64,000 nucleotides of DNA from Sulfobacillus acidophilus DSM 10332. Its GTDB lineage: Bacteria; Bacillota; Sulfobacillia; Sulfobacillales; Sulfobacillaceae. This document shows positions 1 through 64,000 of this stretch, in pieces; position 1 is the stretch's first letter; each line of letters begins with the position of its first letter. The stretch spans positions 744,001 through 808,000 of the forward strand of contig CP003179.1 in the NCBI GenBank assembly GCA_000237975.1. The letters are read 5' to 3'. The translations under genes and the position numbers were made by a program. The notes under the pieces were generated by a model. That model saw only the letters and a list, made by a program, of their open reading frames with translations. It had not been told where the DNA came from and did no database searches.

Positions 1-2071
<2,071 letters not shown>

Positions 2072-2075
2072 CGGT

Positions 2076-2861
2076 ATGCAAAAGGCACGGCGCCCATTAT
2101 TGGCCGCTAACTGGAAAATGTATAAATCGGTCGCGGACTCTCTTAACTATGCCGAGGAATTGGTGCGGCGTGCCGATGAATGGGTCGATTTGCCGGCGGA
2201 TCTTCTCATTTGCCCGACCGCCTTGGCGCTATGGGCTGTGGGGCAGAAACTGGCGTCCTATCCGGTGCGGGTGGGAGCCCAGAATCTTGACCTAGGAACC
2301 GAAGGGGCGATGACGGGGGCTTTGTCGGCTCGGTTAATCCGAGCCGCCGGCGCCCAGTATGTCATATTAGGCCATTCGGAACGGCGTCAGCACTTTGGGG
2401 AAACCGATCGCCTAGTGGCGGAAAAAACGCGTCAGGCCCTCGATGAAGGGTTGATGCCGATTGTCTGTGTCGGAGAAAACGATCAAGAAAATCAGCAGGG
2501 ATTGACGACCCGCGTGATTCAGCGGCAATTGGCTCCGGTTTTGGAAAAATTGAGCCCGGTCGACGCCGCGTCGTTCGTGGTGGCCTATGAGCCCATTTGG
2601 GCCATTGGTACCGGTAAAGTGCCGACGTACGAGGATGCCCAGCGGGTGGCCCAGGACATTCGGCAGGGGATTCTCCGCCAGTGGGGTGAAGAGGCGGCTT
2701 CGGCGGTACGGGTGCTCTACGGAGGGTCGGTTTCACCGGATAACATTGGCGGATTCGCGGCCCAACCGGATATCGACGGCGCTTTAATCGGCGGAGCATC
2801 GTTAAAAGTGGACAACATGGTGCGGATGGTACAACAATGGCAGGAGGCGGACAAGGCATGA
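2076..2861 (+). CDS. tpiA: triose-phosphate isomerase
   Basis: Triose-phosphate isomerase, 261 residues, interconverting dihydroxyacetone phosphate and glyceraldehyde-3-phosphate. The catalytic residues are all visible: Lys14 in ANWKM, His100 in ILGHSERR and Glu172 in YEPIWAIGTG, followed by the phosphate-binding YGGSV loop near the C-terminus. The ATG at 2076 follows the pgk stop at once. Its TGA stop overlaps the gpmI ATG (ATGA), so translation is coupled to the next gene. Third gene of the lower-glycolysis operon; family, length and context agree. Confidence 0.98.
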   Translation: MQKARRPLLAANWKMYKSVADSLNYAEELVRRADEWVDLPADLLICPTALALWAVGQKLASYPVRVGAQNLDLGTEGAMTGALSARLIRAAGAQYVILGHSERRQHFGETDRLVAEKTRQALDEGLMPIVCVGENDQENQQGLTTRVIQRQLAPVLEKLSPVDAASFVVAYEPIWAIGTGKVPTYEDAQRVAQDIRQGILRQWGEEAASAVRVLYGGSVSPDNIGGFAAQPDIDGALIGGASLKVDNMVRMVQQWQEADKA

Positions 2862-4399
2862 AGCCCACCGTGTTGATGGTCCTGGACGGATGGGGGGTCG
2901 GGCCGCATAGCGACTCGAACGCCATTGAAACGGCGCCGGATCGGGAATACCAGGCGTTACGACGCCGATATTTGGCGACGGAAGTCGCGGCCCACGGCCC
3001 GGCTGTAGGGCTCATGCCCGGGCAGATGGGGGATTCCAATGTCGGGCATTTAACCATTGGGGCCGGTCGCATCATCTGGCAAAATCTGCCGCGCATTTAT
3101 GAAGCGATCCGGTCGGGGGAATTGGCTCGGAATCCGGTATTACAGGAGCTGATAGAAGCGGCACGCGGGCGCAAATTGCACCTGTTGGGGTTGCTTTCGC
3201 CGGGTGGTGTGCATAGCCATCAAGATCACTTGGCGGCCTTGGTGGAAATTTTTCAAGCGGCGGGATTGACCGAGGTTTATTATCATGTCTGGTTTGACGG
3301 TCGGGACGTGCCGCCCGGATCAGCCATGAGCTCGCTGGAATTTCTGGCCAATTTGATCAACCGTACCGGTTTGGGTCAAGTGGCGACCGTGGCCGGGCGC
3401 TATTATGCGATGGATCGCGACCGGCGCTGGGACCGTATCGAAAAGGCGTACCGAGCCATGGTGGAAGGCGAGGGGCCGGTAGCCCGGAGCGCTCCCGAGG
3501 CGCTCGATCAGGCCTATCAAGCCGGTCAGGGTGACGAGTTTGTCGAGCCGACCGTGATTGTGGGATCGGACGGCCGACCGATTGCGACAATCGGGCCCGA
3601 CGATGTGGTCATGGTCTATAATTTTCGGGCGGATCGGGTCCGACAAATCACCCGAGCGCTGAAAGATCCCGATTTCTCGGCGTTTCCCCGACCCTTTCCG
3701 GAAGTCTACCGGCTTTACGGGATGACCCAATATGATGAAGCGTTTCCCTTGCCTTATTTGTTCGGGCCGCAAGAAGTACGCCACAACATGGCCGAGTGGC
3801 TCTCGGAGCAAGGGAAAACGCAATTACATGTAGCGGAAACGGAAAAGTATGCCCATGTCACGTTTTTCTTCAACGGAGGGCAAGAACGAGTTTACCCGGG
3901 TGAGGACCGGATCCTGGTGCCCTCCCCGAAAGTGGCTACATACGATTTGGCACCCGAAATGAGCGCAGCGGGGATTGCCGAAGCGGTATTGCAGGATATC
4001 CGGACCGGCGGACATGATTTTATTTTGTTGAACTTTGCGAACAGCGATATGGTCGGGCATACCGGCAATCTGGAAGCGACCCGGCAGGCGGTGCGTGCCG
4101 TGGATGCCCAAATTGGCCGGATTGCCGAAGCCGTGCGGGAGCGACAAGGTCTCTTGTTTATTGTGGCCGATCATGGCAATGCGGAAGTGATGGTGGACGC
4201 CGATGGCCACCCGCACACCAACCATACGACGAATCCGGTGCCCTTTACGGTGGTGGGTCCGGACGCGTGGATTCAGGGGAGGACCCTGATCAGCGGTGGC
4301 GGACTGCAAGATGTCGCGCCTACCGTGCTCACGGCGATGGGGCTTCCGGTTCCCCCGGAGATGACGGGGCATTCGCTGCTCGCTGAAGGGAGTTCGTAA
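2858..4399 (+). CDS. gpmI: 2,3-bisphosphoglycerate-independent phosphoglycerate mutase
   Basis: Cofactor-independent, metal-dependent (usually Mn2+) phosphoglycerate mutase of the alkaline phosphatase superfamily, 513 residues. Metal and catalytic motifs are seen: N-terminal LDGWG, the active-site serine in [10 protein letters not shown] (many homologues read GNSEVGH), and C-terminal VADHGNAE plus [11 protein letters not shown] chose the ATG at 2858 rather than the in-frame ATG at 2837. An AGGAGG sits about 10 bases upstream of 2858, the protein then begins [13 protein letters not shown] as usual for the family, and the ATG overlaps the tpiA stop as ATGA. A cofactor-independent enzyme is normal for Firmicutes. 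Confidence 0.96.
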
Positions 4400-4400
4400 G

Positions 4401-5672
4401 ATGATGAATGACACAATTCGTTCGGTGCAAGCATTTGAAATACTCGACTCGCGGGGGAATCCGACTTTAACCGTTCGCATGACGCTGGAAGACGGAACGG
4501 AAGCGTTTGCCTCCGTTCCGTCGGGAGCGTCGACGGGGATTCATGAGGCGGTGGAGCTCAGGGACGGGGGAGCCCGGTTTCAAGGTAAAGGGGTGCAAAC
4601 CGCTGTTCGGCACGTGAATGAGATCATTGCCCCGCAGGTTGTGGGCATGAGTGCAGGGGACCAAGCGGATGTGGACCATGTGTTGCAAAGTTTGGACGGC
4701 ACGATGCAAAAATCGCGGCTGGGGTCCAATGCGCTCTTGGGGGTGTCGATGGCTGCACTGAGAGCGGCAGCGGTGTCCCGTCGGGTTCCGCTTTACCGAT
4801 ATATCGGCGGGGCGCAGGCGACCACGCTGCCCGTTCCGTTGCTGAACGTGCTGAATGGGGGAGCGCACGCCGACAATAACGTCGATATCCAGGAGTTTAT
4901 GATTGTGCCGGCTGGGGCGGGGACGTTTTCCGAGGCCATGCGGATGGCTTCCGAAACCTATCATGCCTTGAAGGCGTTGTTGAAGTCCCAGGGGCTCCGG
5001 ACGGCGGTGGGAGACGAAGGCGGTTTTGCCCCCGACCTGAGAAGTGACACGGAAGCGCTCGATCTTTTGCTTAAGGCGATTCAAACAGCCGGCTTGGAGG
5101 CGGGTAAAGATATCGTCTTGGCGTTAGATGTGGCGGCCTCCGAGCTCTATCGGGAGGGGACGTATCATGTCGGAGGGGAAAGCAAAACCGCGAAAGACAT
5201 GGTGGAGTGGTATCGGACGTTAGTCGAGGCGTATCCCATCGTATCGATTGAAGACGGGTTGGCGGAAGATGATTGGGCGGGTTGGTCCGATTTGCGCCAA
5301 CAGTTAGGCGATCGGATTCAACTGGTCGGCGATGACTTGTTTGTGACCAACCCCACGCGGATTGTTCGAGGAATTGAAGAGAATGTCGCCAATGCGGTGT
5401 TGATTAAATTGAACCAAATCGGTACCGTTAGCGAAACCTTAGAGGCGATTCATCGGACTCATCGGGCCGGTTGGCAAGCTATCGTCTCCCACCGGTCCGG
5501 CGAGACGGAAGATACCACGATTGCGGACTTGACGGTGGGCGTGAACGGGACCCAAATAAAAACCGGCGCGCCGGCCCGGAGCGAGCGGGTCGCCAAGTAC
5601 AATCGTCTCTTGCTGATTGAAGCGGACGATCCGAGTTTGGAATATGCTGGATGGGAGGCATTTCATCGGTGA
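4401..5672 (+). CDS. eno: enolase
   Basis: Enolase (phosphopyruvate hydratase), 423 residues, dehydrating 2-phosphoglycerate to phosphoenolpyruvate; Mg2+ dependent. Typical motifs are present: the N-terminal [25 protein letters not shown], the GDEGGFAP segment, the metal ligands around [16 protein letters not shown] and DDLFVTN, and the C-terminal [18 protein letters not shown] signature. Two adjacent ATGs (4401 and 4404) are possible starts. It follows gpmI by one base after the stop and ends in a GTGA overlap with the next gene, making it the fifth gene of the operon. Confidence 0.98.
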
Positions 5673-6703
5673 ACCTTGAATTACGGCCGGTCGCCGACGG
5701 TGTCTATGCCACCTCGCGCGCGGAATTGCAGGTCGAAGTCTGTGATGTGGTGGTTTTCGACATGGACGGCGTCCTCATTGATGTCCGTCATAGTTATCCG
5801 GTAGTCATTTGCCGGGCGGTGGACCAATTTTTGGCGGAAAACGGGTTTAGTGGGGACGGGACGGCCGTAACACCGGAAGAAACGACCTACTTTAAAGCGG
5901 CAGGCGGATTTAATAGCGATTGGGCCTTGGCTCAAGGGGTGGCGCTCGTCTATTTGGTGAAAGCCCAAATGGCGGGTGCGCGCCAGATTGACGGGCTGCG
6001 GAACCTATCGCCCGACTTGGCGACCGTCGCGCGCGCGGCGGCTCAGTTGGGCGGAGGACTCGACGGGTTGACGCGGGCTTTAGGGCATTGGGCCGATGCG
6101 CAAGATCTGGAGCGGGCGCTCAACGAATGGGATCGGGCCCGTATTACCCGCTTGGCCCAAGAATTCTATGCCGGAGATCAAGCGCTCACCGTTTTTGGCG
6201 TGACGAACGACACGATTTCCGGCGACGGTCTCATGTTGACGGAAAAACCGCTCGTGACTCGAGAGGAGTTGTTGGCGGCGCCGTTTCAATATGGACTCTA
6301 CACGGGCCGTAACCGGGGTGAAGTGGAGACGGCGTTTCAGATGGCCAACCTGTCGGGGATTTTCCCCGAATCGGCCATCATCACGGAGAATACCGGCATT
6401 AAAAAGCCGAATCCGGCAGGACTTTTTCGTATAGCGGAGGCGCTGAAGCCGCATCTTATGATTTATGCCGGGGACAACCTGGATGACTGGCAAGTGGCCG
6501 CTCGGTATGAGACGGAACGTCCGCTCGACGCCCCGCCTTGCCTTTTTTGCGGGGTGTTAAACGGGTCGCCGGGACCGATGAGCTTTAATTTGTTTCAAGA
6601 ACGGGGAGCCGATCTGATGACCCAAAGCGTGCCTCATCTTTTGCGGTGGCTAAGCCAACGGCGGCGAACATGGGCTCAAGCAGAAGCGCCTTCCCGGTCA
6701 TGA
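5669..6703 (+). CDS. HAD-superfamily phosphatase-like protein (subfamily IA type)
   Basis: Haloacid dehalogenase-like hydrolase, 344 residues. The N-terminal nucleophile motif [16 protein letters not shown] contains the DxDG pair (Asp nucleophile and Asp acid/base), and the later motifs KKPNPAG (lysine) and [12 protein letters not shown] (acidic metal ligands) complete the active site. The text resembles the uncharacterised HAD-IA proteins found in some archaea and cyanobacteria (TIGR01548 type). This is recall and was not searched. The GTG at 5669 overlaps the eno stop (GTGA) with GGGAGG 10 bases upstream, so it is co-translated with glycolysis. The substrate is unknown; a phosphorylated sugar or metabolite-repair role is a guess from context. 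Confidence 0.8.
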
Positions 6704-6770
6704 ACGACCCTTCGCCAGTTTAAGGGGCGCCGTCCGGCATCGATCATCATGGCAAGGAGGCTTCGGAGCG

Positions 6771-7430
6771 ATGACAGAGGGAATGGTCGAACCGGTATAT
6801 CGGTTGCCTCGCATTAATGAACCGGCGCCGGAATTTGAAGCCGATAGTACGCACGGGAAGATTCGATTGTCGGATTTCCGGGGTAAATGGGTGATGTTGT
6901 TTTCTCATCCGGCGGATTTTACTCCGGTGTGTACGACGGAGTTTGTCGCCTTTGCGCGGGCCTTTGACGAATTCGAGAAGCGTCAAGTCCAGTTGATCGG
7001 CTTGTCGGTCGATTCGGTACCCGCTCATTTGGCCTGGGTTCATGCGATTCAAGAGGAATTAGGGGTGCATATCCCGTTTCCGATTATTGCGGATATCAAA
7101 ATGGACGTAGCCCAACGCTACGGGATGATTCATCCGGGGGATAGCACGACCGCGGCGGTACGGAGCGTTTTTTTCATCGACCCCGACGGGTTGATTCGTG
7201 CCATGATTTACTATCCGCTGTCGCTCGGACGGAGTGTGACGGAGCTCTTGCGGGTGATTGACGGACTACAATTCAACTATCGGGAAAAACTTTCAACCCC
7301 GGCCGATTGGACGCCCGGTCAACCGGCCGTCTATCCGGCACCGAATACCCAGGAACAAATGGAGCAACGCATCAAAGAGGATGCCGGCAAACCCAACCTC
7401 AAAGCCTGGTGGTTGAAAACCACCTCGTAG
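6771..7430 (+). CDS. 1-Cys peroxiredoxin (Prx6/AhpC-TSA type)
   Basis: Peroxiredoxin of 219 residues that reduces hydrogen peroxide and organic peroxides in the cytoplasm. The peroxidatic cysteine is Cys54 in DFTPVCTTEF, and it is the only cysteine in the protein, so there is no intramolecular resolving cysteine. This fits the 1-Cys Prx6 class with its extended C-terminal domain (GLQFNYREKLSTPADW). AAGGAGG precedes the ATG. The gene stands alone between the glycolytic operon and an intrinsic terminator. Oxidative defence suits an aerobic metal- or sulfur-oxidising lifestyle, but that lifestyle is inferred. Confidence 0.93.
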   Translation: MTEGMVEPVYRLPRINEPAPEFEADSTHGKIRLSDFRGKWVMLFSHPADFTPVCTTEFVAFARAFDEFEKRQVQLIGLSVDSVPAHLAWVHAIQEELGVHIPFPIIADIKMDVAQRYGMIHPGDSTTAAVRSVFFIDPDGLIRAMIYYPLSLGRSVTELLRVIDGLQFNYREKLSTPADWTPGQPAVYPAPNTQEQMEQRIKEDAGKPNLKAWWLKTTS

Positions 7431-7440
7431 ATTGTTTTGG

Positions 7441-7469
7441 CAAACCCGCTCAAGTGGGCGGGTTTTTTT
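7441..7469 (+). terminator. intrinsic terminator after peroxiredoxin gene
   Basis: A 7-bp stem (AACCCGC, 7443-7449, with GCGGGTT, 7458-7464), an 8-base loop and a run of seven Ts follow the peroxiredoxin stop by about 11 bases. Confidence 0.85.
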
Positions 7470-7541
7470 GTGGGGCGGTCCATTTCACCTTTTCTCTAGC
7501 GCATCCATATCATGGCCAGCAGCTAGAGGAGGGAGAAAGGG

Positions 7542-8849
7542 ATGACCGGGGAAGAACAATTTGACGAAGGTCGGCTGACCCGCTTTCATGCTCGCTTAAT
7601 TACCGTGGCCGGCCTGGGTACGCTGTTTGACTCGATGGATGTGGGGATCGTGTCGTTTGTGATGGCGGCCTTGATTAGTGCCTGGCGTCTTAATGCGTTT
7701 TGGATTGGCATTGTCGGCAGTATCAATTTGGTCGGGATGGCGATTGGGGCGGCACTAGCCGGTAGTTTGGCCGACCGCTTCGGGCGGCGCCAGCTGTTCA
7801 TGCTGACCCTACTCATTTATAGTGTGTCGACCGGCTTGTCCGGATTGTCGATTACGCTCTGGATGCTGTTGTTATTCCGGTTTTTGGTGGGTGTCGGCCT
7901 GGGCGGCGAACTGCCGGTGACGACGACGATGGTGACCGAGTTTTTGCCACGCCGCGACCGGGGCAAGGGCATTGTCTTTTTGGAGAGCTTTTGGGCGGTC
8001 GGTTGGTTGTTGGCGGCCGTTATTGCCTATGTCGTGATTCCTCACTGGGGCTGGCGGGTGGCCTTTTTCGTGGGGACGTTACCGGCTCTTTACGTGTGGT
8101 ATCTGCGACGAGGGATTCCCGAATCGCCGCGATATCTGTTACGCCAAGGGCGGCTGGCCGAAGCCTATCGCGTGATGTCGATGGCGGCCGGCCGCGAGGT
8201 GGCGGCGACCAGTGCACCGGCGGCCCGCCCGCATCCCGGTGTCGGCTCTTTGTTTCAGGGCCGGTGGACGAAGCGGACGATTATGCTTTGGATCCTGTGG
8301 ATGGGGATGAACTTTGCCTACTACGGCATGTTTTTGTGGTTGCCCTCGGTATTGGTGGAACACGGATATTCCTTGGTCCATTCCTTTGCCTATACGTTGA
8401 TTGTGACGTTGGTCCAAATTCCCGGGTACTTTTCGGCCGCTTGGCTGGTAGACCGGGTGGGACGTAAACCCGTCCTTATTGTCTACATTTTGGCTACCGC
8501 TATCGCCGCGTCCCTTTTTAGCCATGCCCACGGCGTAGGGGATGTCTTACTCTACGGATGTCTGCTCGGCTTCTTCAACTTGGGGGCTTGGGGCGTGACC
8601 TATGCCTACACCACGGAACAATATCCCACGTTGATTCGGGGAACCGGAGCCGGTTGGGCCATGGGAATGGGTCGCATTGGCGGCATTGTGGGCCCGTTTT
8701 TGGTGGGGTTGATGTTAGCTAGCCACGTGTCGATACCCGGCATCTTTTGGATATTTACCGTGGTGTTGCTGGTTGTCGGCCTGGCGGTGCTCATATTAGG
8801 ACGTGAAACGCGAGGCCGGGCGATGAGCGAGATCGAACAGGGATTATAA
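7542..8849 (+). CDS. MFS transporter, metabolite:H+ symporter type
   Basis: Twelve-helix major facilitator protein, 435 residues. The A-motif GSLADRFGRRQLFMLT lies between helices 2 and 3, with a second copy (DRVGRKPVLI) after helix 8 and a hydrophilic central loop. The C-terminus ends in the LGRETRGRAMSEIEQ pattern common to sugar-porter, MHS and aromatic-acid symporters. The substrate cannot be told from sequence. GGAGGGAGAAAGGG precedes the ATG at 7542. It is a single-gene unit between two terminators. Confidence 0.88.
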   Translation: MTGEEQFDEGRLTRFHARLITVAGLGTLFDSMDVGIVSFVMAALISAWRLNAFWIGIVGSINLVGMAIGAALAGSLADRFGRRQLFMLTLLIYSVSTGLSGLSITLWMLLLFRFLVGVGLGGELPVTTTMVTEFLPRRDRGKGIVFLESFWAVGWLLAAVIAYVVIPHWGWRVAFFVGTLPALYVWYLRRGIPESPRYLLRQGRLAEAYRVMSMAAGREVAATSAPAARPHPGVGSLFQGRWTKRTIMLWILWMGMNFAYYGMFLWLPSVLVEHGYSLVHSFAYTLIVTLVQIPGYFSAAWLVDRVGRKPVLIVYILATAIAASLFSHAHGVGDVLLYGCLLGFFNLGAWGVTYAYTTEQYPTLIRGTGAGWAMGMGRIGGIVGPFLVGLMLASHVSIPGIFWIFTVVLLVVGLAVLILGRETRGRAMSEIEQGL

Positions 8850-8853
8850 GGGA

Positions 8854-8884
8854 CGCCGCGAGGGCTTCGACTCTCGCGGTTTTG
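8854..8884 (+). terminator. putative intrinsic terminator after MFS gene
   Basis: The stem CCGCGAG (8856-8862) pairs with CTCGCGG (8873-8879) and is followed by only four Ts, so it is a weaker terminator than the one at 7441. Confidence 0.6.
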
Positions 8885-8898
8885 CTGATCACCGGGTG

Positions 8899-8907
8899 TG
8901 GTATAAT
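8899..8907 (+). promoter_or_regulatory. extended -10 promoter for secG
   Basis: TGGTATAAT (8899-8907) is a perfect extended -10 element about 40 bases upstream of the secG start. No good -35 box is seen at 17 bp spacing, which is usual for extended -10 promoters. It lies just after the terminator of the MFS gene. Confidence 0.7.
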
Positions 8908-8948
8908 ATGAGGACTGGGGTGAATCGTCGCACGGAAGGTTGGGATCA

Positions 8949-9182
8949 GTGAATACCGTATTGTTGGTGGCCGACATTATTGTTGCCGTGTTGTTAATGG
9001 GCTCGATTTTATTACAAACCGGCTACACGCCGGGTATGTCGGGGGCTCTTGGTGGAGGCTATACCCAACAAGGGCTAGGAGGCAAGAAGCAGGGCGTTGA
9101 CGAATTTTTGGCGAAAGTGACGGTCGTGCTTTCGATCCTGTTCGCCGTCATCACGCTCTTACTGGCCCGATTTTGGCATTAG
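8949..9182 (+). CDS. secG: preprotein translocase subunit SecG
   Basis: Small membrane subunit of the SecYEG translocon, 77 residues. There are two transmembrane helices (about residues 3-21 and 54-74) joined by a Gly-rich loop (SGALGGGYTQQGLGG), the usual SecG layout. I chose the GTG at 8949 because GGAAGG (8934-8939) is 9 bases upstream; a TTG at 8940 is possible but sits right next to that site. The position upstream of rnr and smpB matches the conserved Gram-positive order secG-rnr-smpB-ssrA, which supports the call. Confidence 0.92.
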   Translation: MNTVLLVADIIVAVLLMGSILLQTGYTPGMSGALGGGYTQQGLGGKKQGVDEFLAKVTVVLSILFAVITLLLARFWH

Positions 9183-9213
9183 GCCGGAATACCCGTCAAA
9201 CGATGAACGGCAA

Positions 9214-9256
9214 CAAAGCCTCTGAACAGTGGGTGCTGTGGCAGAGGTTTCTTTTT
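9214..9256 (+). terminator. terminator/attenuator between secG and rnr
   Basis: An imperfect long stem (about 9215-9224 with 9242-9250, CCTCTG/CAGAGG core) is followed by TTTCTTTTT. It sits 27 bases upstream of rnr, so it either ends the secG transcript or partly attenuates read-through. Confidence 0.6.
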
Positions 9257-9282
9257 CGTGAGAGTGAGGACTAGGGAAACGC

Positions 9283-11427
9283 ATGCCCAAACGAAGCGCC
9301 ATCGTTGTTGAGGATTTGATGGAACAACTTTTCGCCTTGCTCTACCAGCGGGATCCGGTGCCGGAAGGCGATGTGATACAACGCGTGGTCGGCCGGGGGA
9401 AAGCGTCCAAGGCGCATTATCGCCTTTATAGCCAACTTCGTCACGAGGGCTGGCTCGTGCGGAATTCGGAAGGGCAGATTACCGTCCTGACTCGCACCGG
9501 CACCTTGCGGGTCCATCCGCGAGGGTTTGGGTTCGTTGTCAACCCGGACTATCAGGGAGACGACGTATTTGTCCCTGAGCGGTGGCTCTTGAGTGCCACG
9601 CATGACGATCAGGTTCTGGTTTGGATGCGGAGGGTACCCGGGTCTCCCGGCCCGGAGGGTCGGATTATGAACATCTTAACCCGGGCCACCCAAGAAGTCG
9701 TGGGCCGTTTGGATCGCGCGCGGAACGGGAGTTGGCGGGTCATCCCGGAAGATCCGCGCCGTCCGCTGGTCTGGTTGGGGCGTCCGTCCACTCACGGCCT
9801 AAAGGCGGGCGCGGTGGCTTTGGCCCGTATTACCGAGTGGCCGTTAGATCCGAAATTACCGGTGCGAGGAGAAATTCAAGAGATTCTAGGGGAATTCGGT
9901 TCGCCGGGCGTTGATGTGAGGGCGGTCATGGTGGCGCATCATTTGCCGGCGCGCTTTCCGCCGGAGGTATTAGCCGAAGCGGAGCGCCTGCCCGAGTCGG
10001 TACGTGATATCGATTGGCATGGCCGCCGGGACTTAACCCGGTATCCTATCGTGACCATTGACGGCCAAGACGCCAAGGACTTGGATGATGCCATATCTGT
10101 GGAGCGCATCGACCAGGGGTATCGGGTGGGCGTGCATATCGCCGATGTCAGCTATTATGTGCCGGAGGACAGCGCGCTGGATCGGGAGGCACGACAGCGC
10201 GGCACCAGCGTCTACTTGGTGGACCGCGTCATCCCGATGTTACCCGAACGGTTGAGTAACGGCATCGCCAGTCTGAATCCGATGGTACCGCGGTTGGCGG
10301 TGACGGCCTGGGTTACTTTAGACCGGACCGGCAAGCCGATTCAGACCGCTTTTGAACGCACGGTGATTCAAAGCCGGCGTCGACTGACCTATGAAGGCGT
10401 CAACCGCTGGTTTCAGGAGGGACAAGCCGACGATGCCGAAATCGGGGATTTGTTGCAGACGGCCCGTGAGGTTCACGATCTCCTACGAAAACGTCGAATG
10501 GAGCGGGGCGCCGTCGATTTTGATTTGCCGGAAACGAAAGTCATATTAGATGCGGCGGGTCACCCTATTGCGATCCAACCCCGGGTTCGGGATATTGCGG
10601 AATCCATCATCGAGGAATTTATGCTCCTGGCCAATGAGGCCGTCGCGCGGGAATTACTCCAACATCAATTGCCGGGCCTATTTCGGGTCCACGATGAGCC
10701 GGGGGCGGACAAGCTCGATCAATTTCGGGAATTGATCGGGGCACTCGGCTATCGGCTGCCGAAGCGGGTGACCCCGAAAGCGTTACAGCAATTGCTGAAT
10801 CAAATCAAAGGACGGCCCGAGGAGCGCGTGATTAGCAGTGCGTTACTCCGGTCGATGAAGCAAGCCCGCTATGGTCCGGAAAACACCGGGCATTTTGGAT
10901 TAGCTTCAGGGGAATATACCCATTTTACCTCCCCGATCCGGCGCTACCCTGATTTATGGGTTCATCGGATTCTCACGAAACATCTTGAAGGGCCTATTGC
11001 CGAAACCGATCTGACCCGCTGGAAGCTCTTGGTTTCGGAGGTTGGGGAAATTGCCTCGGCCCGGGAACGGGAGGCGATGGATGCCGAACGGGATTCGGTG
11101 GCGTTAAAAGAAGCGGAGTTTATGGCCCAGCACATCGGCGAGGTGTATGACGCCGTAATCTCCGGAGTGGCGGCTTTTGGCATTTTTGTCGAGCTACCCA
11201 ATTTAATTGAGGGATTGGTTCGGATTGAAGATTTGCCGCGCGACTACTGGGTGCACGATCCGATCCACTATCAGTTGCGGGGGGAACGGACGGGGCGCGT
11301 GTTTCAGTTGGGGCAAGAAATACGGGTGCGGGTGGCACGGGTCGATATCGGTTTACGTCGGATCGACTTTGTATTGGACCAGGCGGCCACGGCCAAACCG
11401 GAAAAATCCCGGGCGCGACGCCGGTAA
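9283..11427 (+). CDS. rnr: ribonuclease R
   Basis: 3'-5' processive exoribonuclease of the RNB family, 714 residues. In order: an N-terminal winged-helix region (about 1-65), cold-shock/OB domains (about 70-215), the RNB catalytic domain with TIDGQDAKDLDDAISV (the Asp cluster that binds Mg2+) and the SPIRRYPDLWVHR motif, then a C-terminal S1 RNA-binding domain (about 625-705) and a basic tail. RNase R degrades structured RNA and, with SmpB-tmRNA, non-stop mRNAs. Its position just upstream of smpB and ssrA fits that partnership. The start ATG is at 9283. Confidence 0.96.
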   Translation: MPKRSAIVVEDLMEQLFALLYQRDPVPEGDVIQRVVGRGKASKAHYRLYSQLRHEGWLVRNSEGQITVLTRTGTLRVHPRGFGFVVNPDYQGDDVFVPERWLLSATHDDQVLVWMRRVPGSPGPEGRIMNILTRATQEVVGRLDRARNGSWRVIPEDPRRPLVWLGRPSTHGLKAGAVALARITEWPLDPKLPVRGEIQEILGEFGSPGVDVRAVMVAHHLPARFPPEVLAEAERLPESVRDIDWHGRRDLTRYPIVTIDGQDAKDLDDAISVERIDQGYRVGVHIADVSYYVPEDSALDREARQRGTSVYLVDRVIPMLPERLSNGIASLNPMVPRLAVTAWVTLDRTGKPIQTAFERTVIQSRRRLTYEGVNRWFQEGQADDAEIGDLLQTAREVHDLLRKRRMERGAVDFDLPETKVILDAAGHPIAIQPRVRDIAESIIEEFMLLANEAVARELLQHQLPGLFRVHDEPGADKLDQFRELIGALGYRLPKRVTPKALQQLLNQIKGRPEERVISSALLRSMKQARYGPENTGHFGLASGEYTHFTSPIRRYPDLWVHRILTKHLEGPIAETDLTRWKLLVSEVGEIASAREREAMDAERDSVALKEAEFMAQHIGEVYDAVISGVAAFGIFVELPNLIEGLVRIEDLPRDYWVHDPIHYQLRGERTGRVFQLGQEIRVRVARVDIGLRRIDFVLDQAATAKPEKSRARRR

Positions 11428-11467
11428 CCAGACAACCCTAGCCAGCGTTTAGGGGGGTATAAGGACG

Positions 11468-11845
11468 GTGAATCGCATGGGTGTAGTCCGATTTTCCCTA
11501 CCGTTATGGCCTAAGCCGCGAATTGAGCTGGATTTCGGCCGCCATCGGGTCTACTCCGTCGGCCAAGCCGCCGCCCCTTTTTGGGTGACGAAAATCGGCC
11601 CCCTCAAACGGGTGTTGCCCGTCTTGTGGCGCCGATTGGAAGGGACCCCGGAGATTTGGTGGATCGGGCAATATCGGCAGTGGCTGGTCATTGTCGGCCA
11701 AGGAGTGCGGCCCGCGCTGGTTTTACGTGCGGGGGGATGGCGGGGGTTGGTCCCGGGTGGATTTCAATCGGTCGCCATCGAACTCCCCGATCGTAACGAT
11801 TACTCGGTGTATCCGTTGATGGATTCTCCGCGCTCATGGACTTGA
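11468..11845 (+). CDS. conserved-looking hypothetical protein, Trp-rich
   Basis: A 125-residue soluble protein of unknown function with many Trp, Arg and Pro residues. The GTG at 11468 has a G-rich ribosome site about 10 bases upstream; an ATG at 11477 is the alternative. Its codon use matches the neighbouring core genes, and it sits in the rnr-smpB interval where small lineage-specific genes are common. Its last 12 bases overlap, tail to tail, the small gene on the opposite strand. No domain is recognised. Confidence 0.6.
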   Translation: MNRMGVVRFSLPLWPKPRIELDFGRHRVYSVGQAAAPFWVTKIGPLKRVLPVLWRRLEGTPEIWWIGQYRQWLVIVGQGVRPALVLRAGGWRGLVPGGFQSVAIELPDRNDYSVYPLMDSPRSWT

Positions 11846-12043
11846 GCGGGGAGGATTTGGGCGATCTTCACTCCAATTCAAGAGGCGATTCAACCACTCC
11901 CGGTCATAGGCCCCCGCTTCAGGGGAGGGGTTTTGAGGCCACCAATCTTCGGGCAGGTGAATCTGATAGCTTTGCCCTTGGGCTTGAAATGTTTCAGCCA
12001 AGGGATCCGCGGGCCGACTGATCTTCCACCATATAATGCGCAT
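11834..12043 (-). CDS. small hypothetical protein
   Basis: A 69-residue acidic, Trp-rich protein beginning MRIIWWKIS. The ATG at 12043 is preceded by GAGGTGA with five bases of spacing, better placed than an in-frame upstream ATG at 12082. It is convergent with the 125-residue gene on the plus strand (12-bp overlap) and divergent from smpB. No family is recognised. The strong ribosome site is the main support that it is real. Confidence 0.5.
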   Translation of the reverse strand: MRIIWWKISRPADPLAETFQAQGQSYQIHLPEDWWPQNPSPEAGAYDREWLNRLLNWSEDRPNPPRSSP

Positions 12044-12107
12044 GACTGTCACCTCATCAGTCCATATGATTGTTGACCGCAAATCATACGGCTACCGTCC
12101 GGTTGCG

Positions 12108-12136
12108 TTGAATTTTTTTACCGTTCGTGACACAAT
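12108..12136 (+). promoter_or_regulatory. possible smpB promoter
   Basis: TTGAAT (12108-12113) and CACAAT (12131-12136) are separated by exactly 17 bp and lie 25 bp upstream of the smpB start. A sigma-A-like match; weak -10. Confidence 0.4.
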
Positions 12137-12160
12137 AGTCGACGCTAAGGAGCGATAAAT

Positions 12161-12625
12161 GTGGCACGCGAAGAACGGTCGGTGGCGGAAAATCGCAAAG
12201 CACGACATGATTATTTTATCGATGAAGTTTTCGAGGCTGGTTTGGTGTTAACCGGCACCGAAGTCAAGTCTTTGCGCTTAGGACGCGTGAATTTACGAGA
12301 CAGTTTCGCGCGCATCATACACGGCGAAGCTTTTTTGATTAATTGCCATATTGCTCCCTACGAACAAGGGAACCGGTGGAATCACGATCCCTATCGCGAT
12401 CGCAAATTGTTGCTCCACAAAAAGGAAATTCGGGAATTAGCCCAAGAAGTGCGGCAAGAAGGGAAAACCCTGATTCCTTTGCGGATTTATTTTGACAAAA
12501 AGGGGCGGGCTAAGGTATCATTAGCTGTTGCAAGGGGAAAGAAACAATACGATAAACGGCAGTCCATCCATGAACGGGATGCCCAGCGGCAAATCGATCG
12601 GGCCTTGAAAGGACGCCAGCGTTAG
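12161..12625 (+). CDS. smpB: SsrA-binding protein SmpB
   Basis: tmRNA-binding protein of 154 residues that delivers alanyl-tmRNA to stalled ribosomes for trans-translation. The OB-fold motifs [18 protein letters not shown] and the basic C-terminal tail ([19 protein letters not shown]) that mimics a codon-anticodon helix are both intact. The start is GTG at 12161 with TAAGGAG upstream. The tmRNA gene begins five bases after the stop, so the two partners are encoded side by side. Confidence 0.97.
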
Positions 12626-12630
12626 ATAAC

Positions 12631-12985
12631 GGGGGCGAACTAGATTCGACGGAGATGGACGGGGTGCCGGATAGCGAGCCGAGCTCTGTGTCTCGATAAT
12701 CCACAGGACACAATAAGTGCCAACGAAGACTCTTACGAATACGCTTTAGCTGCTTAATCCCAGCTAACGTTTGACGATCAGGCGCCTATCCCTCGTCGCC
12801 AAACGTAAAAATCGATAGGCTACCGATGCGACGGCCCGATCGCATGCGGGACATGAAGGGCTGGCAGGACGTCACCGAGCTTCAGACGGGGATGTCACGC
12901 GAGAACAAAATCTGAAGCTACGCTCGTAGAAGTCCGGTATAACGTGTCTTCGGACGGGACGGGCAGCACGTCCCCGCCTCCACCA
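12631..12985 (+). ncRNA. ssrA: transfer-messenger RNA (tmRNA, SsrA)
   Basis: A complete one-piece tmRNA of about 355 nt. The 5' end GGGGGCG pairs with CGCCTCC at the 3' end (one G-U pair), followed by an encoded ACCA. The resume codon is GCC at 12719, and the tag frame 12719-12757 encodes ANEDSYEYALAA followed by TAA. A T-arm-like segment and several pseudoknot-forming repeats are visible between the tag and the 3' end. The ALAA tail is the usual ClpXP degron. An SspB-like adaptor that could bind the upstream part of the tag is encoded at 48384. A terminator follows. Confidence 0.95.
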
Positions 12986-12990
12986 AAATT

Positions 12991-13020
12991 TCCTCCCACC
13001 CGGGCGGTTGGGAGTTTTTT
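12991..13020 (+). terminator. terminator of tmRNA gene
   Basis: CTCCCA pairs with TGGGAG around a G/C-rich loop and is followed by six Ts, starting six bases after the tmRNA 3' end. Confidence 0.75.
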
Positions 13021-13049
13021 GTTCGAGAATCCATGAAGGAGGACGAGGC

Positions 13050-13790
13050 GTGGTCAGGGCTGACGGCCGGGATGCATTGGACATTCGGCCTTTACGACTG
13101 GAACTGGGGTTCAATGCCTGGGCGGAAGGGTCGTGTCTCATTACAGTGGGACGCACCCAAGTGTTGGTGACCGCTACCGTCGAAGAAAAGGTACCGCCTT
13201 TTATGCGGGGGACCGGTCAAGGATGGATTCAAGCGGAATATGCCATGTTGCCGCGGGCAACCCAGGAACGGACACACCGGGAAGCGGTGCGGGGCCGTCA
13301 ACAAGGACGCAGCGTGGAAATCCAACGCTTGATCGGCCGTGCGTTGAGAGGCGCCTTAGATTTAAGTCGGCTCGGTGAGCGTAGCGTGATTTTGGATTGC
13401 GATGTGCTACAAGCCGATGGCGGTACGCGCACGGCGGCCATTACCGCCGGATTTATGGCCCTATGGCAAGCGCTTCTCAGTATTCACCGAAAATCTCCCT
13501 TCCATGCGCCGCCTTTGAAAGGACGATTGGCGGCGGTTAGTGTCGGACTCCAAAACGGCCAGCCGTTAGTGGATTTGACCTATGCGGAGGATTCGGTCAT
13601 CGGGGCGGATTTCAATTTGGTGCGCCTGTCGACGGGGGATTGGGTGGAAATCCAAGGGACGGCCGAGCATCGGTTGTTTAGTCGAACCGAATTGAATGCC
13701 TTATTGGATGCCGCGGAGATCGGGCTTTCCGCTATCGATACGATTCAAGCGGAGACTTTTCCCGAGGGGGCCGTCTTGATTGAATCATAA
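13050..13790 (+). CDS. rph: ribonuclease PH
   Basis: Phosphorolytic 3'-5' exoribonuclease, 246 residues, which trims tRNA 3' ends using phosphate. The typical N-terminus (RPLRLELGFNAWAEGSCLITVGRTQVL), the RNA-binding arginines near GRQQGRSVEIQRLIGRALR and the phosphate-site region DCDVLQADGGTRTAAITA are visible. I chose the GTG at 13050, with AAGGAGGA six bases upstream, over a TTG at 13008 that lies inside the tmRNA terminator. It overlaps the downstream pyrophosphatase gene by 11 bp, the usual rph-rdgB pair. Confidence 0.95.
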   Translation: MVRADGRDALDIRPLRLELGFNAWAEGSCLITVGRTQVLVTATVEEKVPPFMRGTGQGWIQAEYAMLPRATQERTHREAVRGRQQGRSVEIQRLIGRALRGALDLSRLGERSVILDCDVLQADGGTRTAAITAGFMALWQALLSIHRKSPFHAPPLKGRLAAVSVGLQNGQPLVDLTYAEDSVIGADFNLVRLSTGDWVEIQGTAEHRLFSRTELNALLDAAEIGLSAIDTIQAETFPEGAVLIES

Positions 13791-14370
13791 AGTGGTCGTA
13801 TTGGCGTCTCATAACCCGGGAAAGTTACGGGAATTTGCTCAGCTATTTCAGGGGGCCCCGTTTGAACTGGTGTTATGGCCGGGCCGTGACGAAATTATCG
13901 CCGAAACCGGGGACACTTATGTGGAAAATGCCCGCATCAAGGCTCATTATGTGGCTCGCCAAACCGGTCATTGGGCTTTGGCGGACGACTCGGGTATCGA
14001 AGTGGACTATTTGGGTGGGTTACCCGGCGTCAACTCGGCTCACTTCGTGAGTCAAAATCCCTGGGAAAACACCCGGGAAATTCTGCTGCGGTTGATGGAC
14101 GCCCCGCCCTCTGCAAGGACGGCCCGGATGCGGGCGGTTTTATGTTTGGCGTCACCGGACGGCGCGGAATGGTTGGCCGAAGGCGTCGTGGAGGGGTGGA
14201 TTCTTCCGTGGCCCCGCGGGACCCATGGGTTTGGTGTCGATCCGATTTTTTCCGTCAACGGGCGAGAGTCGTTAGCGGAATGGCCGGAAGCCGAAAAAAA
14301 TGCCGTATCTCACCGTGCTCGGGCGGTTCAGGCACTTTGGAACATCATAAACGAGCAAGGTCTCTTCTAA
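13780..14370 (+). CDS. rdgB: XTP/dITP pyrophosphatase (RdgB/HAM1 family)
   Basis: Non-canonical purine NTP pyrophosphatase, 196 residues, that hydrolyses ITP, XTP and dITP to monophosphates and keeps them out of nucleic acids. The nucleotide-binding SHNPGKLREF motif, the catalytic ALADDSGIEVDYLGGLPGVNSA motif, HGFGVDPIF and the C-terminal SHRARA motif are all present. The TTG at 13780, which overlaps the end of rph with GAGGGGG upstream, is the preferred start; a GTG at 13792 is the alternative. The coupling to rph is conserved in many bacteria. Confidence 0.94.
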   Translation: MNHKVVVLASHNPGKLREFAQLFQGAPFELVLWPGRDEIIAETGDTYVENARIKAHYVARQTGHWALADDSGIEVDYLGGLPGVNSAHFVSQNPWENTREILLRLMDAPPSARTARMRAVLCLASPDGAEWLAEGVVEGWILPWPRGTHGFGVDPIFSVNGRESLAEWPEAEKNAVSHRARAVQALWNIINEQGLF

Positions 14371-14410
14371 AACGGGATGGGGACGGTATGATAAGACGGG
14401 GAGGGAGAGC

Positions 14411-15130
14411 ATGAACGGCTATGTATTAGTCGCAGCCCTGTTGGCCTCATCGGTAGAATTTGTGGAAGCGTTGACGATCGTGCTGGCGGTGGGAACCGTC
14501 GAAGGGTTTCGACCGGCATTACGAGGCACGTTGTGGGCTATATTAATCTTGGCCCTAATTACCGGCATTCTCGGCTTTGCCATATTAAAATGGGTGCCGT
14601 TATCGATTCTACGAGGGGTCATCGGCACGTTACTGCTGCTATTCGGGATTAAATGGCTGAGAAAAGCCATATTACGATTCGCAGGGCGAAAACCTTTGCA
14701 TAACGAAGCGGAAGCCTTTGAAACGGAAGTGGCGAAACTTCGGAGTCGATCGGGCAATCCCTGGGCGGCTCAGGCCACCGCTTTTAACGGCGTTTTTTTA
14801 GAAGGGCTCGAAGTGATCGTCATCGTGATTACCATGGGCTCGGCCGCACATGCCTATCCGAGCGCGATTTTAGGGGCCGCTATCGGTTTAGTCCTGGTCC
14901 TGTCCGCGGGGATATTGCTTCGGGCACCTTTATCCAAAGTGCCGGAGAACGTCATGAAATTTGTTGTGGGCATTATGCTCACGAGTTTCGGATCATTTTG
15001 GGCCGGTGAATCGCTCGGGGTGCGTTGGCCCTACCATGACGGGAGCATTCTTCTTTTAATTGGCGGGTATTTAGCCGCTAGCTGGCTCATGGTCTCCTCG
15101 TTAAAGCGGCAGCATGTGGTGGCGCCATGA
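14411..15130 (+). CDS. polytopic membrane protein with duplicated Glu motifs (COG4280-like)
   Basis: A 239-residue membrane protein with about six or seven helices arranged as two similar halves. Each half starts with a Glu-rich helix motif: SSVEFVEALTIVLAV near the N-terminus and GVFLEGLEVIVIVITMG in the middle. Paired ExxE/EGLE motifs in an inverted repeat are reminiscent of FTR1-type and GDT1-type cation transporters, and I recall a COG4280 group of this kind, so cation transport is a reasonable but unproven inference. GGGGAGGGAGAGC precedes the ATG. Its stop overlaps the start of a 58-residue membrane protein (ATGA). Confidence 0.7.
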   Translation: MNGYVLVAALLASSVEFVEALTIVLAVGTVEGFRPALRGTLWAILILALITGILGFAILKWVPLSILRGVIGTLLLLFGIKWLRKAILRFAGRKPLHNEAEAFETEVAKLRSRSGNPWAAQATAFNGVFLEGLEVIVIVITMGSAAHAYPSAILGAAIGLVLVLSAGILLRAPLSKVPENVMKFVVGIMLTSFGSFWAGESLGVRWPYHDGSILLLIGGYLAASWLMVSSLKRQHVVAP

Positions 15131-15303
15131 AATGGTTGAAAGAAATTTGGAATCTGTTTGTGGACGATGGGCCGTTAGCCCTCATCGCGATTCTGACGTT
15201 AGGCGTGGCCGTAATCGTGGCGCATCTGGGTCGGCCGAACTGGGCGGGAGTCATCATTTTTTTAGGCGTGGCCGGCGGACTATGGTGGCGAACCCGAAAT
15301 TGA
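15127..15303 (+). CDS. 58-residue membrane protein coupled to the Glu-motif transporter
   Basis: A short gene (ATG 15127 to TGA 15303) whose start overlaps the stop of the upstream transporter-like gene as ATGA, a strong sign of translational coupling. The protein begins MKWLKEIWNLF, has one clear hydrophobic helix (about residues 17-33), a short Gly/Arg/Pro/Asn loop, a second hydrophobic stretch (about 40-53) and ends WWRTRN. It could be an accessory subunit of the upstream protein. No family is recognised; the overlap, hydrophobic pattern and core-like codon use are the evidence. The tRNA promoter begins at its stop codon. Confidence 0.6.
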   Translation: MKWLKEIWNLFVDDGPLALIAILTLGVAVIVAHLGRPNWAGVIIFLGVAGGLWWRTRN

Positions 15304-15329
15304 CGGTCTTACCCTGCCTTTGCTATACT
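15300..15329 (+). promoter_or_regulatory. promoter of the tRNA-Pro/tRNA-Arg operon
   Basis: TTGACG (15300-15305) and an extended -10 TGC-TATACT (15321-15329) with an 18-bp spacer lie 17 bp upstream of tRNA-Pro. A strong match to a sigma-A promoter. Confidence 0.8.
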
Positions 15330-15345
15330 AGCGTCGGGTTGATAT

Positions 15346-15422
15346 CGGGGCGTGGCGCAGCTTGGTAGCGCACTTGCTTTGGGAGCAAGGGGTCGGGGGT
15401 TCGAATCCCTCCGCCCCGACCA
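15346..15422 (+). tRNA. tRNA-Pro (anticodon TGG)
   Basis: A full cloverleaf of 77 nt. The acceptor stem CGGGGCG pairs with CGCCCCG, the anticodon arm CTTGC-TTTGGGA-GCAAG carries TGG, the GGTTCGAAT T-loop is present and CCA is encoded. Confidence 0.96.
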
Positions 15423-15434
15423 TTTAGGTATGGC

Positions 15435-15510
15435 GTCCCCGTAGCTCAGTGGATAGAGCGCGGGACTTCTAATCCCGGCGTCGCAGGTTCAAATCCTGCC
15501 GGGGACACCA
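15435..15510 (+). tRNA. tRNA-Arg (anticodon TCT)
   Basis: A full cloverleaf of 76 nt. The acceptor stem GTCCCCG pairs with CGGGGAC, the anticodon loop CTTCTAA carries TCT, the T-loop reads GGTTCAAAT and CCA is encoded. It lies 12 bases after tRNA-Pro in one transcript. Excisionase-like and mobile genes start just downstream, so its 3' end is a candidate island integration site; I did not find the matching distal repeat. Confidence 0.96.
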
Positions 15511-15512
15511 AG

Positions 15513-15548
15513 AAAAACCGCACAGCAAAAGGGCTGGCGGGTTTTTTG
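15513..15548 (+). terminator. terminator of the tRNA operon
   Basis: An imperfect stem (AAACCGC..AGC with GCT..GGCGGGTTT) ends in TTTTTT three bases after the tRNA-Arg CCA. Confidence 0.75.
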
Positions 15549-15691
15549 TTAACAAATTATGGATATGGCATACTCCTTGATCCACATGATGATCCACACG
15601 AATCCCCCTGACATCTCTTGCTGTTTCTGGTTTGTTCATGACAATCCCTGGAATGGGCGAGGTATAATAGGCAAAAAGGGGAGGTGATCAG

Positions 15692-15910
15692 GTGCGCGGG
15701 AGCGCGTTGAAGCCCATCGATGACGCGGGGCTGTACGTCAGCCCTCGCCAAGTTGCACGTCTGTTGGGGGTTTCGGAATATCTGCTCGATAAAGCGATTC
15801 AGGAAGGGCAAGTCCCGCATCGGCGCATTGGACAGCGCATCTTGATTCCGAGAGCATGGATCGATTTTTCCGAGAATCCCATCGCTCCACCACCGTATAC
15901 GGAAGCCTAA
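15692..15910 (+). CDS. excisionase-like helix-turn-helix protein
   Basis: A 72-residue DNA-binding protein of the MerR-like excisionase/HTH_17 type. The core YVSPRQVARLLGVSEYLLDKAIQEGQVPHRRIGQRILIPRAWIDF has the family pattern: helix-turn-helix, a turn with basic residues, then a short wing. The start is GTG at 15692 with GGGGAGGTGATCA upstream and a TATAAT (15663-15668) about 24 bases before it. It is the first gene after the tRNA pair, which suggests a former integrative element. A distinct excisionase of the same family is at 37140. Confidence 0.7.
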   Translation: MRGSALKPIDDAGLYVSPRQVARLLGVSEYLLDKAIQEGQVPHRRIGQRILIPRAWIDFSENPIAPPPYTEA

Positions 15911-15913
15911 CGT

Positions 15914-16057
15914 ATGCCCTTCACGCGGCGCATCGCCGTGCTGAAGGACGCGGCCAAGAACCCCAAATGGGGTTTTATGATAATTGCCACTGCAAACACG
16001 GTCAATCCTGGTGATCTCCAGCTTGCTTGCAACCTTTTCCGTCCATTCGACGTATAA
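15914..16057 (+). CDS. 47-residue open frame, possibly a gene fragment
   Basis: The frame starts 4 bases after the excisionase-like stop and reads MPFTRRIAVLKDAAKNP before losing any familiar character. It may be a natural small gene co-transcribed with the excisionase or the 5' stub of a deleted mobile-element gene. No family is recognised, and the stop overlaps a TATAAT that probably serves the next gene. Confidence 0.25.
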   Translation: MPFTRRIAVLKDAAKNPKWGFMIIATANTVNPGDLQLACNLFRPFDV

Positions 16058-16058
16058 T
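16053..16058 (+). promoter_or_regulatory. -10 element upstream of lipoprotein gene
   Basis: TATAAT, about 43 bases before the lipoprotein start. A clear -35 box at standard spacing is not seen. Confidence 0.4.
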
Positions 16059-16100
16059 GGGTGGCGTGTCAACCTTGTGATAAGCGCGGGGGGTTGCTTC

Positions 16101-17137
16101 ATGAAAAACGCGATGCTGTTTATCCCTGTGGTCATCTTTGGTGGAATACTGCTTGCCGGATGCGGCCGCATTACGCAACCGGTGGCTACGGCACATCCCA
16201 ATTCTCATCATGCGTCCCAGGCTCCTCAATCACCTCCAACTACGAATCAAGTGAATTCGATCACTGCGTCTTCATTGCCCTCCTCAACCAGCGCGAATGC
16301 TGTTCCTTCGCTATCACCTTCGTCTTCGCCGTCGAGTACATCGACACAAACAACCCAAAGTTCGTCACCGCCCATTACGTTAGAAAACTCACAAGTGACC
16401 GATAACTCGCTCATCCTCTATACGACACATGGAACTATGCAGACGGCTTATAGTGATCCTCATATAATACTTGGAACACCCAATATCTTTGAAATGACGT
16501 TGGTCAATACGTCGGCAGGGAAGTTTCCGGTCAATGTTTCTGAACCCATACTGTCCAATTGGGGTATTAGTGAAACACTCATTCCGCAAGGGCATAATCT
16601 CTTGTTAAAATTGATTCTCAAACCTCAAATACATCAATTTCAAATCGGTATTGGCGGAGGCGATATTATCCAAATTACATTTTCACCGTCGATTACATCG
16701 ACAAATTCTGCGACTCCGCCGTTTGTCGGAATAATTAGTCAACATTTTGTTGGTTCAAATGGTCCCGAGGCAATTCCTAATGGCGTTATTAGCGCATTGC
16801 CAAACCATCTAACGTTTTCTTCATCAGAATACCCGCTCGTGGAAGGCTTTAGCGGCCAACTTAAGGGGCATTCATTTATCTTAGATTTTTATCGAAATCC
16901 AACGGGGATATTTATGGCCCCGGTCCGGTACCCGTTTTGAATATCTTAAACTTTACCGGAGATTGGGTTGTCGTCGGCACGCCCTCCGCTGGCGCCTATG
17001 AAGCTATCAATTTAATGTCGGGCCAAACCATTACGAATCCAGCAGCCGCGGCTCAAATGAAAGGGTATAGGGGACTAGGGTTGCCTTCACATATATTGGG
17101 ATTATCTCAGAAAAATTTTCCGGTAAATATTCCGTAA
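16101..17137 (+). pseudogene. secreted lipoprotein, frameshifted
   Basis: The ATG at 16101 opens a lipoprotein signal peptide ending in LLAGC (Cys21 is the lipidation site). A Ser/Thr/Pro/Gln-rich linker (about residues 25-95) follows, then a beta-rich domain of unknown function. The frame stops at 16940. Adding one G to the GGGG at 16904-16907 makes the text run on smoothly (NPTG-DIYGPGPVPVLNILNF) into the open frame ending at 17137, giving an intact protein of about 345 residues. So this is either a one-base deletion in a homopolymer, a phase-variable tract or a sequencing error. Low GC compared with core genes suggests acquisition. Confidence 0.75.
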
Positions 17138-17436
17138 ACGAACGTAAGTAAAGAACTATCCTGAAACGTTGTCGATTTAATCAGGACAGTTTTGCCTACT
17201 ATAAATCGAGAGGTGGTGAGGATATTATCGCGATTATATTCCGGTCCTAAAACATAATTAATCTTTCAAGACAGCTTTAAGAATGCTTACCATCTATTTA
17301 CATTTAAATCCATGTAATAACAACGAGCGTCCTGTAAAGATGTGATTTTCGGCGAACTTTGACAGTTGAAGAAAAAAATCCCCCTTTGGTACCGTTGTGG
17401 TGCAAACCTAACACGAGACCCAGGAGGATTTCTAAA
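17138..17436. other. non-coding stretch before the first IS110 transposase
   Basis: AT-rich at first, with no gene seen. The last 80 bases lead into the transposase ribosome site (AGGAGG, 17422-17427) and probably contain the left end of the IS110 element, whose exact border I could not fix. Confidence 0.4.
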
Positions 17437-18665
17437 ATGCATTCTACCGCGTCGATTGATCAACGCAAAGCCGCCGTCCAAGGCGCCGTGATCGGAGGGG
17501 TGGACGTGTCCCAGGGCTGGCATTACATCCAGTGGTTGTTACCGAACGGCTTGTCGGCGGGTAAGCCGATTCGGTTCGTGAATACCCGTAGCGGGTTCGA
17601 GTCGATGTGGGCCCGGCGTCCGGTCGGGACCCGCCTCGTGATTGGGCTCGAGTCCACCGGCGTCTATTGGCGGCCGTTGGCGCATTGGCTCCGGCAACAA
17701 CCCGGCGTGACCGTGGTCTTGGTCAATCCGTTACATACGCGCAAGCTCAAAGAAGTCGACGACCACACGCCCTCGAAAAATGACGCCAAGGATGCCGGGA
17801 TTATTGCGCGGGCGGTCGCCGAGGGGCGGTATCTGCCTTGGACGCCCCGGGAGGGAGTCTGGAGCGAACTCGCCACCTTGTCGGTAACCCGGCGCCAGCA
17901 GAAAGCGGACGTGATTCGCTGGCACAATCGGATTCAGGGGTGGCTGGATGTGTATGCCCCGGAATTTCGCCGGGTTTTCAAAGCGTGGAATGGATTGGCG
18001 GCCTTGTGGGTGCTGGATACCGTCCCCTTGCCGGCCGACGTGTTGGCATATCCCTTCGAGGACTTGGTCCAGGGTTTGCTGGCGGCCTCCCATCATCGTG
18101 TCGGCCGGAAGCGAGCTCAGGCGCTCGTGACCGCCTATCGTGACTCCATTGGGGTGCCCGGACACGCCAGTGCTCGTACCCAGTTGGCGGCGTACTGGGG
18201 ACATTGGCGCGCGGCGTGCGCCGCGCGCAACAGGAATTGATGGCGGCGGTGCCGGGAGCCGACGCCTTGCGGGAGATTCCCGGTTTTGGCCCCGTGGTGA
18301 TGGCGACCCTGCTGGGCGAATTGGGGAACTTGGCGCATTATGCCCATCCTCAGCAGGTGGTCCGCATGGCGGGCCTGAACGTGGTCTCGGACGGGTCCGG
18401 TAAGTATCAGGGGAAGACCCATCTCGCTAAGCGCGGGCGCGCGCAAGCCCGTCAGGTCGCGTATCAGGCGGCGGTCGCGGCCATTGCCCACGAGGGTCCG
18501 GCCCGGGCTTACTATCACGAACTCCGCCAGCGCCTGGCCCCGAAAGCGGCGTTGATCGCGCTGGCCTGCAAACTCTTGCGGATCGCGTGGGCCTGTTGGC
18601 GGCATCAGACCCCGTACGATGCCAAACGGGCCTTTGCCCGGACCCTGACCGCGGCCGCCGCGTAA
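17437..18665 (+). pseudogene. IS110-family DEDD transposase (recombinase), frameshifted
   Basis: The N-terminal RuvC-like DEDD domain shows its acidic residues in GGVDVSQGWH, GLESTGVYW and DAKDAGIIAR. The C-terminal Transposase_20 domain (IPGFGPVVMATLLGELG, then QQVVRMAGLNVVSDGSGK) carries the catalytic serine region. The first frame (ATG 17437, AGGAGG upstream) stops at 18240, and the rest continues in another frame from about 18201. One extra G in the GGGG at 18197-18200 restores one protein of about 409 residues (YWGTLARGVRR). A close homologue without the transposase is implied by the tail copy at 29343. Confidence 0.85.
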
Positions 18666-18961
18666 GACGGTGGGGATCCCGGGACGTCTGGGACGAGGGA
18701 GAGGCATTCCTCCCTTCGGGCAAGTGACCGCTCTCGCGTATGGAGCGACACGAGACCCTGCATACGAGAATCCACTCCCCTCGTCTGCACACGGAACGAC
18801 CGCATCCTGAACAGAGGACGATACGGGCCAAGACCCTGTAACCCCATGGTAGGCTTCGGGAGGTCGCTCATCTTACGTAGACGGTCGCAGAGGTCCCGGG
18901 ATTGAACAAAAATCTAGGAGAACAAGAGGATTCCCACAAAAAACTAAGGTAGGGAGGAATT
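18666..18961 (+). ncRNA. candidate IS110 bridge-RNA region (3' non-coding end)
   Basis: About 295 bp with no open frame, located between the transposase stop and the right end. It is partly conserved (about 190 bp at roughly 85% identity by eye) in inverted orientation at 29343-29560, although no transposase is attached there. Conservation of a non-coding IS110 end with several short inverted repeats is what a bridge RNA gene would show: IS110-family recombinases are known to use such RNAs, encoded in the 3' end in the IS1111 subgroup. The RNA itself is inferred. Confidence 0.45.
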
Positions 18962-18967
18962 AACTCA

Positions 18968-19883
18968 ATGGGCCAGCGTCAGACAACGATGGCATTAATC
19001 CTATTCAGCGGAACATTATTGGCTGGGTGTGGAAGTGCACCTCATCAAACAGCCAAATCTACTCAACCACTCGCCGAGCCATCTTCTAGCATTGTCAATC
19101 CGTCAGGGAAAGCAACGACAAGTCCTAGCGTTTCGTCCGTAACCACGCAACAATCTTCATCGACGAATTCCAATTCCTCGTCTCAATCGCCAACGGTGGG
19201 ATTTTCCAGTGTTATTCAAGAAGCTATGAAGTCTATTGTTGGGCATACCTCAGTTCCTCTTTATGCCCCTCCAACGATTGAAGATTTTTCTCCATCGCGT
19301 TATTATTCTGCATCAACTCACATTTCTTCGGCCCCAAATCCTGCTCCGTCATATACAATACATTTTTATAAAACAAATACCCCCGTTCCTGCCAACAATC
19401 CTTTGTTGTTCACGCTTAACCCGTTATCGAACATTGGTGGATACCGTGTAAGCTTATGGCCTTCTATAACTTCGGCGAGTCAGCATTTATTCTATCTATC
19501 AGGCTGCCCCCCCGCCAATGGTAACAGTGAACGAGGCAGGAATGCCTATTACGTTAATGGGAGGGGTAACGGCCCACCAAGTGAACTTAAACGGGCAACG
19601 GGCCATCACTTGGCATCAAAATCAGTGGGGATTTACGGTGGCCTATCGAAACACCTCCCAAATTAATGCAGTGTCCATTGCGCAGGCCATTGCTTTATGG
19701 AATCAAAGACATCCTCTATCTATTCCTACCACTCAAGGTTATGCCTATACATTTATTGATCAGGGTGATGTGATAACGGAAATTTCTTGGAACCTAGGGA
19801 AGATTGTATTTGAAACATGGGAATCCGATGGATGGCAAGGAGCGTATCAAACAGCCTCACTTCTTGAAGCATACCCTTCATGA
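18968..19883 (+). pseudogene. second Ser/Thr-rich lipoprotein, frameshifted at a C7 tract
   Basis: The ATG at 18968 with GGGAGGAATT upstream opens a lipoprotein signal ending in LLAGC. A Ser/Thr/Gln-rich linker follows (about 25-80), then a domain of unknown function. In the frame from the start, the protein runs out of sense after a run of seven Cs (19507-19513) and stops at 19666. Removing one C joins LSGCPP to PMVTVNEAGMPITL and continues to the stop at 19883, giving about 304 residues. The layout (signal, lipobox, low-complexity linker, domain) parallels the lipoprotein at 16101; the two flank the IS110 element and may be related. Function unknown. Confidence 0.75.
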
Positions 19884-19935
19884 TTAGGAATCTCCGTCGG
19901 GATAATAGCCGACGGAGATTCCCGTCATTGAGGAA

Positions 19936-20550
19936 CTAGGAGGGCAAGGCATTAGCCACGTCGAGATCTGTCGTAGACGATTGATAGTACTGCCAAATAT
20001 TGGGAGCAATACCACCAAATCCTTGAGGGCCATTATATTGACTCCCGCAAGCGGCATTGGATTCCGGAGAAAAAGTTGTGGGACACGCCGGAGGACTACT
20101 ATAACTGAATTCGTATGTCCATGTAACTACCCCATTGGGAAGATTGTAAGAACCCGTAATCTCACTCCAGGCACATGGTGCAGAATAGATTCCCGCAATA
20201 TAACCGGCATTTTGAACGCCTTGAATAAATCCAGTGATTACAGCTTGATTAAGCGAAGTGTCAGAAGACCAACTGCCTGCTTCTACATCTCCAAAAATCG
20301 TTTTACGATTAATTTGTGGATAATTAGACAAAGCAGTGATGGCTGCCTGAGCTTGTTGTTGACCCCATATTTGGGCTTCAGCCAGCGTAGAAGCACCTGC
20401 ACAATTGTTATAATAGGCGGGGCCTAATAAAAACCAATATCCGTACACCGCTCCGCCGTTATCTAACGCCGCCTGTGCAGCATCGGTGGAAAAGTTTCCG
20501 GGAATAAAATACCCACATTGCGTACTAGCACCTGATACAATGCCTCCGCC
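19936..20550 (-). pseudogene. DUF1906-like glycoside-hydrolase-like protein, 5' end lost at IS256 copy
   Basis: About 204 residues remain of a secreted-type protein with text such as VYGYWFLLGPAYYNNCAGAS, NRKTIFGDVEAGSW and YIAGIYSAPCAWSEI, which resembles the glycoside-hydrolase-like DUF1906/Rv2525c fold (GH25-like TIM barrel). The first 60 or so residues and any signal peptide are missing because the IS256 element begins at 20551. I did not find the missing 5' part on the far side of the element, so a deletion accompanied the insertion. It is convergent with the lipoprotein at 18968. Likely inactive. Confidence 0.65.
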
Positions 20551-21940
20551 GATCAAGTCCTAATTTGTGTGTAAAAGTTCCCTTGGTTCGGAATGCGTTA
20601 CGCGACCGATGTGGCTTCCGATTGCGAGGGTTCCTCTGCTGCCCCGGCCGACCGTTTCGCCTGCCAGTAGGATTCGAGGTTCAGGTACCGCGGGCCCGTG
20701 GTCCACGCCTCGTGCTGCTCCAGTAACAGCGCCCCTAAGAGGCGGATGGCGGAATCCCGGTTCGGAAAGATCCGAATTACCCGTTCCCGGCGCCGAATTT
20801 CCGCATTGAGCCGTTCAACGCCATTCGTGGTGCGCAATCGGATCCGTAACGGTTCCGGTAATTGTAAGACGGCCAGGGCGTCCGCCAGCCCCTCCTCCAA
20901 CCGCGTCAACGCCCGTCCGGCCCGCTCTTCAAAGTCCTGCACGATCTTCTTCCATAACGTGTCGACGGTGGCCCGGTCCGGCCGGGGCTTCGAAGAGGGA
21001 CCGAAGGCGCCCGTGCAGTTCCTTTTGCACCGATTTCGGGGCCGCGTCCAGCACATTCCGCGTGAGGTGGGTTTGGCACCGCTGCCAACGGGCGCCTTGA
21101 ACGTGTTGGTCGATCGCCTTGCGCAGCCCGCGATGGTCATCGGAGACCACCCGATCGACGCCGGTTAACCCCCGATCTTTCAGGTCGGTAAACACGGTGG
21201 ACCATGTCTGCTGAGATTCGCTGTCCCCGATCCAGAACCCCAGAATTTCCCGATACCCTGCGGCATTAATGCCGGTCACCACACACCCGCTCCGGGGCCG
21301 CACGGCCCCGTGTTCGCGGATTTTCCGCACCAAGGCGTCGACGATGAGGAACGGGTAGGGGGTCTCGGCCAGGGACCGCGTCCGCCATGGCTTTACGGCC
21401 GCGTCGAGACCTTTCGCCAACTCGGATACGGTGGACTTAGAAAATTCCGTGCCACAGAGCTCTTCGGTGACCCGTCGGATTTTGCGGGTGGACACCCATT
21501 CACCACCATTTCCATCAACGTTAACACGAGGGCTTTTTCGTGACGCTGATAGCGATCAAAGAGCGCGGGACTGAACTCGCCGTCCCGCGTGCGCGGGACG
21601 TCCAGCGTCAACGTGCCGACGCGCGTCGTCAACTGCCGGCTGCGGTAGCCATTCCGATATCCTTGCCGCCCTTCGGTCCGCTCATACCGGTCGGCTTGGA
21701 GGTATTCGGTCACTTCGGCATCTAACACCGGATTTAAGACCTGTTGCAATAACTGAGCCAGCGCCTGATCTTTTTGCTCGACAAGGGCTTGGATTGTTTG
21801 AGCATCCCGCGTAATCTGATAGTGAGCCATTGCGTCATCCTCCGGGAGATTTGTGGGTTTTGTCGCTTTCAAATCTACCAAGGGAACCCAATGGCTCCTA
21901 AATCTTTAAGCCCTTTTTACACACTATACTGGACCCTACT
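20551..21940 (-). mobile_element. IS256-family element, copy A (inactivated)
   Basis: 1390 bp. It runs from GATCAAGTCC at the left to GGACCCTACT at the right, with imperfect terminal inverted repeats sharing GTCC and GTGTGTAAAA. It is nearly identical to copy B at 30375-31761 and in the same orientation. No 8-9 bp target duplication is seen at either copy. Confidence 0.9.
20598..21830 (-). pseudogene. IS256-family (Mutator-type) transposase, copy A, two frameshifts
   Basis: The sequence aligns base for base with the intact 409-residue transposase of copy B. It has two disabling changes: CCC at 21495-21497 where copy B has CCCC, and a duplicated CCGG near 20978-20985. It also has a handful of substitutions. 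The DDE-type catalytic region is therefore split over three frames. The start corresponds to the ATG at 21830 preceded by GGAGGATGACG. Copy B could in principle act in trans on its ends. Confidence 0.9.
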
Positions 21941-22115
21941 ATCGTTGAACATTATGAGATTTGTCATCAAGGCGGAATATCCGGCAAAAGACTATGCCCC
22001 GCGGAGGCGGGGAATAGAAAATTTTTTCGCTCCTCATCTTGAGTATTCCCCCATCGCGTGGTAAATAATTAAAAAAAGAATTAATAATACAAGAATCAAT
22101 AAAGGAGCGAGAAAA

Positions 22116-22982
22116 ATGCGACCTCATGCGGCTTTACTGAGCACCGTTTTTTCCGCTTTTATACTCGTATCCAGTAATTCTGTTGTGTGGCCCAAAACCT
22201 TTGCTGCATCCACTACCGCTGCGGTGAATTGGTATGGTGCCAAAACATGGCGTATTGGTGGTGTAATACGTCCGACCGTCCCGCCACCGTCGGGTCAACT
22301 GGCATCAACGCCGATTGTAATTAATCATCCCCAGTACTATCAGGTGATGCCAACAGTGCAAAACGGCCACTACGTATATTCCTATGAGGTGTCGGCGGCC
22401 CCCCATACCGTTGTCGCGACATTTCCAATCTACGTGGATCCGCAGTCACATAGTGAGACCATCGAGGTAGGTATCCCATCTGCTGTATCGGTATCTATGA
22501 TGGCCCATGTTCCGAACATGCACACTACGGTTACACCGGCCACGAGCGGATCCAATCCAAGCACATCATCAGCCCCGGATCCCACAACATTCAACGCCTA
22601 CTTTGAGACCGGATGGAATGACCCTCTGAGTCTGAGTGTGGGCATTGTGTGGACATATATGACGTTTTCTTGGAATGGGGCCGATGTTAACAGCTGGACT
22701 ACGTGGGGCAGTTATCAGACCCCGATTCCCGACGAGGACTATTTTTATAATATATCCCATGGGGGATATTATGGGGATGGCTATACGGAGGCCACCGGAT
22801 GGATGGATGCCACGGAAGATGCTCCTCTCTTTGCTAATACGAAGATCTATTGGGAACCGAATGCAATTAACGTCGGTGGCAGTGGATGGATTACGGGCTT
22901 TGTTAATACCTGGACCAATGGCCCCGACGCTTGGATGCTACACGGACCATGGAGTATTTTGAACAACGGTACGACCAATTGA
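22116..22982 (+). CDS. secreted protein of unknown function
   Basis: A 288-residue protein with a signal peptide (residues 1 to about 31, cleavage after a TFAAS-type site), then a Tyr/Trp/Asn/Thr-rich mature part with no recognised domain. The mature part is aromatic-rich and almost lacks cysteine, as in exported proteins of acidophiles. AAGGAGCG precedes the ATG at 22116. The 3' end overlaps the next gene, a membrane protein, by 34 bp, so the two are probably made together. It lies between IS256 copy A and mobile remnants, in a region flanked by IS copies. Confidence 0.65.
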   Translation: MRPHAALLSTVFSAFILVSSNSVVWPKTFAASTTAAVNWYGAKTWRIGGVIRPTVPPPSGQLASTPIVINHPQYYQVMPTVQNGHYVYSYEVSAAPHTVVATFPIYVDPQSHSETIEVGIPSAVSVSMMAHVPNMHTTVTPATSGSNPSTSSAPDPTTFNAYFETGWNDPLSLSVGIVWTYMTFSWNGADVNSWTTWGSYQTPIPDEDYFYNISHGGYYGDGYTEATGWMDATEDAPLFANTKIYWEPNAINVGGSGWITGFVNTWTNGPDAWMLHGPWSILNNGTTN

Positions 22983-23485
22983 TACGCCAAGATTATGTGA
23001 CAATGGCCATCGTCGTGTCTGGGTCCCTTGTCTTTGATTCGCTGGCCTACCTACTGGTCATTGGCGGGGGACGATGGCCATCCATTCTTTTACCTCTATC
23101 AGCCGGCGTGGGGATTATCTCCGTCCTCATGTATGTCTGGATACGGCATATGCCCATTTTCCGGGGACGTATCGGAGTTCTGTGGGGTCTCGGGATATTG
23201 CTGATAATGAGTACCCTATTGATAACCCTGTACTGGGATGGGCTAAATCTATCTTTCTGGATAGTCATTGCCTGGCTTTACCGGAAAGCCTGGTCTCCGT
23301 ACCATCACGTACAACGATGGGCAGGGATTGGATGGCTCGGCCATGCCGCCCTGCAGTTGCTGATTCGTCCCTCCCTAACCGGCTGGGCAGTACCATGGGG
23401 ACTATACTTGTCGGGCATTGGTCTTGGGTTAATCGGGACTATTCTCTTCTATCTGGGTAGTCTAATACCGCCCATTCGTAGGTAA
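22949..23485 (+). CDS. integral membrane protein, paralogue of 46216-46713
   Basis: 178 residues with about five hydrophobic helices and a short cytoplasmic N-terminus (MEYFEQRYDQLIRQD). The ATG at 22949 is chosen; a TTG at 22931 is possible. It overlaps the secreted-protein gene upstream. The stretch from FRGRIGVLWGLG to YWDGLNLSFWIVI matches IRGVRIFFWIIL to LSDGTNLSLWVWL in the protein at 46216, so the two are homologues. No named family is recognised and the function is unknown. Confidence 0.65.
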   Translation: MEYFEQRYDQLIRQDYVTMAIVVSGSLVFDSLAYLLVIGGGRWPSILLPLSAGVGIISVLMYVWIRHMPIFRGRIGVLWGLGILLIMSTLLITLYWDGLNLSFWIVIAWLYRKAWSPYHHVQRWAGIGWLGHAALQLLIRPSLTGWAVPWGLYLSGIGLGLIGTILFYLGSLIPPIRR

Positions 23486-23559
23486 ATGGCATTACCCTTC
23501 GTACCTTGGTTCGTTGGCGAGTGTAAGACTCATCGCCAAGAGTTTGCCCAAGAGGCGCG

Positions 23560-24300
23560 ACGATCCGCGCCGGAGCGCGTCTTCGGCCAATAGCCGAATG
23601 CGGCCGATGGCCGATGGCAGATTGGTACCAGGCGGACTGGTCGGTTGTCTTTCATGGCCAGCCACTGCACTTCTTACGTATAGGGCGGCAGGGCGTCTTG
23701 GCCGAGATCATCCAATCGAATAAACGCGGCCCGGTCGACCAACTTGGTGGTAAACTACAACGGGCTTAAGCCCGGCAAGCGCTTTTGGGTCCGGCACGGC
23801 TTGGCGGTGCGACCGTACTTTTTGTCCTGGTCTTCGGTCACGCCGTCAAACCGAGTCGTGGTCTCAATCCGGCCATAGCGGTGTTGGGTGGTCAAGAGGT
23901 CATCATGGGCGATGCCCTCGGCTACTATCGATCGGGGATTTATCTGGTATTGCAAGAGGTGGAGATCGCCGGCAAACCCCGACCCGAGGGTGCCGGTGTC
24001 CGCGAGCATCCGGCAGCCGACGCGCTGGCCCAACGCCAGCACTTGGCCTTGTTCGGTCGCGCCTTTGAGCTCGTGGACCTCACCGAAGATGACAAGATCG
24101 CACCGTTTGGGGGCATAGTGCGCAAGATAGGCCATGGGGCTGATGCGCCGCTAGGCCGGATCGGCCGTCCAGAGGGGGGTGTGGCAGAACGGGCAGTGAA
24201 GGATGGCGCGGGTCGGTGTGTTGATGGTGCGGGGCCAATACGCCCCGGTGTCCGGATTTTGCAACGCCCGGCCGCAATCCGGGCAGGTCCAATAGTCACG
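23560..24300 (-). pseudogene. degraded helicase-like gene with zinc ribbon
   Basis: Read on the minus strand, fragments in order are: a zinc ribbon (YWTCPDCGRALQNP, then LHCPFCHTPLW), a helicase-like segment APKRCDLVIFGEVHELKGAT (a DEVH-type Walker B with the first Asp changed to Gly), then LADTGTLGSGFAGDLHLLQYQ, QHRYGRIETTTRF and FTTKLVDRAAFIRLDDLGQDALPPYT. The frames are interrupted by stops and small shifts, so it is dead. The order suggests a SNF2/DEAH-like enzyme of a mobile element. The upstream part is replaced by a resolvase fragment on the other strand. Confidence 0.6.
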
Positions 24301-24303
24301 GCG

Positions 24304-24534
24304 CGCCGGACCGCCTGGCGGGAGCTGCTGGACGACGCGGTCCGGCGCAAATTTGACTCGGTACTGGTCTTCAAACTCGACCGCGCCTTCCGCAGCGTGA
24401 AGCACATGCACGATATCTTGGCCGTGTGGGAGCCGTTGGGCATCGGGTTTTTGTCGGCGCAGGAACGCTTTGACACGACCACGGCCTTGGGCCGCTTGCT
24501 CCTCAATCTGTTGGCATTTATACTGAATCCGTAG
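24304..24534 (+). pseudogene. serine recombinase (resolvase) fragment
   Basis: About 76 residues matching the middle of the resolvase/invertase catalytic domain: WRELLDDAVRRKFDSVLVFKLDRAFRS followed by HDILAVWEPLGIGFLSAQERFDTTTALGRLLLNLLA. The N-terminal catalytic Ser segment and the C-terminal DNA-binding domain are gone. It abuts, head to head, the remains of the helicase-like gene on the minus strand. Confidence 0.7.
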
Positions 24535-24546
24535 GTGGGCTTACAA

Positions 24547-25804
24547 ATGGGGTGTTGCTCATTGTTTCGAGTCGCCGTGTGTGGAGATATCATTCGCGTC
24601 GGATTATCGGTATAGCGGATATCCAACGGTTGAGTGAGATTATTCAACTTTGCGATGTAGGGTTTGGCAATTTGGAGACTCCCATTATTCGCCGAAAAGT
24701 CGCGGCTTCCGGGACGCAGTCTGGGGGATGGTTGTACGCATCTCCAGCTATAGTCAATGACCTTTGTAATATAGGGATCAATGTTGTTAGTCTAGCCAAC
24801 AACCACATATTAGATTGGGGGGTTGAAGGGGCGCGGTATACCCGAGAAGTTCTTGAAAAAAACGGCATTGTGCATGCCGGTTTTGGGGAGAATCTAGCGG
24901 AAGCCAGCATTCCCCAGTTTTACGATGCTGGACCGGTGCGTATTGGGTTGGTGGCTGCTACGACAACGTTTTCTGAGGAACACCGGGCGGGACCCCAGAG
25001 AGCGGATGTGTTGGGGCGTCCAGGGATTAACGGCATTGGTCACAGCATTAGATGTACGGTAAAAACGTCCGATTATGACATGCTCAAAAATCTGGGAGAA
25101 ACGCTCGGGATTGGGCGCCCTCTTGGGCCCAACCGATTATTTTTTGCCGGTATGGAGTATGAATCCGGTAACGAGTATGATATTACAACTACGGTTAACT
25201 CTGAAGACGCGGAACGAATTCTAGATGCTGTTGAACTGTCGTCATTCTACGCGAACTTGACAATCCTTAGTCTTCATACCCATGAGATTTCATTTTCGGA
25301 TTGGGAAGCTCCGCCGGAATTTCTTATGTCGTTATGCCGCCAAGCCGTAGAACGAGGAGCGACGATGGTCGTCTGCACGGAACCCATGTCGTGCGTGGCG
25401 TAGAAATCTATCAAGGGCATCCGATTTTTTACGGGTTAGGGAATCTGTTCTTTAACGATCTAGCCGTTGTGCAGCCTGCCGAACGGTATCACGAATTCAA
25501 TCTTAAAGGTGATGTAGATCCTCTGGCACTCGCCAAGGAGATTCGGAAAGCTCGAGAGTTCGAAGAGGACATTTTTTGGGAAGGGCTAATGGCAACCGTG
25601 GTCATTGATGAACAGTCAGTGTCCGTAGAGTTGTTCGCACTGGACTTACGCGGGAGTCATCCCGCACTCGTCGGGTTGCCGACCCTCGCCCAAGGGGACA
25701 AGCGAACCCGTGTATTAGAACGGGTTGCTCGGCTATCGAAAACACTGGAGGGACCCGCGATCACGATACCGTCTGCTGGTCCTGCGGTGATCTCCATCTC
25801 ATGA
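24547..25804 (+). pseudogene. CapA-family (PGA_cap) metallophosphoesterase-like protein, two frameshifts
   Basis: Pieced across frames, the protein begins MGCSLFRVAVCGDIIRVGLSV (ATG 24547), shifts near 24615 into DIQRLSEIIQLCDVGFGNLETPI and VVSLANNHILDWG, and shifts again near 25383 into HGTHVVRGVEIYQGHPIFYGLGNLFF. These are the metal-binding D, NLE, NNH and GHxxH-type motifs of CapA/PgsA-like proteins of the calcineurin-like fold. CapA is tied to poly-gamma-glutamate export, but distant members sit in peptide-modification clusters. Its stop overlaps the transporter start (ATGA), so it headed the operon. About 419 codons if repaired. Confidence 0.75.
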
Positions 25805-27030
25805 TACACGCTGACGCGAAGCGCTCGCGATTGTTGCTTTTGGCTGCATCGAGCTTGTCTGGGTGGACGAACTGGGTCTTGCTAACGTCAGTGCTATCCT
25901 ACTATGCTATCCATTCGCTTCACGGGTTGATTGGGTGGGTCTGGGTGGCCCGCCTCATGCCATTCATCATCGTCGGTCCCGTTGTTTCGCCTTATGTGGA
26001 CCGACTGACCCGCAAAATTCCGTTTATGATCTCGGTTGATCTTGGCCGCCTCGGTTTAAGCTTGGGAGTGGCGATAGCATTTCTGCTCGATGGGCGGGCC
26101 TACTGGTTGCTGGTACTGGTCTTGGGAGAAAGCATCTTGTCCGTCAGTTACACGTCTGCTCGCAATGCATGGGTGACCAGGGCATACCACACCATGAATA
26201 TTGGCCGCATCAATGGGGCCCTCCAAGCCATTGGGTCAGCGACCATGGTCGCGGGGACGGTGCTTGGACCTCTTATCGTGCGAGGCCTTGGCATTGTTGC
26301 GTTACTCGTGACTCTCGCAGCTAGCTATTTCTTTGTCGTCGTGTGTCTTGGAGCATTGGCACGAATCCCAGACGACGGAGTGCCGGGCGAAAACGGCGTT
26401 GGCATAATGACCCGCGGCCTCTTGGGGGCCCCTCACATTCAGCGATTGACTACCCATCCGATTGCCCTCATCGCCCTCATTGCCGCCGCAGGCTGGGGTT
26501 TAGGGGGCGGTGCGAGCAACGTGGTCAACGCCTTGATCGGTGTTCAACAGTGGCATGCGGGCGCCTTGTCTATCAGCGTGACGTTTGGGGCGATGGCGCT
26601 AGGCAGTATCGCAGCGACACTGGTTGTGCGCTTGGTACACCCCGAGACCGCCGATCGATGGTTGTCTCTCGCGGGCTGCGCGATGTTCGCTGAAGGCATC
26701 GGGCAAATCGCGTTCGGCCATACGGGGAACATGGTCCTTGGAGGTGTGTTGGCCGTGGTGGTCGGGTTGTTTTCTGGGGCCGGTGATGTCGGCTTCGATA
26801 CGGCGGTGATGACAGGAGTTGCCGAACAATACCAGGCCCGCGCCTTTTCGCTGATTTGGATGGCATCCTCCGTCAGTTTGTCCGCATCGTCTCTGGGGTT
26901 CAATGACTTGGTGTGTGTGTTGCGTGTGCCTGGGATTGCCAATTTAGGGGGTGGGCTTGTGGCCCTAACCGGGATTGTGACGATCGTGTTAAGCTATGCC
27001 ACTCTGAACAGAGACGACCGCTCCTTGTAG
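25801..27030 (+). CDS. MFS exporter (MFS_3 / macrolide-efflux type)
   Basis: 409 residues with twelve predicted helices. The N-terminal half (WTNWVLLTSVLSYYAI, then SPYVDRLTRKIPFMISVDLGRL) has the pattern of drug/peptide-type MFS_3 exporters such as EntS. The frame is intact. The ATG at 25801 overlaps the CapA-like stop (ATGA), so both belonged to one operon with the peptide, radical SAM and decarboxylase genes downstream. Export or self-immunity for the cluster product is the natural inference; the substrate is unknown. Confidence 0.8.
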   Translation: MIHADAKRSRLLLLAASSLSGWTNWVLLTSVLSYYAIHSLHGLIGWVWVARLMPFIIVGPVVSPYVDRLTRKIPFMISVDLGRLGLSLGVAIAFLLDGRAYWLLVLVLGESILSVSYTSARNAWVTRAYHTMNIGRINGALQAIGSATMVAGTVLGPLIVRGLGIVALLVTLAASYFFVVVCLGALARIPDDGVPGENGVGIMTRGLLGAPHIQRLTTHPIALIALIAAAGWGLGGGASNVVNALIGVQQWHAGALSISVTFGAMALGSIAATLVVRLVHPETADRWLSLAGCAMFAEGIGQIAFGHTGNMVLGGVLAVVVGLFSGAGDVGFDTAVMTGVAEQYQARAFSLIWMASSVSLSASSLGFNDLVCVLRVPGIANLGGGLVALTGIVTIVLSYATLNRDDRSL

Positions 27031-27195
27031 TTCCCTTTTGGCCAGCGGGATAAGAGAGAGCAGACTTTTCGGTGAGCGTAGCATAGTTCGACAAACTTAT
27101 CCCTTTCGGTATCTTATCCTAGTCAATGTAGGCCAGGTGCGCTGTATAGGATTCATGTGCTCGAGACACTAGAGCTTGACAAGGAGGTGAGGTCC

Positions 27196-27318
27196 ATGGC
27201 TACGCAAAAGATGTCCCAGAACTTGAAACCCCGTAATTTGGGTCAACCTGTGAAAACCGAAGTTGTTAAGAGCTGCAAGGTTCAACAGAACGCATCGTTT
27301 GGGCCCGTAGCGAAGTAA
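27196..27318 (+). CDS. candidate precursor peptide (40 residues)
   Basis: A small gene with a very strong ribosome site (AAGGAGGTGAGG) six to seven bases before the ATG. The peptide starts MATQKMSQNLKPRNLGQ, is basic, has a single Cys (in VVKSCKV) and ends NASFGPVAK. It lies 165 bp after the exporter and directly before a SPASM radical SAM gene, which is the usual place for a ribosomally made peptide substrate. I do not recognise a known precursor class: it lacks the Cys repeats of SCIFF or sactipeptides. Residues 20-40 are the likely core only by position. Confidence 0.5.
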   Translation: MATQKMSQNLKPRNLGQPVKTEVVKSCKVQQNASFGPVAK

Positions 27319-27325
27319 CTCTAGC

Positions 27326-28177
27326 TTGACTTTACATCCGCAGTTTACCGATATCTTGCAATATCTATTAGCTTCGAATGTCGAGGTCACCATTTTAACT
27401 AATGGACAGCGATTGAAGCTCATGCACATTGAGGCATTTCGCCATCCCAACGTGCTCGTTAAAGTGCCCCTGCTGGGCTGGGGCGACAGTCATGACGTGA
27501 TGACGCAACGACATGGATCATTTGAACGTACGGTAAAGAACATTCGCCACATGGTATCGCTGGGAATTCGAGTCAAATTGACGAGTACAGTCACCAAAGT
27601 GAATCTCCATGATATGGATTATCTTGATGCGTTAGCCAAAGAATTAAACATTCCCCTAGAAAAGTCACCAATTTATCCGGCTGGCTATGCACGCGACAAC
27701 TGGGACCGACTCTTTCCCGAAAACTACAACGACATCGTGGAGCGGTGCGGCCGTGTCGAAACGGGGTCGACTCCAGGTTTATTGCAGATTGGTGAAGAGG
27801 TTCCCCCACCGGGCGAGCAAGCTGCTGTGTTCGGGTGCTCTGACTGTGGGACTCAGGTACACGCGATTAAGAGTGACGGGAAGGTGATTCCTTGTTTGCT
27901 TCTACGGGAGCGGGTGTTTCAATTCGGCGATTTAACGAATGAATCATTGGACACCGTCTATGCTACGGACAACGAAGATCGCGAACGAGTAAAGCAGCTT
28001 TTCTCATATGACAAACTCGAAACTTGCAATGCGTGCGAGGCGCGGTACGCGTGCCGGGGCGGGGGTTGTCGTGCGGTTAGTTACCTGTTTAAAGGCACCA
28101 TGGACATCAAAAATCCGCTTTATGACGAGTGTTACTACGAACCGCCGCAAAGTCCCTATGGAGATGCTCTACGGTAA
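27326..28177 (+). pseudogene. SPASM-domain radical SAM maturase, N-terminus deleted
   Basis: The remaining 283 residues start in the middle of the family (TLHPQFTDILQYLLASNVEVTILTNGQ, normally preceded by GGEP) and include the C-terminal SPASM cysteine pattern: CSDC, VIPCLLL, CNACEARYACRGGGC and DECYYE. The roughly 90-100 N-terminal residues with the CxxxCxxC motif that binds the SAM-cleaving 4Fe-4S cluster are absent, and the frame is closed by TAG at 27308. A deletion between the peptide gene and this gene is the simplest reading. As it stands it cannot act as a radical SAM enzyme. Confidence 0.8.
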
Positions 28178-29310
28178 TGTACCGATACCAGATAGACTAT
28201 CCCGGGGTTTGGGAGAATGGACGGATTTATGGTCGAACGATTACCGCTATCTTAAGATCCTCCCCGACACCCCTATTTGTCGTAAGTCCCACGCGTGCTC
28301 TTGATAACAGTATCCGATTCCTGGAGTTGACTCGTAATTTGACGCATAGTCGGGCAGAGGTGTTCTATTCTGTTAAGACGTGTTCAGATACCCGAATAGT
28401 TCGGATGATCAGCCAATCCGCTGTTGGCGCTGAGGTAGTTAGTGATGAAGAATTGGAGCTAACTCGTGGCCTAGGATTCTCACGCTTCATTGTCGACGGA
28501 GCTTGGAAGAGTTCGACCATTCTCGAGAACGCTATTAGTTCGCATTGTGCGATGATTAATGTAGGCCACGAAGACGAATTACCTGAAATCGACACCATAG
28601 CGCGGAAGAATGGACTTGTTCAACCTATCGGGGTGCGACTACGCTTGCCTCATCAAAGTCTTTTGGGGCTAAGCCTTAACGAACTTGAACGTGTGTTGGC
28701 AAAATTGCCTAAATACCAGAATATTCGTTTGTCTAGGGTTCATGTTCATGCTGGGTTTAACGTACTGGCCCAAAACATTCATCCAATTATCGATACCTTA
28801 CAACGAGGCGCCTCCATAGCTAGTGCATTCGGCCAGCACATTACGACGTTTGACGTGGGTGGGGGAATGGCCGAAATGGCCACAGCCGAACGAGACCTTG
28901 ATCGGCATGTGGCAACTCTTGTTTCGTCGTTGATAACAACGCCACAGAGTCGCTTGGTTTTTGAGCCGGGGCGTTTAATCGTAGGTGATGCAGCGGTGTT
29001 AGTAGCGTTCGTCGTTAGGCGGACACCAGACAACGTCCTCATTATTGACACGTCAGCCGAATTGCTCGGATTTTTATCGGGACAAACGCCACTGGTTGGA
29101 GTTTGGACAGGCGGGCGGCCATCGAGCAGGGCGTTAAGTAACATGATCGTGCGGGGAGTGTGGGAATCTGACCATGACTACATTGAGGCCGAATTACCGG
29201 CCGATGTGACGGTAGGAGACAAGTTGCTATTCTTGAATTGTGGGGCGTATGTTCTATCTTTCAGGGAAGCATTTTCACCGTACCGCAGCCACATCGTGTA
29301 TATCGAATAG
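28177..29310 (+). CDS. PLP-dependent fold-III decarboxylase (DAP/ornithine decarboxylase-like)
   Basis: 377 residues: a TIM-barrel PLP domain and a C-terminal beta domain. Lys67 in FYSVKTCSD is the Schiff-base lysine (YALKAN in LysA), FDVGGGM is the phosphate-binding Gly motif, and FEPGRLIVGDA and LNCGAYVLSF match the late EPGR and CGAY motifs (the Cys enters the active site of the partner subunit). The ATG at 28177 overlaps the radical SAM stop (TAATG). It probably decarboxylates an amino acid or amino-acyl product of the cluster. The frame is intact; the substrate is unknown. Confidence 0.85.
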   Translation: MYRYQIDYPGVWENGRIYGRTITAILRSSPTPLFVVSPTRALDNSIRFLELTRNLTHSRAEVFYSVKTCSDTRIVRMISQSAVGAEVVSDEELELTRGLGFSRFIVDGAWKSSTILENAISSHCAMINVGHEDELPEIDTIARKNGLVQPIGVRLRLPHQSLLGLSLNELERVLAKLPKYQNIRLSRVHVHAGFNVLAQNIHPIIDTLQRGASIASAFGQHITTFDVGGGMAEMATAERDLDRHVATLVSSLITTPQSRLVFEPGRLIVGDAAVLVAFVVRRTPDNVLIIDTSAELLGFLSGQTPLVGVWTGGRPSSRALSNMIVRGVWESDHDYIEAELPADVTVGDKLLFLNCGAYVLSFREAFSPYRSHIVYIE

Positions 29311-29342
29311 GGGTAAAGTGTTCGCACGAAGTGTAAACGTAA

Positions 29343-29560
29343 AATAATCCCCACCTACCTTAGTTTTTTGTGTGAATCCTTTTGTTCTCATAGGTTTTTG
29401 TTAATCCCGGGGCCTCTGCGACCGTGGACACGTGATGAACGACCTCGCGAAGCCTACCAATGGGTTACAGGGTCTGAGCCCGAATCGTCCTCTGTTCAGG
29501 ATGATGTCGTTCCCTGGTGCAGACGAGGGGAGAAGAATCTTGTGCGCAGGGTCTCGTGTG
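29343..29560 (-). repeat. solo inverted copy of the IS110 3' non-coding end
   Basis: The minus strand matches 18745-18961 (roughly 85% identity by eye over about 190 bp; shared blocks include CTACCTTAG next to a T-run, CTCTGCGACCGT, AAGCCTACCA, GGTTACAGGGTCT and CGTCCTCTGTTCAGGATG). The match fades after GGGTCTCGTGT. No transposase is attached. It is either a deletion remnant of a related IS110 element or a non-autonomous unit that keeps the RNA-coding end. Confidence 0.7.
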
Positions 29561-29764
29561 TCTCGGTACGTTGTCGGCCCGATTGAGCAACGGTGAGGCC
29601 GATGGGGGCGGTTGTCAACGCCGGTCCAAATTTGATCCTCTGGGCCAACCAAATTTGTCTCCCTATGGACTTCCCCGTCGGGAGCCGTCGGAAGCAGGAA
29701 CGATGTGGGTTAGCGGCGAATGAAGGGCAAGGACCATTCATTACCGGTATGAGGCAGGGATGAT
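29561..29764. other. unassigned stretch between IS110 remnant and TPR gene
   Basis: No gene or clear structure is seen. It may hold the rest of the solo IS110 end after sequence divergence. Confidence 0.3.
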
Positions 29765-30374
29765 ATGCGGTCAACACAACTGCAGCAGGAATTAGCCGCG
29801 TTGGATAATACGATTGATCACGAGCAGTGGGACCACGCTCGATCCCGGTTAGCGCAACTTCTCGAACAATGGCCGGATGACGTGGGCGTGCGCCATGATG
29901 CCGCCGTCATCGCCGCGCATGATCATCAGTGGGAGCAGGCCCAAACGTTGTGGGAGGAGATTTTACGGGAGCAACCCGCCCACCTTCCCGCGTTGATTGG
30001 CATGGGGCATGTCGCCCTCCATAAGGCCGAATGGACCGTTGCGGCGAATTACGCACGACAGGTGATGACGGCGGATTCCCGCTATCAGGCGGACGCCCGG
30101 CGCATCTTAATCATCGCATTGGCCCGACAAATTCAGGATCACCTCGCACGACAGGAGTGGCCGTTAATCCCATCCCCGGCGCACGAACTCCTGGCGTTGG
30201 ACTCGCATCATCCGTCGCGTTAACAGGTCTGGGCATGGCGGCGGTTGCAGAGACCCCATTGCAGACGGCCGAAGTGTATTTTCGACAAGCGGTTCAACAT
30301 AGTGATGCGGTTCCCGACGGGTTTCGGGCCCAAATGCTCTTTAATTTAGGCGACGTCCTGTATCGGCAACAACG
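29765..30374 (+). pseudogene. TPR-repeat protein, frameshifted and cut by IS256 copy B
   Basis: A helical-repeat protein of the tetratricopeptide type: ATG 29765, repeats around residues 15-45, 49-80 and 83-115 (VRHDAAVIAAHDHQWEQAQTL, LIGMGHVALHKAEW). The frame stops at 30223. A one-base shift near 30215 (DSHHPS to ALTGLGMAAVAETPL) continues through YFRQAVQHSDAVPDGF and MLFNLGDVLYRQQ until the IS256 element begins at 30375. The 3' part is not found beyond the element. Role unknown. Confidence 0.7.
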
Positions 30375-31761
30375 GATCAAGTCCTAATTTGTGTGTAAAA
30401 GTTCCCTTGGTTCGGAATGCGTTACGCGACCGATGTGGCTTCCGATTGCGAGGGTTCCTCTGCTGCCCCGGCCGACCGTTTCGCCTGCCAGTAGGATTCG
30501 AGGTTCAGGTACCGCGGGCCCGTGGTCCACGCCTCGTGCTGCTCCAGTAACAGCGCCCCTAAGAGGCGGATGGCGGAATCCCGGTTCGGAAAGATCCGAA
30601 TTACCCGTTCCCGGCGCCGAATTTCCGCATTGAGCCGTTCAACGCCATTCGTGGTGCGCAATCGGATCCGTAACGGTTCCGGTAATTGTAAGACGGCCAG
30701 GGCGTCCGCCAGCCCCTCCTCCAACCGCGTCAACGCCCGTCCGGCCCGCTCTTCAAAGTCCTGCACGCTCTTCTTCCATAACGTGTCGACGGTGGCCCGG
30801 TCCGGGGCTTCGAAGAGGGACCGAAGGCGCCCGTGCAGTTCCTTTTGCACCGATTTCGGGGCCGCGTCCAGCACATTCCGCGTGAGGTGGGTTTGGCACC
30901 GCTGCCAACGGGCGCCTTGAACGTGTTGGTCGATCGCCTTGCGCAGCCCGCGATGGTCATCGGAGACCACCCGATCGACGCCGGTTAACCCCCGATCTTT
31001 CAGGTCGGTAAACACGGTGGACCATGTCTGCTGAGATTCGCTGTCCCCGATCCAGAACCCCAGAATTTCCCGATACCCTGCGGCATTAATGCCGGTCACC
31101 ACACACCCGCTCCGGGGCCGCACGGCCCCGTGTTCGCGGATTTTCAGCACTAAGGCGTCGACGATCAGGAACGGGTAGGGGGTCTCGGCCAGGGACCGCG
31201 TCCGCCATGGCTTTACGGCCGCGTCGAGACCTTTCGCCAACTCGGATACGGTGGACTTAGAAAATTCCGTGCCACAGAGCTCTTCGGTGACCCGTCGGAT
31301 TTTGCGGGTGGACACCCCATTCACCACCATTTCCATCAACGTTAACACGAGGGCTTTTTCGTGACGCTGATAGCGATCAAAGAGCGCGGGACTGAACTCG
31401 CCGTCCCGCGTGCGCGGGACGTCCAGCGTCAACGTGCCGACGCGCGTCGTCAACTGCCGGCTGCGGTAGCCATTCCGATATCCTTGCCGCCCTTCGGTCC
31501 GCTCATACCGGTCGGCTTGGAGGTATTCGGTCACTTCGGCATCTAACACCTGATTTAAGACCTGTTGCAATAACTGAGCCAGCGCCTGATCTTTTTGCTC
31601 GACAAGGGCTTGGATTGTTTGAGCATCCCGCGTAATCTGATAGTGAGCCATTGCGTCATCCTCCGGGAGATTTGTGGGTTTTGTCGCTTTCAAATCTACC
31701 AAGGGAACCCAATGGCTCCTAAATCTTTAAGCCCTTTTTACACACTATACTGGACCCTACT
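30375..31761 (-). mobile_element. IS256-family element, copy B (intact)
   Basis: 1387 bp with the same ends as copy A: GATCAAGTCC at the left, GGACCCTACT at the right, and inverted GTGTGTAAAA cores. The end resembles the classical IS256 terminus (GATAAAGTCC). It interrupts the TPR gene. No direct target duplication is present (flanks GCAACAACG and TGGTTTGGA), so rearrangement has occurred at one or both ends. Confidence 0.92.
30422..31651 (-). CDS. IS256-family transposase (copy B)
   Basis: 409 residues, an intact Mutator-type DDE transposase. The start is the ATG at 31651 preceded by GGAGGATGACGCA. The DDE motifs are around FLIVDALVLKIRE (first Asp), GVDRVVSDDHRGL (second Asp, with the family SDxHxGL pattern) and NGVERLNAEIRRRERVIRIFPN (Glu). 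The ends and reading frame are both complete, so this copy could still be active and mobilise copy A. Confidence 0.95.
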   Translation of the reverse strand: MAHYQITRDAQTIQALVEQKDQALAQLLQQVLNQVLDAEVTEYLQADRYERTEGRQGYRNGYRSRQLTTRVGTLTLDVPRTRDGEFSPALFDRYQRHEKALVLTLMEMVVNGVSTRKIRRVTEELCGTEFSKSTVSELAKGLDAAVKPWRTRSLAETPYPFLIVDALVLKIREHGAVRPRSGCVVTGINAAGYREILGFWIGDSESQQTWSTVFTDLKDRGLTGVDRVVSDDHRGLRKAIDQHVQGARWQRCQTHLTRNVLDAAPKSVQKELHGRLRSLFEAPDRATVDTLWKKSVQDFEERAGRALTRLEEGLADALAVLQLPEPLRIRLRTTNGVERLNAEIRRRERVIRIFPNRDSAIRLLGALLLEQHEAWTTGPRYLNLESYWQAKRSAGAAEEPSQSEATSVA

Positions 31762-31837
31762 TGGTTTGGATGTTGATCCGGGTGTTCTCTATGTGGAAAG
31801 CAAACCGATCGCGATTCATCAGTTGATGGAATCATAG
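31762..31837 (+). pseudogene. orphan C-terminal tail right of IS256 copy B
   Basis: Immediately after the element the frame reads GLDVDPGVLYVESKPIAIH and QLMES then TAG. It has the look of a real protein terminus, but the body of the gene is missing and it does not obviously belong to the TPR gene on the other side. Evidence of a deletion next to the element. Confidence 0.4.
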
Positions 31838-32109
31838 ATCATTTTTCGGAGGCTAAAATAATAGCTTTTGAATGGACGGGGATCCCCGCGGGAATCAGGT
31901 TGGTGTTTCCGACCCGCCTGGACGGGAATGAGCGTGTCTGACGGTCCCAGCCCCATGGTTAGGTTGCATAGGTTCCGTTTACTGTTCAGGTACTCGTCAG
32001 CACTGGTCGTGCATCCCACGCAGTTGTTTAACCTAAGGGGCTTGACGCCCGTCGATCTAACAACGTTGAATGATAGGCATGAACAGACTATAGTGGGCCT
32101 CAACACCCG
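31838..32109. other. non-coding stretch upstream of the EamA gene end
   Basis: Open frames are short and unconvincing on both strands; nothing recognised. Confidence 0.3.
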
Positions 32110-33003
32110 CTAATAGTTTGTTGAATGGGTTTGTTTCCTACGCGGGGCCGCTGGTGCGGAGAGTTGGGCAAGGATTAGGCCACCGATAACCAACAGGGTC
32201 GCCCCGATATTAGCCCATGTGATAAATTCATGGAGCAAAAGCCATCCTAAAATATAACCGATGACGGGCGTTAACAAAAGCCAAAAGCTGGCTTGTCTGG
32301 CCCCGCCGTGTCTGAGCAGATGAAACCAGAGAAGCATAGCGCCTATGGACACACCGCCAATAAGCCATACGAGAGCACCCCACCATTGTGCATTCCAGTG
32401 AATGGGCACGGTTCCTTCGGTGCCGAGCGCTACAGGCCAGAGTAAGGTGGCGCCTGTTAAGAGTTGCCACATGTTGACTTCGATATTAGGCAAATCGATG
32501 TGACTGACGTGAAAATAGACACTGCCTAGAGCCATCGCGGTCTGTCCCAGCACAATTAGCGCCAACGACCACATCGGGGTTTGCCATTGCCATAAAGACT
32601 GTCCGGCGCCTAACGCCAGGCCTGCTGTGGCCAGAATGAGTCCTACCCATTGGTTACGGGTAATGATGCGATGAAGGACGAAGCGCTCCACCAGCAATAC
32701 CATTAATGGATTCGTTGCCACGAACAAATTAAACAGGCCAGCGGGTATGACGGTCAATGCGATGAAAGAGGCTCCCAAATATACGGTGGTGTTTAACGCC
32801 CCTAAAATGAACAACGGTCGCCACCACCGTCGCGGGGGTATTAGCGGATGATAGGTAATCCGGCGTATGATGAGCAGAAACACTCCGGCGAAGGTAAAAC
32901 GAAAACTGGCTAACATTAACGGGGGGCCTGCCATGAGGCCAAATTTCGTCGCGATTGCCGCAGATGCCCACAATATGGTATAGATGATCGCTTCGGCCGT
33001 CAT
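32110..33003 (-). CDS. EamA-family (DMT) transporter
   Basis: 297 residues with ten predicted helices in two EamA repeats (about 5-135 and 150-285), typical of drug/metabolite exporters such as RhaT and YdcZ relatives. Residues such as AAIATKFGLMAGPPLMLASFRF in helices 1-2 and LLLTPVIGYILGWLLLHE in the second repeat show the family pattern. The ATG at 33003 overlaps the stop of the small upstream gene (ATGA). Substrate unknown. Confidence 0.85.
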   Translation of the reverse strand: MTAEAIIYTILWASAAIATKFGLMAGPPLMLASFRFTFAGVFLLIIRRITYHPLIPPRRWWRPLFILGALNTTVYLGASFIALTVIPAGLFNLFVATNPLMVLLVERFVLHRIITRNQWVGLILATAGLALGAGQSLWQWQTPMWSLALIVLGQTAMALGSVYFHVSHIDLPNIEVNMWQLLTGATLLWPVALGTEGTVPIHWNAQWWGALVWLIGGVSIGAMLLWFHLLRHGGARQASFWLLLTPVIGYILGWLLLHEFITWANIGATLLVIGGLILAQLSAPAAPRRKQTHSTNY

Positions 33004-33233
33004 TCGGTTCCCCTGGGCGTGGCCAGAATTTGATATACCAAGTGTCCTACTGGTCGCCCCTGTTGCCATTGAATCCACGCATCGTGAGCACTTAACCACG
33101 GCCAATCCTGGGTGACTTGCGTTACATCGCCCCAGGTCACCGGACCTAACAGTTTGACACCGCACGTTAGGGATTGCAGATCGAGGTTGTCCCAAGCTTC
33201 GTGGAATTTCGCTAGCGCATCCGTTCCCGTCAT
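33000..33233 (-). CDS. small protein, possibly NTF2/SnoaL-like fragment
   Basis: 77 residues beginning MTGTDALAKFHEAWDNLDL, like the first helix of NTF2/SnoaL-like proteins, but too short for a full domain. The rest (HDAWIQWQQGRPVGHLVY) is not recognised. The ATG (33233-33231) follows the transposase stop TAA with no gap, and the ribosome site GAGGAAAT lies within the transposase coding end. The stop overlaps the EamA start. It is therefore expressed as a polycistron with EamA, and perhaps with the transposase. Confidence 0.5.
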   Translation of the reverse strand: MTGTDALAKFHEAWDNLDLQSLTCGVKLLGPVTWGDVTQVTQDWPWLSAHDAWIQWQQGRPVGHLVYQILATPRGTE

Positions 33234-34499
33234 TTAACCGATTTCCTCGGTTTTTTGGTTGATTTGTGGAGATACGGCGGCTTTTAAGGCCGTTTGTAGC
33301 AACGGTATCTCACGATAACCGGGAATGCGTGTTAATGTGTCCTCAATGAAAAAACTGGCCGACGCCAACCAGCGCAGGACTTGTTGCCCGTTAGTCCAAT
33401 GTTTCACGTTCTGCGCATGCGTCCGGAATTGACTGTTGAGCGATTCCATGGCATTCGTGTTGGCCAACGTTTGGCGTAAGAGGCCCGGAAGGCCTAAACG
33501 ATGCACGGTGAGGGTCTCCTCCATCCCTTCTCGGAGGCTCCCGGCCGCGCCGGGATGGTCACGTTCCAATTCCTTGGCGATCGCTTCTAGGGCTTGGGCA
33601 GCCGTGTCCGCATCCGGTTCCCGATAGGCTTTTCGTAATTTCTGGCGGATGCGGTGTTCCGCCGATTTGGGCAAGTGGTCCAGCACGTTCCGTTGCTTAT
33701 GGATTTGGCCGCGTTGGATCAGGACCTGATGCCCCCACACTTCCCGCACGGCTTTGGCCAAGGCTTTCGCGCCATCGATCACCACGAGCAACCCCTGCGC
33801 GGCCGTCAGGCCGCGGGTGATCAAATCCTGCAATAAGGTCATGACCACCGTATGATTTTCGGTGGCCCCTTCCACCAATCCCAGCACGCGTTTGTGGCCT
33901 TCCGCATCAATGCCCAAGGCCCCGACCACCAGGTGGTCGGCGACCCGCAGCCCATCAATCATGAGGACGACCCACGTTCGGTCGTCCAACCGTCGGTTCA
34001 GAAAGCGGTCGAGCGCTTGTTGGGTGGCCTGAATAAATCGTCGGCTGACCGTGCTTTTGCTGGGGCCGGGTTGCGCGGCGGCCGCTTCCCAGGCCGCGTC
34101 CGCATGGACCTGTTGACGGCTGGCTAAGCCATAGAGCATCCGTTCCAACACCGTCTGGGTGGCAAGAGCCGGGTCCTGAAATTGATGATAGGTCTCTACA
34201 GGAATTTCGCCCGACCCATCGGTCGCCCGGATCCGGGGATGGGTAACGGCGATTTTTCGATCGCCCAGATACACACGGCCGGCTTCGGTGCCATGTCGCA
34301 CCGCTTGACGGTGCGGATTATGCCGCCCTAGAGGTCCTGCTAACTGCTCGACTTCGGCGGCCATCATCTGCTGCAAAACCTGCAATCCGATGCGTACCGA
34401 CAGGGCCAACAGCCCGTCCTGCGCATCGTGCAGGATATCGACCCATGGCACGGTCAGCGTCTGTTCCGGGCGGGGCTTTTTCGTTATACTGGAAGTCAC
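33234..34499 (-). CDS. IS256-type transposase embedded in an operon-like arrangement
   Basis: 421 residues of a Mutator-family transposase distinct from copies A and B: AEVEQLAGPLGRH, VVLMIDGLRVADHL (first Asp), LLVVIDGAKALAKAV (second Asp) and NTNAMESLNSQFRTH (Glu). I chose the GTG at 34499 because AAGGAGG lies just upstream. It ends one base before the next gene and starts 34 bases after the methyltransferase stop, and I see no IS256-like GTGTAAAA inverted repeats. A 7-bp repeat TCGCTAG (33209-33215 and 34559-34565) flanks it and may be a target duplication. Confidence 0.85.
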   Translation of the reverse strand: MTSSITKKPRPEQTLTVPWVDILHDAQDGLLALSVRIGLQVLQQMMAAEVEQLAGPLGRHNPHRQAVRHGTEAGRVYLGDRKIAVTHPRIRATDGSGEIPVETYHQFQDPALATQTVLERMLYGLASRQQVHADAAWEAAAAQPGPSKSTVSRRFIQATQQALDRFLNRRLDDRTWVVLMIDGLRVADHLVVGALGIDAEGHKRVLGLVEGATENHTVVMTLLQDLITRGLTAAQGLLVVIDGAKALAKAVREVWGHQVLIQRGQIHKQRNVLDHLPKSAEHRIRQKLRKAYREPDADTAAQALEAIAKELERDHPGAAGSLREGMEETLTVHRLGLPGLLRQTLANTNAMESLNSQFRTHAQNVKHWTNGQQVLRWLASASFFIEDTLTRIPGYREIPLLQTALKAAVSPQINQKTEEIG

Positions 34500-34533
34500 T
34501 AGCGATTCCTCCTTCATGATGGGGTAGACCTCT

Positions 34534-35361
34534 CTAGTAAACCAGAGAGCCATCGGGATCGCTAGTTTCAATTTCCACGAAAAATGGGGCATTCTCTTGC
34601 AGATCCACGAAGCGAAAGGTTACCGAATATCGAGATTCTGCCCAGGCATAGCCCGGCAAGACGTCTTCCGGCTCGGTTTGTTCCTTTAAACCCACGACAA
34701 GCAGTTGATAATCGTATCCGGTAGTCTCAAACAAATTATGAAGGATAGGGAACGCCATACGACCGCCGATACTACATAAAATTTTGCCTGATGAGTTCAG
34801 GTGAGCACGAGCCTCTTGCAAAATTTGTTGATGACTCGACAATAAATACGCCGTGATTGGAGAATCGTCATGATCCGGAACGGGAGTAGGTAGGTAAGTT
34901 GCGGATAAGATGGAATGCTCGTAGGGAAGGGGTTTATACAAAGGTATGTTGGGTAAGTTTTCATAAATTAAATCCACGAAAATTGAACGAGGAAGGCCAG
35001 ACAAGAACCTACTGTGACGCACATTAATCTGCGGAGGCTCATCCATCATTGCGACATTATGAACGATATTGTCATACGCGAGCGGAATAACTTGCTCATG
35101 AATGTCTAACGCCCAGATGGTTCGAGGCCGAAGAATATACGCCGCGCCAATGGCGTCAAGCCCGATACCGGTTCCCACGGTCACAAATGATTGAATCGAC
35201 AACCTTAATCGTTCACCAAGTAATCGAAAGGCGGTAAAGGTGAACTCCAACCAGTCTCCCGTCAATGCGACTTTTGGCCCGTATGCGTAATCGTTCGAGT
35301 TTAATTCAACATAAGGATCGTGCTGCCGCGCAAAATAAGGCCATGTCATCAAGCGCATCAT
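34534..35361 (-). CDS. class I SAM-dependent methyltransferase
   Basis: 275 residues. Motif I FVTVGTGIGLDAIGAAY (SAM-binding Gly loop), an acidic residue after it (ALDIHEQ) and motif IV YENLPNIPL, comparable to the (N/D)PP(Y/F) or NLPY motif of HemK, PrmA and KsgA relatives, are all visible. The methylated substrate is not evident; NLP-type motifs occur in enzymes acting on amide or exocyclic nitrogens. The start is the ATG at 35361, with a second in-frame ATG one codon later. It heads the minus-strand run that includes the transposase, the 77-residue gene and EamA. Confidence 0.75.
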   Translation of the reverse strand: MMRLMTWPYFARQHDPYVELNSNDYAYGPKVALTGDWLEFTFTAFRLLGERLRLSIQSFVTVGTGIGLDAIGAAYILRPRTIWALDIHEQVIPLAYDNIVHNVAMMDEPPQINVRHSRFLSGLPRSIFVDLIYENLPNIPLYKPLPYEHSILSATYLPTPVPDHDDSPITAYLLSSHQQILQEARAHLNSSGKILCSIGGRMAFPILHNLFETTGYDYQLLVVGLKEQTEPEDVLPGYAWAESRYSVTFRFVDLQENAPFFVEIETSDPDGSLVY

Positions 35362-35573
35362 GGCTTAATCCCCCCGAGTCCAAAAGAACTGTGAATTATG
35401 TCTGCCATTATTTCTAACTAGATGAATGATGGCAATAGGTTAGAACATTGAATAGATTGGTACATGAGACAATTACGGCGTCTTTTAAGCTCTCTACGAA
35501 CCGTTCCAATGATCCGCTATGCTAGGATAAATGACAGATGATTGTCCGAGAAGTGATATGGGAAGGGTTTTGA

Positions 35574-36156
35574 ATGGGTACCCCGAAATTTACCACATTT
35601 GGAGGAAGCCTCAGCGTAAATTTTGTAAATACTGTTCAACGCCATAGGAGGCGAACGTGGGACCTTCTCGGGTCGCCATTGGCGGTTATCCAATGGATTG
35701 AGACAATGACCCAATCCGGGTGGTTGTTCCCCAGTCAACAGGAACGACTCGTCACCACCCCATTTACCGATGCCGATATCCCGCGTATCGCCCAATTTCG
35801 GGAGGTCTGTCGTCGTTTTTTGTCCGCCGAAATTTCCTTAATGGTTTTCCAATCCCATTTGGAATCAATCATCAATGACACTCCTCTCGTGTTTCGCGTC
35901 GAGTACCCAAAACAACGCTTATCAATGGGTGTGTCTTCCCGTTCAAGGCGGTGCATTGGGATTGTTGTCTCTCTTGTCTTATGATTGGATGAATCTTATT
36001 GTCTCCAGTCAAATTACCCGTGTGACAAGGTGTACTAACCCGCAATGCTTGGCCTATTTTGTTAACACCAGTGGGCGTCGAAAATGGTGTTCTATGGATG
36101 ATTGCGGTAATCGTGCCAAAAACGTTCGGTATCATCTCAGACGACAAAACCAGTAA
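35574..36156 (+). pseudogene. CGNR zinc-finger transcriptional regulator, frameshifted
   Basis: The N-terminal part (GTPKFTTFGGSLSVNFVNT) is an ABATE domain. The C-terminal part (CTNPQCLAYFVNTSGRRKWC then SMDDCGNRAKNVRYHLRR) is a textbook CGNR zinc finger. The two halves are in different frames. Removing one base near 35892 joins DTPLVF to ASSTQNNAYQW, giving about 193 residues. ABATE-CGNR proteins are putative transcription regulators. Upstream, 35362-35573 is non-coding. Confidence 0.85.
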
Positions 36157-36478
36157 GTCTAGCATCTTGTATATATAAACCGGCTTATCGATGTGAAAGC
36201 TATTGGGCCTTTGGCTACGCACCCGGTCAGCACCTCTTCGGCCTAGTGAATCCTCTCAAAAGGCCGCAAGACGTTATACGTGCCCCGTAAGAGAGCGGAT
36301 GGGACGATTTAACGGGCCGAATGCCACGCCCTACTTTCTCCAGGCGAGCGATATCTAGCGTGGCTCGAACGAATTTGGGTAAAACGATGTGCTCAAGTCA
36401 AAAAGGTACCTCCCTGCATTGCAGGGTGGTGATGGAAGCCTGGGTATAAGCGTCTCAACAGAATGGAGGGCATGAGTC
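36157..36478. other. 322-bp stretch without a recognised gene
   Basis: No convincing frame on either strand. A short inverted repeat (CTGCATTGCAG, 36413-36423) precedes the next gene. Confidence 0.4.
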
Positions 36479-36745
36479 ATGTCTGGCAGCCCGTCCCAAC
36501 AGGCTATCCGTGAACACCTGTCAACGACACGCTGGGCCATACTGAAGGGGTGGCAACGGCTGACGGGATGTTCGGAACAGGAGGTGCAGTTTGCGTTGGA
36601 TGCTTTGGGGGCGGATCACGTTATGGGCATTTTGTATGTCGTCCAGTATCCGCGGTGTGGGCATGCGGCTGACGTATTAAAGGAACCCATTATTCGGCAA
36701 GTCGGACAGTGTTCGCTGTGTGAGGCCGAGTGTGAACGGGCATAA
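36479..36745 (+). CDS. small Cys-containing protein of unknown function
   Basis: 88 residues with a helical N-terminus (REHLSTTRWAILKGWQRLTG) and a C-terminal Cys cluster (YPRCGHAADVL, then GQCSLCEAECERA) that could bind zinc or an iron-sulfur cluster. GGAGGGC is six to seven bases upstream of the ATG. No family is recognised. It is convergent with the integrase fragment. Confidence 0.5.
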   Translation: MSGSPSQQAIREHLSTTRWAILKGWQRLTGCSEQEVQFALDALGADHVMGILYVVQYPRCGHAADVLKEPIIRQVGQCSLCEAECERA

Positions 36746-36766
36746 ATGACATGCAACCAATCCGGA

Positions 36767-37027
36767 TCATAGGTCACCGGGTCCCATCGTTTTCACTGCC
36801 GATTGGAACCATTCGTCAAGGTATTCGTTCAGTGTGAGCCGTTGGGGGGTCACCAGGGAACCCGTATCGTGATCCCGCAACAAGGCGTTGAGAACCTGTT
36901 GCGCTTCTTTTTTCGTGCCATGAACCGTCTTGTTGATATATTTGCGCTTTCCCGTCTTGGGATCCCGACTAATAAAGATCCGAATCAGCCACGTCCGGTT
37001 CCCTCGGGAGATGATTTGTCCAGCCAT
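36767..37027 (-). pseudogene. tyrosine integrase, N-terminal fragment
   Basis: About 80 residues matching the arm-binding domain of phage/ICE tyrosine recombinases (NRTWLIRIFISRDPKTGKRK, then GTKKEAQQVLNALLRDHDTG and LTLNEYLDEWFQ). The ATG at 37027 has GGAGGAACA upstream. The core-binding and catalytic domains (R-H-R-Y) are absent, so the protein cannot recombine DNA. It lies downstream of an excisionase gene on the same strand, the usual xis-int order. Confidence 0.85.
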
Positions 37028-37139
37028 ATTTGTTCCTCCTGTGTGTTTTTCCCAACGGCACACATTTGGCACACAGCCATCATGATACTGTTGTGTAGTA
37101 ATGGTTTAAAGAGTGAGCAGGAGATAAATAATCTTTTGC

Positions 37140-37346
37140 TCACCCACCATCCCGTGACCGCACCGGGTTGGCTGGGGATGGTGCCTGGATGAGGTCCCAA
37201 AGCTTATCGCGGGGGATGCGCACTTGGCGTCCGAACCGGATGACGGGGATTACGTTTTGCGAAATGAGGTCGTACACGCGCCAACGGGAGACCCTGAGAA
37301 TGTCGGCCGCCTCTTGAGCGGTCAATAAAACCGGATAGGAATCCAT
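37140..37346 (-). CDS. xis: excisionase (HTH_17 family)
   Basis: 68 residues with the classic excisionase pattern LLTAQEAADILRVSRWRVYDLISQNVIPVIRFGRQVRIPRDKLWDLI. It acts as a DNA-bending directionality factor for an integrase. The ATG at 37346 has AAGGAGATGATGG upstream. It precedes the integrase fragment at 36767 and follows the Cys-rich VLP gene, all on the minus strand, as in Tn916-like and other integrative elements. It is not similar beyond the family level to the protein at 15692. Confidence 0.85.
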   Translation of the reverse strand: MDSYPVLLTAQEAADILRVSRWRVYDLISQNVIPVIRFGRQVRIPRDKLWDLIQAPSPANPVRSRDGG

Positions 37347-37528
37347 TTACCATCATCTCCTTGAACGGGGTCTACTCAAGTAGAAAAAACCGGCAGAATT
37401 TAGGGAGCATCAAGCGATAGCCATGTGGGAGAGCCCCAAAACCACGCGTTGCAAATCGGGGACGCCGATTGTCTGGTTCTTGATACCGCTCTATGTCGTT
37501 GGATCGTACGGGCTCATCAGGGGGATCG

Positions 37529-38083
37529 TCAAAATGTCCCAATCCTATCAATTTCCATCATCTCTGGGTTACACAGATCTTTTGCCACGGCGCTGTTTTT
37601 CGCCTTACGACGACGGTATGCACGCGACGCCTTTGCTTGGGCCTTTTTCCGTTGCCGATCGCGGCATGACGGACAGAACTTCTGGTTCCGTCCTGTCTTC
37701 ATAAAAGGGACATGACAGGACTGGCACCGTGCGGTCGGAAGTGGGCCTCCACGTTGGGTCAGCCTGTTGAGCTGCCGACGATATTCCGCCTCTAATGGCG
37801 CTAGGTGCGGCAGTACCGCTTCTTCAAAGTAGATACAGCGGGTCAATGGACCATTTCTGATGCCGGGTTGGAGTAGCGGACATGGTTGGTCTAATAGTAG
37901 ACAGGTCTTGCGCATCGAGAAATTGGCACAGTCCTGTTTGACGGTATGGGCAATTTTTCGGCGGAGTTGTTGACGTGTGATGCGGATGACCACCTTTCGT
38001 GAAATCCCTAGGACGCCGGATACGGAAGTTAGAATGGCTGACGACGACACCCGACCGTTCCCTAGCTTCAAATGCCCCTTCAT
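37529..38083 (-). CDS. Cys-rich VLP-domain protein of mobile elements
   Basis: Up to 184 residues. The segment ITRQQLRRKIAHTVKQDCANF, CLLLDQPCPLL, CIYFEEAVLP is the Cys_rich_VLP domain common in phages and conjugative elements. A C-terminal zinc ribbon (CQSCHVPFMKTGRNQKFCPSC) and a very basic tail (KKAQAKASRAYRRRK) follow, the latter suggesting nucleic-acid binding. The ATG at 38083 lacks a good ribosome site; GTG at 37993 (VVIRITRQQ) is a likely alternative start. It belongs with the xis/int remnants. Confidence 0.7.
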   Translation of the reverse strand: MKGHLKLGNGRVSSSAILTSVSGVLGISRKVVIRITRQQLRRKIAHTVKQDCANFSMRKTCLLLDQPCPLLQPGIRNGPLTRCIYFEEAVLPHLAPLEAEYRRQLNRLTQRGGPLPTARCQSCHVPFMKTGRNQKFCPSCRDRQRKKAQAKASRAYRRRKAKNSAVAKDLCNPEMMEIDRIGTF

Positions 38084-38607
38084 ACGTATTACTCGCCGTG
38101 ACCCTATTCTTTTTGACAGTCCTAGTGGCGGGGGCTACGAAGAAATTTTTTCTCTGAGCAAATTCGTCCGGCCCATGCGCCATCTTGGCGGTTATTTGGT
38201 GAGGGCGATGGGAGCCCTGCGTCCCTAACGAAATGGGGTGCGTCAACCGTTTTAATGGTCGTAGCCAGAGAAGAAAGGTTATCATAAGACCCCGTCACAA
38301 TCGATACCGGAAAGCCTTGCCTGGACTAGCGTTCAGCGTGCTAAAAATATGACGGGAGACCATCGCGGTTGGCGACGCGGTTTTGATCCGCTCCCGAACC
38401 TTCAGAGGGGTGTTTGGGGCTGAGGATCAACTGTACTCAGCAAAGCTTCCTAATAAAAAATAAAGCGAGCCTAAGCACAAAAATTTTTTCTCAAATTGGG
38501 GCAAGATCCCTGTCAAAACGGGCAGGGTCACCGGGAGTATGTATATTAGATAAATGCTTGGAAAAAATTTATGCTTAATGAGTGTAGATGCCCCCCACTG
38601 CTGAGAT
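38084..38607. other. 524-bp stretch without a recognised gene
   Basis: No convincing frame. AT-rich around 38450-38580 and ends at the left terminus of the IS256 element. Confidence 0.4.
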
Positions 38608-39770
38608 GACGTCTCCTGGTTGCTGTAAAAACAAAAAGGCCTGAGCTACGATAGAAATACCGCTAAATCCATCGAGGAGGCTCAGACCTATGTCTAGAAT
38701 ACCACCATCCCAGCAGATTCAGCAGCGCATTCACCAACTTTTGGCCCGCGGTCTCGCCGGAGAAGGCTCGGTGGTGACGGAATTATTGACACTTGGGGCC
38801 CAGCGGGTCGTTCAAGAACTTCTGGAGCTAAAAGTGACGGCCTTTTTGGGCCGGGAGCATTACCGGCGCGGCCCGTGCCGGATTCGGGGCTATCGCAATG
38901 GATACCGGGTCAAGCGCGTGCCCACGGCGGAAGGGGCGATTCCCGTGCACGTCCCCCAAGTCCGGGACACGGCGGAACCCTTTGAATCCCGGTTATTGAC
39001 ATTTCTCACCGGCCACCGGGATGTCTTGCAACGCTTGGTCACGGAAATGTATGCCCGGGGTCTGTCCACCCGCGACATCGAAGACGCGTTCACGGATGCC
39101 ACGGGGGCGCGATTGCTGACGAAATCCCAGGTCAGTGAGCTCACGGAGACATTGTGGGGTGACTTTGAAGCCTTTCAAACGCGGGATCTCCGGCCCTTTC
39201 CCGTCGAGTACCTGTTTCTGGACGCGGTCTTTGAGCCCATGCGCCGCATGGGCCGGACCCGCGAAGGCGTCTGGGCGGCGTGGGGCATTTGTCGCGATGG
39301 ACGGCGCGTGTTACTGCATCTGGCATTGGGTAACACCGAGAGTTATGAGAATTGGCTGGAGTTTTTGCGGGACTTGGTGAAACGCGGGATGCGGACGCCG
39401 ACCACGGTGACCAGCGACGGCGCACCGGGGCTCATCCGAGCGATCGACCAGGTCTGGCCCCGGAGTCTCCGCATCCGGTGCTGGGCTCACAAGGCGCGCA
39501 ATGTCTTGGACAAAGTGCCGGATGCGGCGCGCGCAGAGGTCAAAGCGCACCTCGCCCAAATCCGGGAAGCGGCCACGCTGGCCGACGGCCAGCAGGCCGT
39601 GCAGCGGTTCCGGGACACCTTCGGGGCCCGGTATCCGAGCGCCCTCAAGAGTCTCGAAGACGATTTAGAGGCCAGTCTGAACCATCTGCGGGTGCCCGCC
39701 GCTCATCGGAAGTTCGTCCGCACCACAAATTGGACCTATGTCAATAAAATGGACACCCGAAATTGAGACA

Positions 39771-40676
39771 TTAGCCGTGTCGCGCATGATACGCCGCATC
39801 GGCCTCGGCCGGAGTCTGATAATCCAGGGCACCATGGATCCGCTGCCGATTATAGAAAATCTCGATATAGGCAAAGATTGCCCGTTCGGCTTCCTCTCGG
39901 CTTCGAAATTTCGTCAGGTAAATGAGCTCCTTTTTCAAGAGGCTATGCCATGATTCAATCATGGCATTATCATAGCAATTCCCTTTCCGGCTCATGCTGG
40001 CCGTCATCCCGTATTGCTTAAGGCGCTCTTGGTACGCCGTTGCGGCATATTGGCTCCCCCGGTCCGAATGATGCAGCACGCCGGCCGGCGGCCGGCTGTG
40101 CGTGACCGCGCGGTCTAAGGCCCGGAGAACTAAGTCTTGCGTCATGCGCCGATCTACCGCCCATCCCACAATTTTTCGGGTGTACAAGTCCTCGAGGCTT
40201 GCTCAAGAGAGCCATCCTTCCTCGGTGGGGATGTACGTGATATCTGCCATCCACACGGCATGCGGACGATCCGCGGTAAAGGTTTGATTCAGCACATTCT
40301 CGTGGACGGGGAATGCGTGCCGCGAATTGGTCGTGGCCTGATATTTGCGTACCACCCGGGACCGCAGCCGATGGTCGTGCATCAACCGCGCTACCGTTTT
40401 TTGACTAATGCGCTCGCCTTCCCGCCGTAACACGGCGGTGATTTTGGGGCTGCCGTAGCGTTCCCCTGATGCCATAAACACCGCTCGAATCCGTTCGACC
40501 CGCCGGGCCCGGATTTGCGCCTGAGTACTGGGAGGGCGATGGCGCCACGCATCATACCCGCTTCGCGAAACGTCGAGGATCTGGCACCTCTGCGTGATCG
40601 AGAAGGTGAAGCGGTGTTCATGAATGAACTGAAAGATTACTTCCGATCGTGGGTGAAGATGCGCATCGCTTTTTTT
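39771..40676 (-). pseudogene. IS3-family orfB (DDE integrase), in-frame stop
   Basis: Read after a -1 shift from orfA: DAHLHPRSEVIFQFIHEHRF, YGSPKITAVLRREGERISQK, then the DDE domain with AVWMADITYIPTEEGW (first Asp), HHSDRGSQYAATAYQERL (second Asp) and YDNAMIESWHSLLKKELIY (Glu). An in-frame TGA at 40205-40203 interrupts it between GWLS and ASLEDLYTRKIVGWA, where homologues read through. Downstream text is otherwise intact to the stop at 39771. Transposition would need suppression of this stop or a transposase supplied in trans. Confidence 0.88.
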
Positions 40677-40924
40677 CGGATCGCCTTGTCCTCTTCGAGA
40701 TCCCGAATACGCCGCTGCAAATCGCGCAGAGCTTGGTCCTCCGCTTTCAGATGCCCGCTGCCCACAAAGGGTTCGACGGGGTCGGCTTTGTAGGCGGCGA
40801 CCCAGGCATACAAGGTTTTGCTAGGAATGCCCAGTTCGCGGGCCACTTGGGCTCCACTTTTTTGTTGGGTTAACACGAGTTGAACCGCTTGTTCTTTAAA
40901 CGCTCGATCATATTGATTGGCCAT
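40637..40924 (-). CDS. IS3-family orfA (HTH protein)
   Basis: 95 residues: a helix-turn-helix of the transposase_8 type (YDRAFKEQAVQLVLTQQKSGAQVARELGIPSKTLYAWV) and a C-terminal leucine-zipper-like helix (EDQALRDLQRRIRDLEEDKAIRKK). The ATG at 40924 with GAGGTGAATCCG upstream is preferred over a GTG nine bases earlier. The end of the gene contains the frameshift site that leads into orfB. Confidence 0.9.
   Translation of the reverse strand: MANQYDRAFKEQAVQLVLTQQKSGAQVARELGIPSKTLYAWVAAYKADPVEPFVGSGHLKAEDQALRDLQRRIRDLEEDKAIRKKAMRIFTHDRK
40669..40676 (-). promoter_or_regulatory. programmed -1 frameshift site (A7G)
   Basis: On the minus strand AAAAAAAG lies in codons CGA-AAA-AAA-GCG of orfA. Slipping back one base enters the orfB frame (SDAHLHPRS). 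This A6G/A7G slippery pattern is standard in IS3-family elements. Confidence 0.85.
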
Positions 40925-41283
40925 CGGATTCACCTCAATGGAGAATTATTGTATCATCTTGTCTCAATTCGAGGTGTCCACAATTTAGACTAACATCCAA
41001 ATCTGTTGGAGCGTACCTTCGAGGAAGAACGCCGGCGGACAAAGGTTATTCCGCGGTTTTGGACCGAACACCGTGCGTTGAAGCTCATTTTCGGGACCTT
41101 GGATCGGGCCAGTCGACGCTGGCAGCGCCTGACGATCTCGGAGATCGAAATCAAACACATGGACCAATTACGCCAGGAACTCGGATTAGACGTGTCGGAC
41201 GAGGGTCAGACCGAGCAAACCGGTGAAATATCATCGGGCGTTGCGTGAGGAGAAGCTCAGGTCATTTTTACACGTATGGTGGG

Positions 41284-41444
41284 AATCAAGCCCCCAGCTG
41301 AAAAATGCTAACCGGGCCGGGCTTGATGCGACGCCCGCGGACGGGCGCCCGCAGGGCCAGGCCGGCCCTAGCCGCCCGTCAGGGGTGCCTGGCCCGAGGG
41401 CGGTCGTCCGCGATAATGTCCGGTTGCCCGGCCCGCGCAATCGG
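41284..41444 (-). ncRNA. candidate bridge-RNA region of the second IS110 element
   Basis: 160 bp, very GC-rich, with no frame. It contains clear inverted repeats such as ATCAAGCCC with GGGCTTGAT (41285-41325) and further G/C stems. It lies 3' of the recombinase, where IS1111-type elements carry their RNA. Unlike the other IS110 tail in this window, it has no second copy here. Confidence 0.35.
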
Positions 41445-42596
41445 TTAAGCGGGAATCGCGGGTTCCCCGCGAGCCCCCGCTGCCGGGTGTCTCTGCGAGA
41501 CGGTCAGCGTCTGTAGCCGTTCGGTCAACGGATACGGCGGCAGGGTCCGCAGGACGACCCGAATGGCGCTGAGTTTTTTCTGATACCGCCGCCGGTCGAC
41601 TTCGTGCGCCAGCCGTTGCTCGCGCCAGACGCGCCACGCGGCCACGAGAAGCTTCCGCGCTACAGCGACAATGGCTCGCCGTTTGCCCAGCCGCGGTAAG
41701 ACCCGGTCATAAAAGACGCGGAGCGGGGTGTCCTTCGCCCGAATTGCCCACCAGGCGGCTTCGACCAGGACCTGGCGCAGAATGGCTGGCCCTTGGTGGC
41801 TGATATGCCCGCGCCAATCGGCGTCGCCCGATTGATGGACGCGCGGATCCAGCCCGCCATACCGCCCGACTTGGCGGGCCGACCGAAAGCGGAGCGGATC
41901 CCCAATCCAGGCCCACACCACGGCTGCGGTCCACGCCCCGAGGCCGGGCACACTCCAGAGCCAGGCCATCTCGGGTCGGTCCTGCAAGCGCCGGAGAATC
42001 TCGCCCCGCAAGCGTTCGCCTTCCTGCTGGGCCTGCTCGGCCATCGTCAAGGCACTCGTGAAGATGATTTGCAGCGTTTCATCCAGTTCCGCCGCATGGG
42101 CCGCCAGCCAGTCCCGCAAGGCCACCGACCGCGGGACCGCGTAACCTGCCTGGATCAAGAGATTCCGCGCCCGGTTCCGCCACGCGGTCTCCTGCTGCTG
42201 GCAAGCCCGGACTTGGGTAATCAACGCCCGAATGGCCCGAACCTCCGTGGGCGGCACCCACACCTGGACTCGGGTGTACGTGCCGAGCGCCAGCAGCTGG
42301 GCCAGCCGTTCGGCATCGATCCGGTCCGCGTGCCGTCCGGCCCCCAGCCCTTTGAGGCCGGCCGGATGAATGACGACCACTTGACGGGCATGGCGGACCA
42401 GGCGATCATAAATCGTGAACGCATTTCCGGTCGCTTCAATCGCCACCGCGGTCTCCGGGGTGAGCCGCGTGGCGAGAAACCGGGCCCACTCGTCGGGCGT
42501 GTTGAGAAACCGGAAATGCGTCCCTTTTTGGCCGGGTTGAAAGACATAGCCGTGGATATAATTTTTATGCAAATCCAACCCCATAAACCGGGTCAT
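41445..42596 (-). CDS. IS110-family DEDD recombinase
   Basis: 383 residues, unbroken. N-terminal RuvC-like domain: FMGLDLHKNYIHGYVF (Asp), AIEATGNAFTIYDRL (Glu) and AGRHADRIDAERLAQLL (Asp pair). C-terminal Transposase_20 domain: WLWSVPGLGAWTAAVVWAWIG, then GRYGGLDPRVHQSGDADWRG with the catalytic Ser of the DEDD-Ser mechanism. I chose the ATG at 42596 with GGAGGCACCCC upstream. IS110 recombinases insert DNA using a structured RNA guide encoded in the element. Only distantly related to the first IS110 protein. Confidence 0.93.
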   Translation of the reverse strand: MTRFMGLDLHKNYIHGYVFQPGQKGTHFRFLNTPDEWARFLATRLTPETAVAIEATGNAFTIYDRLVRHARQVVVIHPAGLKGLGAGRHADRIDAERLAQLLALGTYTRVQVWVPPTEVRAIRALITQVRACQQQETAWRNRARNLLIQAGYAVPRSVALRDWLAAHAAELDETLQIIFTSALTMAEQAQQEGERLRGEILRRLQDRPEMAWLWSVPGLGAWTAAVVWAWIGDPLRFRSARQVGRYGGLDPRVHQSGDADWRGHISHQGPAILRQVLVEAAWWAIRAKDTPLRVFYDRVLPRLGKRRAIVAVARKLLVAAWRVWREQRLAHEVDRRRYQKKLSAIRVVLRTLPPYPLTERLQTLTVSQRHPAAGARGEPAIPA

Positions 42597-42650
42597 GGGG
42601 TGCCTCCAATGACCGACCAATTCCTCATCGGGAATCGCGTGGCCGCACAC

Positions 42651-43139
42651 TTTCGTAGTCCTCGAACTTATCCTCTTCGATGGTGGCAGAGTGCCGATGC
42701 GGACCCGTGACTGTGGGCTTCAGAAGCGCAACACGTGTTGCGAGCTTGGGGCTAATTTTGATGTCACGTCGGACCGATTGGTAATCTAATTCCATCTTCG
42801 TTGCATGGAGCGAAAGAGCGCCCTTACAAGGCAAGGCGGTGTTGCGGATTTTTTGCGCGGGATTTGCCGAAGCGTCGGGCGTCTTTATTATTAAGAACCC
42901 CGACTGGGATCCTGAATATGATCCCGACCCTTCGGACGAATTACCACCATTCACCCAAGAACCGCCCGTGCAGGGCTGTCAATACACCCTGACGAACGGT
43001 CGAACTTATATGCCGACGTTGCCCTTTTTGTGGCAAAGCGTATGCGCGGTATCCTCGTCGATTTCGCGTTTGCTAAAAGCCGTTAGGCGGCGCGGGCTTG
43101 GTATGTTCCCGCGGACGCCTGACCGGAGGAGGGCTCGTG
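42651..43139 (+). other. unassigned region; one weakly protein-like frame
   Basis: A plus-strand frame open from about 42785 to 43162 reads FCAGFAEASGVFIIKNPDW then an acidic Asp/Pro-rich stretch, but it has no good start or ribosome site and overlaps the next pseudogene. It may be a fragment of an unknown gene. Confidence 0.25.
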
Positions 43140-43582
43140 ATGGCCGACCGTTCGCACATTGACTGGAACAATGCCACATGGAACCAGTCATCGGCTGCTC
43201 CAAAGTCTCCCCGGGGTGCGAACATTGTTACGCCGAACGATTGAGCCACCGCTTCGGGTGGACAACCAAACCCTGGACGGCCCCGCATGCGGCCGATAAC
43301 GTGCGACTGCATCGCCATCTGCAGCCGTTGCGCTGGCGCAAACCCCGGCGCATTTTCGTCAACAGCATGAGCGACTCTTCCATGACCAGGTGCCGGATGC
43401 GTTTTTGATCGAGGCCTTTTTTCATCCAAAGCGCGCCACGCCACATCTTTCAGGTCCTGACTAAGCGGCCCGACCGCATGCACGCTTGGATGCGTGATCC
43501 GCCGGACGCACTGGCAGCCCCGCTGGTATATCCCTTCGACCCGTCGGGTAGACTGAAGCAGCGCCGGACATTGACGGAGTGA
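43140..43582 (+). pseudogene. phage Gp37/Gp68 (DUF5131) family remnant, several frameshifts
   Basis: It begins MADRSHIDWNNATWN (ATG 43140, GGAGGAGGG upstream), shifts near 43175 into PVIGCSKVSPGCEHCYAERLSHRFG and RKPRRIFVNSMSD, and shifts again (about 43380-43440) into HIFQVLTKRPDRMHAWM. The Cys trio CxxxxxxxCxxC and the FVNSMSD and QVLTKRP motifs are those of the DUF5131 proteins, radical-SAM-like and usually phage- or element-borne. At least two frameshifts make it inactive. Confidence 0.8.
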
Positions 43583-43597
43583 TTTGCGAGGGACATA

Positions 43598-43786
43598 ATG
43601 AAAGTACCGTTCGTTCGAAAGAAGGTGCGCTGGATGCCAGCGAAAAAGAAGGCCCTTCAAACGTCGGCACATCTCAAAAAGTGGTCGACAGCCAACAAGC
43701 CCATGCTAAACGCGCGCCTTCAACGGGCCGGCGACATGATTCAAGAGGAGTTTTTGGAGGCGTTTCGGCGATTAGCGGATCAATAG
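43598..43786 (+). CDS. putative antitoxin partner of Doc
   Basis: 62 residues, very basic N-terminus (MKVPFVRKKVRWMPAKKKA) and a helical C-terminus (RLQRAGDMIQEEFLEAFRRLADQ). It sits immediately upstream of a Doc-family toxin, its stop touching the first Doc codons, which is the usual antitoxin place. The sequence does not match Phd, so the role rests on position and size only. Confidence 0.45.
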   Translation: MKVPFVRKKVRWMPAKKKALQTSAHLKKWSTANKPMLNARLQRAGDMIQEEFLEAFRRLADQ

Positions 43787-44172
43787 ATGATGTTCGTCCG
43801 TCCTATGACGACGCCGTGGAGTTTCAACGGCGTATCATCGTTGCGACGGGCGGTGTGCCGGGCGTTCTCAATCCTGCTCAACTTGAGGCCGCGCTTGCGC
43901 GGCCCTTTCAGTCTGTGTTCGGCCGCGACGTTTTTCCTCATCCTGCGGCTAAAGTGGCTGCCCTCATGCATGGCCTCATCACCACACACCCATTTGTTGA
44001 TGGCAATAAACGCACCGCCTTACGCCTTGGTCTCGCGATGTTGCAGGAAATCGCCCAACGGACAACGCCGATCTCTCAAGATGACGTCGAAGCGTTAGCC
44101 CTCGGGATGGCACGTGGGCAGCTGACGATTGACGATGTCACCGCGTGGATATTCGCTCACTATCAGTTTTAA
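43783..44172 (+). CDS. doc: death-on-curing (Doc/Fic-fold) toxin
   Basis: About 129 residues. ATGGVPGVLNPAQLEAALARP is the family N-terminal region and HPFVDGNKRTAL is the catalytic HxFx(D/N)GNKRT motif of Doc toxins, which phosphorylate EF-Tu. The C-terminal helix DDVTAWIFAHYQF completes the fold. No canonical start codon lies at the expected N-terminus: the in-frame codons after the antitoxin stop include only ATA and ATT, and the first GTG is at 43816, inside helix 1. The start is therefore uncertain and the gene may be slightly damaged. Confidence 0.8.
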   Translation: MDDVRPSYDDAVEFQRRIIVATGGVPGVLNPAQLEAALARPFQSVFGRDVFPHPAAKVAALMHGLITTHPFVDGNKRTALRLGLAMLQEIAQRTTPISQDDVEALALGMARGQLTIDDVTAWIFAHYQF

Positions 44173-45304
44173 TCGCGTTGAGGCCTACTCTGGGAACGGT
44201 TGCGGCTTGGGATTTTATTCGTTGCGAATTATCCGACGCCGCACGCCGCGATTGCCGGCTGGCGCAGTAGGGGATTCCCTTCTGGCAGGTTTAGGTTGAC
44301 CTGGCCCTTTTCGCTGATGACCCATTCCCATCGGTTCTTGACATTTAACCGCGGGACTTTAGGCTAAGTGCGCCCGATGCTACCTTGAGATTGCGTCCGA
44401 TTTGGCCTGCCACCGGCTCTGTTGATTCTGGCCTGATAAGCACGGTAGCAGCTGAAGGCTACCGATTGACGGGAACACTCCGTTTTTCCCAATGTTGCAG
44501 GATTTTTGACAATACGTGCCAAATCCTTGGCCGGATGCGCGAGGCACGCAGCAAACAGCCTCTTCGATGGACCATGTATCGGCGATGCGCCCTGGTCGTT
44601 GTAGCGCCAAGGGGCCAAAGGTCGGGGTCGTTCGAAGTTCAGAATCGGAAACACGCGTACGCAAAAGAGGATGAGGGAACAGCGGGGAGGGTCAAACAAA
44701 TGCTTGATGAGGATCATTGAATATACAATATCACGAGGGGCAAGCCCCCAATGCGGATATGAACCGGGCGGACGCATTGCGGGCGCGTTATTGTGACGTC
44801 TCCTTGCGGGTCGATCCGTTAGGCATTTATCGCGCAAGAGGCCACTCACCTCGTCGCCGTGGATTGGTACAGCCGTTAAGCCGCCAAAGTGCGGAATTTC
44901 GAGGCGGTACCGCATTGGCGGATGGGGGTTATTCGATGTTGGACAGATATTGGATTTTAATTGCTAAACTAAAAATGCCAAGGAGCATTGACATGATTTC
45001 TCGTGCTCAATTTCTGAAGTCGGTGTAAATTTCCCCTTCCTAGGGGAATGACTTAACGACTTGGCTCAAAGTGAGCACCGCCGTGAAAATCTTAAGGGTG
45101 AAAAACCTTGCTCGAAATTCGAGAGCAGGATTTTCGCTCCGCCATCGCGAATGCACTTTCGGGTGATGACAGCCAATGCCCCAACGTCCTAAAGAACTAG
45201 ACAGAAACCGGGCACGGATTTTACAGAGGGATTAGGCGAATATCGGGTTTCCGACAAAGGGCGTTCCGGCCGAATTTCGCTAACGGAGAGAAGGTGATCC
45301 GAAT
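44173..45304. other. 1.1-kb stretch without a recognised gene
   Basis: Several short frames occur on both strands but none has a convincing ribosome site, domain or codon pattern. It is probably decayed sequence. Confidence 0.4.
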
Positions 45305-45716
45305 ATGGACAAAAACCTTATCATATGGCGTGTTCATGCTTCGATGGCCGATGTGGTGCATGCATTACGGACGGGAATTGCGAAACGGGGATGGTTCGAA
45401 TATGCGGTCGTCGATCACGGTTCGGATATGAAAACCGTCGGGGCTTCTCCCCATGAAGCATTTACCATAGTTTTCGGTAATCCGGCTTTAGGATCTCGTA
45501 TTTTGGCAAAAGCCTGGACCATGGGTCGTGGATATTCCCTTACGCCTAGGCGTCTATCGGCAAAACGACGAAACGGCGGTAATTTATCGGGATCTTCGTT
45601 CCTTAATCGCTAGCCACGCTCCCTCCTCGGACGTCGAATCTCTTGCCGTGACCGCCAATCGTGCCGTAGAAGGTTTGGTCATTGAAGCTCTTACGCCCTT
45701 TCACGCCTCTCACTAA
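45305..45716 (+). pseudogene. DUF302-family protein, frameshifted
   Basis: The first frame gives MDKNLIIWRVHASMADVVHA and TIVFGNPALGSRILAKAWTMG, typical of the DUF302 (TT1751-like) fold. Near 45527 the sense moves to another frame (VDIPLRLGVYRQNDETAVIYRD) and ends at 45716. One extra C in GGGTCGTGG explains it. About 136 residues if repaired. The biochemical role of DUF302 is not known. Confidence 0.75.
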
Positions 45717-46215
45717 GGTTTCGAACAAAACCTTTACGTGCGCGTAATTCGTAGCCTACAGGGTACTAAGCATCTCGAGCACTTTTTCCGCGTTGCATGT
45801 CGTCGCCAGATGGGCCTTTGTTTCGGTCCTACGTGTCGAGACTTTTAGATAGTCGGGTTTTGGGGCGATCCGCTCAAATGGTGTCAATCAGATCCGGTAT
45901 TTCGTCGAACCCCCGTGCCGGGAAACTTTGCTGGATCCGGATCAGTGAAGGCGTCACGGTGAGGGACCAATTGAGAAGCCGGTCAAGACAATGTTGTCAC
46001 CTGCGCGTTTAGGCTGGTACGGCATAGCGTATGAATAGTCAAACCGGTGCATCCGTGTTGCCGGCGAAACAAAGGAACGACACGAAGTACGGCGAAAGAT
46101 GCGTGGATGAGACCTTGATGGCATACTATTGAGGGGACTTTGTCGTATCCTATACCCGTCAACCTGAGAGGTGTTGGATTGCGTTCGATTAACGGTTAGG
46201 AAGGATGGTGGCCCA
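45717..46215. other. 499-bp stretch without a recognised gene
   Basis: No convincing frame. The start of the next gene has a good ribosome site (AGGAAGGATGG). Confidence 0.4.
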
Positions 46216-46713
46216 GTGACCATTACGCACACGAATAAGCCTCCATGGCTTTTTGGTGTCCTTTTTAGCAGCTTGGTGACTGATGGAGCAAATATCGTCC
46301 GGCTACTACACGGTGCTGTCCCCGCCCCGTTCTATGTTCCATGGTTCGTCGCGGGACTAAGCGCCATCTTCTTAGCTTGGGGAAAGGTCTCTTCTATTCG
46401 GGGAGTCCGCATCTTTTTCTGGATTATATTGTCTTTGGCCGTCTTGCTCCTCTCCCTGCTTTCCGACGGAACCAATCTGAGCCTCTGGGTGTGGTTGGGA
46501 ATTATATCGGGGCCGGTGCCCCCCGTTTTAAGCAAACGACTGACGGCAGGATTTTTTGGGCTAGCTCATGTGATTACCCAAGCGTTTTTGTTGCCCCTAC
46601 CGGTCCAAGGGGCGCCCCTGTCGTATGGTGTTATCGCCTTGACCGGAGCCTTGGTGTTTATTACTTGGCATCAATGGCGTCGTGTACCTCTCAAGGTCGG
46701 TTCGCCATTATGA
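46216..46713 (+). CDS. integral membrane protein, paralogue of 22949-23485
   Basis: 165 residues with about five helices. The GTG at 46216 has AGGAAGG upstream and starts the protein VTITHTNKPPW. The central motif SLLSDGTNLSLWVWLG aligns with LYWDGLNLSFWIVIAW of the protein at 22949, with the same helix spacing on both sides and a similar last third (GFFGLAHVITQAFL against IGWLGHAALQLLI). Family and role unknown. It stands alone at the edge of the island, whereas the other copy follows a secreted protein. Confidence 0.65.
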   Translation: MTITHTNKPPWLFGVLFSSLVTDGANIVRLLHGAVPAPFYVPWFVAGLSAIFLAWGKVSSIRGVRIFFWIILSLAVLLLSLLSDGTNLSLWVWLGIISGPVPPVLSKRLTAGFFGLAHVITQAFLLPLPVQGAPLSYGVIALTGALVFITWHQWRRVPLKVGSPL

Positions 46714-46932
46714 ATAGGGCTCCGCATCGGAGCGGTTGGGGACCCTATGGTGTATGGGCGCGGGTGAAGGTTCCCCTAGGGTTCACCGAATGGCACGGTG
46801 GTCGGCCCTCAGTCGATATGGATATCGGTTGCCGAAAGTGGTGGACACGGCATTTTGGAACGGAGTAACGACGCCGGCGCCTCGTGGAGTCCGATAGGTT
46901 TTAACGTGTCGAAGGGGCGGCAACTATCAAAT

Positions 46933-47202
46933 TTATCCTGCAGATTCTTCGGTTTCGGAACGGCTCATTTGATCGGCAATCCATCGGTAGCCTCGTATCC
47001 CGGCGGCGGTAGAATGGGATTCAATGACCCCGGCATGGAGCAGGTGGTTCATGGCCGCCACAATGGATTGCGGGCGAACGCCTAATAAAGTCGCCCACAC
47101 ATCCACATCCACGAACGTTTCGGATGTCTCGCAGACAAGATATTGTTGGTAAAACCAGATCTGAAGTTCATGCACGGCATAATCGATTTCCGCGTAGTTC
47201 AT
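46933..47202 (-). CDS. small protein, winged-helix-like
   Basis: 89 residues, acidic. The pattern VWATLLGVRPQSIVAAMNHLLHAGVIESHSTAAGIRGYRW looks like a winged-helix (recognition helix followed by a wing) but no named family is recognised. The start is the ATG at 47202. It lies upstream of, and in the same direction as, unrelated genes, with 219 non-coding bases to its right-hand neighbour on the plus strand. Confidence 0.5.
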   Translation of the reverse strand: MNYAEIDYAVHELQIWFYQQYLVCETSETFVDVDVWATLLGVRPQSIVAAMNHLLHAGVIESHSTAAGIRGYRWIADQMSRSETEESAG

Positions 47203-47337
47203 CGAGGCTTCCCGTCCTCTTCTATCTTTTGGGTATTATAACAATTTATTGGTAAGACACCAAGAACGTTCTCGGTGTCCGGGATTGAATCGATTCCGGG
47301 ATATAGCGGAGTTTGGGCCATATCCCGAAATCATCCG

Positions 47338-48075
47338 TTAATGGCTGCTTAATAAAGGGGCGATGAGGGTGCCGGCTCCCATCCCGATCAAGGCTGCGAT
47401 CGTCGCTACCAATAGAAATGAAATGCCGGCTCGCCACCAGCGATTGGCGGTGACCGTGGCCGTGACGCCCCCTAAACCAAAAGCGGTGAGGGCCGACAGG
47501 CCAATCACCCAAATTAGGGCCTCTTTGGGCTGGCTCCCTAACATAATGGGGAGCAACGGCGGAAGGGAGCCGAGGGCTACGGCCAATGCCATCCATCCTG
47601 CATTGGACCAGGGGTTTTCAAACGATTCCGGTAAAATGCCGAGTTCATCTCGGAGCATGAGCTGTAACCATAAGGTCTTGTCGGCTTTGAGCCGAGCCAA
47701 CAAAATTTCCGTTTCCGCATCCAAAAACCCATATCGACGATAAATCTGGCGCATCTCGTCTAATTCTTGTTCCGGGTCTTCTTCCAGTTCACGGGATTCT
47801 TGCTGAATTTGAGCTTTAAGATATTCCACTTCCGTTTTGGTGGCCAAGAAAGATCCCAAGGCCATGGACGAGACGGCGGCAATGATTGCCGCCAGAGTGG
47901 CTGCCAAAATCACGGTTCTTGAAGAACCGGAAAAGATTAACCCGGTGACTAATCCAACAGTGGCGACCAGCCCGTCATTCATACCGAACACCATTTGCCG
48001 TATCGTCGTGGCTCGCCCGTCAGAGCTCCGTTCTTCCGTAAACGCCGTCGGTACCAGGGAAAAATCTTTCGCCAT
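47338..48075 (-). CDS. VIT1/CCC1-family metal transporter
   Basis: 245 residues. VFGMNDGLVATVGLVTGLIFSG is the family signature of the first helix pair, followed by SSMALGSFLATKTEVEYLKAQIQQE, an acidic cytoplasmic metal-binding region (EEDPEQELDEMRQIYRRYG) and three more helices. Relatives move Fe2+ or Mn2+ out of the cytoplasm or into a store. In an iron-rich acidic habitat, iron or manganese detoxification is a fair inference. I chose the ATG at 48075 with AAGGAGGATCGAATC upstream. Confidence 0.9.
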   Translation of the reverse strand: MAKDFSLVPTAFTEERSSDGRATTIRQMVFGMNDGLVATVGLVTGLIFSGSSRTVILAATLAAIIAAVSSMALGSFLATKTEVEYLKAQIQQESRELEEDPEQELDEMRQIYRRYGFLDAETEILLARLKADKTLWLQLMLRDELGILPESFENPWSNAGWMALAVALGSLPPLLPIMLGSQPKEALIWVIGLSALTAFGLGGVTATVTANRWWRAGISFLLVATIAALIGMGAGTLIAPLLSSH

Positions 48076-48383
48076 GATTCGATCCTCCTTGAATGCTTTT
48101 TGAATAAGGCTACTGGCTGAATACCCTATGCACGCGGAGGAATGCTGGCGCATTTTTTGCGAATGATACCCATTCTCAGTCCAATGGCACCTTGCGAGAA
48201 TGCGAAATTATACATATGGGTGACTATCCGTTGAGGACCTCGCATGAGGGCGTCAGCCGGGTCTGGTAGCCATTGGCTAAAATTTCCCTGATAAAGCGTT
48301 TTTCGGTACCATGACGGTTATGATAGGGAATAAGAGTTTAAGAAGCGTACAAGATGACGGTGTTTAACGGAAGGATGATAGCC
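48076..48383. other. divergent intergenic region between the VIT gene and sspB
   Basis: 308 bp that should hold both promoters. I could not pick out convincing -35/-10 pairs or a metal-regulator box. Confidence 0.3.
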
Positions 48384-48809
48384 ATGACCACTCCCAAGTC
48401 TCTTAAAGTGTTCTTGATTCAAGCGGTCTATCATTGGTGTGTTGATCAAGGCTATACCCCCTATATCGGGGTAAAGGACGATGAGCCCGGCGTATCGGTG
48501 CCGCCAGGCTATTCCCAAGAGGGCATTACAACGCTCAATGTGGCTCCCCGTGCCGTCCATGACTGGCAGACGACGGCCACCGGATGGACATTTGACGCGC
48601 GGTTTCAAGGAGAGTCGGTATCCATTCGGGTTCCCTTTCACGCCATAATGGCGATATACGCGCGAGAAACCGGGCAAGGTCTTTTTATGTCGACGGAACC
48701 GGGCATGGGGGGGATCGTGTTTGGGCCGGACGAGGTCCCGGACGACTCGCCGGAGCCCCCGACGCCTAAAGGCCGTGCCGGATTTCGGGTCATTAAAGGA
48801 CAATCTTAA
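48384..48809 (+). CDS. sspB: SspB-like ClpXP adaptor protein
   Basis: 141 residues. The domain matches SspB: VFLIQAVYHWCVDQGYTPYIGV, then TTLNVAPRAVHDWQ, FDARFQGESVSIRVPFHAIMAIYARETGQGLFM, followed by an acidic/Pro-rich linker (PDEVPDDSPEPPTPKGRA) and a C-terminal basic tail FRVIKGQS comparable to the ClpX-binding tail. In Proteobacteria SspB tethers ssrA-tagged proteins to ClpXP. The ATG at 48384 (GAAGGATGATAG upstream) is preferred over an in-frame start at 48354. The tag encoded by the tmRNA in this window (ANEDSYEYALAA) has the ANxxxxY-type features SspB reads. Unusual for a Firmicute. Confidence 0.85.
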   Translation: MTTPKSLKVFLIQAVYHWCVDQGYTPYIGVKDDEPGVSVPPGYSQEGITTLNVAPRAVHDWQTTATGWTFDARFQGESVSIRVPFHAIMAIYARETGQGLFMSTEPGMGGIVFGPDEVPDDSPEPPTPKGRAGFRVIKGQS

Positions 48810-48944
48810 CGATTGGCGTTCAGATTCGGCAATAAAAACCCCTATGCAAATGAGCAAGAAACTTCAATGAGTCGTAAAGCTTACATGGCGGCCGGTGGAA
48901 GTCGGTCGACCCCGTTTGGTGGTGTAGGGATATGAGATACCACG

Positions 48945-48984
48945 AGAAAATCCGCCATCCCCTAAGCCTCAAGCGGGATGGCGG
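48945..48984 (-). terminator. strong terminator downstream of the thioesterase gene
   Basis: On the minus strand CCGCCATCCC (48984-48975) pairs with GGGATGGCGG (48961-48952) and is followed by ATTTTCTC. The stem is perfect over ten base pairs. Confidence 0.75.
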
Positions 48985-49122
48985 CCTTGGTCCAGGACAG
49001 TCAAGCGGATATAGCGAACCGCGCGATTCGTCTCTTGGTAGGTACCACCCATGGCATCCTCTTGATTCCTCTGATAGGTGTATATCATGTCACCCTTACT
49101 CAGGGTGCGGTAGCCATTTGAC

Positions 49123-49563
49123 TTAATCGGCTGACGGTTGCCGGGAAGCGGGAGCCGGGACGAATTTTCCGCTCGCCTTAACCAGGATGTCACCGTTTGC
49201 GGCAACAATTTGGGCTTGGGCCAGAAAGAGACGCGAACGGTGGCGATCGACCCATCCTTGAACGGTGATGGGCGTGCCGTATAGGATGGGGCGACAGGGC
49301 TGAACGGTTAGTTCGGCGGTCATCGTCGCAATGTGGGCATGATGGTAAATGGCATGACCCATGGCATCGTCCACTAAACTGGCCACCAGAGCTTGGTGGA
49401 GCGTGCCTTGGTGACCGATGGCCCAATCCGGTACGATCCAGCAGGCATACACCCCTTGGGGGGTACCCCAAAAATAGAGGGGGAGCCCGGAGGGGCCTGA
49501 GGTTTTGGCGCAAATATAACAAACGTTGGCGTCCCATTCGAGTAACTTTGGGGGCGTAAACAC
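49123..49563 (-). CDS. PaaI-type hotdog thioesterase
   Basis: 146 residues. The hotdog core HQGTLHQALVASLVDDAMGHAI is the PaaI/YbgC-like pattern with the catalytic acidic residue in LVDDAMG. Cys-Tyr-Ile-Cys near the N-terminus (CYICAKTS) may be a small metal site seen in some relatives. It hydrolyses acyl-CoA thioesters of unknown chain type. I chose the GTG at 49563 with GAGGAG upstream; the upstream extension to 49761 looks non-coding. It is divergent from the ketoacyl synthase gene, suggesting shared lipid metabolism. Confidence 0.8.
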   Translation of the reverse strand: MFTPPKLLEWDANVCYICAKTSGPSGLPLYFWGTPQGVYACWIVPDWAIGHQGTLHQALVASLVDDAMGHAIYHHAHIATMTAELTVQPCRPILYGTPITVQGWVDRHRSRLFLAQAQIVAANGDILVKASGKFVPAPASRQPSAD

Positions 49564-49699
49564 GGGTGGGCTCCTCGCTTTCGATAGATCACCGGGTAGG
49601 GTATCCTTGACAAGTAATCCGAAATATGTCAAAGATAAACGAAACTGATTGATATGAAAAAATTGACAAATCCTACAGTGGATGTCAAGGGGGCACCGG

Positions 49700-50899
49700 A
49701 TGAATACCGTTGTGGTTACCGGTTTAGGTATGGTTACGCCGTTTGGACTGGGCATTGACATCCTCTGGGATCGGTTATTAAAAGGCCATCATGCGTTTCG
49801 GCCCATTACCGGACTGGCCCCCAAACCGTTGGTGGGGGCTCCGGTAGATCTGTCGTTGGATACCCTCCTCGATCCCCGGGTTCTTCGCCAAACCGATCGG
49901 TTCGTCCACTTCGGTCTGATAGCGGCGGAGGCCGCGCTATCGGCAGCCGGAAATCCTCATCGGACGGTATCGTCCGATCGGATGGGGGTGGTGCTGGGGA
50001 ACGCGGTCGGAGGACTGGGTACGTTTCGTGACGGCACCCGCACGCTGGCGGACGGGGGGCGTCTCTCGCCGTTTTTTGTCCCCGCCTTCATCCCCAATAT
50101 GGCGGCCGCGCGGATTGCCATGGCTTTTCAAATTCACGGGATGAACCTCACGGTTTCCACCGCGTGTGCGGCAGGGACGGATGCGATAGGGATTGCTTTC
50201 GACATCATTCGGAATGGCCGAGCCGATGTGGTTATTGCCGGAGGGGCGGAGGCGTTATTTATCCCGGAAATGGTGACGGGTTTATTACAAACCCGGGCGC
50301 TTTCGCCGGTGGCCGAACCCGACGAGGCGTGTCGACCGTTTGACCAGGACCGCACGGGCATGGTGATGGGGGAAGGCGCGGCTATATTGATTTTAGAGCG
50401 CGAAGATCATGCCCGGGCCCGTGGCATCCGGGCTTTGGCGCGTGTACTCGGGTATGGTTCGGCCGGTGACGGAGAACATCCGGCAGCTCCGGCGGTCGAT
50501 GGTCATGGACAACGTCTAGCCATGGCGACGGCGATAAAGGAAGCGGGTATCCGTCCCCAAGACGTGGATTATGTCAACGCCCACGGCACGGCAACGGTGG
50601 TTGGCGATCGGGTCGAATGGACGTCGATTCTCGAGGTGGTCGGACCCGTGACGACCTCATCGATCAAGGGGAGTGTCGGGCACCTGTTAGGAGCCGCCGG
50701 AGCCCTAGAGGCCGCCGTTACCGTAAAAATTTTAGAGGAGCAGATGGTGCCGCCCACGGTCGGGTGTCAACGGGTCGATCCGTTATGTCCCCTGGACATC
50801 GTGCATGAAAGTCCCCGTCGTCTTCCGGTCAAATTTGCGTTGTCCAACTCCTTTGGACTTGGCGGGCAAAATGCCAGTGTTGTCCTCGGGAGGATTTAA
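49700..50899 (+). CDS. beta-ketoacyl-ACP synthase (FabF-like)
   Basis: 399 residues, a condensing enzyme of KAS I/II type. The active-site Cys is in TVSTACAAGTDA, the two His are in VNAHGTATVVGD and SVGHLLGAAGALEA, and Lys is in SSIKGSVGH. N- and C-terminal thiolase halves are complete. The loop after HGTAT is shorter than in standard FabF. ATG 49700 has GGGGGCACC upstream. The stop is 3 bp before an acyltransferase gene, so the two form an operon. Whether it serves housekeeping or special fatty acids is unclear, since the usual fab cluster is not here. Confidence 0.88.
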   Translation: MNTVVVTGLGMVTPFGLGIDILWDRLLKGHHAFRPITGLAPKPLVGAPVDLSLDTLLDPRVLRQTDRFVHFGLIAAEAALSAAGNPHRTVSSDRMGVVLGNAVGGLGTFRDGTRTLADGGRLSPFFVPAFIPNMAAARIAMAFQIHGMNLTVSTACAAGTDAIGIAFDIIRNGRADVVIAGGAEALFIPEMVTGLLQTRALSPVAEPDEACRPFDQDRTGMVMGEGAAILILEREDHARARGIRALARVLGYGSAGDGEHPAAPAVDGHGQRLAMATAIKEAGIRPQDVDYVNAHGTATVVGDRVEWTSILEVVGPVTTSSIKGSVGHLLGAAGALEAAVTVKILEEQMVPPTVGCQRVDPLCPLDIVHESPRRLPVKFALSNSFGLGGQNASVVLGRI

Positions 50900-50902
50900 G
50901 TT

Positions 50903-51781
50903 ATGCCAAAGGATGGGGTGGTTGCGCTATTTCCTGGTCAAGGAGACGTACGCATGGCCAAAGACGGCTGGAACCGACATCCGATCGTGCAGGAAGTATT
51001 TCGAGAAGCATCCGACATTGCCTGCCGACCCATCCCGGCACCGAGCGATCTCACCCCTGATAGTCCTCAGGTCGAGCGCCAGCTATCGTTAATGGCCGCC
51101 AGTCTTGGGCGTTGGGAAATGATCCGGCAAGAAGGCGTGTCGATTGTTGCCGCGGGGGGGATTAGCTTAGGGGAATACGCCGCGGCGGTGGTAACGGGCG
51201 CCTTATCCCGGGCCGACGGGTTTCGAGCCGTGTTGGCCCGGGGGCGGTGTATGGATCGCTACGCACGAGCCGGCAATATGCTGGCCGTTCTCGGGCTTGA
51301 TACCGACAATCTTCGTCATGCGTTGCAGGGTGTGGCCGCGGATGCTTATATCGCATGCATCTATGGGCCCCAGCATCATCTGGTGTCGGGAACGGATAGT
51401 GCATTGCCGCAAGTGCGTCTTCGGCTATCGCAACCGGGAATCCGGGTGGTGACCGTACCTACGGGGATTCCGTCCCATTGTCCCTTAATGGCTGCGGTCG
51501 TACCCTGCCTGTACCGGGCATTTAAGACATTAGACTGGCGCCCTCTGAGTATTCCGTGGCTGAGTGGGGTTGATGGGCAAGTGACCCGGCGGGTTGTTAC
51601 CGTCCGGGAGCGATTAGTTCGGCAAACGGTTGAACCGGTTCATTGGCTTCATATGGTGCACACGCTTCGCTATGTGCATAATCGGGTGATGGATATCGGG
51701 CCTGGTCAGAGTGTTTCACGGCTTTTAAAAAATCAACCCGGTTTGGCTTTAATTCCTTACCGGGAACGGATTATGCCATAG
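50903..51781 (+). CDS. FabD-like acyltransferase with altered GxSxG box
   Basis: 292 residues of the malonyl-CoA:ACP transacylase fold. VALFPGQGDVRM is the N-terminal motif; the nucleophile elbow reads GGISLGEYAA where FabD has GHSLGEY, so the Ser is kept but the preceding His is Ile. LARGRCMDRY (Arg for malonyl carboxylate) and IPSHCPLM (catalytic His) are conserved. It follows the ketoacyl synthase by 3 bp and ends in an 11-bp tail-to-tail overlap with the SDR gene. It probably loads an acyl group for the adjacent synthase; the changed elbow may alter acyl selectivity. Confidence 0.85.
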   Translation: MPKDGVVALFPGQGDVRMAKDGWNRHPIVQEVFREASDIACRPIPAPSDLTPDSPQVERQLSLMAASLGRWEMIRQEGVSIVAAGGISLGEYAAAVVTGALSRADGFRAVLARGRCMDRYARAGNMLAVLGLDTDNLRHALQGVAADAYIACIYGPQHHLVSGTDSALPQVRLRLSQPGIRVVTVPTGIPSHCPLMAAVVPCLYRAFKTLDWRPLSIPWLSGVDGQVTRRVVTVRERLVRQTVEPVHWLHMVHTLRYVHNRVMDIGPGQSVSRLLKNQPGLALIPYRERIMP

Positions 51782-52508
51782 CCGAATATCCCCCGTCGAC
51801 GGTGAAGACCTGCCCGGTCACCATCGGTTGCCGGGCCAGGCACCATACGGCTTCGGCCACATCGGCCGGAAGAAGCGGTTGGTGGAGAGGGGCCCGGCTT
51901 TGAAAAGTCTGAAGCCAGTTGGGACCATCGGTAAAGTGGTGAAGGGCTTCCGATTCCATGGGACCGGCGGCAATCACGTTAACGCGGATATTTTGTGGTC
52001 CCAATTCCCGGGCAAATTGACGGGCTAGGCTTTCCAGGGCGGCTTTAGAGGCCCCGACTAACCCATAGTCCGGATATGATCGGGCGGCTCCGAGACTACT
52101 AATGCCCATTAAATGGCCGCCTTCGGACATGAACGGCACAGCCGCCTGGGCGAGCGTAACGAATCCCCAGGCATTGACGGCCATCGTGAACTCGAAATGG
52201 CGCCAACGGGTATCTAATAGGGGACGGGCGACTCCCTGCGCCGCATTATGGACGGCTAGCGTAATGGGACCGTATCGCGTGGACACGTGTCGGGCGGCAT
52301 CGGCCATCGCCTCCGGGTCGCGTACGTCTGCCCGGATCACGCTTACCGGGACTTTCTCGCTTAACTGGTCTTCGGCCGCTTTGGCTTGGCGATGGTGGCG
52401 TAAATAGAGGAGTCCCAGAGCATACCCTTCACGCGCCAACCGCTGAGCAATAGCCAATCCAATGCCCCGGGTGCCGCCGGTGATGAGAGCCACAGGATGT
52501 CCCGGCAT
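51771..52508 (-). CDS. fabL: FabL-like enoyl-ACP reductase (SDR)
   Basis: 245 residues of the short-chain dehydrogenase family. N-terminal NAD(P) motif ALITGGTRGIGLAIAQ; HNAAQGVARPL in place of the usual NNAG; SSLGAARSYPDYGLVGASKAALE has the Tyr-(X)6-Lys spacing that marks enoyl reductases (FabL/FabI) rather than ketoreductases (Tyr-(X)3-Lys). The C-terminal FTVDGGYS is typical. FabL is the triclosan-tolerant enoyl reductase of Bacillus. Start ATG 52508. Convergent with the ketoacyl synthase/acyltransferase pair, together making most of an elongation cycle. Confidence 0.8.
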   Translation of the reverse strand: MPGHPVALITGGTRGIGLAIAQRLAREGYALGLLYLRHHRQAKAAEDQLSEKVPVSVIRADVRDPEAMADAARHVSTRYGPITLAVHNAAQGVARPLLDTRWRHFEFTMAVNAWGFVTLAQAAVPFMSEGGHLMGISSLGAARSYPDYGLVGASKAALESLARQFARELGPQNIRVNVIAAGPMESEALHHFTDGPNWLQTFQSRAPLHQPLLPADVAEAVWCLARQPMVTGQVFTVDGGYSAMA

Positions 52509-52511
52509 GAT

Positions 52512-53552
52512 TTATTTCTCCTTGACCACAGGGGCCACAACGGAAACACTATCGGAGCCTTGGTTAACGACGTACGCCGTTTGGGTAACCGGATTGACGG
52601 TCACGCCTTGCGGATCGACTCCAACCGGTAACGTTTGGGAGACGGTATTGGTTTGGGTATTAATCAAAGTGACCGTATTGCTGGCACTGTTATTGACCCA
52701 CAATTGGTGATGGGCTAGATCGAGGGCCAACCCATGAGGAGATTGCCCGACGCCGATGTCTTGGATAACCCGCTGATCGGCTAAGACGGCCACGGCGTGG
52801 GCTCCGCTGACCCCGACATAGGTGGTGTCGGTGACGGGATCAGCCAGGACATTCCAAGGATGAGGGCCGACCACGACGGTTTTTTCTACCGTCAAGGTAC
52901 GGCCGTTAATAATGGTGACCGAATTGCCGGCCGGATTGACGGTCGGGGCGGGTGATGCCGCATAGGGATTAATCCCGGTATTAGCCACATAAATGGTATC
53001 GGTGACCGGATTAATGGAGACCCCCCAAGGGTTGGGTCCTACGGGAATGGTTTTCATCACCCGGTTGGTGTTGAGGTTAATGATTTCGACGGCGTTTAAG
53101 CTGATGTTAGAGACGGCCGCTTCGTGAAGACGCTGAGACACCGCCAATCCGTGCGGGTGGCCCCCGACCGAAATCCGGGCGATGATCCGATTGGTGGCAG
53201 GATTGACCACGTCAAGCAATCCGCGCTGAATATCGGTGACATATACGCGTTGGTTTTGTTGATCCACCACGACGGTATGGAGCGTTCCGCCCAGTCGGAT
53301 AGTGGCTTCTTTTACGCCGGATTGAGCGTTTAAGACGGTGAGGGTGCCTTGGGACAAGTTACTGACAAACAGTTTTTGTAACCGGATATCCAACCCGGCG
53401 AAATGGGGCGTGGCTCCGACGTCTTGCCAGGTCGCCCGAACCCGGTAGAGCGTGGGTCCTGGAGAACGGGTCACCGCCCAAACCGGAGTCGCCCAGAGGG
53501 GACCGAGAAGGGTCAAGGAACCAATCCAGGGTATAATCCGCTGATGGCGCAT
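52512..53552 (-). CDS. secreted YVTN-type beta-propeller protein
   Basis: 346 residues: a signal peptide (MRHQRIIPWIGSLTLLG to about residue 24, cleavage after VWA) followed by about seven repeats of some 42 residues with the YVTN/NHL pattern (QRVYVTDIQRGLLDVVNPATN, DTIYVANTGINPY, QLWVNNSASNTVTLINT, QTAYVVNQGSDSVSVV). Such propellers are extracytoplasmic and often bind proteins or surfaces. I chose the ATG at 53552 with GAGGTGATTCCC upstream. It is divergent from the sortase substrate gene, so both may be surface proteins under shared control. Confidence 0.88.
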   Translation of the reverse strand: MRHQRIIPWIGSLTLLGPLWATPVWAVTRSPGPTLYRVRATWQDVGATPHFAGLDIRLQKLFVSNLSQGTLTVLNAQSGVKEATIRLGGTLHTVVVDQQNQRVYVTDIQRGLLDVVNPATNRIIARISVGGHPHGLAVSQRLHEAAVSNISLNAVEIINLNTNRVMKTIPVGPNPWGVSINPVTDTIYVANTGINPYAASPAPTVNPAGNSVTIINGRTLTVEKTVVVGPHPWNVLADPVTDTTYVGVSGAHAVAVLADQRVIQDIGVGQSPHGLALDLAHHQLWVNNSASNTVTLINTQTNTVSQTLPVGVDPQGVTVNPVTQTAYVVNQGSDSVSVVAPVVKEK

Positions 53553-53743
53553 GGGAATCACCTCGAGAGAATTTCTGAAGATTATACCATAAAAGGAAAT
53601 TGGTGGAGTCTCGCGTCGCCCTGTGAGCGGATATACGGAAACCTCGGAAAAATTTTTGCGAACACCTGCAACTTTTGAGGTACGAATTCCGAATTGCTTA
53701 ATGAAAACCCGAATGCATGATAACGGAAGAGAGGGCGTATGAG

Positions 53744-54817
53744 ATGCGATATCATTATCGATGGGCTCTAACGGCAGCAACCGCAGGAGCGTTTCTCACG
53801 ATGACGGCCGGTACCAGTTTTGCCGCTACCGCACCGGATTTTACGCAAGACGGATTTCCGACCGTGGTTCAAACGGTCACCGTGACCCCGACCCAGGCGG
53901 CGACTATTACGTACGGCGACATGACCATTACCATTCCGGCAGGGACATTTTCCGATACGGTGCAGTTTAGCTTGTTGGAGGGACCGGTCGCTCAAATTGC
54001 GGCCAATCAGCCGGCAGGGATGGAAACTTTTGCGGATTTTGCCTTTAAAGTCGTGGATCCCACGACCAACACCCTGGTTACTACATTCAATAAGCCGGTC
54101 ATGTTTTCGTTGACGAATCCGAGTGTCAATGCCGACACCCAATATTACGATATTAGTCCCACGGGGCAGTACAGTTTAAATCCGATTCCCGCCACCATAT
54201 CGGGCGATACCCTGACGCACGCCATTAAAGCGGCGGTGGTGGGGTGGGCGATTGCCGATCCGACCGTACCGGACTTTACCCAACATGGGTTTCCCACGGT
54301 ACTGGCCACGACGAATGTCACACCCGGTCAGGCGACGAGTGTTTCCGCCGACGGGATTACCGTGAACATTCCCGGTGACGCATTTACGACACCGGTCACG
54401 TTTGAGTTGTTGCAAGGGCCGGTCGGTAGCTTTTCCGCTATGGCCCCCAGCGGACAGGCTCCAGTCACGGACTTCGCGTTTAAAGTCGTTGATCCGCAAA
54501 CGGGCGCTTTGGTGGGTAAGTTTAATGCCCCGGTTGTCGCAGAAATTACCAACAGCCAAATCAACGCCAACTCGAAGTATTGGGACATCACACCAACCGG
54601 GTCTTATGCGGCGAATCCGATTGCCCCGACGATTTCCGGGGATACCTTAAGTCATCCGATAGCGGCGGCGGCCGTGGGCTGGGTCATTACGTCGCCGGCG
54701 GTCGTGCAAGCCACGAGTCCGGTAACCGGATTGCCGTTGGCGCCCATCGTGGGCGGTGGCGCGGCCCTGACGCTTGTGGGCCTTTACTTCATGACGCGTA
54801 AGGGAGTTACGCATTAA
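53744..54817 (+). CDS. repeat-containing surface protein, probable sortase substrate
   Basis: 357 residues. A signal peptide (to about residue 27, GTSFA) is followed by two homologous domains of about 150 residues, each starting PDFTQ-(D/H)-GFPTV and containing FAFKVVDP and ISGDTL(T/S)H. The C-terminus has LPLAP, a hydrophobic stretch (VGGGAALTLVGLYFM) and a basic end (TRKGVTH), the three parts of a cell-wall sorting signal with an unusual motif. The sortase gene starts two bases after its stop. Homologous domains are not named to my knowledge. Confidence 0.8.
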   Translation: MRYHYRWALTAATAGAFLTMTAGTSFAATAPDFTQDGFPTVVQTVTVTPTQAATITYGDMTITIPAGTFSDTVQFSLLEGPVAQIAANQPAGMETFADFAFKVVDPTTNTLVTTFNKPVMFSLTNPSVNADTQYYDISPTGQYSLNPIPATISGDTLTHAIKAAVVGWAIADPTVPDFTQHGFPTVLATTNVTPGQATSVSADGITVNIPGDAFTTPVTFELLQGPVGSFSAMAPSGQAPVTDFAFKVVDPQTGALVGKFNAPVVAEITNSQINANSKYWDITPTGSYAANPIAPTISGDTLSHPIAAAAVGWVITSPAVVQATSPVTGLPLAPIVGGGAALTLVGLYFMTRKGVTH

Positions 54818-54818
54818 C

Positions 54819-55886
54819 ATGCGACGCCTTTGGGGCGCGCTTTTGGTGGTTGTGGGGGGACTCTTCATGGCGAGTCCCCTCCTTCTTCACGGTTATGACA
54901 CGTATCACCAAAAAATTTTAATGGCCGAAGCGCCGCATCCGGTCAGAGTGGGGCAGGGGCGGCTAGGAAGTGTTCCCCGTCTGCCACAGCCGGCGTTGGG
55001 TACGGTGATGGGCACCATACGCATCCCCGCAATTCATGTCGATGCGGCTTTTGTGCAGGGAACCACTGAGAGCTTGCTTTTGGGCGCGCCCGGCCATTTT
55101 GACGGATCGGTGCTCCCCGGTGAGAACGGCCTAAGTGTCATTGCCGGTCATAACGCGACGTACTTTCACTTTTTAAATCGCTTGACCCCGCACGATTTGA
55201 TTCTGGTGACGACACAACAGGGAACGTTTAGGTTTCAAGAAACCTTTCATGCGATATGGCCCGCCAACGCCGGTCTCCCGAATTCGTCGGCGCCCACCTT
55301 GGCGCTCGAAGCCTGTTATCCCTTAAATGCGTTATATTTTACCCCGGATCGTTATATTGTGTTTGCGCGCTTAGTGAAGACCTCGCCGGCCGCTCGGGTT
55401 CCCACGGGTCCTGCGCCCGTTTCATCCTATCAACCGGCCATCTTACCCGCGGTTTATCATGCCTATAACCTCTTGTTACAAGACAACAACTTGCCGCAAG
55501 GCACGCTGACCTATCAAGGGCGGGTGTCTTCTGCCCGGTTGGCCGCTTTCATTGCCCGCGGGACTCCGCTGTCTTTGGTCAACGCGGCGGTTGAATTGGT
55601 GTTGGCATATCAAGACACCAGCCAAAATGGACAAGTGGCCTGGCGTAATGCACTGTTTCTCACGGGCGCCTCAGCCGACAATCCTTACGGGGACCATGCG
55701 CAAATCCAATATATAGATCGCGTGAACTATGTGATTACGCTCAATCGGGAAGCGCAACCAACGGCGATCACCGTTATAGCGCCGGATGTCCTGGTCAATG
55801 GGCAGGCTATGGCGATACGCTGGCAGATGACCATCCGCGGATCCCACGTCTATCTCACAGCGGTTGACGCTCGGCTCCTCTCTTAA
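54819..55886 (+). CDS. class D-like sortase with C-terminal extension
   Basis: 355 residues. An N-terminal membrane anchor (about 5-24) is followed by the sortase barrel: GTIRIPAIHVDAAFVQG, then GENGLSVIAGHN with catalytic His111, LEACYP with catalytic Cys166 and FTPDRYIVFA with Arg178, all at normal spacing. The first 190 residues are the sortase; the remaining 160 (YHAYNLLLQDNN, then NYVITLNREAQPT) form an extra domain of unknown fold not usual in class D. The gene follows its probable substrate at two bases, so they are one operon. It should attach the LPLAP-bearing protein to the envelope. Confidence 0.88.
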   Translation: MRRLWGALLVVVGGLFMASPLLLHGYDTYHQKILMAEAPHPVRVGQGRLGSVPRLPQPALGTVMGTIRIPAIHVDAAFVQGTTESLLLGAPGHFDGSVLPGENGLSVIAGHNATYFHFLNRLTPHDLILVTTQQGTFRFQETFHAIWPANAGLPNSSAPTLALEACYPLNALYFTPDRYIVFARLVKTSPAARVPTGPAPVSSYQPAILPAVYHAYNLLLQDNNLPQGTLTYQGRVSSARLAAFIARGTPLSLVNAAVELVLAYQDTSQNGQVAWRNALFLTGASADNPYGDHAQIQYIDRVNYVITLNREAQPTAITVIAPDVLVNGQAMAIRWQMTIRGSHVYLTAVDARLLS

Positions 55887-56299
55887 CTCCGGTGAAGGAG
55901 GCGGTAGCGAGGGGACTTTCGCGCTTCGGCCCAATAGCGGAGCAATTGGGTCCCGTCGTTGGGAACAATCCCCCACGGCACCACATTGAGGAGCGCATTG
56001 GTCAGCCCCAAGCTAATCCATACGCGCCAATCGCTAGACCAGAGGGACCCGGCGGTAACGATGGCGAGCCATTCTGCGAGGGGGCCGGCCACCAATGTAC
56101 GCCAGCGTGCCGGGGGCGGGCTTGAACTGAGGTCCAAGCGAACGCCGATTCCCCAAAGCGTGCCCTGGAACCCGAGCCATTGGCCTCCATAAATATAGGC
56201 CGCGGCAATATGCCCTATTTCGTGGATCATCAGAAGGATTACCACACCGACGGCCCAGACCCATGGCTGACCATGACTCCATTGGCTAAACCATACCAT
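55883..56299 (-). CDS. small M50-like membrane metalloprotease homologue
   Basis: 138 residues with about four helices. HEIGH in LLMIHEIGHIAAAYIYGG is the HExxH zinc motif, and NVVPWGIVPNDGTQLLRY corresponds to the NxxPxxxxDG motif carrying the third ligand in site-2 proteases. No PDZ or CBS domain. It overlaps the sortase gene end by 4 bp on the opposite strand. It may cleave membrane proteins or be a minimal relative with another role. The ATG at 56299 has GGGAGGGATT upstream. Confidence 0.7.
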   Translation of the reverse strand: MVWFSQWSHGQPWVWAVGVVILLMIHEIGHIAAAYIYGGQWLGFQGTLWGIGVRLDLSSSPPPARWRTLVAGPLAEWLAIVTAGSLWSSDWRVWISLGLTNALLNVVPWGIVPNDGTQLLRYWAEARKSPRYRLLHRS

Positions 56300-56722
56300 G
56301 ATAATCCCTCCCGTATAGAAGTATTCCCATTTTATCCATGAGAAAAAGGGGAAAAATGTGCCGACCGGAAAAAAGAAACGAGGTCGTCGGAGTCCACATT
56401 CGCGATGTCGCGAATCCGTTCCCCGACGAACATGCTCGAGTCTAGGTATGATAGAGAGAGGTCAAGCCCTATGTCCAGAAATCAATGCGGAATAGATGGA
56501 TGACGTACAGGCGTATTGTCGCGGTTTGTCTTCAAAACTACCGGTGGGGAATATCGAAGCGGGGGCGGCTATCAACCGACGAACTTTCAACCGCAAACTG
56601 GACCGTTACGCTGTCCCAATGTTTAGGGGTGCTAACCAAAAAGGCGTCGGACGGATGCGATCCGGCCACCGATTCCGGTTGGTTTTAGCGAGCTTTTACG
56701 GCCGAGTGTGGGTTGGTGGCCG
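56300..56722. other. 423-bp stretch without a recognised gene
   Basis: A short plus-strand frame from 56496 begins MDDVQAYCRGLSSKLP but loses sense within about 50 codons. It may be a fragment. Confidence 0.3.
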
Positions 56723-57106
56723 TCATCCGACGGGTACGACGGGGCGTCCACAGCGCGGGCAATAGCGTGCATCCGCCGGGAGATCGGCTCCACACTCGGC
56801 ACATCGAACGGCCGACGGACGCATGGCCTCGTCGACTTTTCGTTCGGCTTGGGCCAATGCCGCTTCGGCTTGGTTAATCTGAACGAGCGCCTCGGAAAAT
56901 TGGGAATCGTTCCGGTTAACAAGTTCTGTTTCATGCCATTCCGCATAAACCAGCCGACCCAATTCTTCAAACGCCTGATCCAATTGAGCCCGGGCTTTGG
57001 CGACATCGGCCCGTAACTGTGCGATTATCACCTGATGTTCCAACCCTTGGGTCGCTTGGTTGACGGTTGACCATGCTTTATCTTTCCATTGCTTCCAGTC
57101 GGGCAT
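56723..57106 (-). CDS. coiled-coil protein with C-terminal zinc ribbon
   Basis: 127 residues. A long amphipathic helix (QVIIAQLRADVAKARAQLDQ, then AQAEAALAQAERKVDEAM) is followed by a zinc ribbon CAECGADLPADARYCPRCGRPV. Such zinc-ribbon/coiled-coil proteins are common in Gram-positives and often have unknown roles. The ATG at 57106 is preferred; an upstream in-frame ATG at 57130 is possible. Divergent from the DUF2079 gene. Confidence 0.7.
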   Translation of the reverse strand: MPDWKQWKDKAWSTVNQATQGLEHQVIIAQLRADVAKARAQLDQAFEELGRLVYAEWHETELVNRNDSQFSEALVQINQAEAALAQAERKVDEAMRPSAVRCAECGADLPADARYCPRCGRPVVPVG

Positions 57107-57451
57107 CGGTGACACCAGCCTTTCTCCCATGAGCCACCTGAGATTTGTTCGGCCCTTCGTCCCATTTGGAATAGGGCTTCAACCGGGCAAAACGCCTTTT
57201 CGTCCCGATCCTTATCGAGACGGTTTATGCGCCGTTCACCGGATTATCATCTTTATTCTACCGCTGAAAGGGGAGGGTGGCGAACAAAAGAAATTTTTCT
57301 TTGAGGGGAACGGCATAGGAACTACAGCAGGCAGGAATTGACAATTTCTTTCACGAATATTCGGTAGCGACATTTTATGAAAAACATTATCCATACCTGA
57401 AATCCTGAGGTTATGCCCGGTGGCAGGGGATATGACAAAAGGGGTCGTTTC

Positions 57452-59305
57452 ATGACGGCAGGTATCATTCGGCACGATAAACGAGGGATATCGCCGCCTT
57501 GGCTTCTCGGGGGCGTGATCTTCCTCTTTGGCGCATTCCAAATCGTTATTTCCTGGCATAAATATTGGACATTACAAGCCTCCACGATGGATTTGGGCTA
57601 CTTCGAGCAGGCGTTTTGGGATATTTCCCACGGCAATTGGTGGGCTTTTTCTTCGGTATTTCAAACCCCTGCGGTGGCGGCGGACGGCTCTCTTTGGCTC
57701 TATCCGCTGGCGTATGGATTTCGGTATTTAGGGGGAGACCTGTTCCTTTTTACCGTGCAAGCGGTCGGCACGGGACTCGCCGCATGGGGAATCTACCGAG
57801 CGGCTCGCATCCATCAACTCTCGTCGGGGCATTCCGTGGCCGTAGCGATATTGTTTTTGTTGTACCCTGCGGTGCTCGGGGGCAGCCAATTTGACTTTCA
57901 TCCCGATTTTATTGCGCTTCCCTTTTTGGTGTGGGGTTATGTGTTCTACCGGATGGGCCGTTATGTGCCCTATTATCTATTTTTAACGGCTGCTTTGTTG
58001 GCCAAAAACATGGCGTTGGTGTCGTTGATGGGGTGGGGCTTGGGGCTTTTGGTATGGGAACGTCAAATCCGCGATGGTGTGATTGTTTTAACGGGAAGTT
58101 TCTTGCTGTTTTGGCTGGAGCTAGGATATATTATTCCTCATTTTTTTCTTGGCGGGACCGAACCCATCAATGATACGTTATATGCTTATCTTGGTCACGG
58201 CATCTCCGGTGTAATCCGGGGGATTTTGCTTCATCCCGATCGCGTATGGATTCATTTAGCGCATCAAATGCCGTATGCTTTGCTGATCTTTGGGCCGGTC
58301 TTAGGAATTTCGTTCGGGGGCCGTGCCAGCGTGGGACCAACCCTCGCCCTCTGGTTTTTGAATGCGCTGTCGATTTTTCGTCCCCAACATATTATTGGCA
58401 ACCAATATCAGGTCATGTTGGCCGGGTGGTTGTTTCTTGCGTTGATCGAAGCCTTATCCCGCCTCACCGTTCGCCGGCATATAGCGTTGATGGCGGTGGG
58501 ACTGACCATCACGTTATTGGAGGCGGGGTTCATTGACCTCGTGATTGGGCCCATGATGGCGGTCAGATCGGCTCCAGTCGCTTCCGTACAGGCGGCGGTC
58601 GCGCAAATTCCGGCCAATAGTGTGGTCTGGACCCAAAATCGCCTTGGAGTTTGGGCCTACCGACTGCCGCTGCTGGGAATTGACCGGGGGGTAACCCCTG
58701 AAGTCATGGTCAGCAATCTACCCCGTTTATGGTCGGAAGCACCCGTGAAAAAGCACCCGACGACCGAGCTGTTGGGCCTTAGTCCCACTACCCTCTATTT
58801 TGCCGACGTGGTGGGACATGCTCTCGCTACGGGATACCAGGTGACATTTCACCGGCACGGAGTGTTCGTCGTGACCGGGGACCGGACATTTTCGGTTCCG
58901 CGAGCCGGATCCGTTAATTACGGTAGCCAACCGGGATCTTACCCGTGGATTATTCCGCCGTTCACGCAGATTACGGAGCATAGTGTTATGCAATGGAAAA
59001 CGCTGTCGTTAAGAGTCTTACCGCATATATCGGGTCTGGTGATACCGAGCGTGCCGTTAATTCTGGGGCCCGGTCAGTATCGGGTGGGGGTGGTCATTAG
59101 GGATCCGAACCGTCTTGGGTCCCGAAAGCCTTGGGGCTATCTGCAGGTCGGTTCGCTGTCCCGACCGATTCGGAGCTCCACGCCCGTCACCTGGCTTTCC
59201 CTCAAGCTGACGAAAGAGGAGGGAATGAATCTTGCGGTAACCACGACCGGGGTTCAGTCATTTGACATTGAAAACCTTGTGGTGGAACGGTTGGCGTCGT
59301 CCTAA
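57452..59305 (+). CDS. DUF2079-family polytopic membrane protein
   Basis: 617 residues with about ten to twelve helices in the first 380 and a soluble C-terminal part. The N-terminal helix followed by STMDLGYFEQAFWDISHGN and SQFDFHPDFIALPFL is the DUF2079 signature, a GT-C-like membrane glycosyltransferase-type fold. The Asp after the first helix corresponds to the usual catalytic position of GT-C enzymes, so lipid-linked sugar transfer is possible but unproven. The ATG at 57452 is preferred over a frame start at 57413. A terminator follows. Confidence 0.8.
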   Translation: MTAGIIRHDKRGISPPWLLGGVIFLFGAFQIVISWHKYWTLQASTMDLGYFEQAFWDISHGNWWAFSSVFQTPAVAADGSLWLYPLAYGFRYLGGDLFLFTVQAVGTGLAAWGIYRAARIHQLSSGHSVAVAILFLLYPAVLGGSQFDFHPDFIALPFLVWGYVFYRMGRYVPYYLFLTAALLAKNMALVSLMGWGLGLLVWERQIRDGVIVLTGSFLLFWLELGYIIPHFFLGGTEPINDTLYAYLGHGISGVIRGILLHPDRVWIHLAHQMPYALLIFGPVLGISFGGRASVGPTLALWFLNALSIFRPQHIIGNQYQVMLAGWLFLALIEALSRLTVRRHIALMAVGLTITLLEAGFIDLVIGPMMAVRSAPVASVQAAVAQIPANSVVWTQNRLGVWAYRLPLLGIDRGVTPEVMVSNLPRLWSEAPVKKHPTTELLGLSPTTLYFADVVGHALATGYQVTFHRHGVFVVTGDRTFSVPRAGSVNYGSQPGSYPWIIPPFTQITEHSVMQWKTLSLRVLPHISGLVIPSVPLILGPGQYRVGVVIRDPNRLGSRKPWGYLQVGSLSRPIRSSTPVTWLSLKLTKEEGMNLAVTTTGVQSFDIENLVVERLASS

Positions 59306-59355
59306 TCAAGCACCCGCGGGTACGGTCGTCCTGTCGGATTTAGGCCCTTTCGGGG

Positions 59356-59391
59356 AAAGGCACCCGTCCTTTGGCGGGTGCCTCTCCTTTT
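59356..59391. terminator. terminator between convergent genes
   Basis: AGGCACCCG (59358-59366) pairs with CGGGTGCCT (59375-59383), followed by CTCCTTTTA. It separates the DUF2079 gene from the chemoreceptor gene and may act in both directions. Confidence 0.75.
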
Positions 59392-59420
59392 AGTTGGCGG
59401 TTAGCGCACGGATGGGTTCG

Positions 59421-61454
59421 CTAGGCTGCGTGTTCCCGGCGGGATCCCGGCATATCGTGGTCGCTCAGGTGGTATCGTTCCACCAATGTGGCTAATCGGC
59501 GAGAGACGTCGATGAGTTCTTGCGCTTTTTTGGTTAAATCGTCCGACGCTTCGGCGACATGCTGGCTGGTGCTGGAGAGCTCTTCGGTGGCGGCGGCGGT
59601 TTCTTCCGAAATGGCCGCCAGCGAGGAGACCGTTTCGGTCACGTCCGACGCGGCTGCCGCCATCGATTTGGCCGCGTGGGCGTTTTCTTGCGCGATCCGG
59701 CTTATCGTGCGCATGGCCGTATCCAATTGGCTACTCTCGGATTCCAACTTTACAAAGGTCCGTTCGAGTTGACTCATCTCGTTTCCGACCTCGGAGATGG
59801 CCGTCACCAATTCCCGGAAGGCCACCCGGCTTTCGTCCGCGAGTTTTTGCCCCGACGCCACTTCGTCTTGCCCTTTGGCAATCGCGGTGGTGGCTCGTAA
59901 CACGGTTTCTTGGATGGTTTGGATGAGTTGGCTGACCGTGGCTGATTCACGTGAGGATTGTTCGGCGAGTTTTCGGACTTCATCCGCGACGACGGCAAAT
60001 CCGCGGCCGGCGTCACCGGCCCTGGCCGCCTCAATGGCGGCATTGAGGGCTAATAGATTGGTTTGTTCGGCAATGGTGGAAATGGTTTGGGCAATGTGGC
60101 CGATTTGCTGGGAATGGGTACCGAGGGTGGCAATGGCATCGCCGGTGGCTTCCGTCACCGATGCGATACGGTCCATGGCCGTCAACAACGCTTCTAATTC
60201 GGTCCGGCCGTTTTCAGCCGTTTGTTGCGATTGGCGGGTCGACTGGGCCATACGGGTGACTACCGCTTTGAGGTGTTGTTGGGCTTCTTGCAGGGCCTGA
60301 AGCGCTTTTTCGCCCCAAGACGCTTGTTCCGCTTGCGTGTGGGCACCGCCCGTCACTTGTTCTACGGAAGCCTTGAGTTGTTGACTGGCACTGGCAATAT
60401 TTTGTAATCCCTGGGACGATTCATTGGTCGCTTCGGCGGTTTGGGCCAAGGCTTGCGACATTTGATGCGTCGCGTCGGTAGTCTGGCCGGCCAAACGAGT
60501 GAATTCGTCCGCCCGATCGCGAATGGCGCGACTGGATTCCCGAATCGCTTCCAGCATTTGCCGCAAGTTCCGGTGCATGGTGATCATGGATTGACCCAAG
60601 ATGTCGTCCGGTCCGGCGGCCTGGGGCTCCATTCGCAGGTTTCCTTCGCCAATCGCCTGCGCCACCTGGCTCACCTCGGTTAAATAGCGAATCATATGGC
60701 GAAATGCGTCGGCCAGTTGGCCAATTTCGTCACCACTGCGGAACGTGATGTCATGATGCACCACCCCGGTCGCCAGCTGGCGGGCGATGGTTTCCAGCCG
60801 CTGAAGAGGACGTACGGCTACCCACTGAACAAAGCCCAACGCCATGAACAAGAAGATGACCATGACAACGCTCGTAATCCAGGCCCAGGTGATGAGAGCG
60901 GTTTGGGCTTGTTGAATGGCGCTTAAATCGTGGTTAACCTGGTTTTGACTGAGTTGACCGATTTCTGTGAGGAGCGGCATGATGGCATTGGACGGGGCAC
61001 TGTTACCCACCGTTTGCATTGCGACCGCCGCGGCGACGGCATGGTGGAGAACATCTTGGTGGACGATTTGAGCATCCTCATTATAGGCGTGAATTTGGGT
61101 ACCCAATTGCTGCAACAGATGTTTCATAACGAGATTGGGCGCTTTCGATTCGGCATAGGCCAAATTATGCTGTAAGGTGGCGGAAAATCCCAGCGCTTGC
61201 TGATAAGTGGTTTGAGCCAACGCCGTTTGATGACTCATTTCAGCCGTTAAGGCATACATATTCATCTGATCGTCGTACCCATAAAATGCGGTTTCCATCG
61301 AGGAGATGGCCCGATGAATCGCATTATCGCGTTCTTTCAGCACGTCAATTTGTGATAGCGTATGATTGGCGTGAGTGATGGTTAAGATTCCATCGCCAAT
61401 GACAACTCCCATTAACACGACGGCGAGGACGCCGACTTTAGCTGTTAAGCGCAT
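59421..61454 (-). CDS. methyl-accepting chemotaxis protein
   Basis: 677 residues. TM1 (about 7-26), an extracytoplasmic helical sensor domain (about 30-190, rich in His/Gln/Tyr), TM2 (about 190-212), a HAMP domain ([16 protein letters not shown] and on), then the cytoplasmic signalling domain with the conserved hairpin tip [21 protein letters not shown] and [16 protein letters not shown]. The sensor helices resemble a four-helix bundle. The ligand is unknown. It is divergent from a CheC-like/GGDEF protein. The ATG at 61454 is preceded by GGGTGGGG. Confidence 0.95.
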
Positions 61455-61714
61455 TCACCCCACCCTTTATTGGCGATTTTGTCGGAGAGTTCCATATCCG
61501 ACAATTATCGACCTAATTAGGCAAGCAGACCGGAAACTCCTCTTTTGATCGCAAGGAATTTTGAACAGACAGAAAAATGGCGAAATACGAGGATATGTTA
61601 ACCGGTTCAGTTTGTCGGAAGTCGAAAAAAAGAAAAAGATGTCGATCGTCTCGGCAGGAGATCGGCTATCCTGAACGGAATATTCTTCCGCAAAACCGAT
61701 CCGGAGAATGAGGA

Positions 61715-63835
61715 ATGGGTGTGCCTTTCGTAACACATGACAACCAGGTATTTCGCGATCATCCCCAAGGATGGCTTCGCATCATCCGCCCTGGCCTGAT
61801 GGAAGCGACCCAGGCGTTCCGTCAGCTGACGGGCCGCAGTTTTCGCCTGGTTAATGCCCAGGTGATGTCGGGAGCGGATCCGGCCGGGCGATTAGTCGAG
61901 AGCGAAGGGGCCGCCATTTATCTCGGCGTCTTGGGACGGCGTCCGGTGGATGTCGTCTTATGGTTTCCACGGGAATTTGCGATAAACCTGGTCGAATCGC
62001 TGATTCCTCCACCGGTCGGTTGGCCTCTGTCGGGCCTTTCGGAGTCGGCGTTTTTGGAATTGGCCAATGTGGTCTTTACGGCGTTTCTGAACGTTGTGGC
62101 CGACATGTTGCGGGAGTCCTGGCCCGTAACGCCGCCCCGGCTTTTGGATCGAGGGGAGCGCGACCGGTGGCTTCAGGCGGCCCGGATGCACGGTGCGGCC
62201 TTGACGGTGGAAGCGAGCTGGACGGTTGACGGGGAACCGGGGAATGCGCTTCTTTTGTTGAGCGATCACGCCTCCAAAGCCGTAACACCCCCAGATATCT
62301 CCTCATCCGACGCCTCGTGGGACTGGGTCAATCCCGAACAATGGAACCAGGTACTGGATACCGGGGTTTGGTACCCTGTCGTAATCCGCTGGGCGCATCG
62401 CTGGGCAAACCGGTTTAATGACGGGCACTGGCCGCAAGTGGTGGTGCAAACGCTTCCGGTTACCGTGGCGAGCTTGTGGCGCCTCGTGAACGAACAAGAG
62501 GCCGAGGTGCTGGCGGCCAAAGGTTACCGACTCATGCCGGGTAATCGGGTGGCGATTGCCGATCCCCGGCACAATCTGGTAGCGGCGGCCTATCATGGAC
62601 GCGTGCCGGTGGCCTATCCCAATGACCAGGTCTTTCCGTTGATGCGGCATCTTACCGAGGCGAGCCGTGTCCTCGCGATTCCGCTGGTCACCCCCGACGG
62701 AGTCGCCGGGGTGCTCACCGTAGGTGAGATTGATCCGCGCCAGTGGTCGGAAGGGTTGGTTCAGGTCATCCAGGAATTTGCCCCGTTGTTGGCGCAAGCT
62801 TTGGTGCAACATGTCCGGGTGGTGGAATTGGAACGCCATGCGGCTCTTTTTCGGTGGATGAATCGAGTCGTCGGGACGGTGTGGGATCCGGCGACCGGGT
62901 ATCGGGTAAGACACGGAGATGTCGAAGCTCCGCCGGGAATTCTACGGCCTTGGCGCAAGGAGTGGCCGCGGTTGGCCGGGATTCAAGGGGGATTATGGGT
63001 TTTTTGGGATGAAGACCGTGAGCGGTGGCGGATTATTGACGCGTGGGGTCCTTGGACCTTCCGCACCTCCGAACTCTACACCGAGTGGTGGCCCCGGCTC
63101 CGGCGATGGTTATTAAGCGGCGATCCGGACTGTCAAACGCGCGGTTGGCGCATGCCCCCTCATCCGGCCGCGGTGGGGGATATGCCCGTGTTTTGGTACC
63201 CCATTCGGGAAGGGGAGCACGTGATTGGGGGCGGCGTGCTGTGGATTCCCGAGCCGACGGCGGGGGCAGGGGGCGTGTTGGATTCGCTATTGGACGTCGT
63301 CGGCATGGCGTTGGTCGCGATGCGTCGACAGCGCCAACTGACGCGGCAATCCTTACGCGATCCGCTGACGGATGCGTTGAATCGGCGGGGTCTGGAACGG
63401 GTGATGGACGACTTGCTATCGGCCGAACCGCCGCGCACGCTTCTGTTTTGTTTGGTCGATCTGGATAAATTTAAACCGGTGAACGATACCTGGGGGCATG
63501 CCGTGGGGGATCGGCTGTTGGCGGACTGGGCTCGTTTCGCGCGTCAATCGCTGCGGGCGGCCGACTGGGTGGCACGGATGGGAGGCGACGAATTTGTCGT
63601 ATTGTTCGTCGATGCCATTTGGTCCCCGGCGGTCAAAACCCGACTCGCCCGCTTAGTCGAAGAGGGACCGCTCACGCGCTATGGGGCTAGTGCGACGGTG
63701 GGGGTGGTGGAAATGCCGCGGGAAGCCCGGACCTTCGGGGATGCCTATCGCTTGGCGGATCAGCGGCTTTATTACGGAAAACAGCAAGGCCGAGGCCGCA
63801 TTATCGGCCCCGGCCAGCCTCTTGGCGAAGAATGA
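61715..63835 (+). CDS. CheC-like/GAF-like/GGDEF signalling protein
   Basis: 706 residues. The N-terminal region (about 85-125) has SAFLELAN, the S/D-x3-E-x2-N pattern of CheC-type CheY-P phosphatases (Ser111, Glu115, Asn118). Middle: a sensor-like region (about 190-360, GAF-like) and another (about 380-520). C-terminus: a GGDEF domain with GGDEF at 623-627 and the RxxD inhibitory site RAAD at 614-617, so a product-inhibited diguanylate cyclase is predicted. It connects chemotaxis-like phosphate signalling with cyclic-di-GMP. Divergent from the chemoreceptor. Start ATG 61715, with GGAGAATGAGG upstream. Confidence 0.85.
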   Translation: MGVPFVTHDNQVFRDHPQGWLRIIRPGLMEATQAFRQLTGRSFRLVNAQVMSGADPAGRLVESEGAAIYLGVLGRRPVDVVLWFPREFAINLVESLIPPPVGWPLSGLSESAFLELANVVFTAFLNVVADMLRESWPVTPPRLLDRGERDRWLQAARMHGAALTVEASWTVDGEPGNALLLLSDHASKAVTPPDISSSDASWDWVNPEQWNQVLDTGVWYPVVIRWAHRWANRFNDGHWPQVVVQTLPVTVASLWRLVNEQEAEVLAAKGYRLMPGNRVAIADPRHNLVAAAYHGRVPVAYPNDQVFPLMRHLTEASRVLAIPLVTPDGVAGVLTVGEIDPRQWSEGLVQVIQEFAPLLAQALVQHVRVVELERHAALFRWMNRVVGTVWDPATGYRVRHGDVEAPPGILRPWRKEWPRLAGIQGGLWVFWDEDRERWRIIDAWGPWTFRTSELYTEWWPRLRRWLLSGDPDCQTRGWRMPPHPAAVGDMPVFWYPIREGEHVIGGGVLWIPEPTAGAGGVLDSLLDVVGMALVAMRRQRQLTRQSLRDPLTDALNRRGLERVMDDLLSAEPPRTLLFCLVDLDKFKPVNDTWGHAVGDRLLADWARFARQSLRAADWVARMGGDEFVVLFVDAIWSPAVKTRLARLVEEGPLTRYGASATVGVVEMPREARTFGDAYRLADQRLYYGKQQGRGRIIGPGQPLGEE

Positions 63836-63837
63836 GG

Positions 63838-64000
63838 CTACTCTAAAGACGCGTGGTCAATCGAGACGCCGCGGCCGGTTTCGTGGCCTTTAACGTACCA
63901 GACCAAAGCCCCCGACAGACCAATCGCCCATATGAACATGTTAAACAGCATCGTGTGGGTGAGCGAAAAGTTTTGGGTGATATAAATCGTCACAATGTAG
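63838..64000 (-). CDS. C-terminal end of an MFS transporter (cut by window edge)
   Basis: The minus strand is open from the right edge to TAG at 63838. The 54 residues give a last transmembrane helix (MLFNMFIWAIGLSGALVWY) and a tail KGHETGRGVSIDHASLE of the sugar-porter type, comparable to the ETRG-like tail of the MFS protein at 7542. The rest of the gene is outside the window. Its stop is 3 bases from that of the GGDEF gene. Confidence 0.6.
   Translation of the reverse strand, partial: YIVTIYITQNFSLTHTMLFNMFIWAIGLSGALVWYVKGHETGRGVSIDHASLE

Follow-up and report, generated by a model that had tools for sequence, protein, structure and literature searches.

A probable RiPP-type gene block, intact in MAG WH4.bin11 and decaying in Sulfobacillus acidophilus DSM 10332

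Sulfobacillus acidophilus is an acid-loving, mineral-oxidising bacterium. Comparison of a five-gene block of strain DSM 10332 with its closest relative indicates that the block probably belongs to a RiPP-type pathway outside the named classes, which would be complete in MAG WH4.bin11 and in the course of being lost from DSM 10332. The block occupies positions 24543-29310 of the window (the whole stretch of 64,000 nucleotides that was analysed). All five genes lie on the plus strand, as had been described for 24547-29310 in the first-pass annotation, in the order CapA-family enzyme, MFS transporter, 40-residue peptide, radical SAM-SPASM protein and divergent fold-III PLP enzyme. To our knowledge, the combination of CapA, MFS, a Cys/Lys peptide, a SPASM radical SAM protein and a LysA-like PLP enzyme fits no nameable class, and the titles and abstract openings of the papers listed for its parts contained no report of it.

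The block and its intact relative

What the window carries is a degenerate version of a block that is intact in MAG WH4.bin11 (estimated contamination 6%), where the same genes are found in the same order at a locus (L002) with 75-76% DNA identity to the window. Since a second genome has all five genes in this order, and the same two neighbouring pairs overlap there, the arrangement goes beyond chance. Both overlaps that had been read from the window are present: at the CapA/MFS junction, 4 nt (ATGA) in the window and 14 nt in L002, and at the radical SAM/PLP enzyme junction, a TAATG in both loci. The first-pass annotation had also asked whether CapA, MFS and PLP enzyme genes accompany the peptide and the radical SAM gene, and in both loci they do.

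Partial decay, with CapA frameshifts and a short radical SAM gene, had been suspected from the window, and comparison with L002 bears out both defects. The CapA/PGA_cap pseudogene (24543..25804, plus strand; PF09587), where homologous DNA starts at 24543, is open in two frames, 24552-25403 (Pfam E 2.9e-30) and 25301-25804 (E 3.6e-06), and alignment with the intact L002 gene (L002:4452-5708, protein P0003 of 418 residues) reveals at least two frameshifts. A deletion removed the N-terminus of the radical SAM protein: as seen from blastn blocks and alignment, L002 positions 7213-7738 (~520 bp net) are absent at a scar at 27319..27328 of the plus strand. The remnant (27326..28177, plus strand; PF04055, PF13186) lacks residues 1-145 and with them the CxxxCxxC motif, and is 84% identical to residues 146-421 of the intact 421-residue L002 protein (P0001), which has both C100xxxC104xxC107 and SPASM. 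The frames of the peptide, the PLP enzyme and the MFS transporter (25801..27030, plus strand, 409 aa; PF07690, E 2.9e-11) are still open; the transporter is 72% identical to its L002 copy, with a dN/dS of 0.16. Across the non-peptide genes of the block dN/dS is 0.08-0.20, by which measure they are under purifying selection. Promoter and terminator scans of L002 gave no excess over shuffles (8 vs 7.3 and 6 vs 5.0, respectively).

The peptide and its candidate maturase

The putative precursor, MATQKMSQNLKPRNLGQPVKTEVVKSCKVQQNASFGPVAK, is encoded at 27196..27318 of the plus strand and aligns with L002:7088-7210 with 31 of 40 residues identical (78%) and no indel. It is preceded by a ribosome-binding site, AAGGAGGTGAGG, at 27181..27192 of the same strand, which is identical in L002. 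Thus, the frame and the site reported earlier both stand, while the position given for the site, 27196, is that of the start codon. Frame, start and ribosome-binding site are all kept between the two loci, contrary to the outcome named beforehand as fatal to a RiPP reading, a peptide frame that is not conserved beside the other genes. A conserved precursor gene next to a modifying enzyme, as expected of a RiPP, is found in both loci (n = 2). One cysteine, Cys27, is conserved in the peptide, and no NCBIfam family matches it.

Differences between the two peptide genes are distributed over codon positions as 8/2/8, and 11 nonsynonymous changes are seen vs ~53 expected at the synonymous rate of the neighbours; when the comparison is confined to the peptide itself, the shortage of nonsynonymous changes is borderline (Fisher p 0.057). 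At its synonymous sites, too, the gene is unusually conserved (7 of ~25 changed vs 56% in the neighbours, p 0.008), a pattern that could reflect a function at the RNA level or in translation. On an alternative view, the peptide is not a substrate at all but serves as an accessory small protein or as a regulatory leader, with the radical SAM protein acting on a small molecule. Conservation of the peptide's protein sequence itself, strongest at second codon positions, speaks against this.

The pairing of peptide and radical SAM protein, which had been proposed from gene order in one genome, now goes beyond such order, since the sole full-length radical SAM relative found, that of L002, is also directly preceded by the conserved peptide. 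Nine more distant homologues in the class are 33-41% identical over the core only, and neither the peptide nor other cluster genes were present near them in the stretches examined. The pairing is therefore shown only within a narrow family, that of the window and L002 with their 84% identical radical SAM proteins (n = 2).

The best PDB match of P0001 is SkfB (6efn; E 2.1e-11), over the radical SAM core only (residues 92-243); other matches include PqqE (E 4.7e-06) and cytosylglucuronate decarboxylase (7vob). The last of these is a small-molecule enzyme and, together with the lack of a peptide beside the distant homologues, would suit a peptide that is not a substrate. Conversely, SPASM, an extra N-terminal domain and an adjoining short peptide with a strong ribosome-binding site are typical of RiPP maturases, and we regard the non-substrate explanation as very unlikely.

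P0001 scores below the cut-off of every NCBIfam model among the matches listed (25 of 80), those of sactipeptide and ranthipeptide maturases included. Maturases of these two classes (SkfB 6efn, 5why, PapB) likewise combine a radical SAM core with an extra N-terminal region and a SPASM-or-related cluster region, and likewise have a short Cys-containing peptide encoded next door; here, in contrast, there is a single Cys in the core peptide, CapA and the PLP enzyme are added, and P0001 reaches 69 bits with the PapB model, whose cut-off is 340. PQQ and mycofactocin systems (PqqE, MftC) also place a SPASM radical SAM protein beside a short peptide, and release of a small product is plausible by analogy with them. 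However, P0001 scores 86 bits against a cut-off of 265 with the mycofactocin maturase model, and the five-gene block contains no PqqD/MftB-like or protease gene; it contains no lasso genes either.

About 90 residues precede the radical SAM core in P0001 (~110 in SkfB), and this N-terminal domain has no Pfam or PDB sequence match. A single-sequence model of low confidence (pLDDT 49.5) has three strands followed by three helices, and its fold matches, led by retroviral integrases, are not significant. Among these weak matches is the structure 5why, the sactipeptide maturase CteB, which ranks third in Foldseek (E 0.26) and has a Z of 3.6 in VIA-align, with many integrases around it. The N-terminus may be an RRE domain. 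The order of strands and then helices in the model agrees with one description of the RRE fold, whereas the RRE-Finder paper gives helices and then sheet (PMC7470986). A full-length model of P0001 (pLDDT 39) was set aside.

The associated enzymes and a proposed pathway

The 377-residue PLP enzyme (28177..29310, plus strand, open; PF02784, E 1.1e-21) is 69% identical to its L002 copy, and a separate housekeeping LysA is encoded elsewhere in the S. acidophilus genome. In comparison with LysA and N-citrylornithine decarboxylase (7kh2), the fold-III domain, the PLP lysine (K67) and the HxH, GG, EPGR and GAY motifs are retained. Unlike in LysA, the CESGD block reads WESDHD and lacks the cysteine, HIGS reads HAGF, and the IRP motif, in the region of the Arg for the distal carboxylate, is absent; scores with the LysA model are 100 bits for the window protein (91 in a search of the whole genome) and 108 for the L002 copy, vs a cut-off of 297.9. 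Assignment as diaminopimelate decarboxylase was dropped on these grounds (score, block cysteine, IRP motif). The earlier label of fold-III decarboxylase is thus upheld as to the fold, while "decarboxylase" is uncertain because the cysteine and the IRP motif are missing.

The intact L002 CapA protein aligns over nearly its full length with MslH (8gq9), the epimerase of the C-terminal Trp of a lasso peptide. All eight MslH metal and catalytic residues are kept: Ca ligands E44, N87, H259 and H261 correspond to E40, N82, H240 and H242 in P0003, and dyads H88/D91 and H295/D11 to H83/D86 and H277/D9. This match is probably not discriminating within the CapA family. With the MslH NCBIfam model P0003 scores 187 bits, under the cut-off of 700, and two unrelated generic plasmid CapA proteins score higher (258 and 307 bits), for which reason MslH similarity was dropped as proof of epimerisation; by these scores the resemblance is family-level only. 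The MslH substrate ends in Trp, whereas the putative core here ends in Lys.

In the RiPP-type pathway that we propose, the 40-residue peptide would be the precursor, with residues 1-25 as a likely leader and residues 26-40, SCKVQQ[ND]A[SG]FGPVAK, as the core. The radical SAM-SPASM protein would use its first ~85 residues to bind the leader. Its modification of the core would most likely take place at Cys27 or start from it, and the nearest solved relatives suggest a thioether or C-C crosslink. The CapA-family enzyme may epimerise a residue, perhaps the C-terminal one, as MslH does. Fold-III PLP enzymes need a free alpha-amino acid, and the LysA-like enzyme is therefore placed after proteolysis, where its substrate could be a residue that has been set free and may carry a side-chain link; alternatively, it could supply an amine. 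The MFS protein would export the product. The radical SAM and CapA steps of this scheme are lost in the window.

A more specific version, which would make the product a new class among those derived by radical SAM enzymes, seems quite unlikely: since LysA acts on D-centres, the CapA enzyme with its calcineurin fold might set a D-centre whose carboxylate is removed by the cysteine-less, LysA-derived PLP enzyme, and a Lys/Cys-derived amine would be excised from the ribosomal peptide and exported. Another possibility is that the peptide is a scaffold only, in the manner of PqqA, and that crosslinking of residues by the radical SAM enzyme, proteolysis and decarboxylation by the PLP enzyme yield a small molecule or cofactor for MFS export. 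A free alpha-amino acid, as required by fold-III PLP enzymes, becomes available from a ribosomal peptide only once it has been excised, the radical SAM matches include PqqE and mycofactocin maturase models, solved relatives of the PLP enzyme include 7kh2, and the transporter is of the MFS type, all of which would fit. Yet the block has no protease, the core has no pair of the Glu-Tyr or Val-Tyr type that belongs to PQQ and mycofactocin, and the PLP enzyme is without the cysteine block; we hold a mere scaffold to be unlikely.

For the RiPP-type pathway, the intact L002 copy supplies a defined, expressible precursor-enzyme pair and is the copy of choice for testing. Should the released product prove to be the substrate of the PLP enzyme, the pathway would bring a fold-III decarboxylase step into radical SAM peptide maturation. 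It would also put to the test how common epimerase activity is among CapA-family proteins.

Distribution and mobile-element flanks

The five-gene block is rare: strong matches to the peptide and the PLP enzyme occur in two of the 154 genomes of the class. Searches with the peptide retrieved 13 of 42 genomes of the order at E up to 10, just two of them strong, nine of 154 in the class at E up to 0.1 (two strong), two of the 398 phylum-sample genomes at E 0.01, and five plasmid records, all at E about 4. One of the two phylum-sample matches (G023, E 0.002) was rejected, having an internal stop in a 3,072-base stretch without a frame over 69 aa; another candidate (G404) was discarded as antisense to a transposase-like frame interrupted by a contig end. 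In the phylum sample, where thresholds were strict and distant relatives would go unlisted, the PLP enzyme (E 1e-40) and the radical SAM protein (E 1e-38) each matched one of 398 genomes, the window's own. At 1e-20 the PLP enzyme matched three of the 154 class genomes; one of these (G516) has a Pfam C-terminal domain, and the stretch examined around it contains none of the partner genes. Viral contigs contained no radical SAM relative. Plasmid records matched the radical SAM protein (198), CapA (280) and the PLP enzyme (73), all below 60% identity and, among the matches listed, at 22-28%, 32-37% and 22-28%, respectively; the plasmid neighbourhoods inspected were three CapA loci, one of them unannotated.

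Both the window block and L002 are flanked by resolvases or transposases. It might be argued that two units, CapA-MFS and peptide-radical SAM-PLP enzyme, came together by chance via such elements. The MFS and peptide genes are 165 nt apart in the window and 127 nt apart in L002, and, given the mobile-element flanks, the synteny could stem from a single block that was moved and then inherited by both loci. However, the order is retained at ~75% DNA identity, where dS for the four large genes is close to 1, and DNA similarity to L002 ends at 24543 and 29309, so that a chance assembly of two units appears highly improbable. Beside the left border lies a truncated serine resolvase fragment (24301..24519, plus strand; PF00239 positions 47-119 of 145, E 1.3e-11). 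Further out, two IS copies with a Mutator-type transposase form a direct repeat on the minus strand: the left one (20551..21940) has a broken frame and the right one (30375..31761; PF00872, E 1.7e-124) is open, and they differ in length by one 4-nt and one 1-nt change.

A five-gene block in two genomes

The S. acidophilus DSM 10332 genome report gives a chromosome of 3,472,898 bp and a total of 3,557,831 bp (PMC3558970); the assembly consists of two contigs with the same total, and the window covers positions 744001-808000 of the 3,472,898-bp contig. All five cluster genes lie on the + strand: a CapA/PGA_cap gene in two frames (24552-25403 and 25301-25804), an MFS transporter gene (25801-27030), the gene of a 40-residue peptide (27196-27318; ribosome-binding site AAGGAGGTGAGG at 27181-27192, same strand), a radical SAM-SPASM remnant (27326-28177) and a fold-III PLP enzyme gene (28177-29310). 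The first-pass annotation had described five genes running in one direction with overlaps at two junctions, and this arrangement is indeed present. The CapA and MFS genes overlap by 4 nt (14 nt in the relative described below), and TAATG forms the radical SAM/PLP enzyme junction in both genomes.

A genome-collection scan by exact 8-residue stretches, whose reach is limited to close relatives, retrieved a single relative with the radical SAM remnant as a query. It is located on contig JAKACM010000024.1 (L002) of MAG Bacillota WH4.bin11, a genome of the same family as that of the window. Since this genome is rated at 98% completeness and 6% contamination, the host of the contig is uncertain. In L002, the genes follow in the same order and each is open: CapA (4452-5708, 418 aa), MFS (5695-6960, 421 aa), the peptide (7088-7210), the radical SAM protein (7305-8570, 421 aa) and the PLP enzyme (8570-9703, 377 aa). 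Thus, the five-gene block, including the peptide frame, is conserved in two genomes. DNA similarity falls into two blocks (75.5% and 76.2%) with borders at window positions 24543 and 29309. It stops short of a cut-down luciferase-like monooxygenase gene (PF00296, E 8.1e-16), which lies directly 3' of the intact cluster at L002 9798-10043.

The partial decay proposed earlier, i.e., CapA frameshifts and a truncated radical SAM protein, can be seen in both respects when the window is aligned to L002. The window CapA gene carries at least two frameshifts, and the L002 segment 7213-7738, between the peptide stop codon and the radical SAM remnant, is absent from the window. The missing segment encodes radical SAM residues 1-145, including C100xxxC104xxC107. 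Binding of the radical SAM cluster needs the CxxxCxxC motif, so the window remnant cannot bind it; the SPASM radical SAM protein is intact in one genome and decayed in the other. The dN/dS values between the two copies are low in the four large genes (radical SAM, 0.083; CapA pieces, 0.141 and 0.145; MFS, 0.158; PLP enzyme, 0.203), which argues that most of the divergence arose while the genes were functional. Decay of the window cluster would then be recent.

Copies of a Mutator-type IS in direct orientation bracket the window cluster, at 20551-21940 (transposase frameshifted) and 30375-31761. The two copies are nearly identical, and the 20 bases flanking them show no obvious target-site duplication (IS ends are approximate). 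A truncated resolvase adjoins the window cluster; in L002, two resolvases are found upstream and a partial Tn3 transposase downstream. The block has likely moved horizontally.

The peptide and its pairing with the radical SAM protein

The two peptides are identical at 31 of 40 residues with zero indels, and several indels are present in the intergenic stretch upstream. Differences by codon position are 8/2/8. Against the neighbours' synonymous rate, 11 nonsynonymous changes were observed with ~53 expected (Poisson 2.6e-12). With the peptide's own synonymous rate as a yardstick, dN/dS is 0.36 and the deficit is no more than borderline (Fisher p 0.057; binomial p 0.065). This reflects conservation of the synonymous sites as well, which are about half as diverged as those of the neighbours (pS 0.28 vs 0.54-0.58, p 0.008). 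The frame is therefore probably conserved as a protein, and an extra constraint at the DNA/RNA or translational level is possible.

Strong peptide matches were found in 2 of 42 genomes of the order (13 when every match to E 10 is counted) and in 2 of 154 genomes of the class, seven more being weak (E 0.019-0.077). A phylum sample of 398 yielded the peptide's own copy and one apparent chance match. The PLP enzyme has close matches in 2 of the 154 class genomes, plus one 33% homologue. The radical SAM protein is matched in 11 of the 154 at E 1e-25: one full-length (L002's genome), the window copy and nine distant homologues (33-41% identity, in alignments lying within residues 66-293). No CapA, MFS or PLP enzyme gene was detected near these nine (tblastn E up to 1; some stretches end at contig ends), and the two nearby peptide matches (E 0.2) are, respectively, antisense within the radical SAM match and 24 residues long at 29%. 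The proposed radical SAM/peptide pairing and co-occurrence of the partners thus hold within the narrow family of the window and L002 and were not seen beyond it in the stretches around the distant homologues. One of these, L043 5627-6853 (~42% over the core), is on a 9.5-kb contig from which the partner genes are absent.

No report of the five-gene combination was found in the literature searched, whose coverage was partial. We consider the RiPP-type reading of the cluster reasonably probable. The peptide would be the substrate of the radical SAM protein and would be split into leader and core; these assignments, like every reaction, are what we infer.

Enzymes of the cluster

The intact radical SAM protein matches the Pfam families Radical_SAM (E 6.4e-20) and SPASM (E 3.7e-07). 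It matches 80 NCBIfam models and stays below the cut-off of each of the 25 that were listed, the highest among these being HxsC (86.3 bits against 267.9), mycofactocin (85.9 against 265) and ACGX (84 against 400). The best solved relative is the sactipeptide-type maturase SkfB (E 2.1e-11), the likeness being confined to the core, followed by cytosylglucuronate decarboxylase and PqqE. For the first ~90 residues, no PDB sequence match was obtained at E 10, and the sole Pfam match is to an unrelated family (E 0.18). Modelled alone, this region forms three strands and then three helices (pLDDT 49.5); its fold matches are non-significant and mostly integrases, although they include the sactipeptide maturase 5why (over chain residues 2-72). 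The model tentatively suggests a leader-binding domain at the N terminus.

DAP decarboxylases act at the D-centre and, in the T. maritima enzyme, Arg249 and Arg285 serve the distal carboxylate and Glu315 the distal amine (PMC8277567). The cluster PLP enzyme retains the PLP lysine and the HxH, EPGR and GAY motifs of LysA; CESGD is changed to WESDHD, HIGS to HAGF, and the IRP motif is missing. The cysteine of the CESGD block is the usual acid catalyst. Judged by these marks, the enzyme is not a DAP decarboxylase. It scores 91.4 bits (genome search) or 100.3 bits (hmmscan) on the LysA model, and the L002 copy 107.6 bits; a separate LysA elsewhere in the window's genome reaches 432.6 bits, over the model cut-off.

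Intact CapA aligns over residues 4-399 of 418 with MslH (E 2.8e-42), a lasso peptide C-terminal epimerase. It retains E40, N82, H240, H242 and the dyads H83/D86 and H277/D9, counterparts of residues tested in MslH (PMC10406935). The cluster CapA scores 187 bits on the MslH model and is outscored by control CapA proteins from a Sinorhizobium plasmid (L040 605-9308, 258 bits) and a Haladaptatus plasmid (L041 1113-9323, 307 bits), so the likeness is at the family level. The control genes have annotated D-aminoacylase and alanine racemase genes within ~7 kb, or come after ABC transporter genes and an amidase; these neighbourhoods may be a sign of D-residue chemistry among CapA-family proteins.

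Follow-up and report, generated by a model that had tools for sequence, protein, structure and literature searches.

The chromosome of the Gram-positive acidophile Sulfobacillus acidophilus DSM 10332 encodes a member of the SspB adaptor family, although reviews of this family place none in its lineage; a 2021 review states that SspB occurs solely in certain proteobacteria (PMC8138137). The window analysed here (the whole stretch of 64,000 nucleotides) also contains a tmRNA whose tag has tyrosine at position 7, as in the E. coli tag. The protein is probably a genuine SspB adaptor, acquired by an ancestor of S. acidophilus from a proteobacterium and acting on the local tag.

The sspB gene and its product

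The reading frame spans 48354/48384-48809 on the forward strand and is intact. We prefer the ATG at 48384 as start because GGAAGG lies 9 nt upstream. The features of the gene are as follows.

48369..48374, forward strand: putative ribosome-binding site GGAAGG (direct sequence reading)
48384..48809, forward strand: sspB, SspB-family ClpXP adaptor, 141 aa (PF04386; PDB SspB chains by sequence and fold)
48393..48701, forward strand: substrate-binding domain, residues 4-106 (pLDDT mostly >90; fold match 1ou8_A)
48702..48767, forward strand: acidic, Pro-rich linker, residues 107-128 (pLDDT ~50-60; sequence)
48768..48797, forward strand: ClpX-binding (XB)-like tail KGRAGFRVIK, then GQS (aligned with E. 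coli RGGRPALRVVK)

The Pfam family SspB (PF04386) matches the product with an E-value of 5.4e-21 (75.7 bits against a cut-off of 27). Among PDB sequences, phmmer gave significant E-values for E. coli and H. influenzae SspB chains only, and a profile built from relatives reached an E-value of about 1e-43. The NCBIfam SspB equivalogs NF008762-NF008770 gave strong matches, at best 111.7 bits, that did not reach the cut-off of 135; the protein is best classed as a broad-family member outside these lineage subfamilies, an outlying position that would explain the scores below cut-off. An AlphaFold model built from 49 sequences has a pLDDT of ~95 over residues 11-100, with the C-terminal 35 residues disordered. 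Every SspB structure ranks on top for this model in Foldseek and VIA-align, with an rmsd of 1.6 and a Z of 18.4 over 103 residues for 1ou8_A, from the H. influenzae SspB-ssrA complex, and a Z of 15.9 for 8et3, the ClpXP delivery complex. All nine columns that are invariant in a 54-row SspB alignment are kept (W18, P40, N52, A57, F74, G76, E95, G97 and G99), and three N-terminal residues that are near-invariant among 92 proteobacterial and viral SspBs (P, Y and R) are V, F and Q here. The SspB-like frame put forward in the preliminary description is thus real, by its Pfam match, its fold and its invariant core, and from sequence and model together the identification of its product as an SspB-family member appears secure.

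The gene stands alone between a VIT1-family gene and a fatty-acid/polyketide-like cluster. There is no sspA directly upstream, hence the locus is not of the sspA-sspB operon type. Promoter and terminator scans around sspB gave no signal above chance, the repeats around it are unremarkable, and its codon use resembles that of host genes. Relatives of the flanking genes occur at 68–71% within the same family and are patchily distributed, which places sspB within a variable segment of what is genuinely a Sulfobacillus chromosome. Contamination or misassembly was excluded, as the gene sits in a finished 3.47 Mb chromosome beside neighbours with such same-family relatives.

Transposase genes mark a variable region of the window. 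Near-identical transposase copies lie at 20598-21881 and 30422-31702, one broken into several frames and the other intact, with further transposase-like genes at ~17.4k, 33.2k, 38.7k and 41.4k. A cluster of ketoacyl synthase, acyltransferase and short-chain reductase genes occupies 49682-52508, and ~70% relatives of its ketoacyl synthase were seen in just 4 of 33 other family genomes.

Distribution and origin of sspB

PF04386 was detected in one of 398 genomes across the phylum and in one of 154 of the class, S. acidophilus both times; the positive controls, E. coli and Caulobacter, were both detected. A tree of RNase R places the genome as sister to two genera with support of 100/99, and the PF04386 search of the class sample found SspB in neither. 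An alignment query of an 84,980-species collection gave at least 585 confirmed SspB loci, the best 80 of which carry proteobacterial or unspecific bin titles, with identities of at most ~48%. No near relative of sspB was found in the genome, viral, plasmid and phage collections; the plasmid and phage collections returned proteobacterial SspBs only (31–43% identity), and a more distant scan of viral contigs returned nine loci.

The gene is a singleton in the class and phylum samples and all its close sequence relatives found are proteobacterial, hence the lateral transfer considered in the preliminary description is well supported. In the SspB phylogeny proposed there, built from 93 sequences, the S. 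acidophilus protein stands beside beta-proteobacterial forms; this placement is weak (support 69/85, few alignment columns) and the protein has the longest branch, at 2.18 changes per site. These same features mean that no named donor was fixed. A recent transfer was excluded by the lack of a near relative in the collections searched and by host-like codon use; with relatives at most ~48% identical, the gain would not be recent. Sequence comparison therefore makes an old lateral gain from Proteobacteria the likely origin. The very long branch counts against the adaptor reading and could reflect relaxed or altered function.

SspB-like genes were also seen in Pseudomonas phage pf16, in Xanthomonas phage LucasX and in several IMG/VR contigs (L007, 3007-3390; L009, 1504-2070; L090-L098). 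These genes perhaps redirect host ClpXP; a part of the viral contigs may derive from the host instead.

The tmRNA tag and its register

The tmRNA gene and its partner smpB lie upstream of sspB in the window.

12161..12625, forward strand: smpB, directly upstream of ssrA (ORF recognised from sequence and position)
12631..12985, forward strand: ssrA (tmRNA), RF00023, 151.2 bits against a cut-off of 47, E 1.7e-59
12719..12757, forward strand: tmRNA tag frame ANEDSYEYALAA-stop (codons read directly; aligned with relatives)

ARAGORN missed the tmRNA at 12631-12985, which Rfam scores at 151 bits; pipelines relying on ARAGORN only may miss Sulfobacillus tmRNAs.

The tag codons, GCC AAC GAA GAC TCT TAC GAA TAC GCT TTA GCT GCT TAA, encode ANEDSYEYALAA. 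The alanine charged on tmRNA precedes the encoded residues, hence the full tag is A-ANEDSYEYALAA. Set against the E. coli tag AANDENY-ALAA, the full tag AANEDSY-EYALAA has in common the Asn at position 3, an acid at 4 and Tyr at 7, and carries a two-residue spacer ahead of ALAA. In the E. coli tag, SspB recognises AANDENY and ClpX recognises ALAA; four residues inserted between these two sites are tolerated with SspB (PMC8512704). The likeness to an SspB-read tag is real and sharper than first claimed, the tyrosine falling at position 7 once the charged alanine is counted. As for the two features originally named, the Tyr stands, in the same register as in AANDENY, while the ANED start alone carries little information, AN[DE] starts being frequent among SspB-free Bacillota.

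That the protein serves as an adaptor for this tag is the reading with the best support; it is consistent with all the tests made here, and sequence and model together make it fairly probable. Stalled ribosomes would be rescued by tmRNA-SmpB, which would append A-ANEDSYEYALAA; a dimeric SspB domain would then grip AANEDSY via Ala1, Asn3, the acidic residue at 4 and Tyr7, and the adaptor would tether its cargo to ClpX for degradation.

In the phylum and class samples, 195 tmRNAs gave readable tags, one from this genome and 194 from SspB-free Bacillota. Besides this genome's tag, 5 of the 194 have the AN[DE]xxY register, with Tyr at 7 (two are ANDSNYALAA and three ANDNNYALAAA); with Phe admitted as well as Tyr, the number is 12 of 194. 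All eight readable tags of the sister genera are ANESNDSFEYALAA, and other tags of the same family include ANNTEENYALAA, AKDNNSFDYALAA and similar ones. No other genome of the S. acidophilus family has Tyr at position 7. One relative, G487, in which SspB was not detected, has the tag ANEDNFDYALAA, of equal length and with Phe at 7. As a positive control, AND..[YF] was present in 20 of 20 readable tags from SspB-bearing proteobacterial genomes, several of them extended after the aromatic residue (ANDDNYEGYALAA, ANDENFEAEYALAA), so other genomes with sspB do share the register. Related genomes with sspB and unrelated tags, which would have spoken against the proposal, were not seen; sspB was found in no related genome of the samples.

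The co-occurrence of SspB and the Tyr-7 register in one genome is suggestive of adaptor–tag matching. Taken naively, a lone Bacillota genome with SspB would show such a match by chance in ~3% of cases for Tyr and in ~6% when Phe also counts, estimates for a single event, judged post hoc and carrying no phylogenetic correction. Position 4 is Glu in S. acidophilus and Asp in all SspB-bearing proteobacteria sampled, which would argue mildly against matching. Furthermore, the G487 tag suggests that the register may predate SspB, leaving a Phe-to-Tyr difference only. A derived loss of 6 nt from the tag, compared with the sister genera, was weighed as well; the equally long tag of G487 leaves no preferred direction for such a change. 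Natural matching after transfer, in which the lineage gaining SspB has, or acquired, Tyr-7, is put forward tentatively, as a possibility we hold to be doubtful. If true, either the tag was a pre-adaptation that let the host retain SspB, or a single Phe-to-Tyr change tuned it to the adaptor.

E. coli SspB also delivers a fragment of RseA. The S. acidophilus protein might likewise have been kept as an adaptor chiefly for some other cargo, and its fit to the local tag would then be coincidental. Tags starting with AN[DE], and even with Tyr-7, in SspB-free Bacillota, the Glu at position 4, the Phe-7 tag of G487 and the long SspB branch all favour such a coincidence. We nevertheless judge it unlikely, since the one SspB-bearing genome of the class also has the one Tyr-7 tag of its family, and the core residues invariant in tag-binding SspBs are kept.

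Two further groups of tags drew attention in the survey. Within one family of the same class, six tmRNAs (L239, L241, L246, L253, L256, L260) encode ANDSNFALAA and two (L223, L231) ANDSNYALAA, an SspB-type register where SspB was not detected; possible explanations are a different adaptor or a tag inherited from an ancestor. Among proteobacteria, the natural tags of Stutzerimonas, the BD1-7 clade, an Alteromonadaceae bin and Pseudomonas mosselii (L356, L357, L360, L361) have 3–4 extra residues between the position-7 aromatic and the ClpX signal, and these extended tags (ANDDNYEGYALAA, ANDANYEGAALAA, ANDENFEAEYALAA) resemble engineered spacer tags.

Docking to ClpX

The preliminary description credited the protein with the linker and tail needed for ClpX docking. 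Both are present, but the tail, KGRAGFRVIKGQS, is a variant. It ends in FRVIK-GQS against the usual LRVVK-COOH, three residues past the usual C-terminus, and Phe replaces the Leu equivalent to E. coli L161, which all other SspBs compared retain. The tail Lys is kept, and I for V is common among SspBs. By alignment, then, the putative docking tail is off consensus.

The genome encodes clpX, with clpP-like and tig-like genes directly before it. The N-terminal zinc domain of ClpX is canonical, its closest solved relatives including E. coli 2ds5 and 2ds8. We saw no sign of a zinc-domain change specific to S. acidophilus that would fit the odd tail, full-match family members all scoring 79.8 bits. 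Such a change is in principle not needed, because E. coli SspB, when produced in B. subtilis, functions together with the ClpXP of that host (PMC8138137).

The altered tail, with its replaced Leu and three added residues, could also mean that the gene is a transfer relic under weak constraint and a working adaptor no more, as could the altered near-invariant N-terminal positions and the variable region with transposase genes not far off. Against this stand the unbroken frame, its plausible ribosome-binding site and its host-like codon use. In addition, the invariant core has been kept despite the long branch, which argues for selection; a relic is therefore improbable.

Comparison with known systems

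The SspBs of E. coli and H. influenzae (1ox9, 1ou8, 8et3) resemble the S. acidophilus protein in fold (Z 15.9–18.4), invariant core, linker and C-terminal hydrophobic-basic tail, and their partner tag has the same A-A-N-acid-x-x-Y pattern. The S. acidophilus protein differs in its identity to them of ~36–39%, in FRVIK-GQS for LRVVK, in its Bacillota host and in having no adjacent sspA. The chromosomal SspB of Pseudomonas sp. PDM18 and beta-proteobacterial SspBs share 45–48% identity with it, among the highest found; the Pseudomonas gene (L010) lies in the order petABC-sspA-sspB, whereas the S. acidophilus gene is alone. SspB-alpha of Caulobacter crescentus (2qas, 2qaz) has the same general fold (Z 11.6) but only ~19% identity, and is clearly further away than the gamma/beta type.

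A further parallel is engineered. DAS+4 / AANDENYSENYALAA tags likewise carry a spacer between the SspB site and the ClpX signal, and heterologous SspB works with a Gram-positive ClpX in Bacillus subtilis (PMC8138137, PMC8512704). In S. acidophilus both partners occur naturally. The spacer has two residues, against four in the engineered tags, and the tag would be a natural one with a spacer between SspB and ClpX signals. If it works, this natural Gram-positive case would mean that the adaptor can move onto a foreign ClpXP, as engineered in B. subtilis. The pair could serve to examine whether an adaptor and its tag co-evolve, and S. acidophilus could supply an SspB–tag pair from a moderately thermophilic organism.
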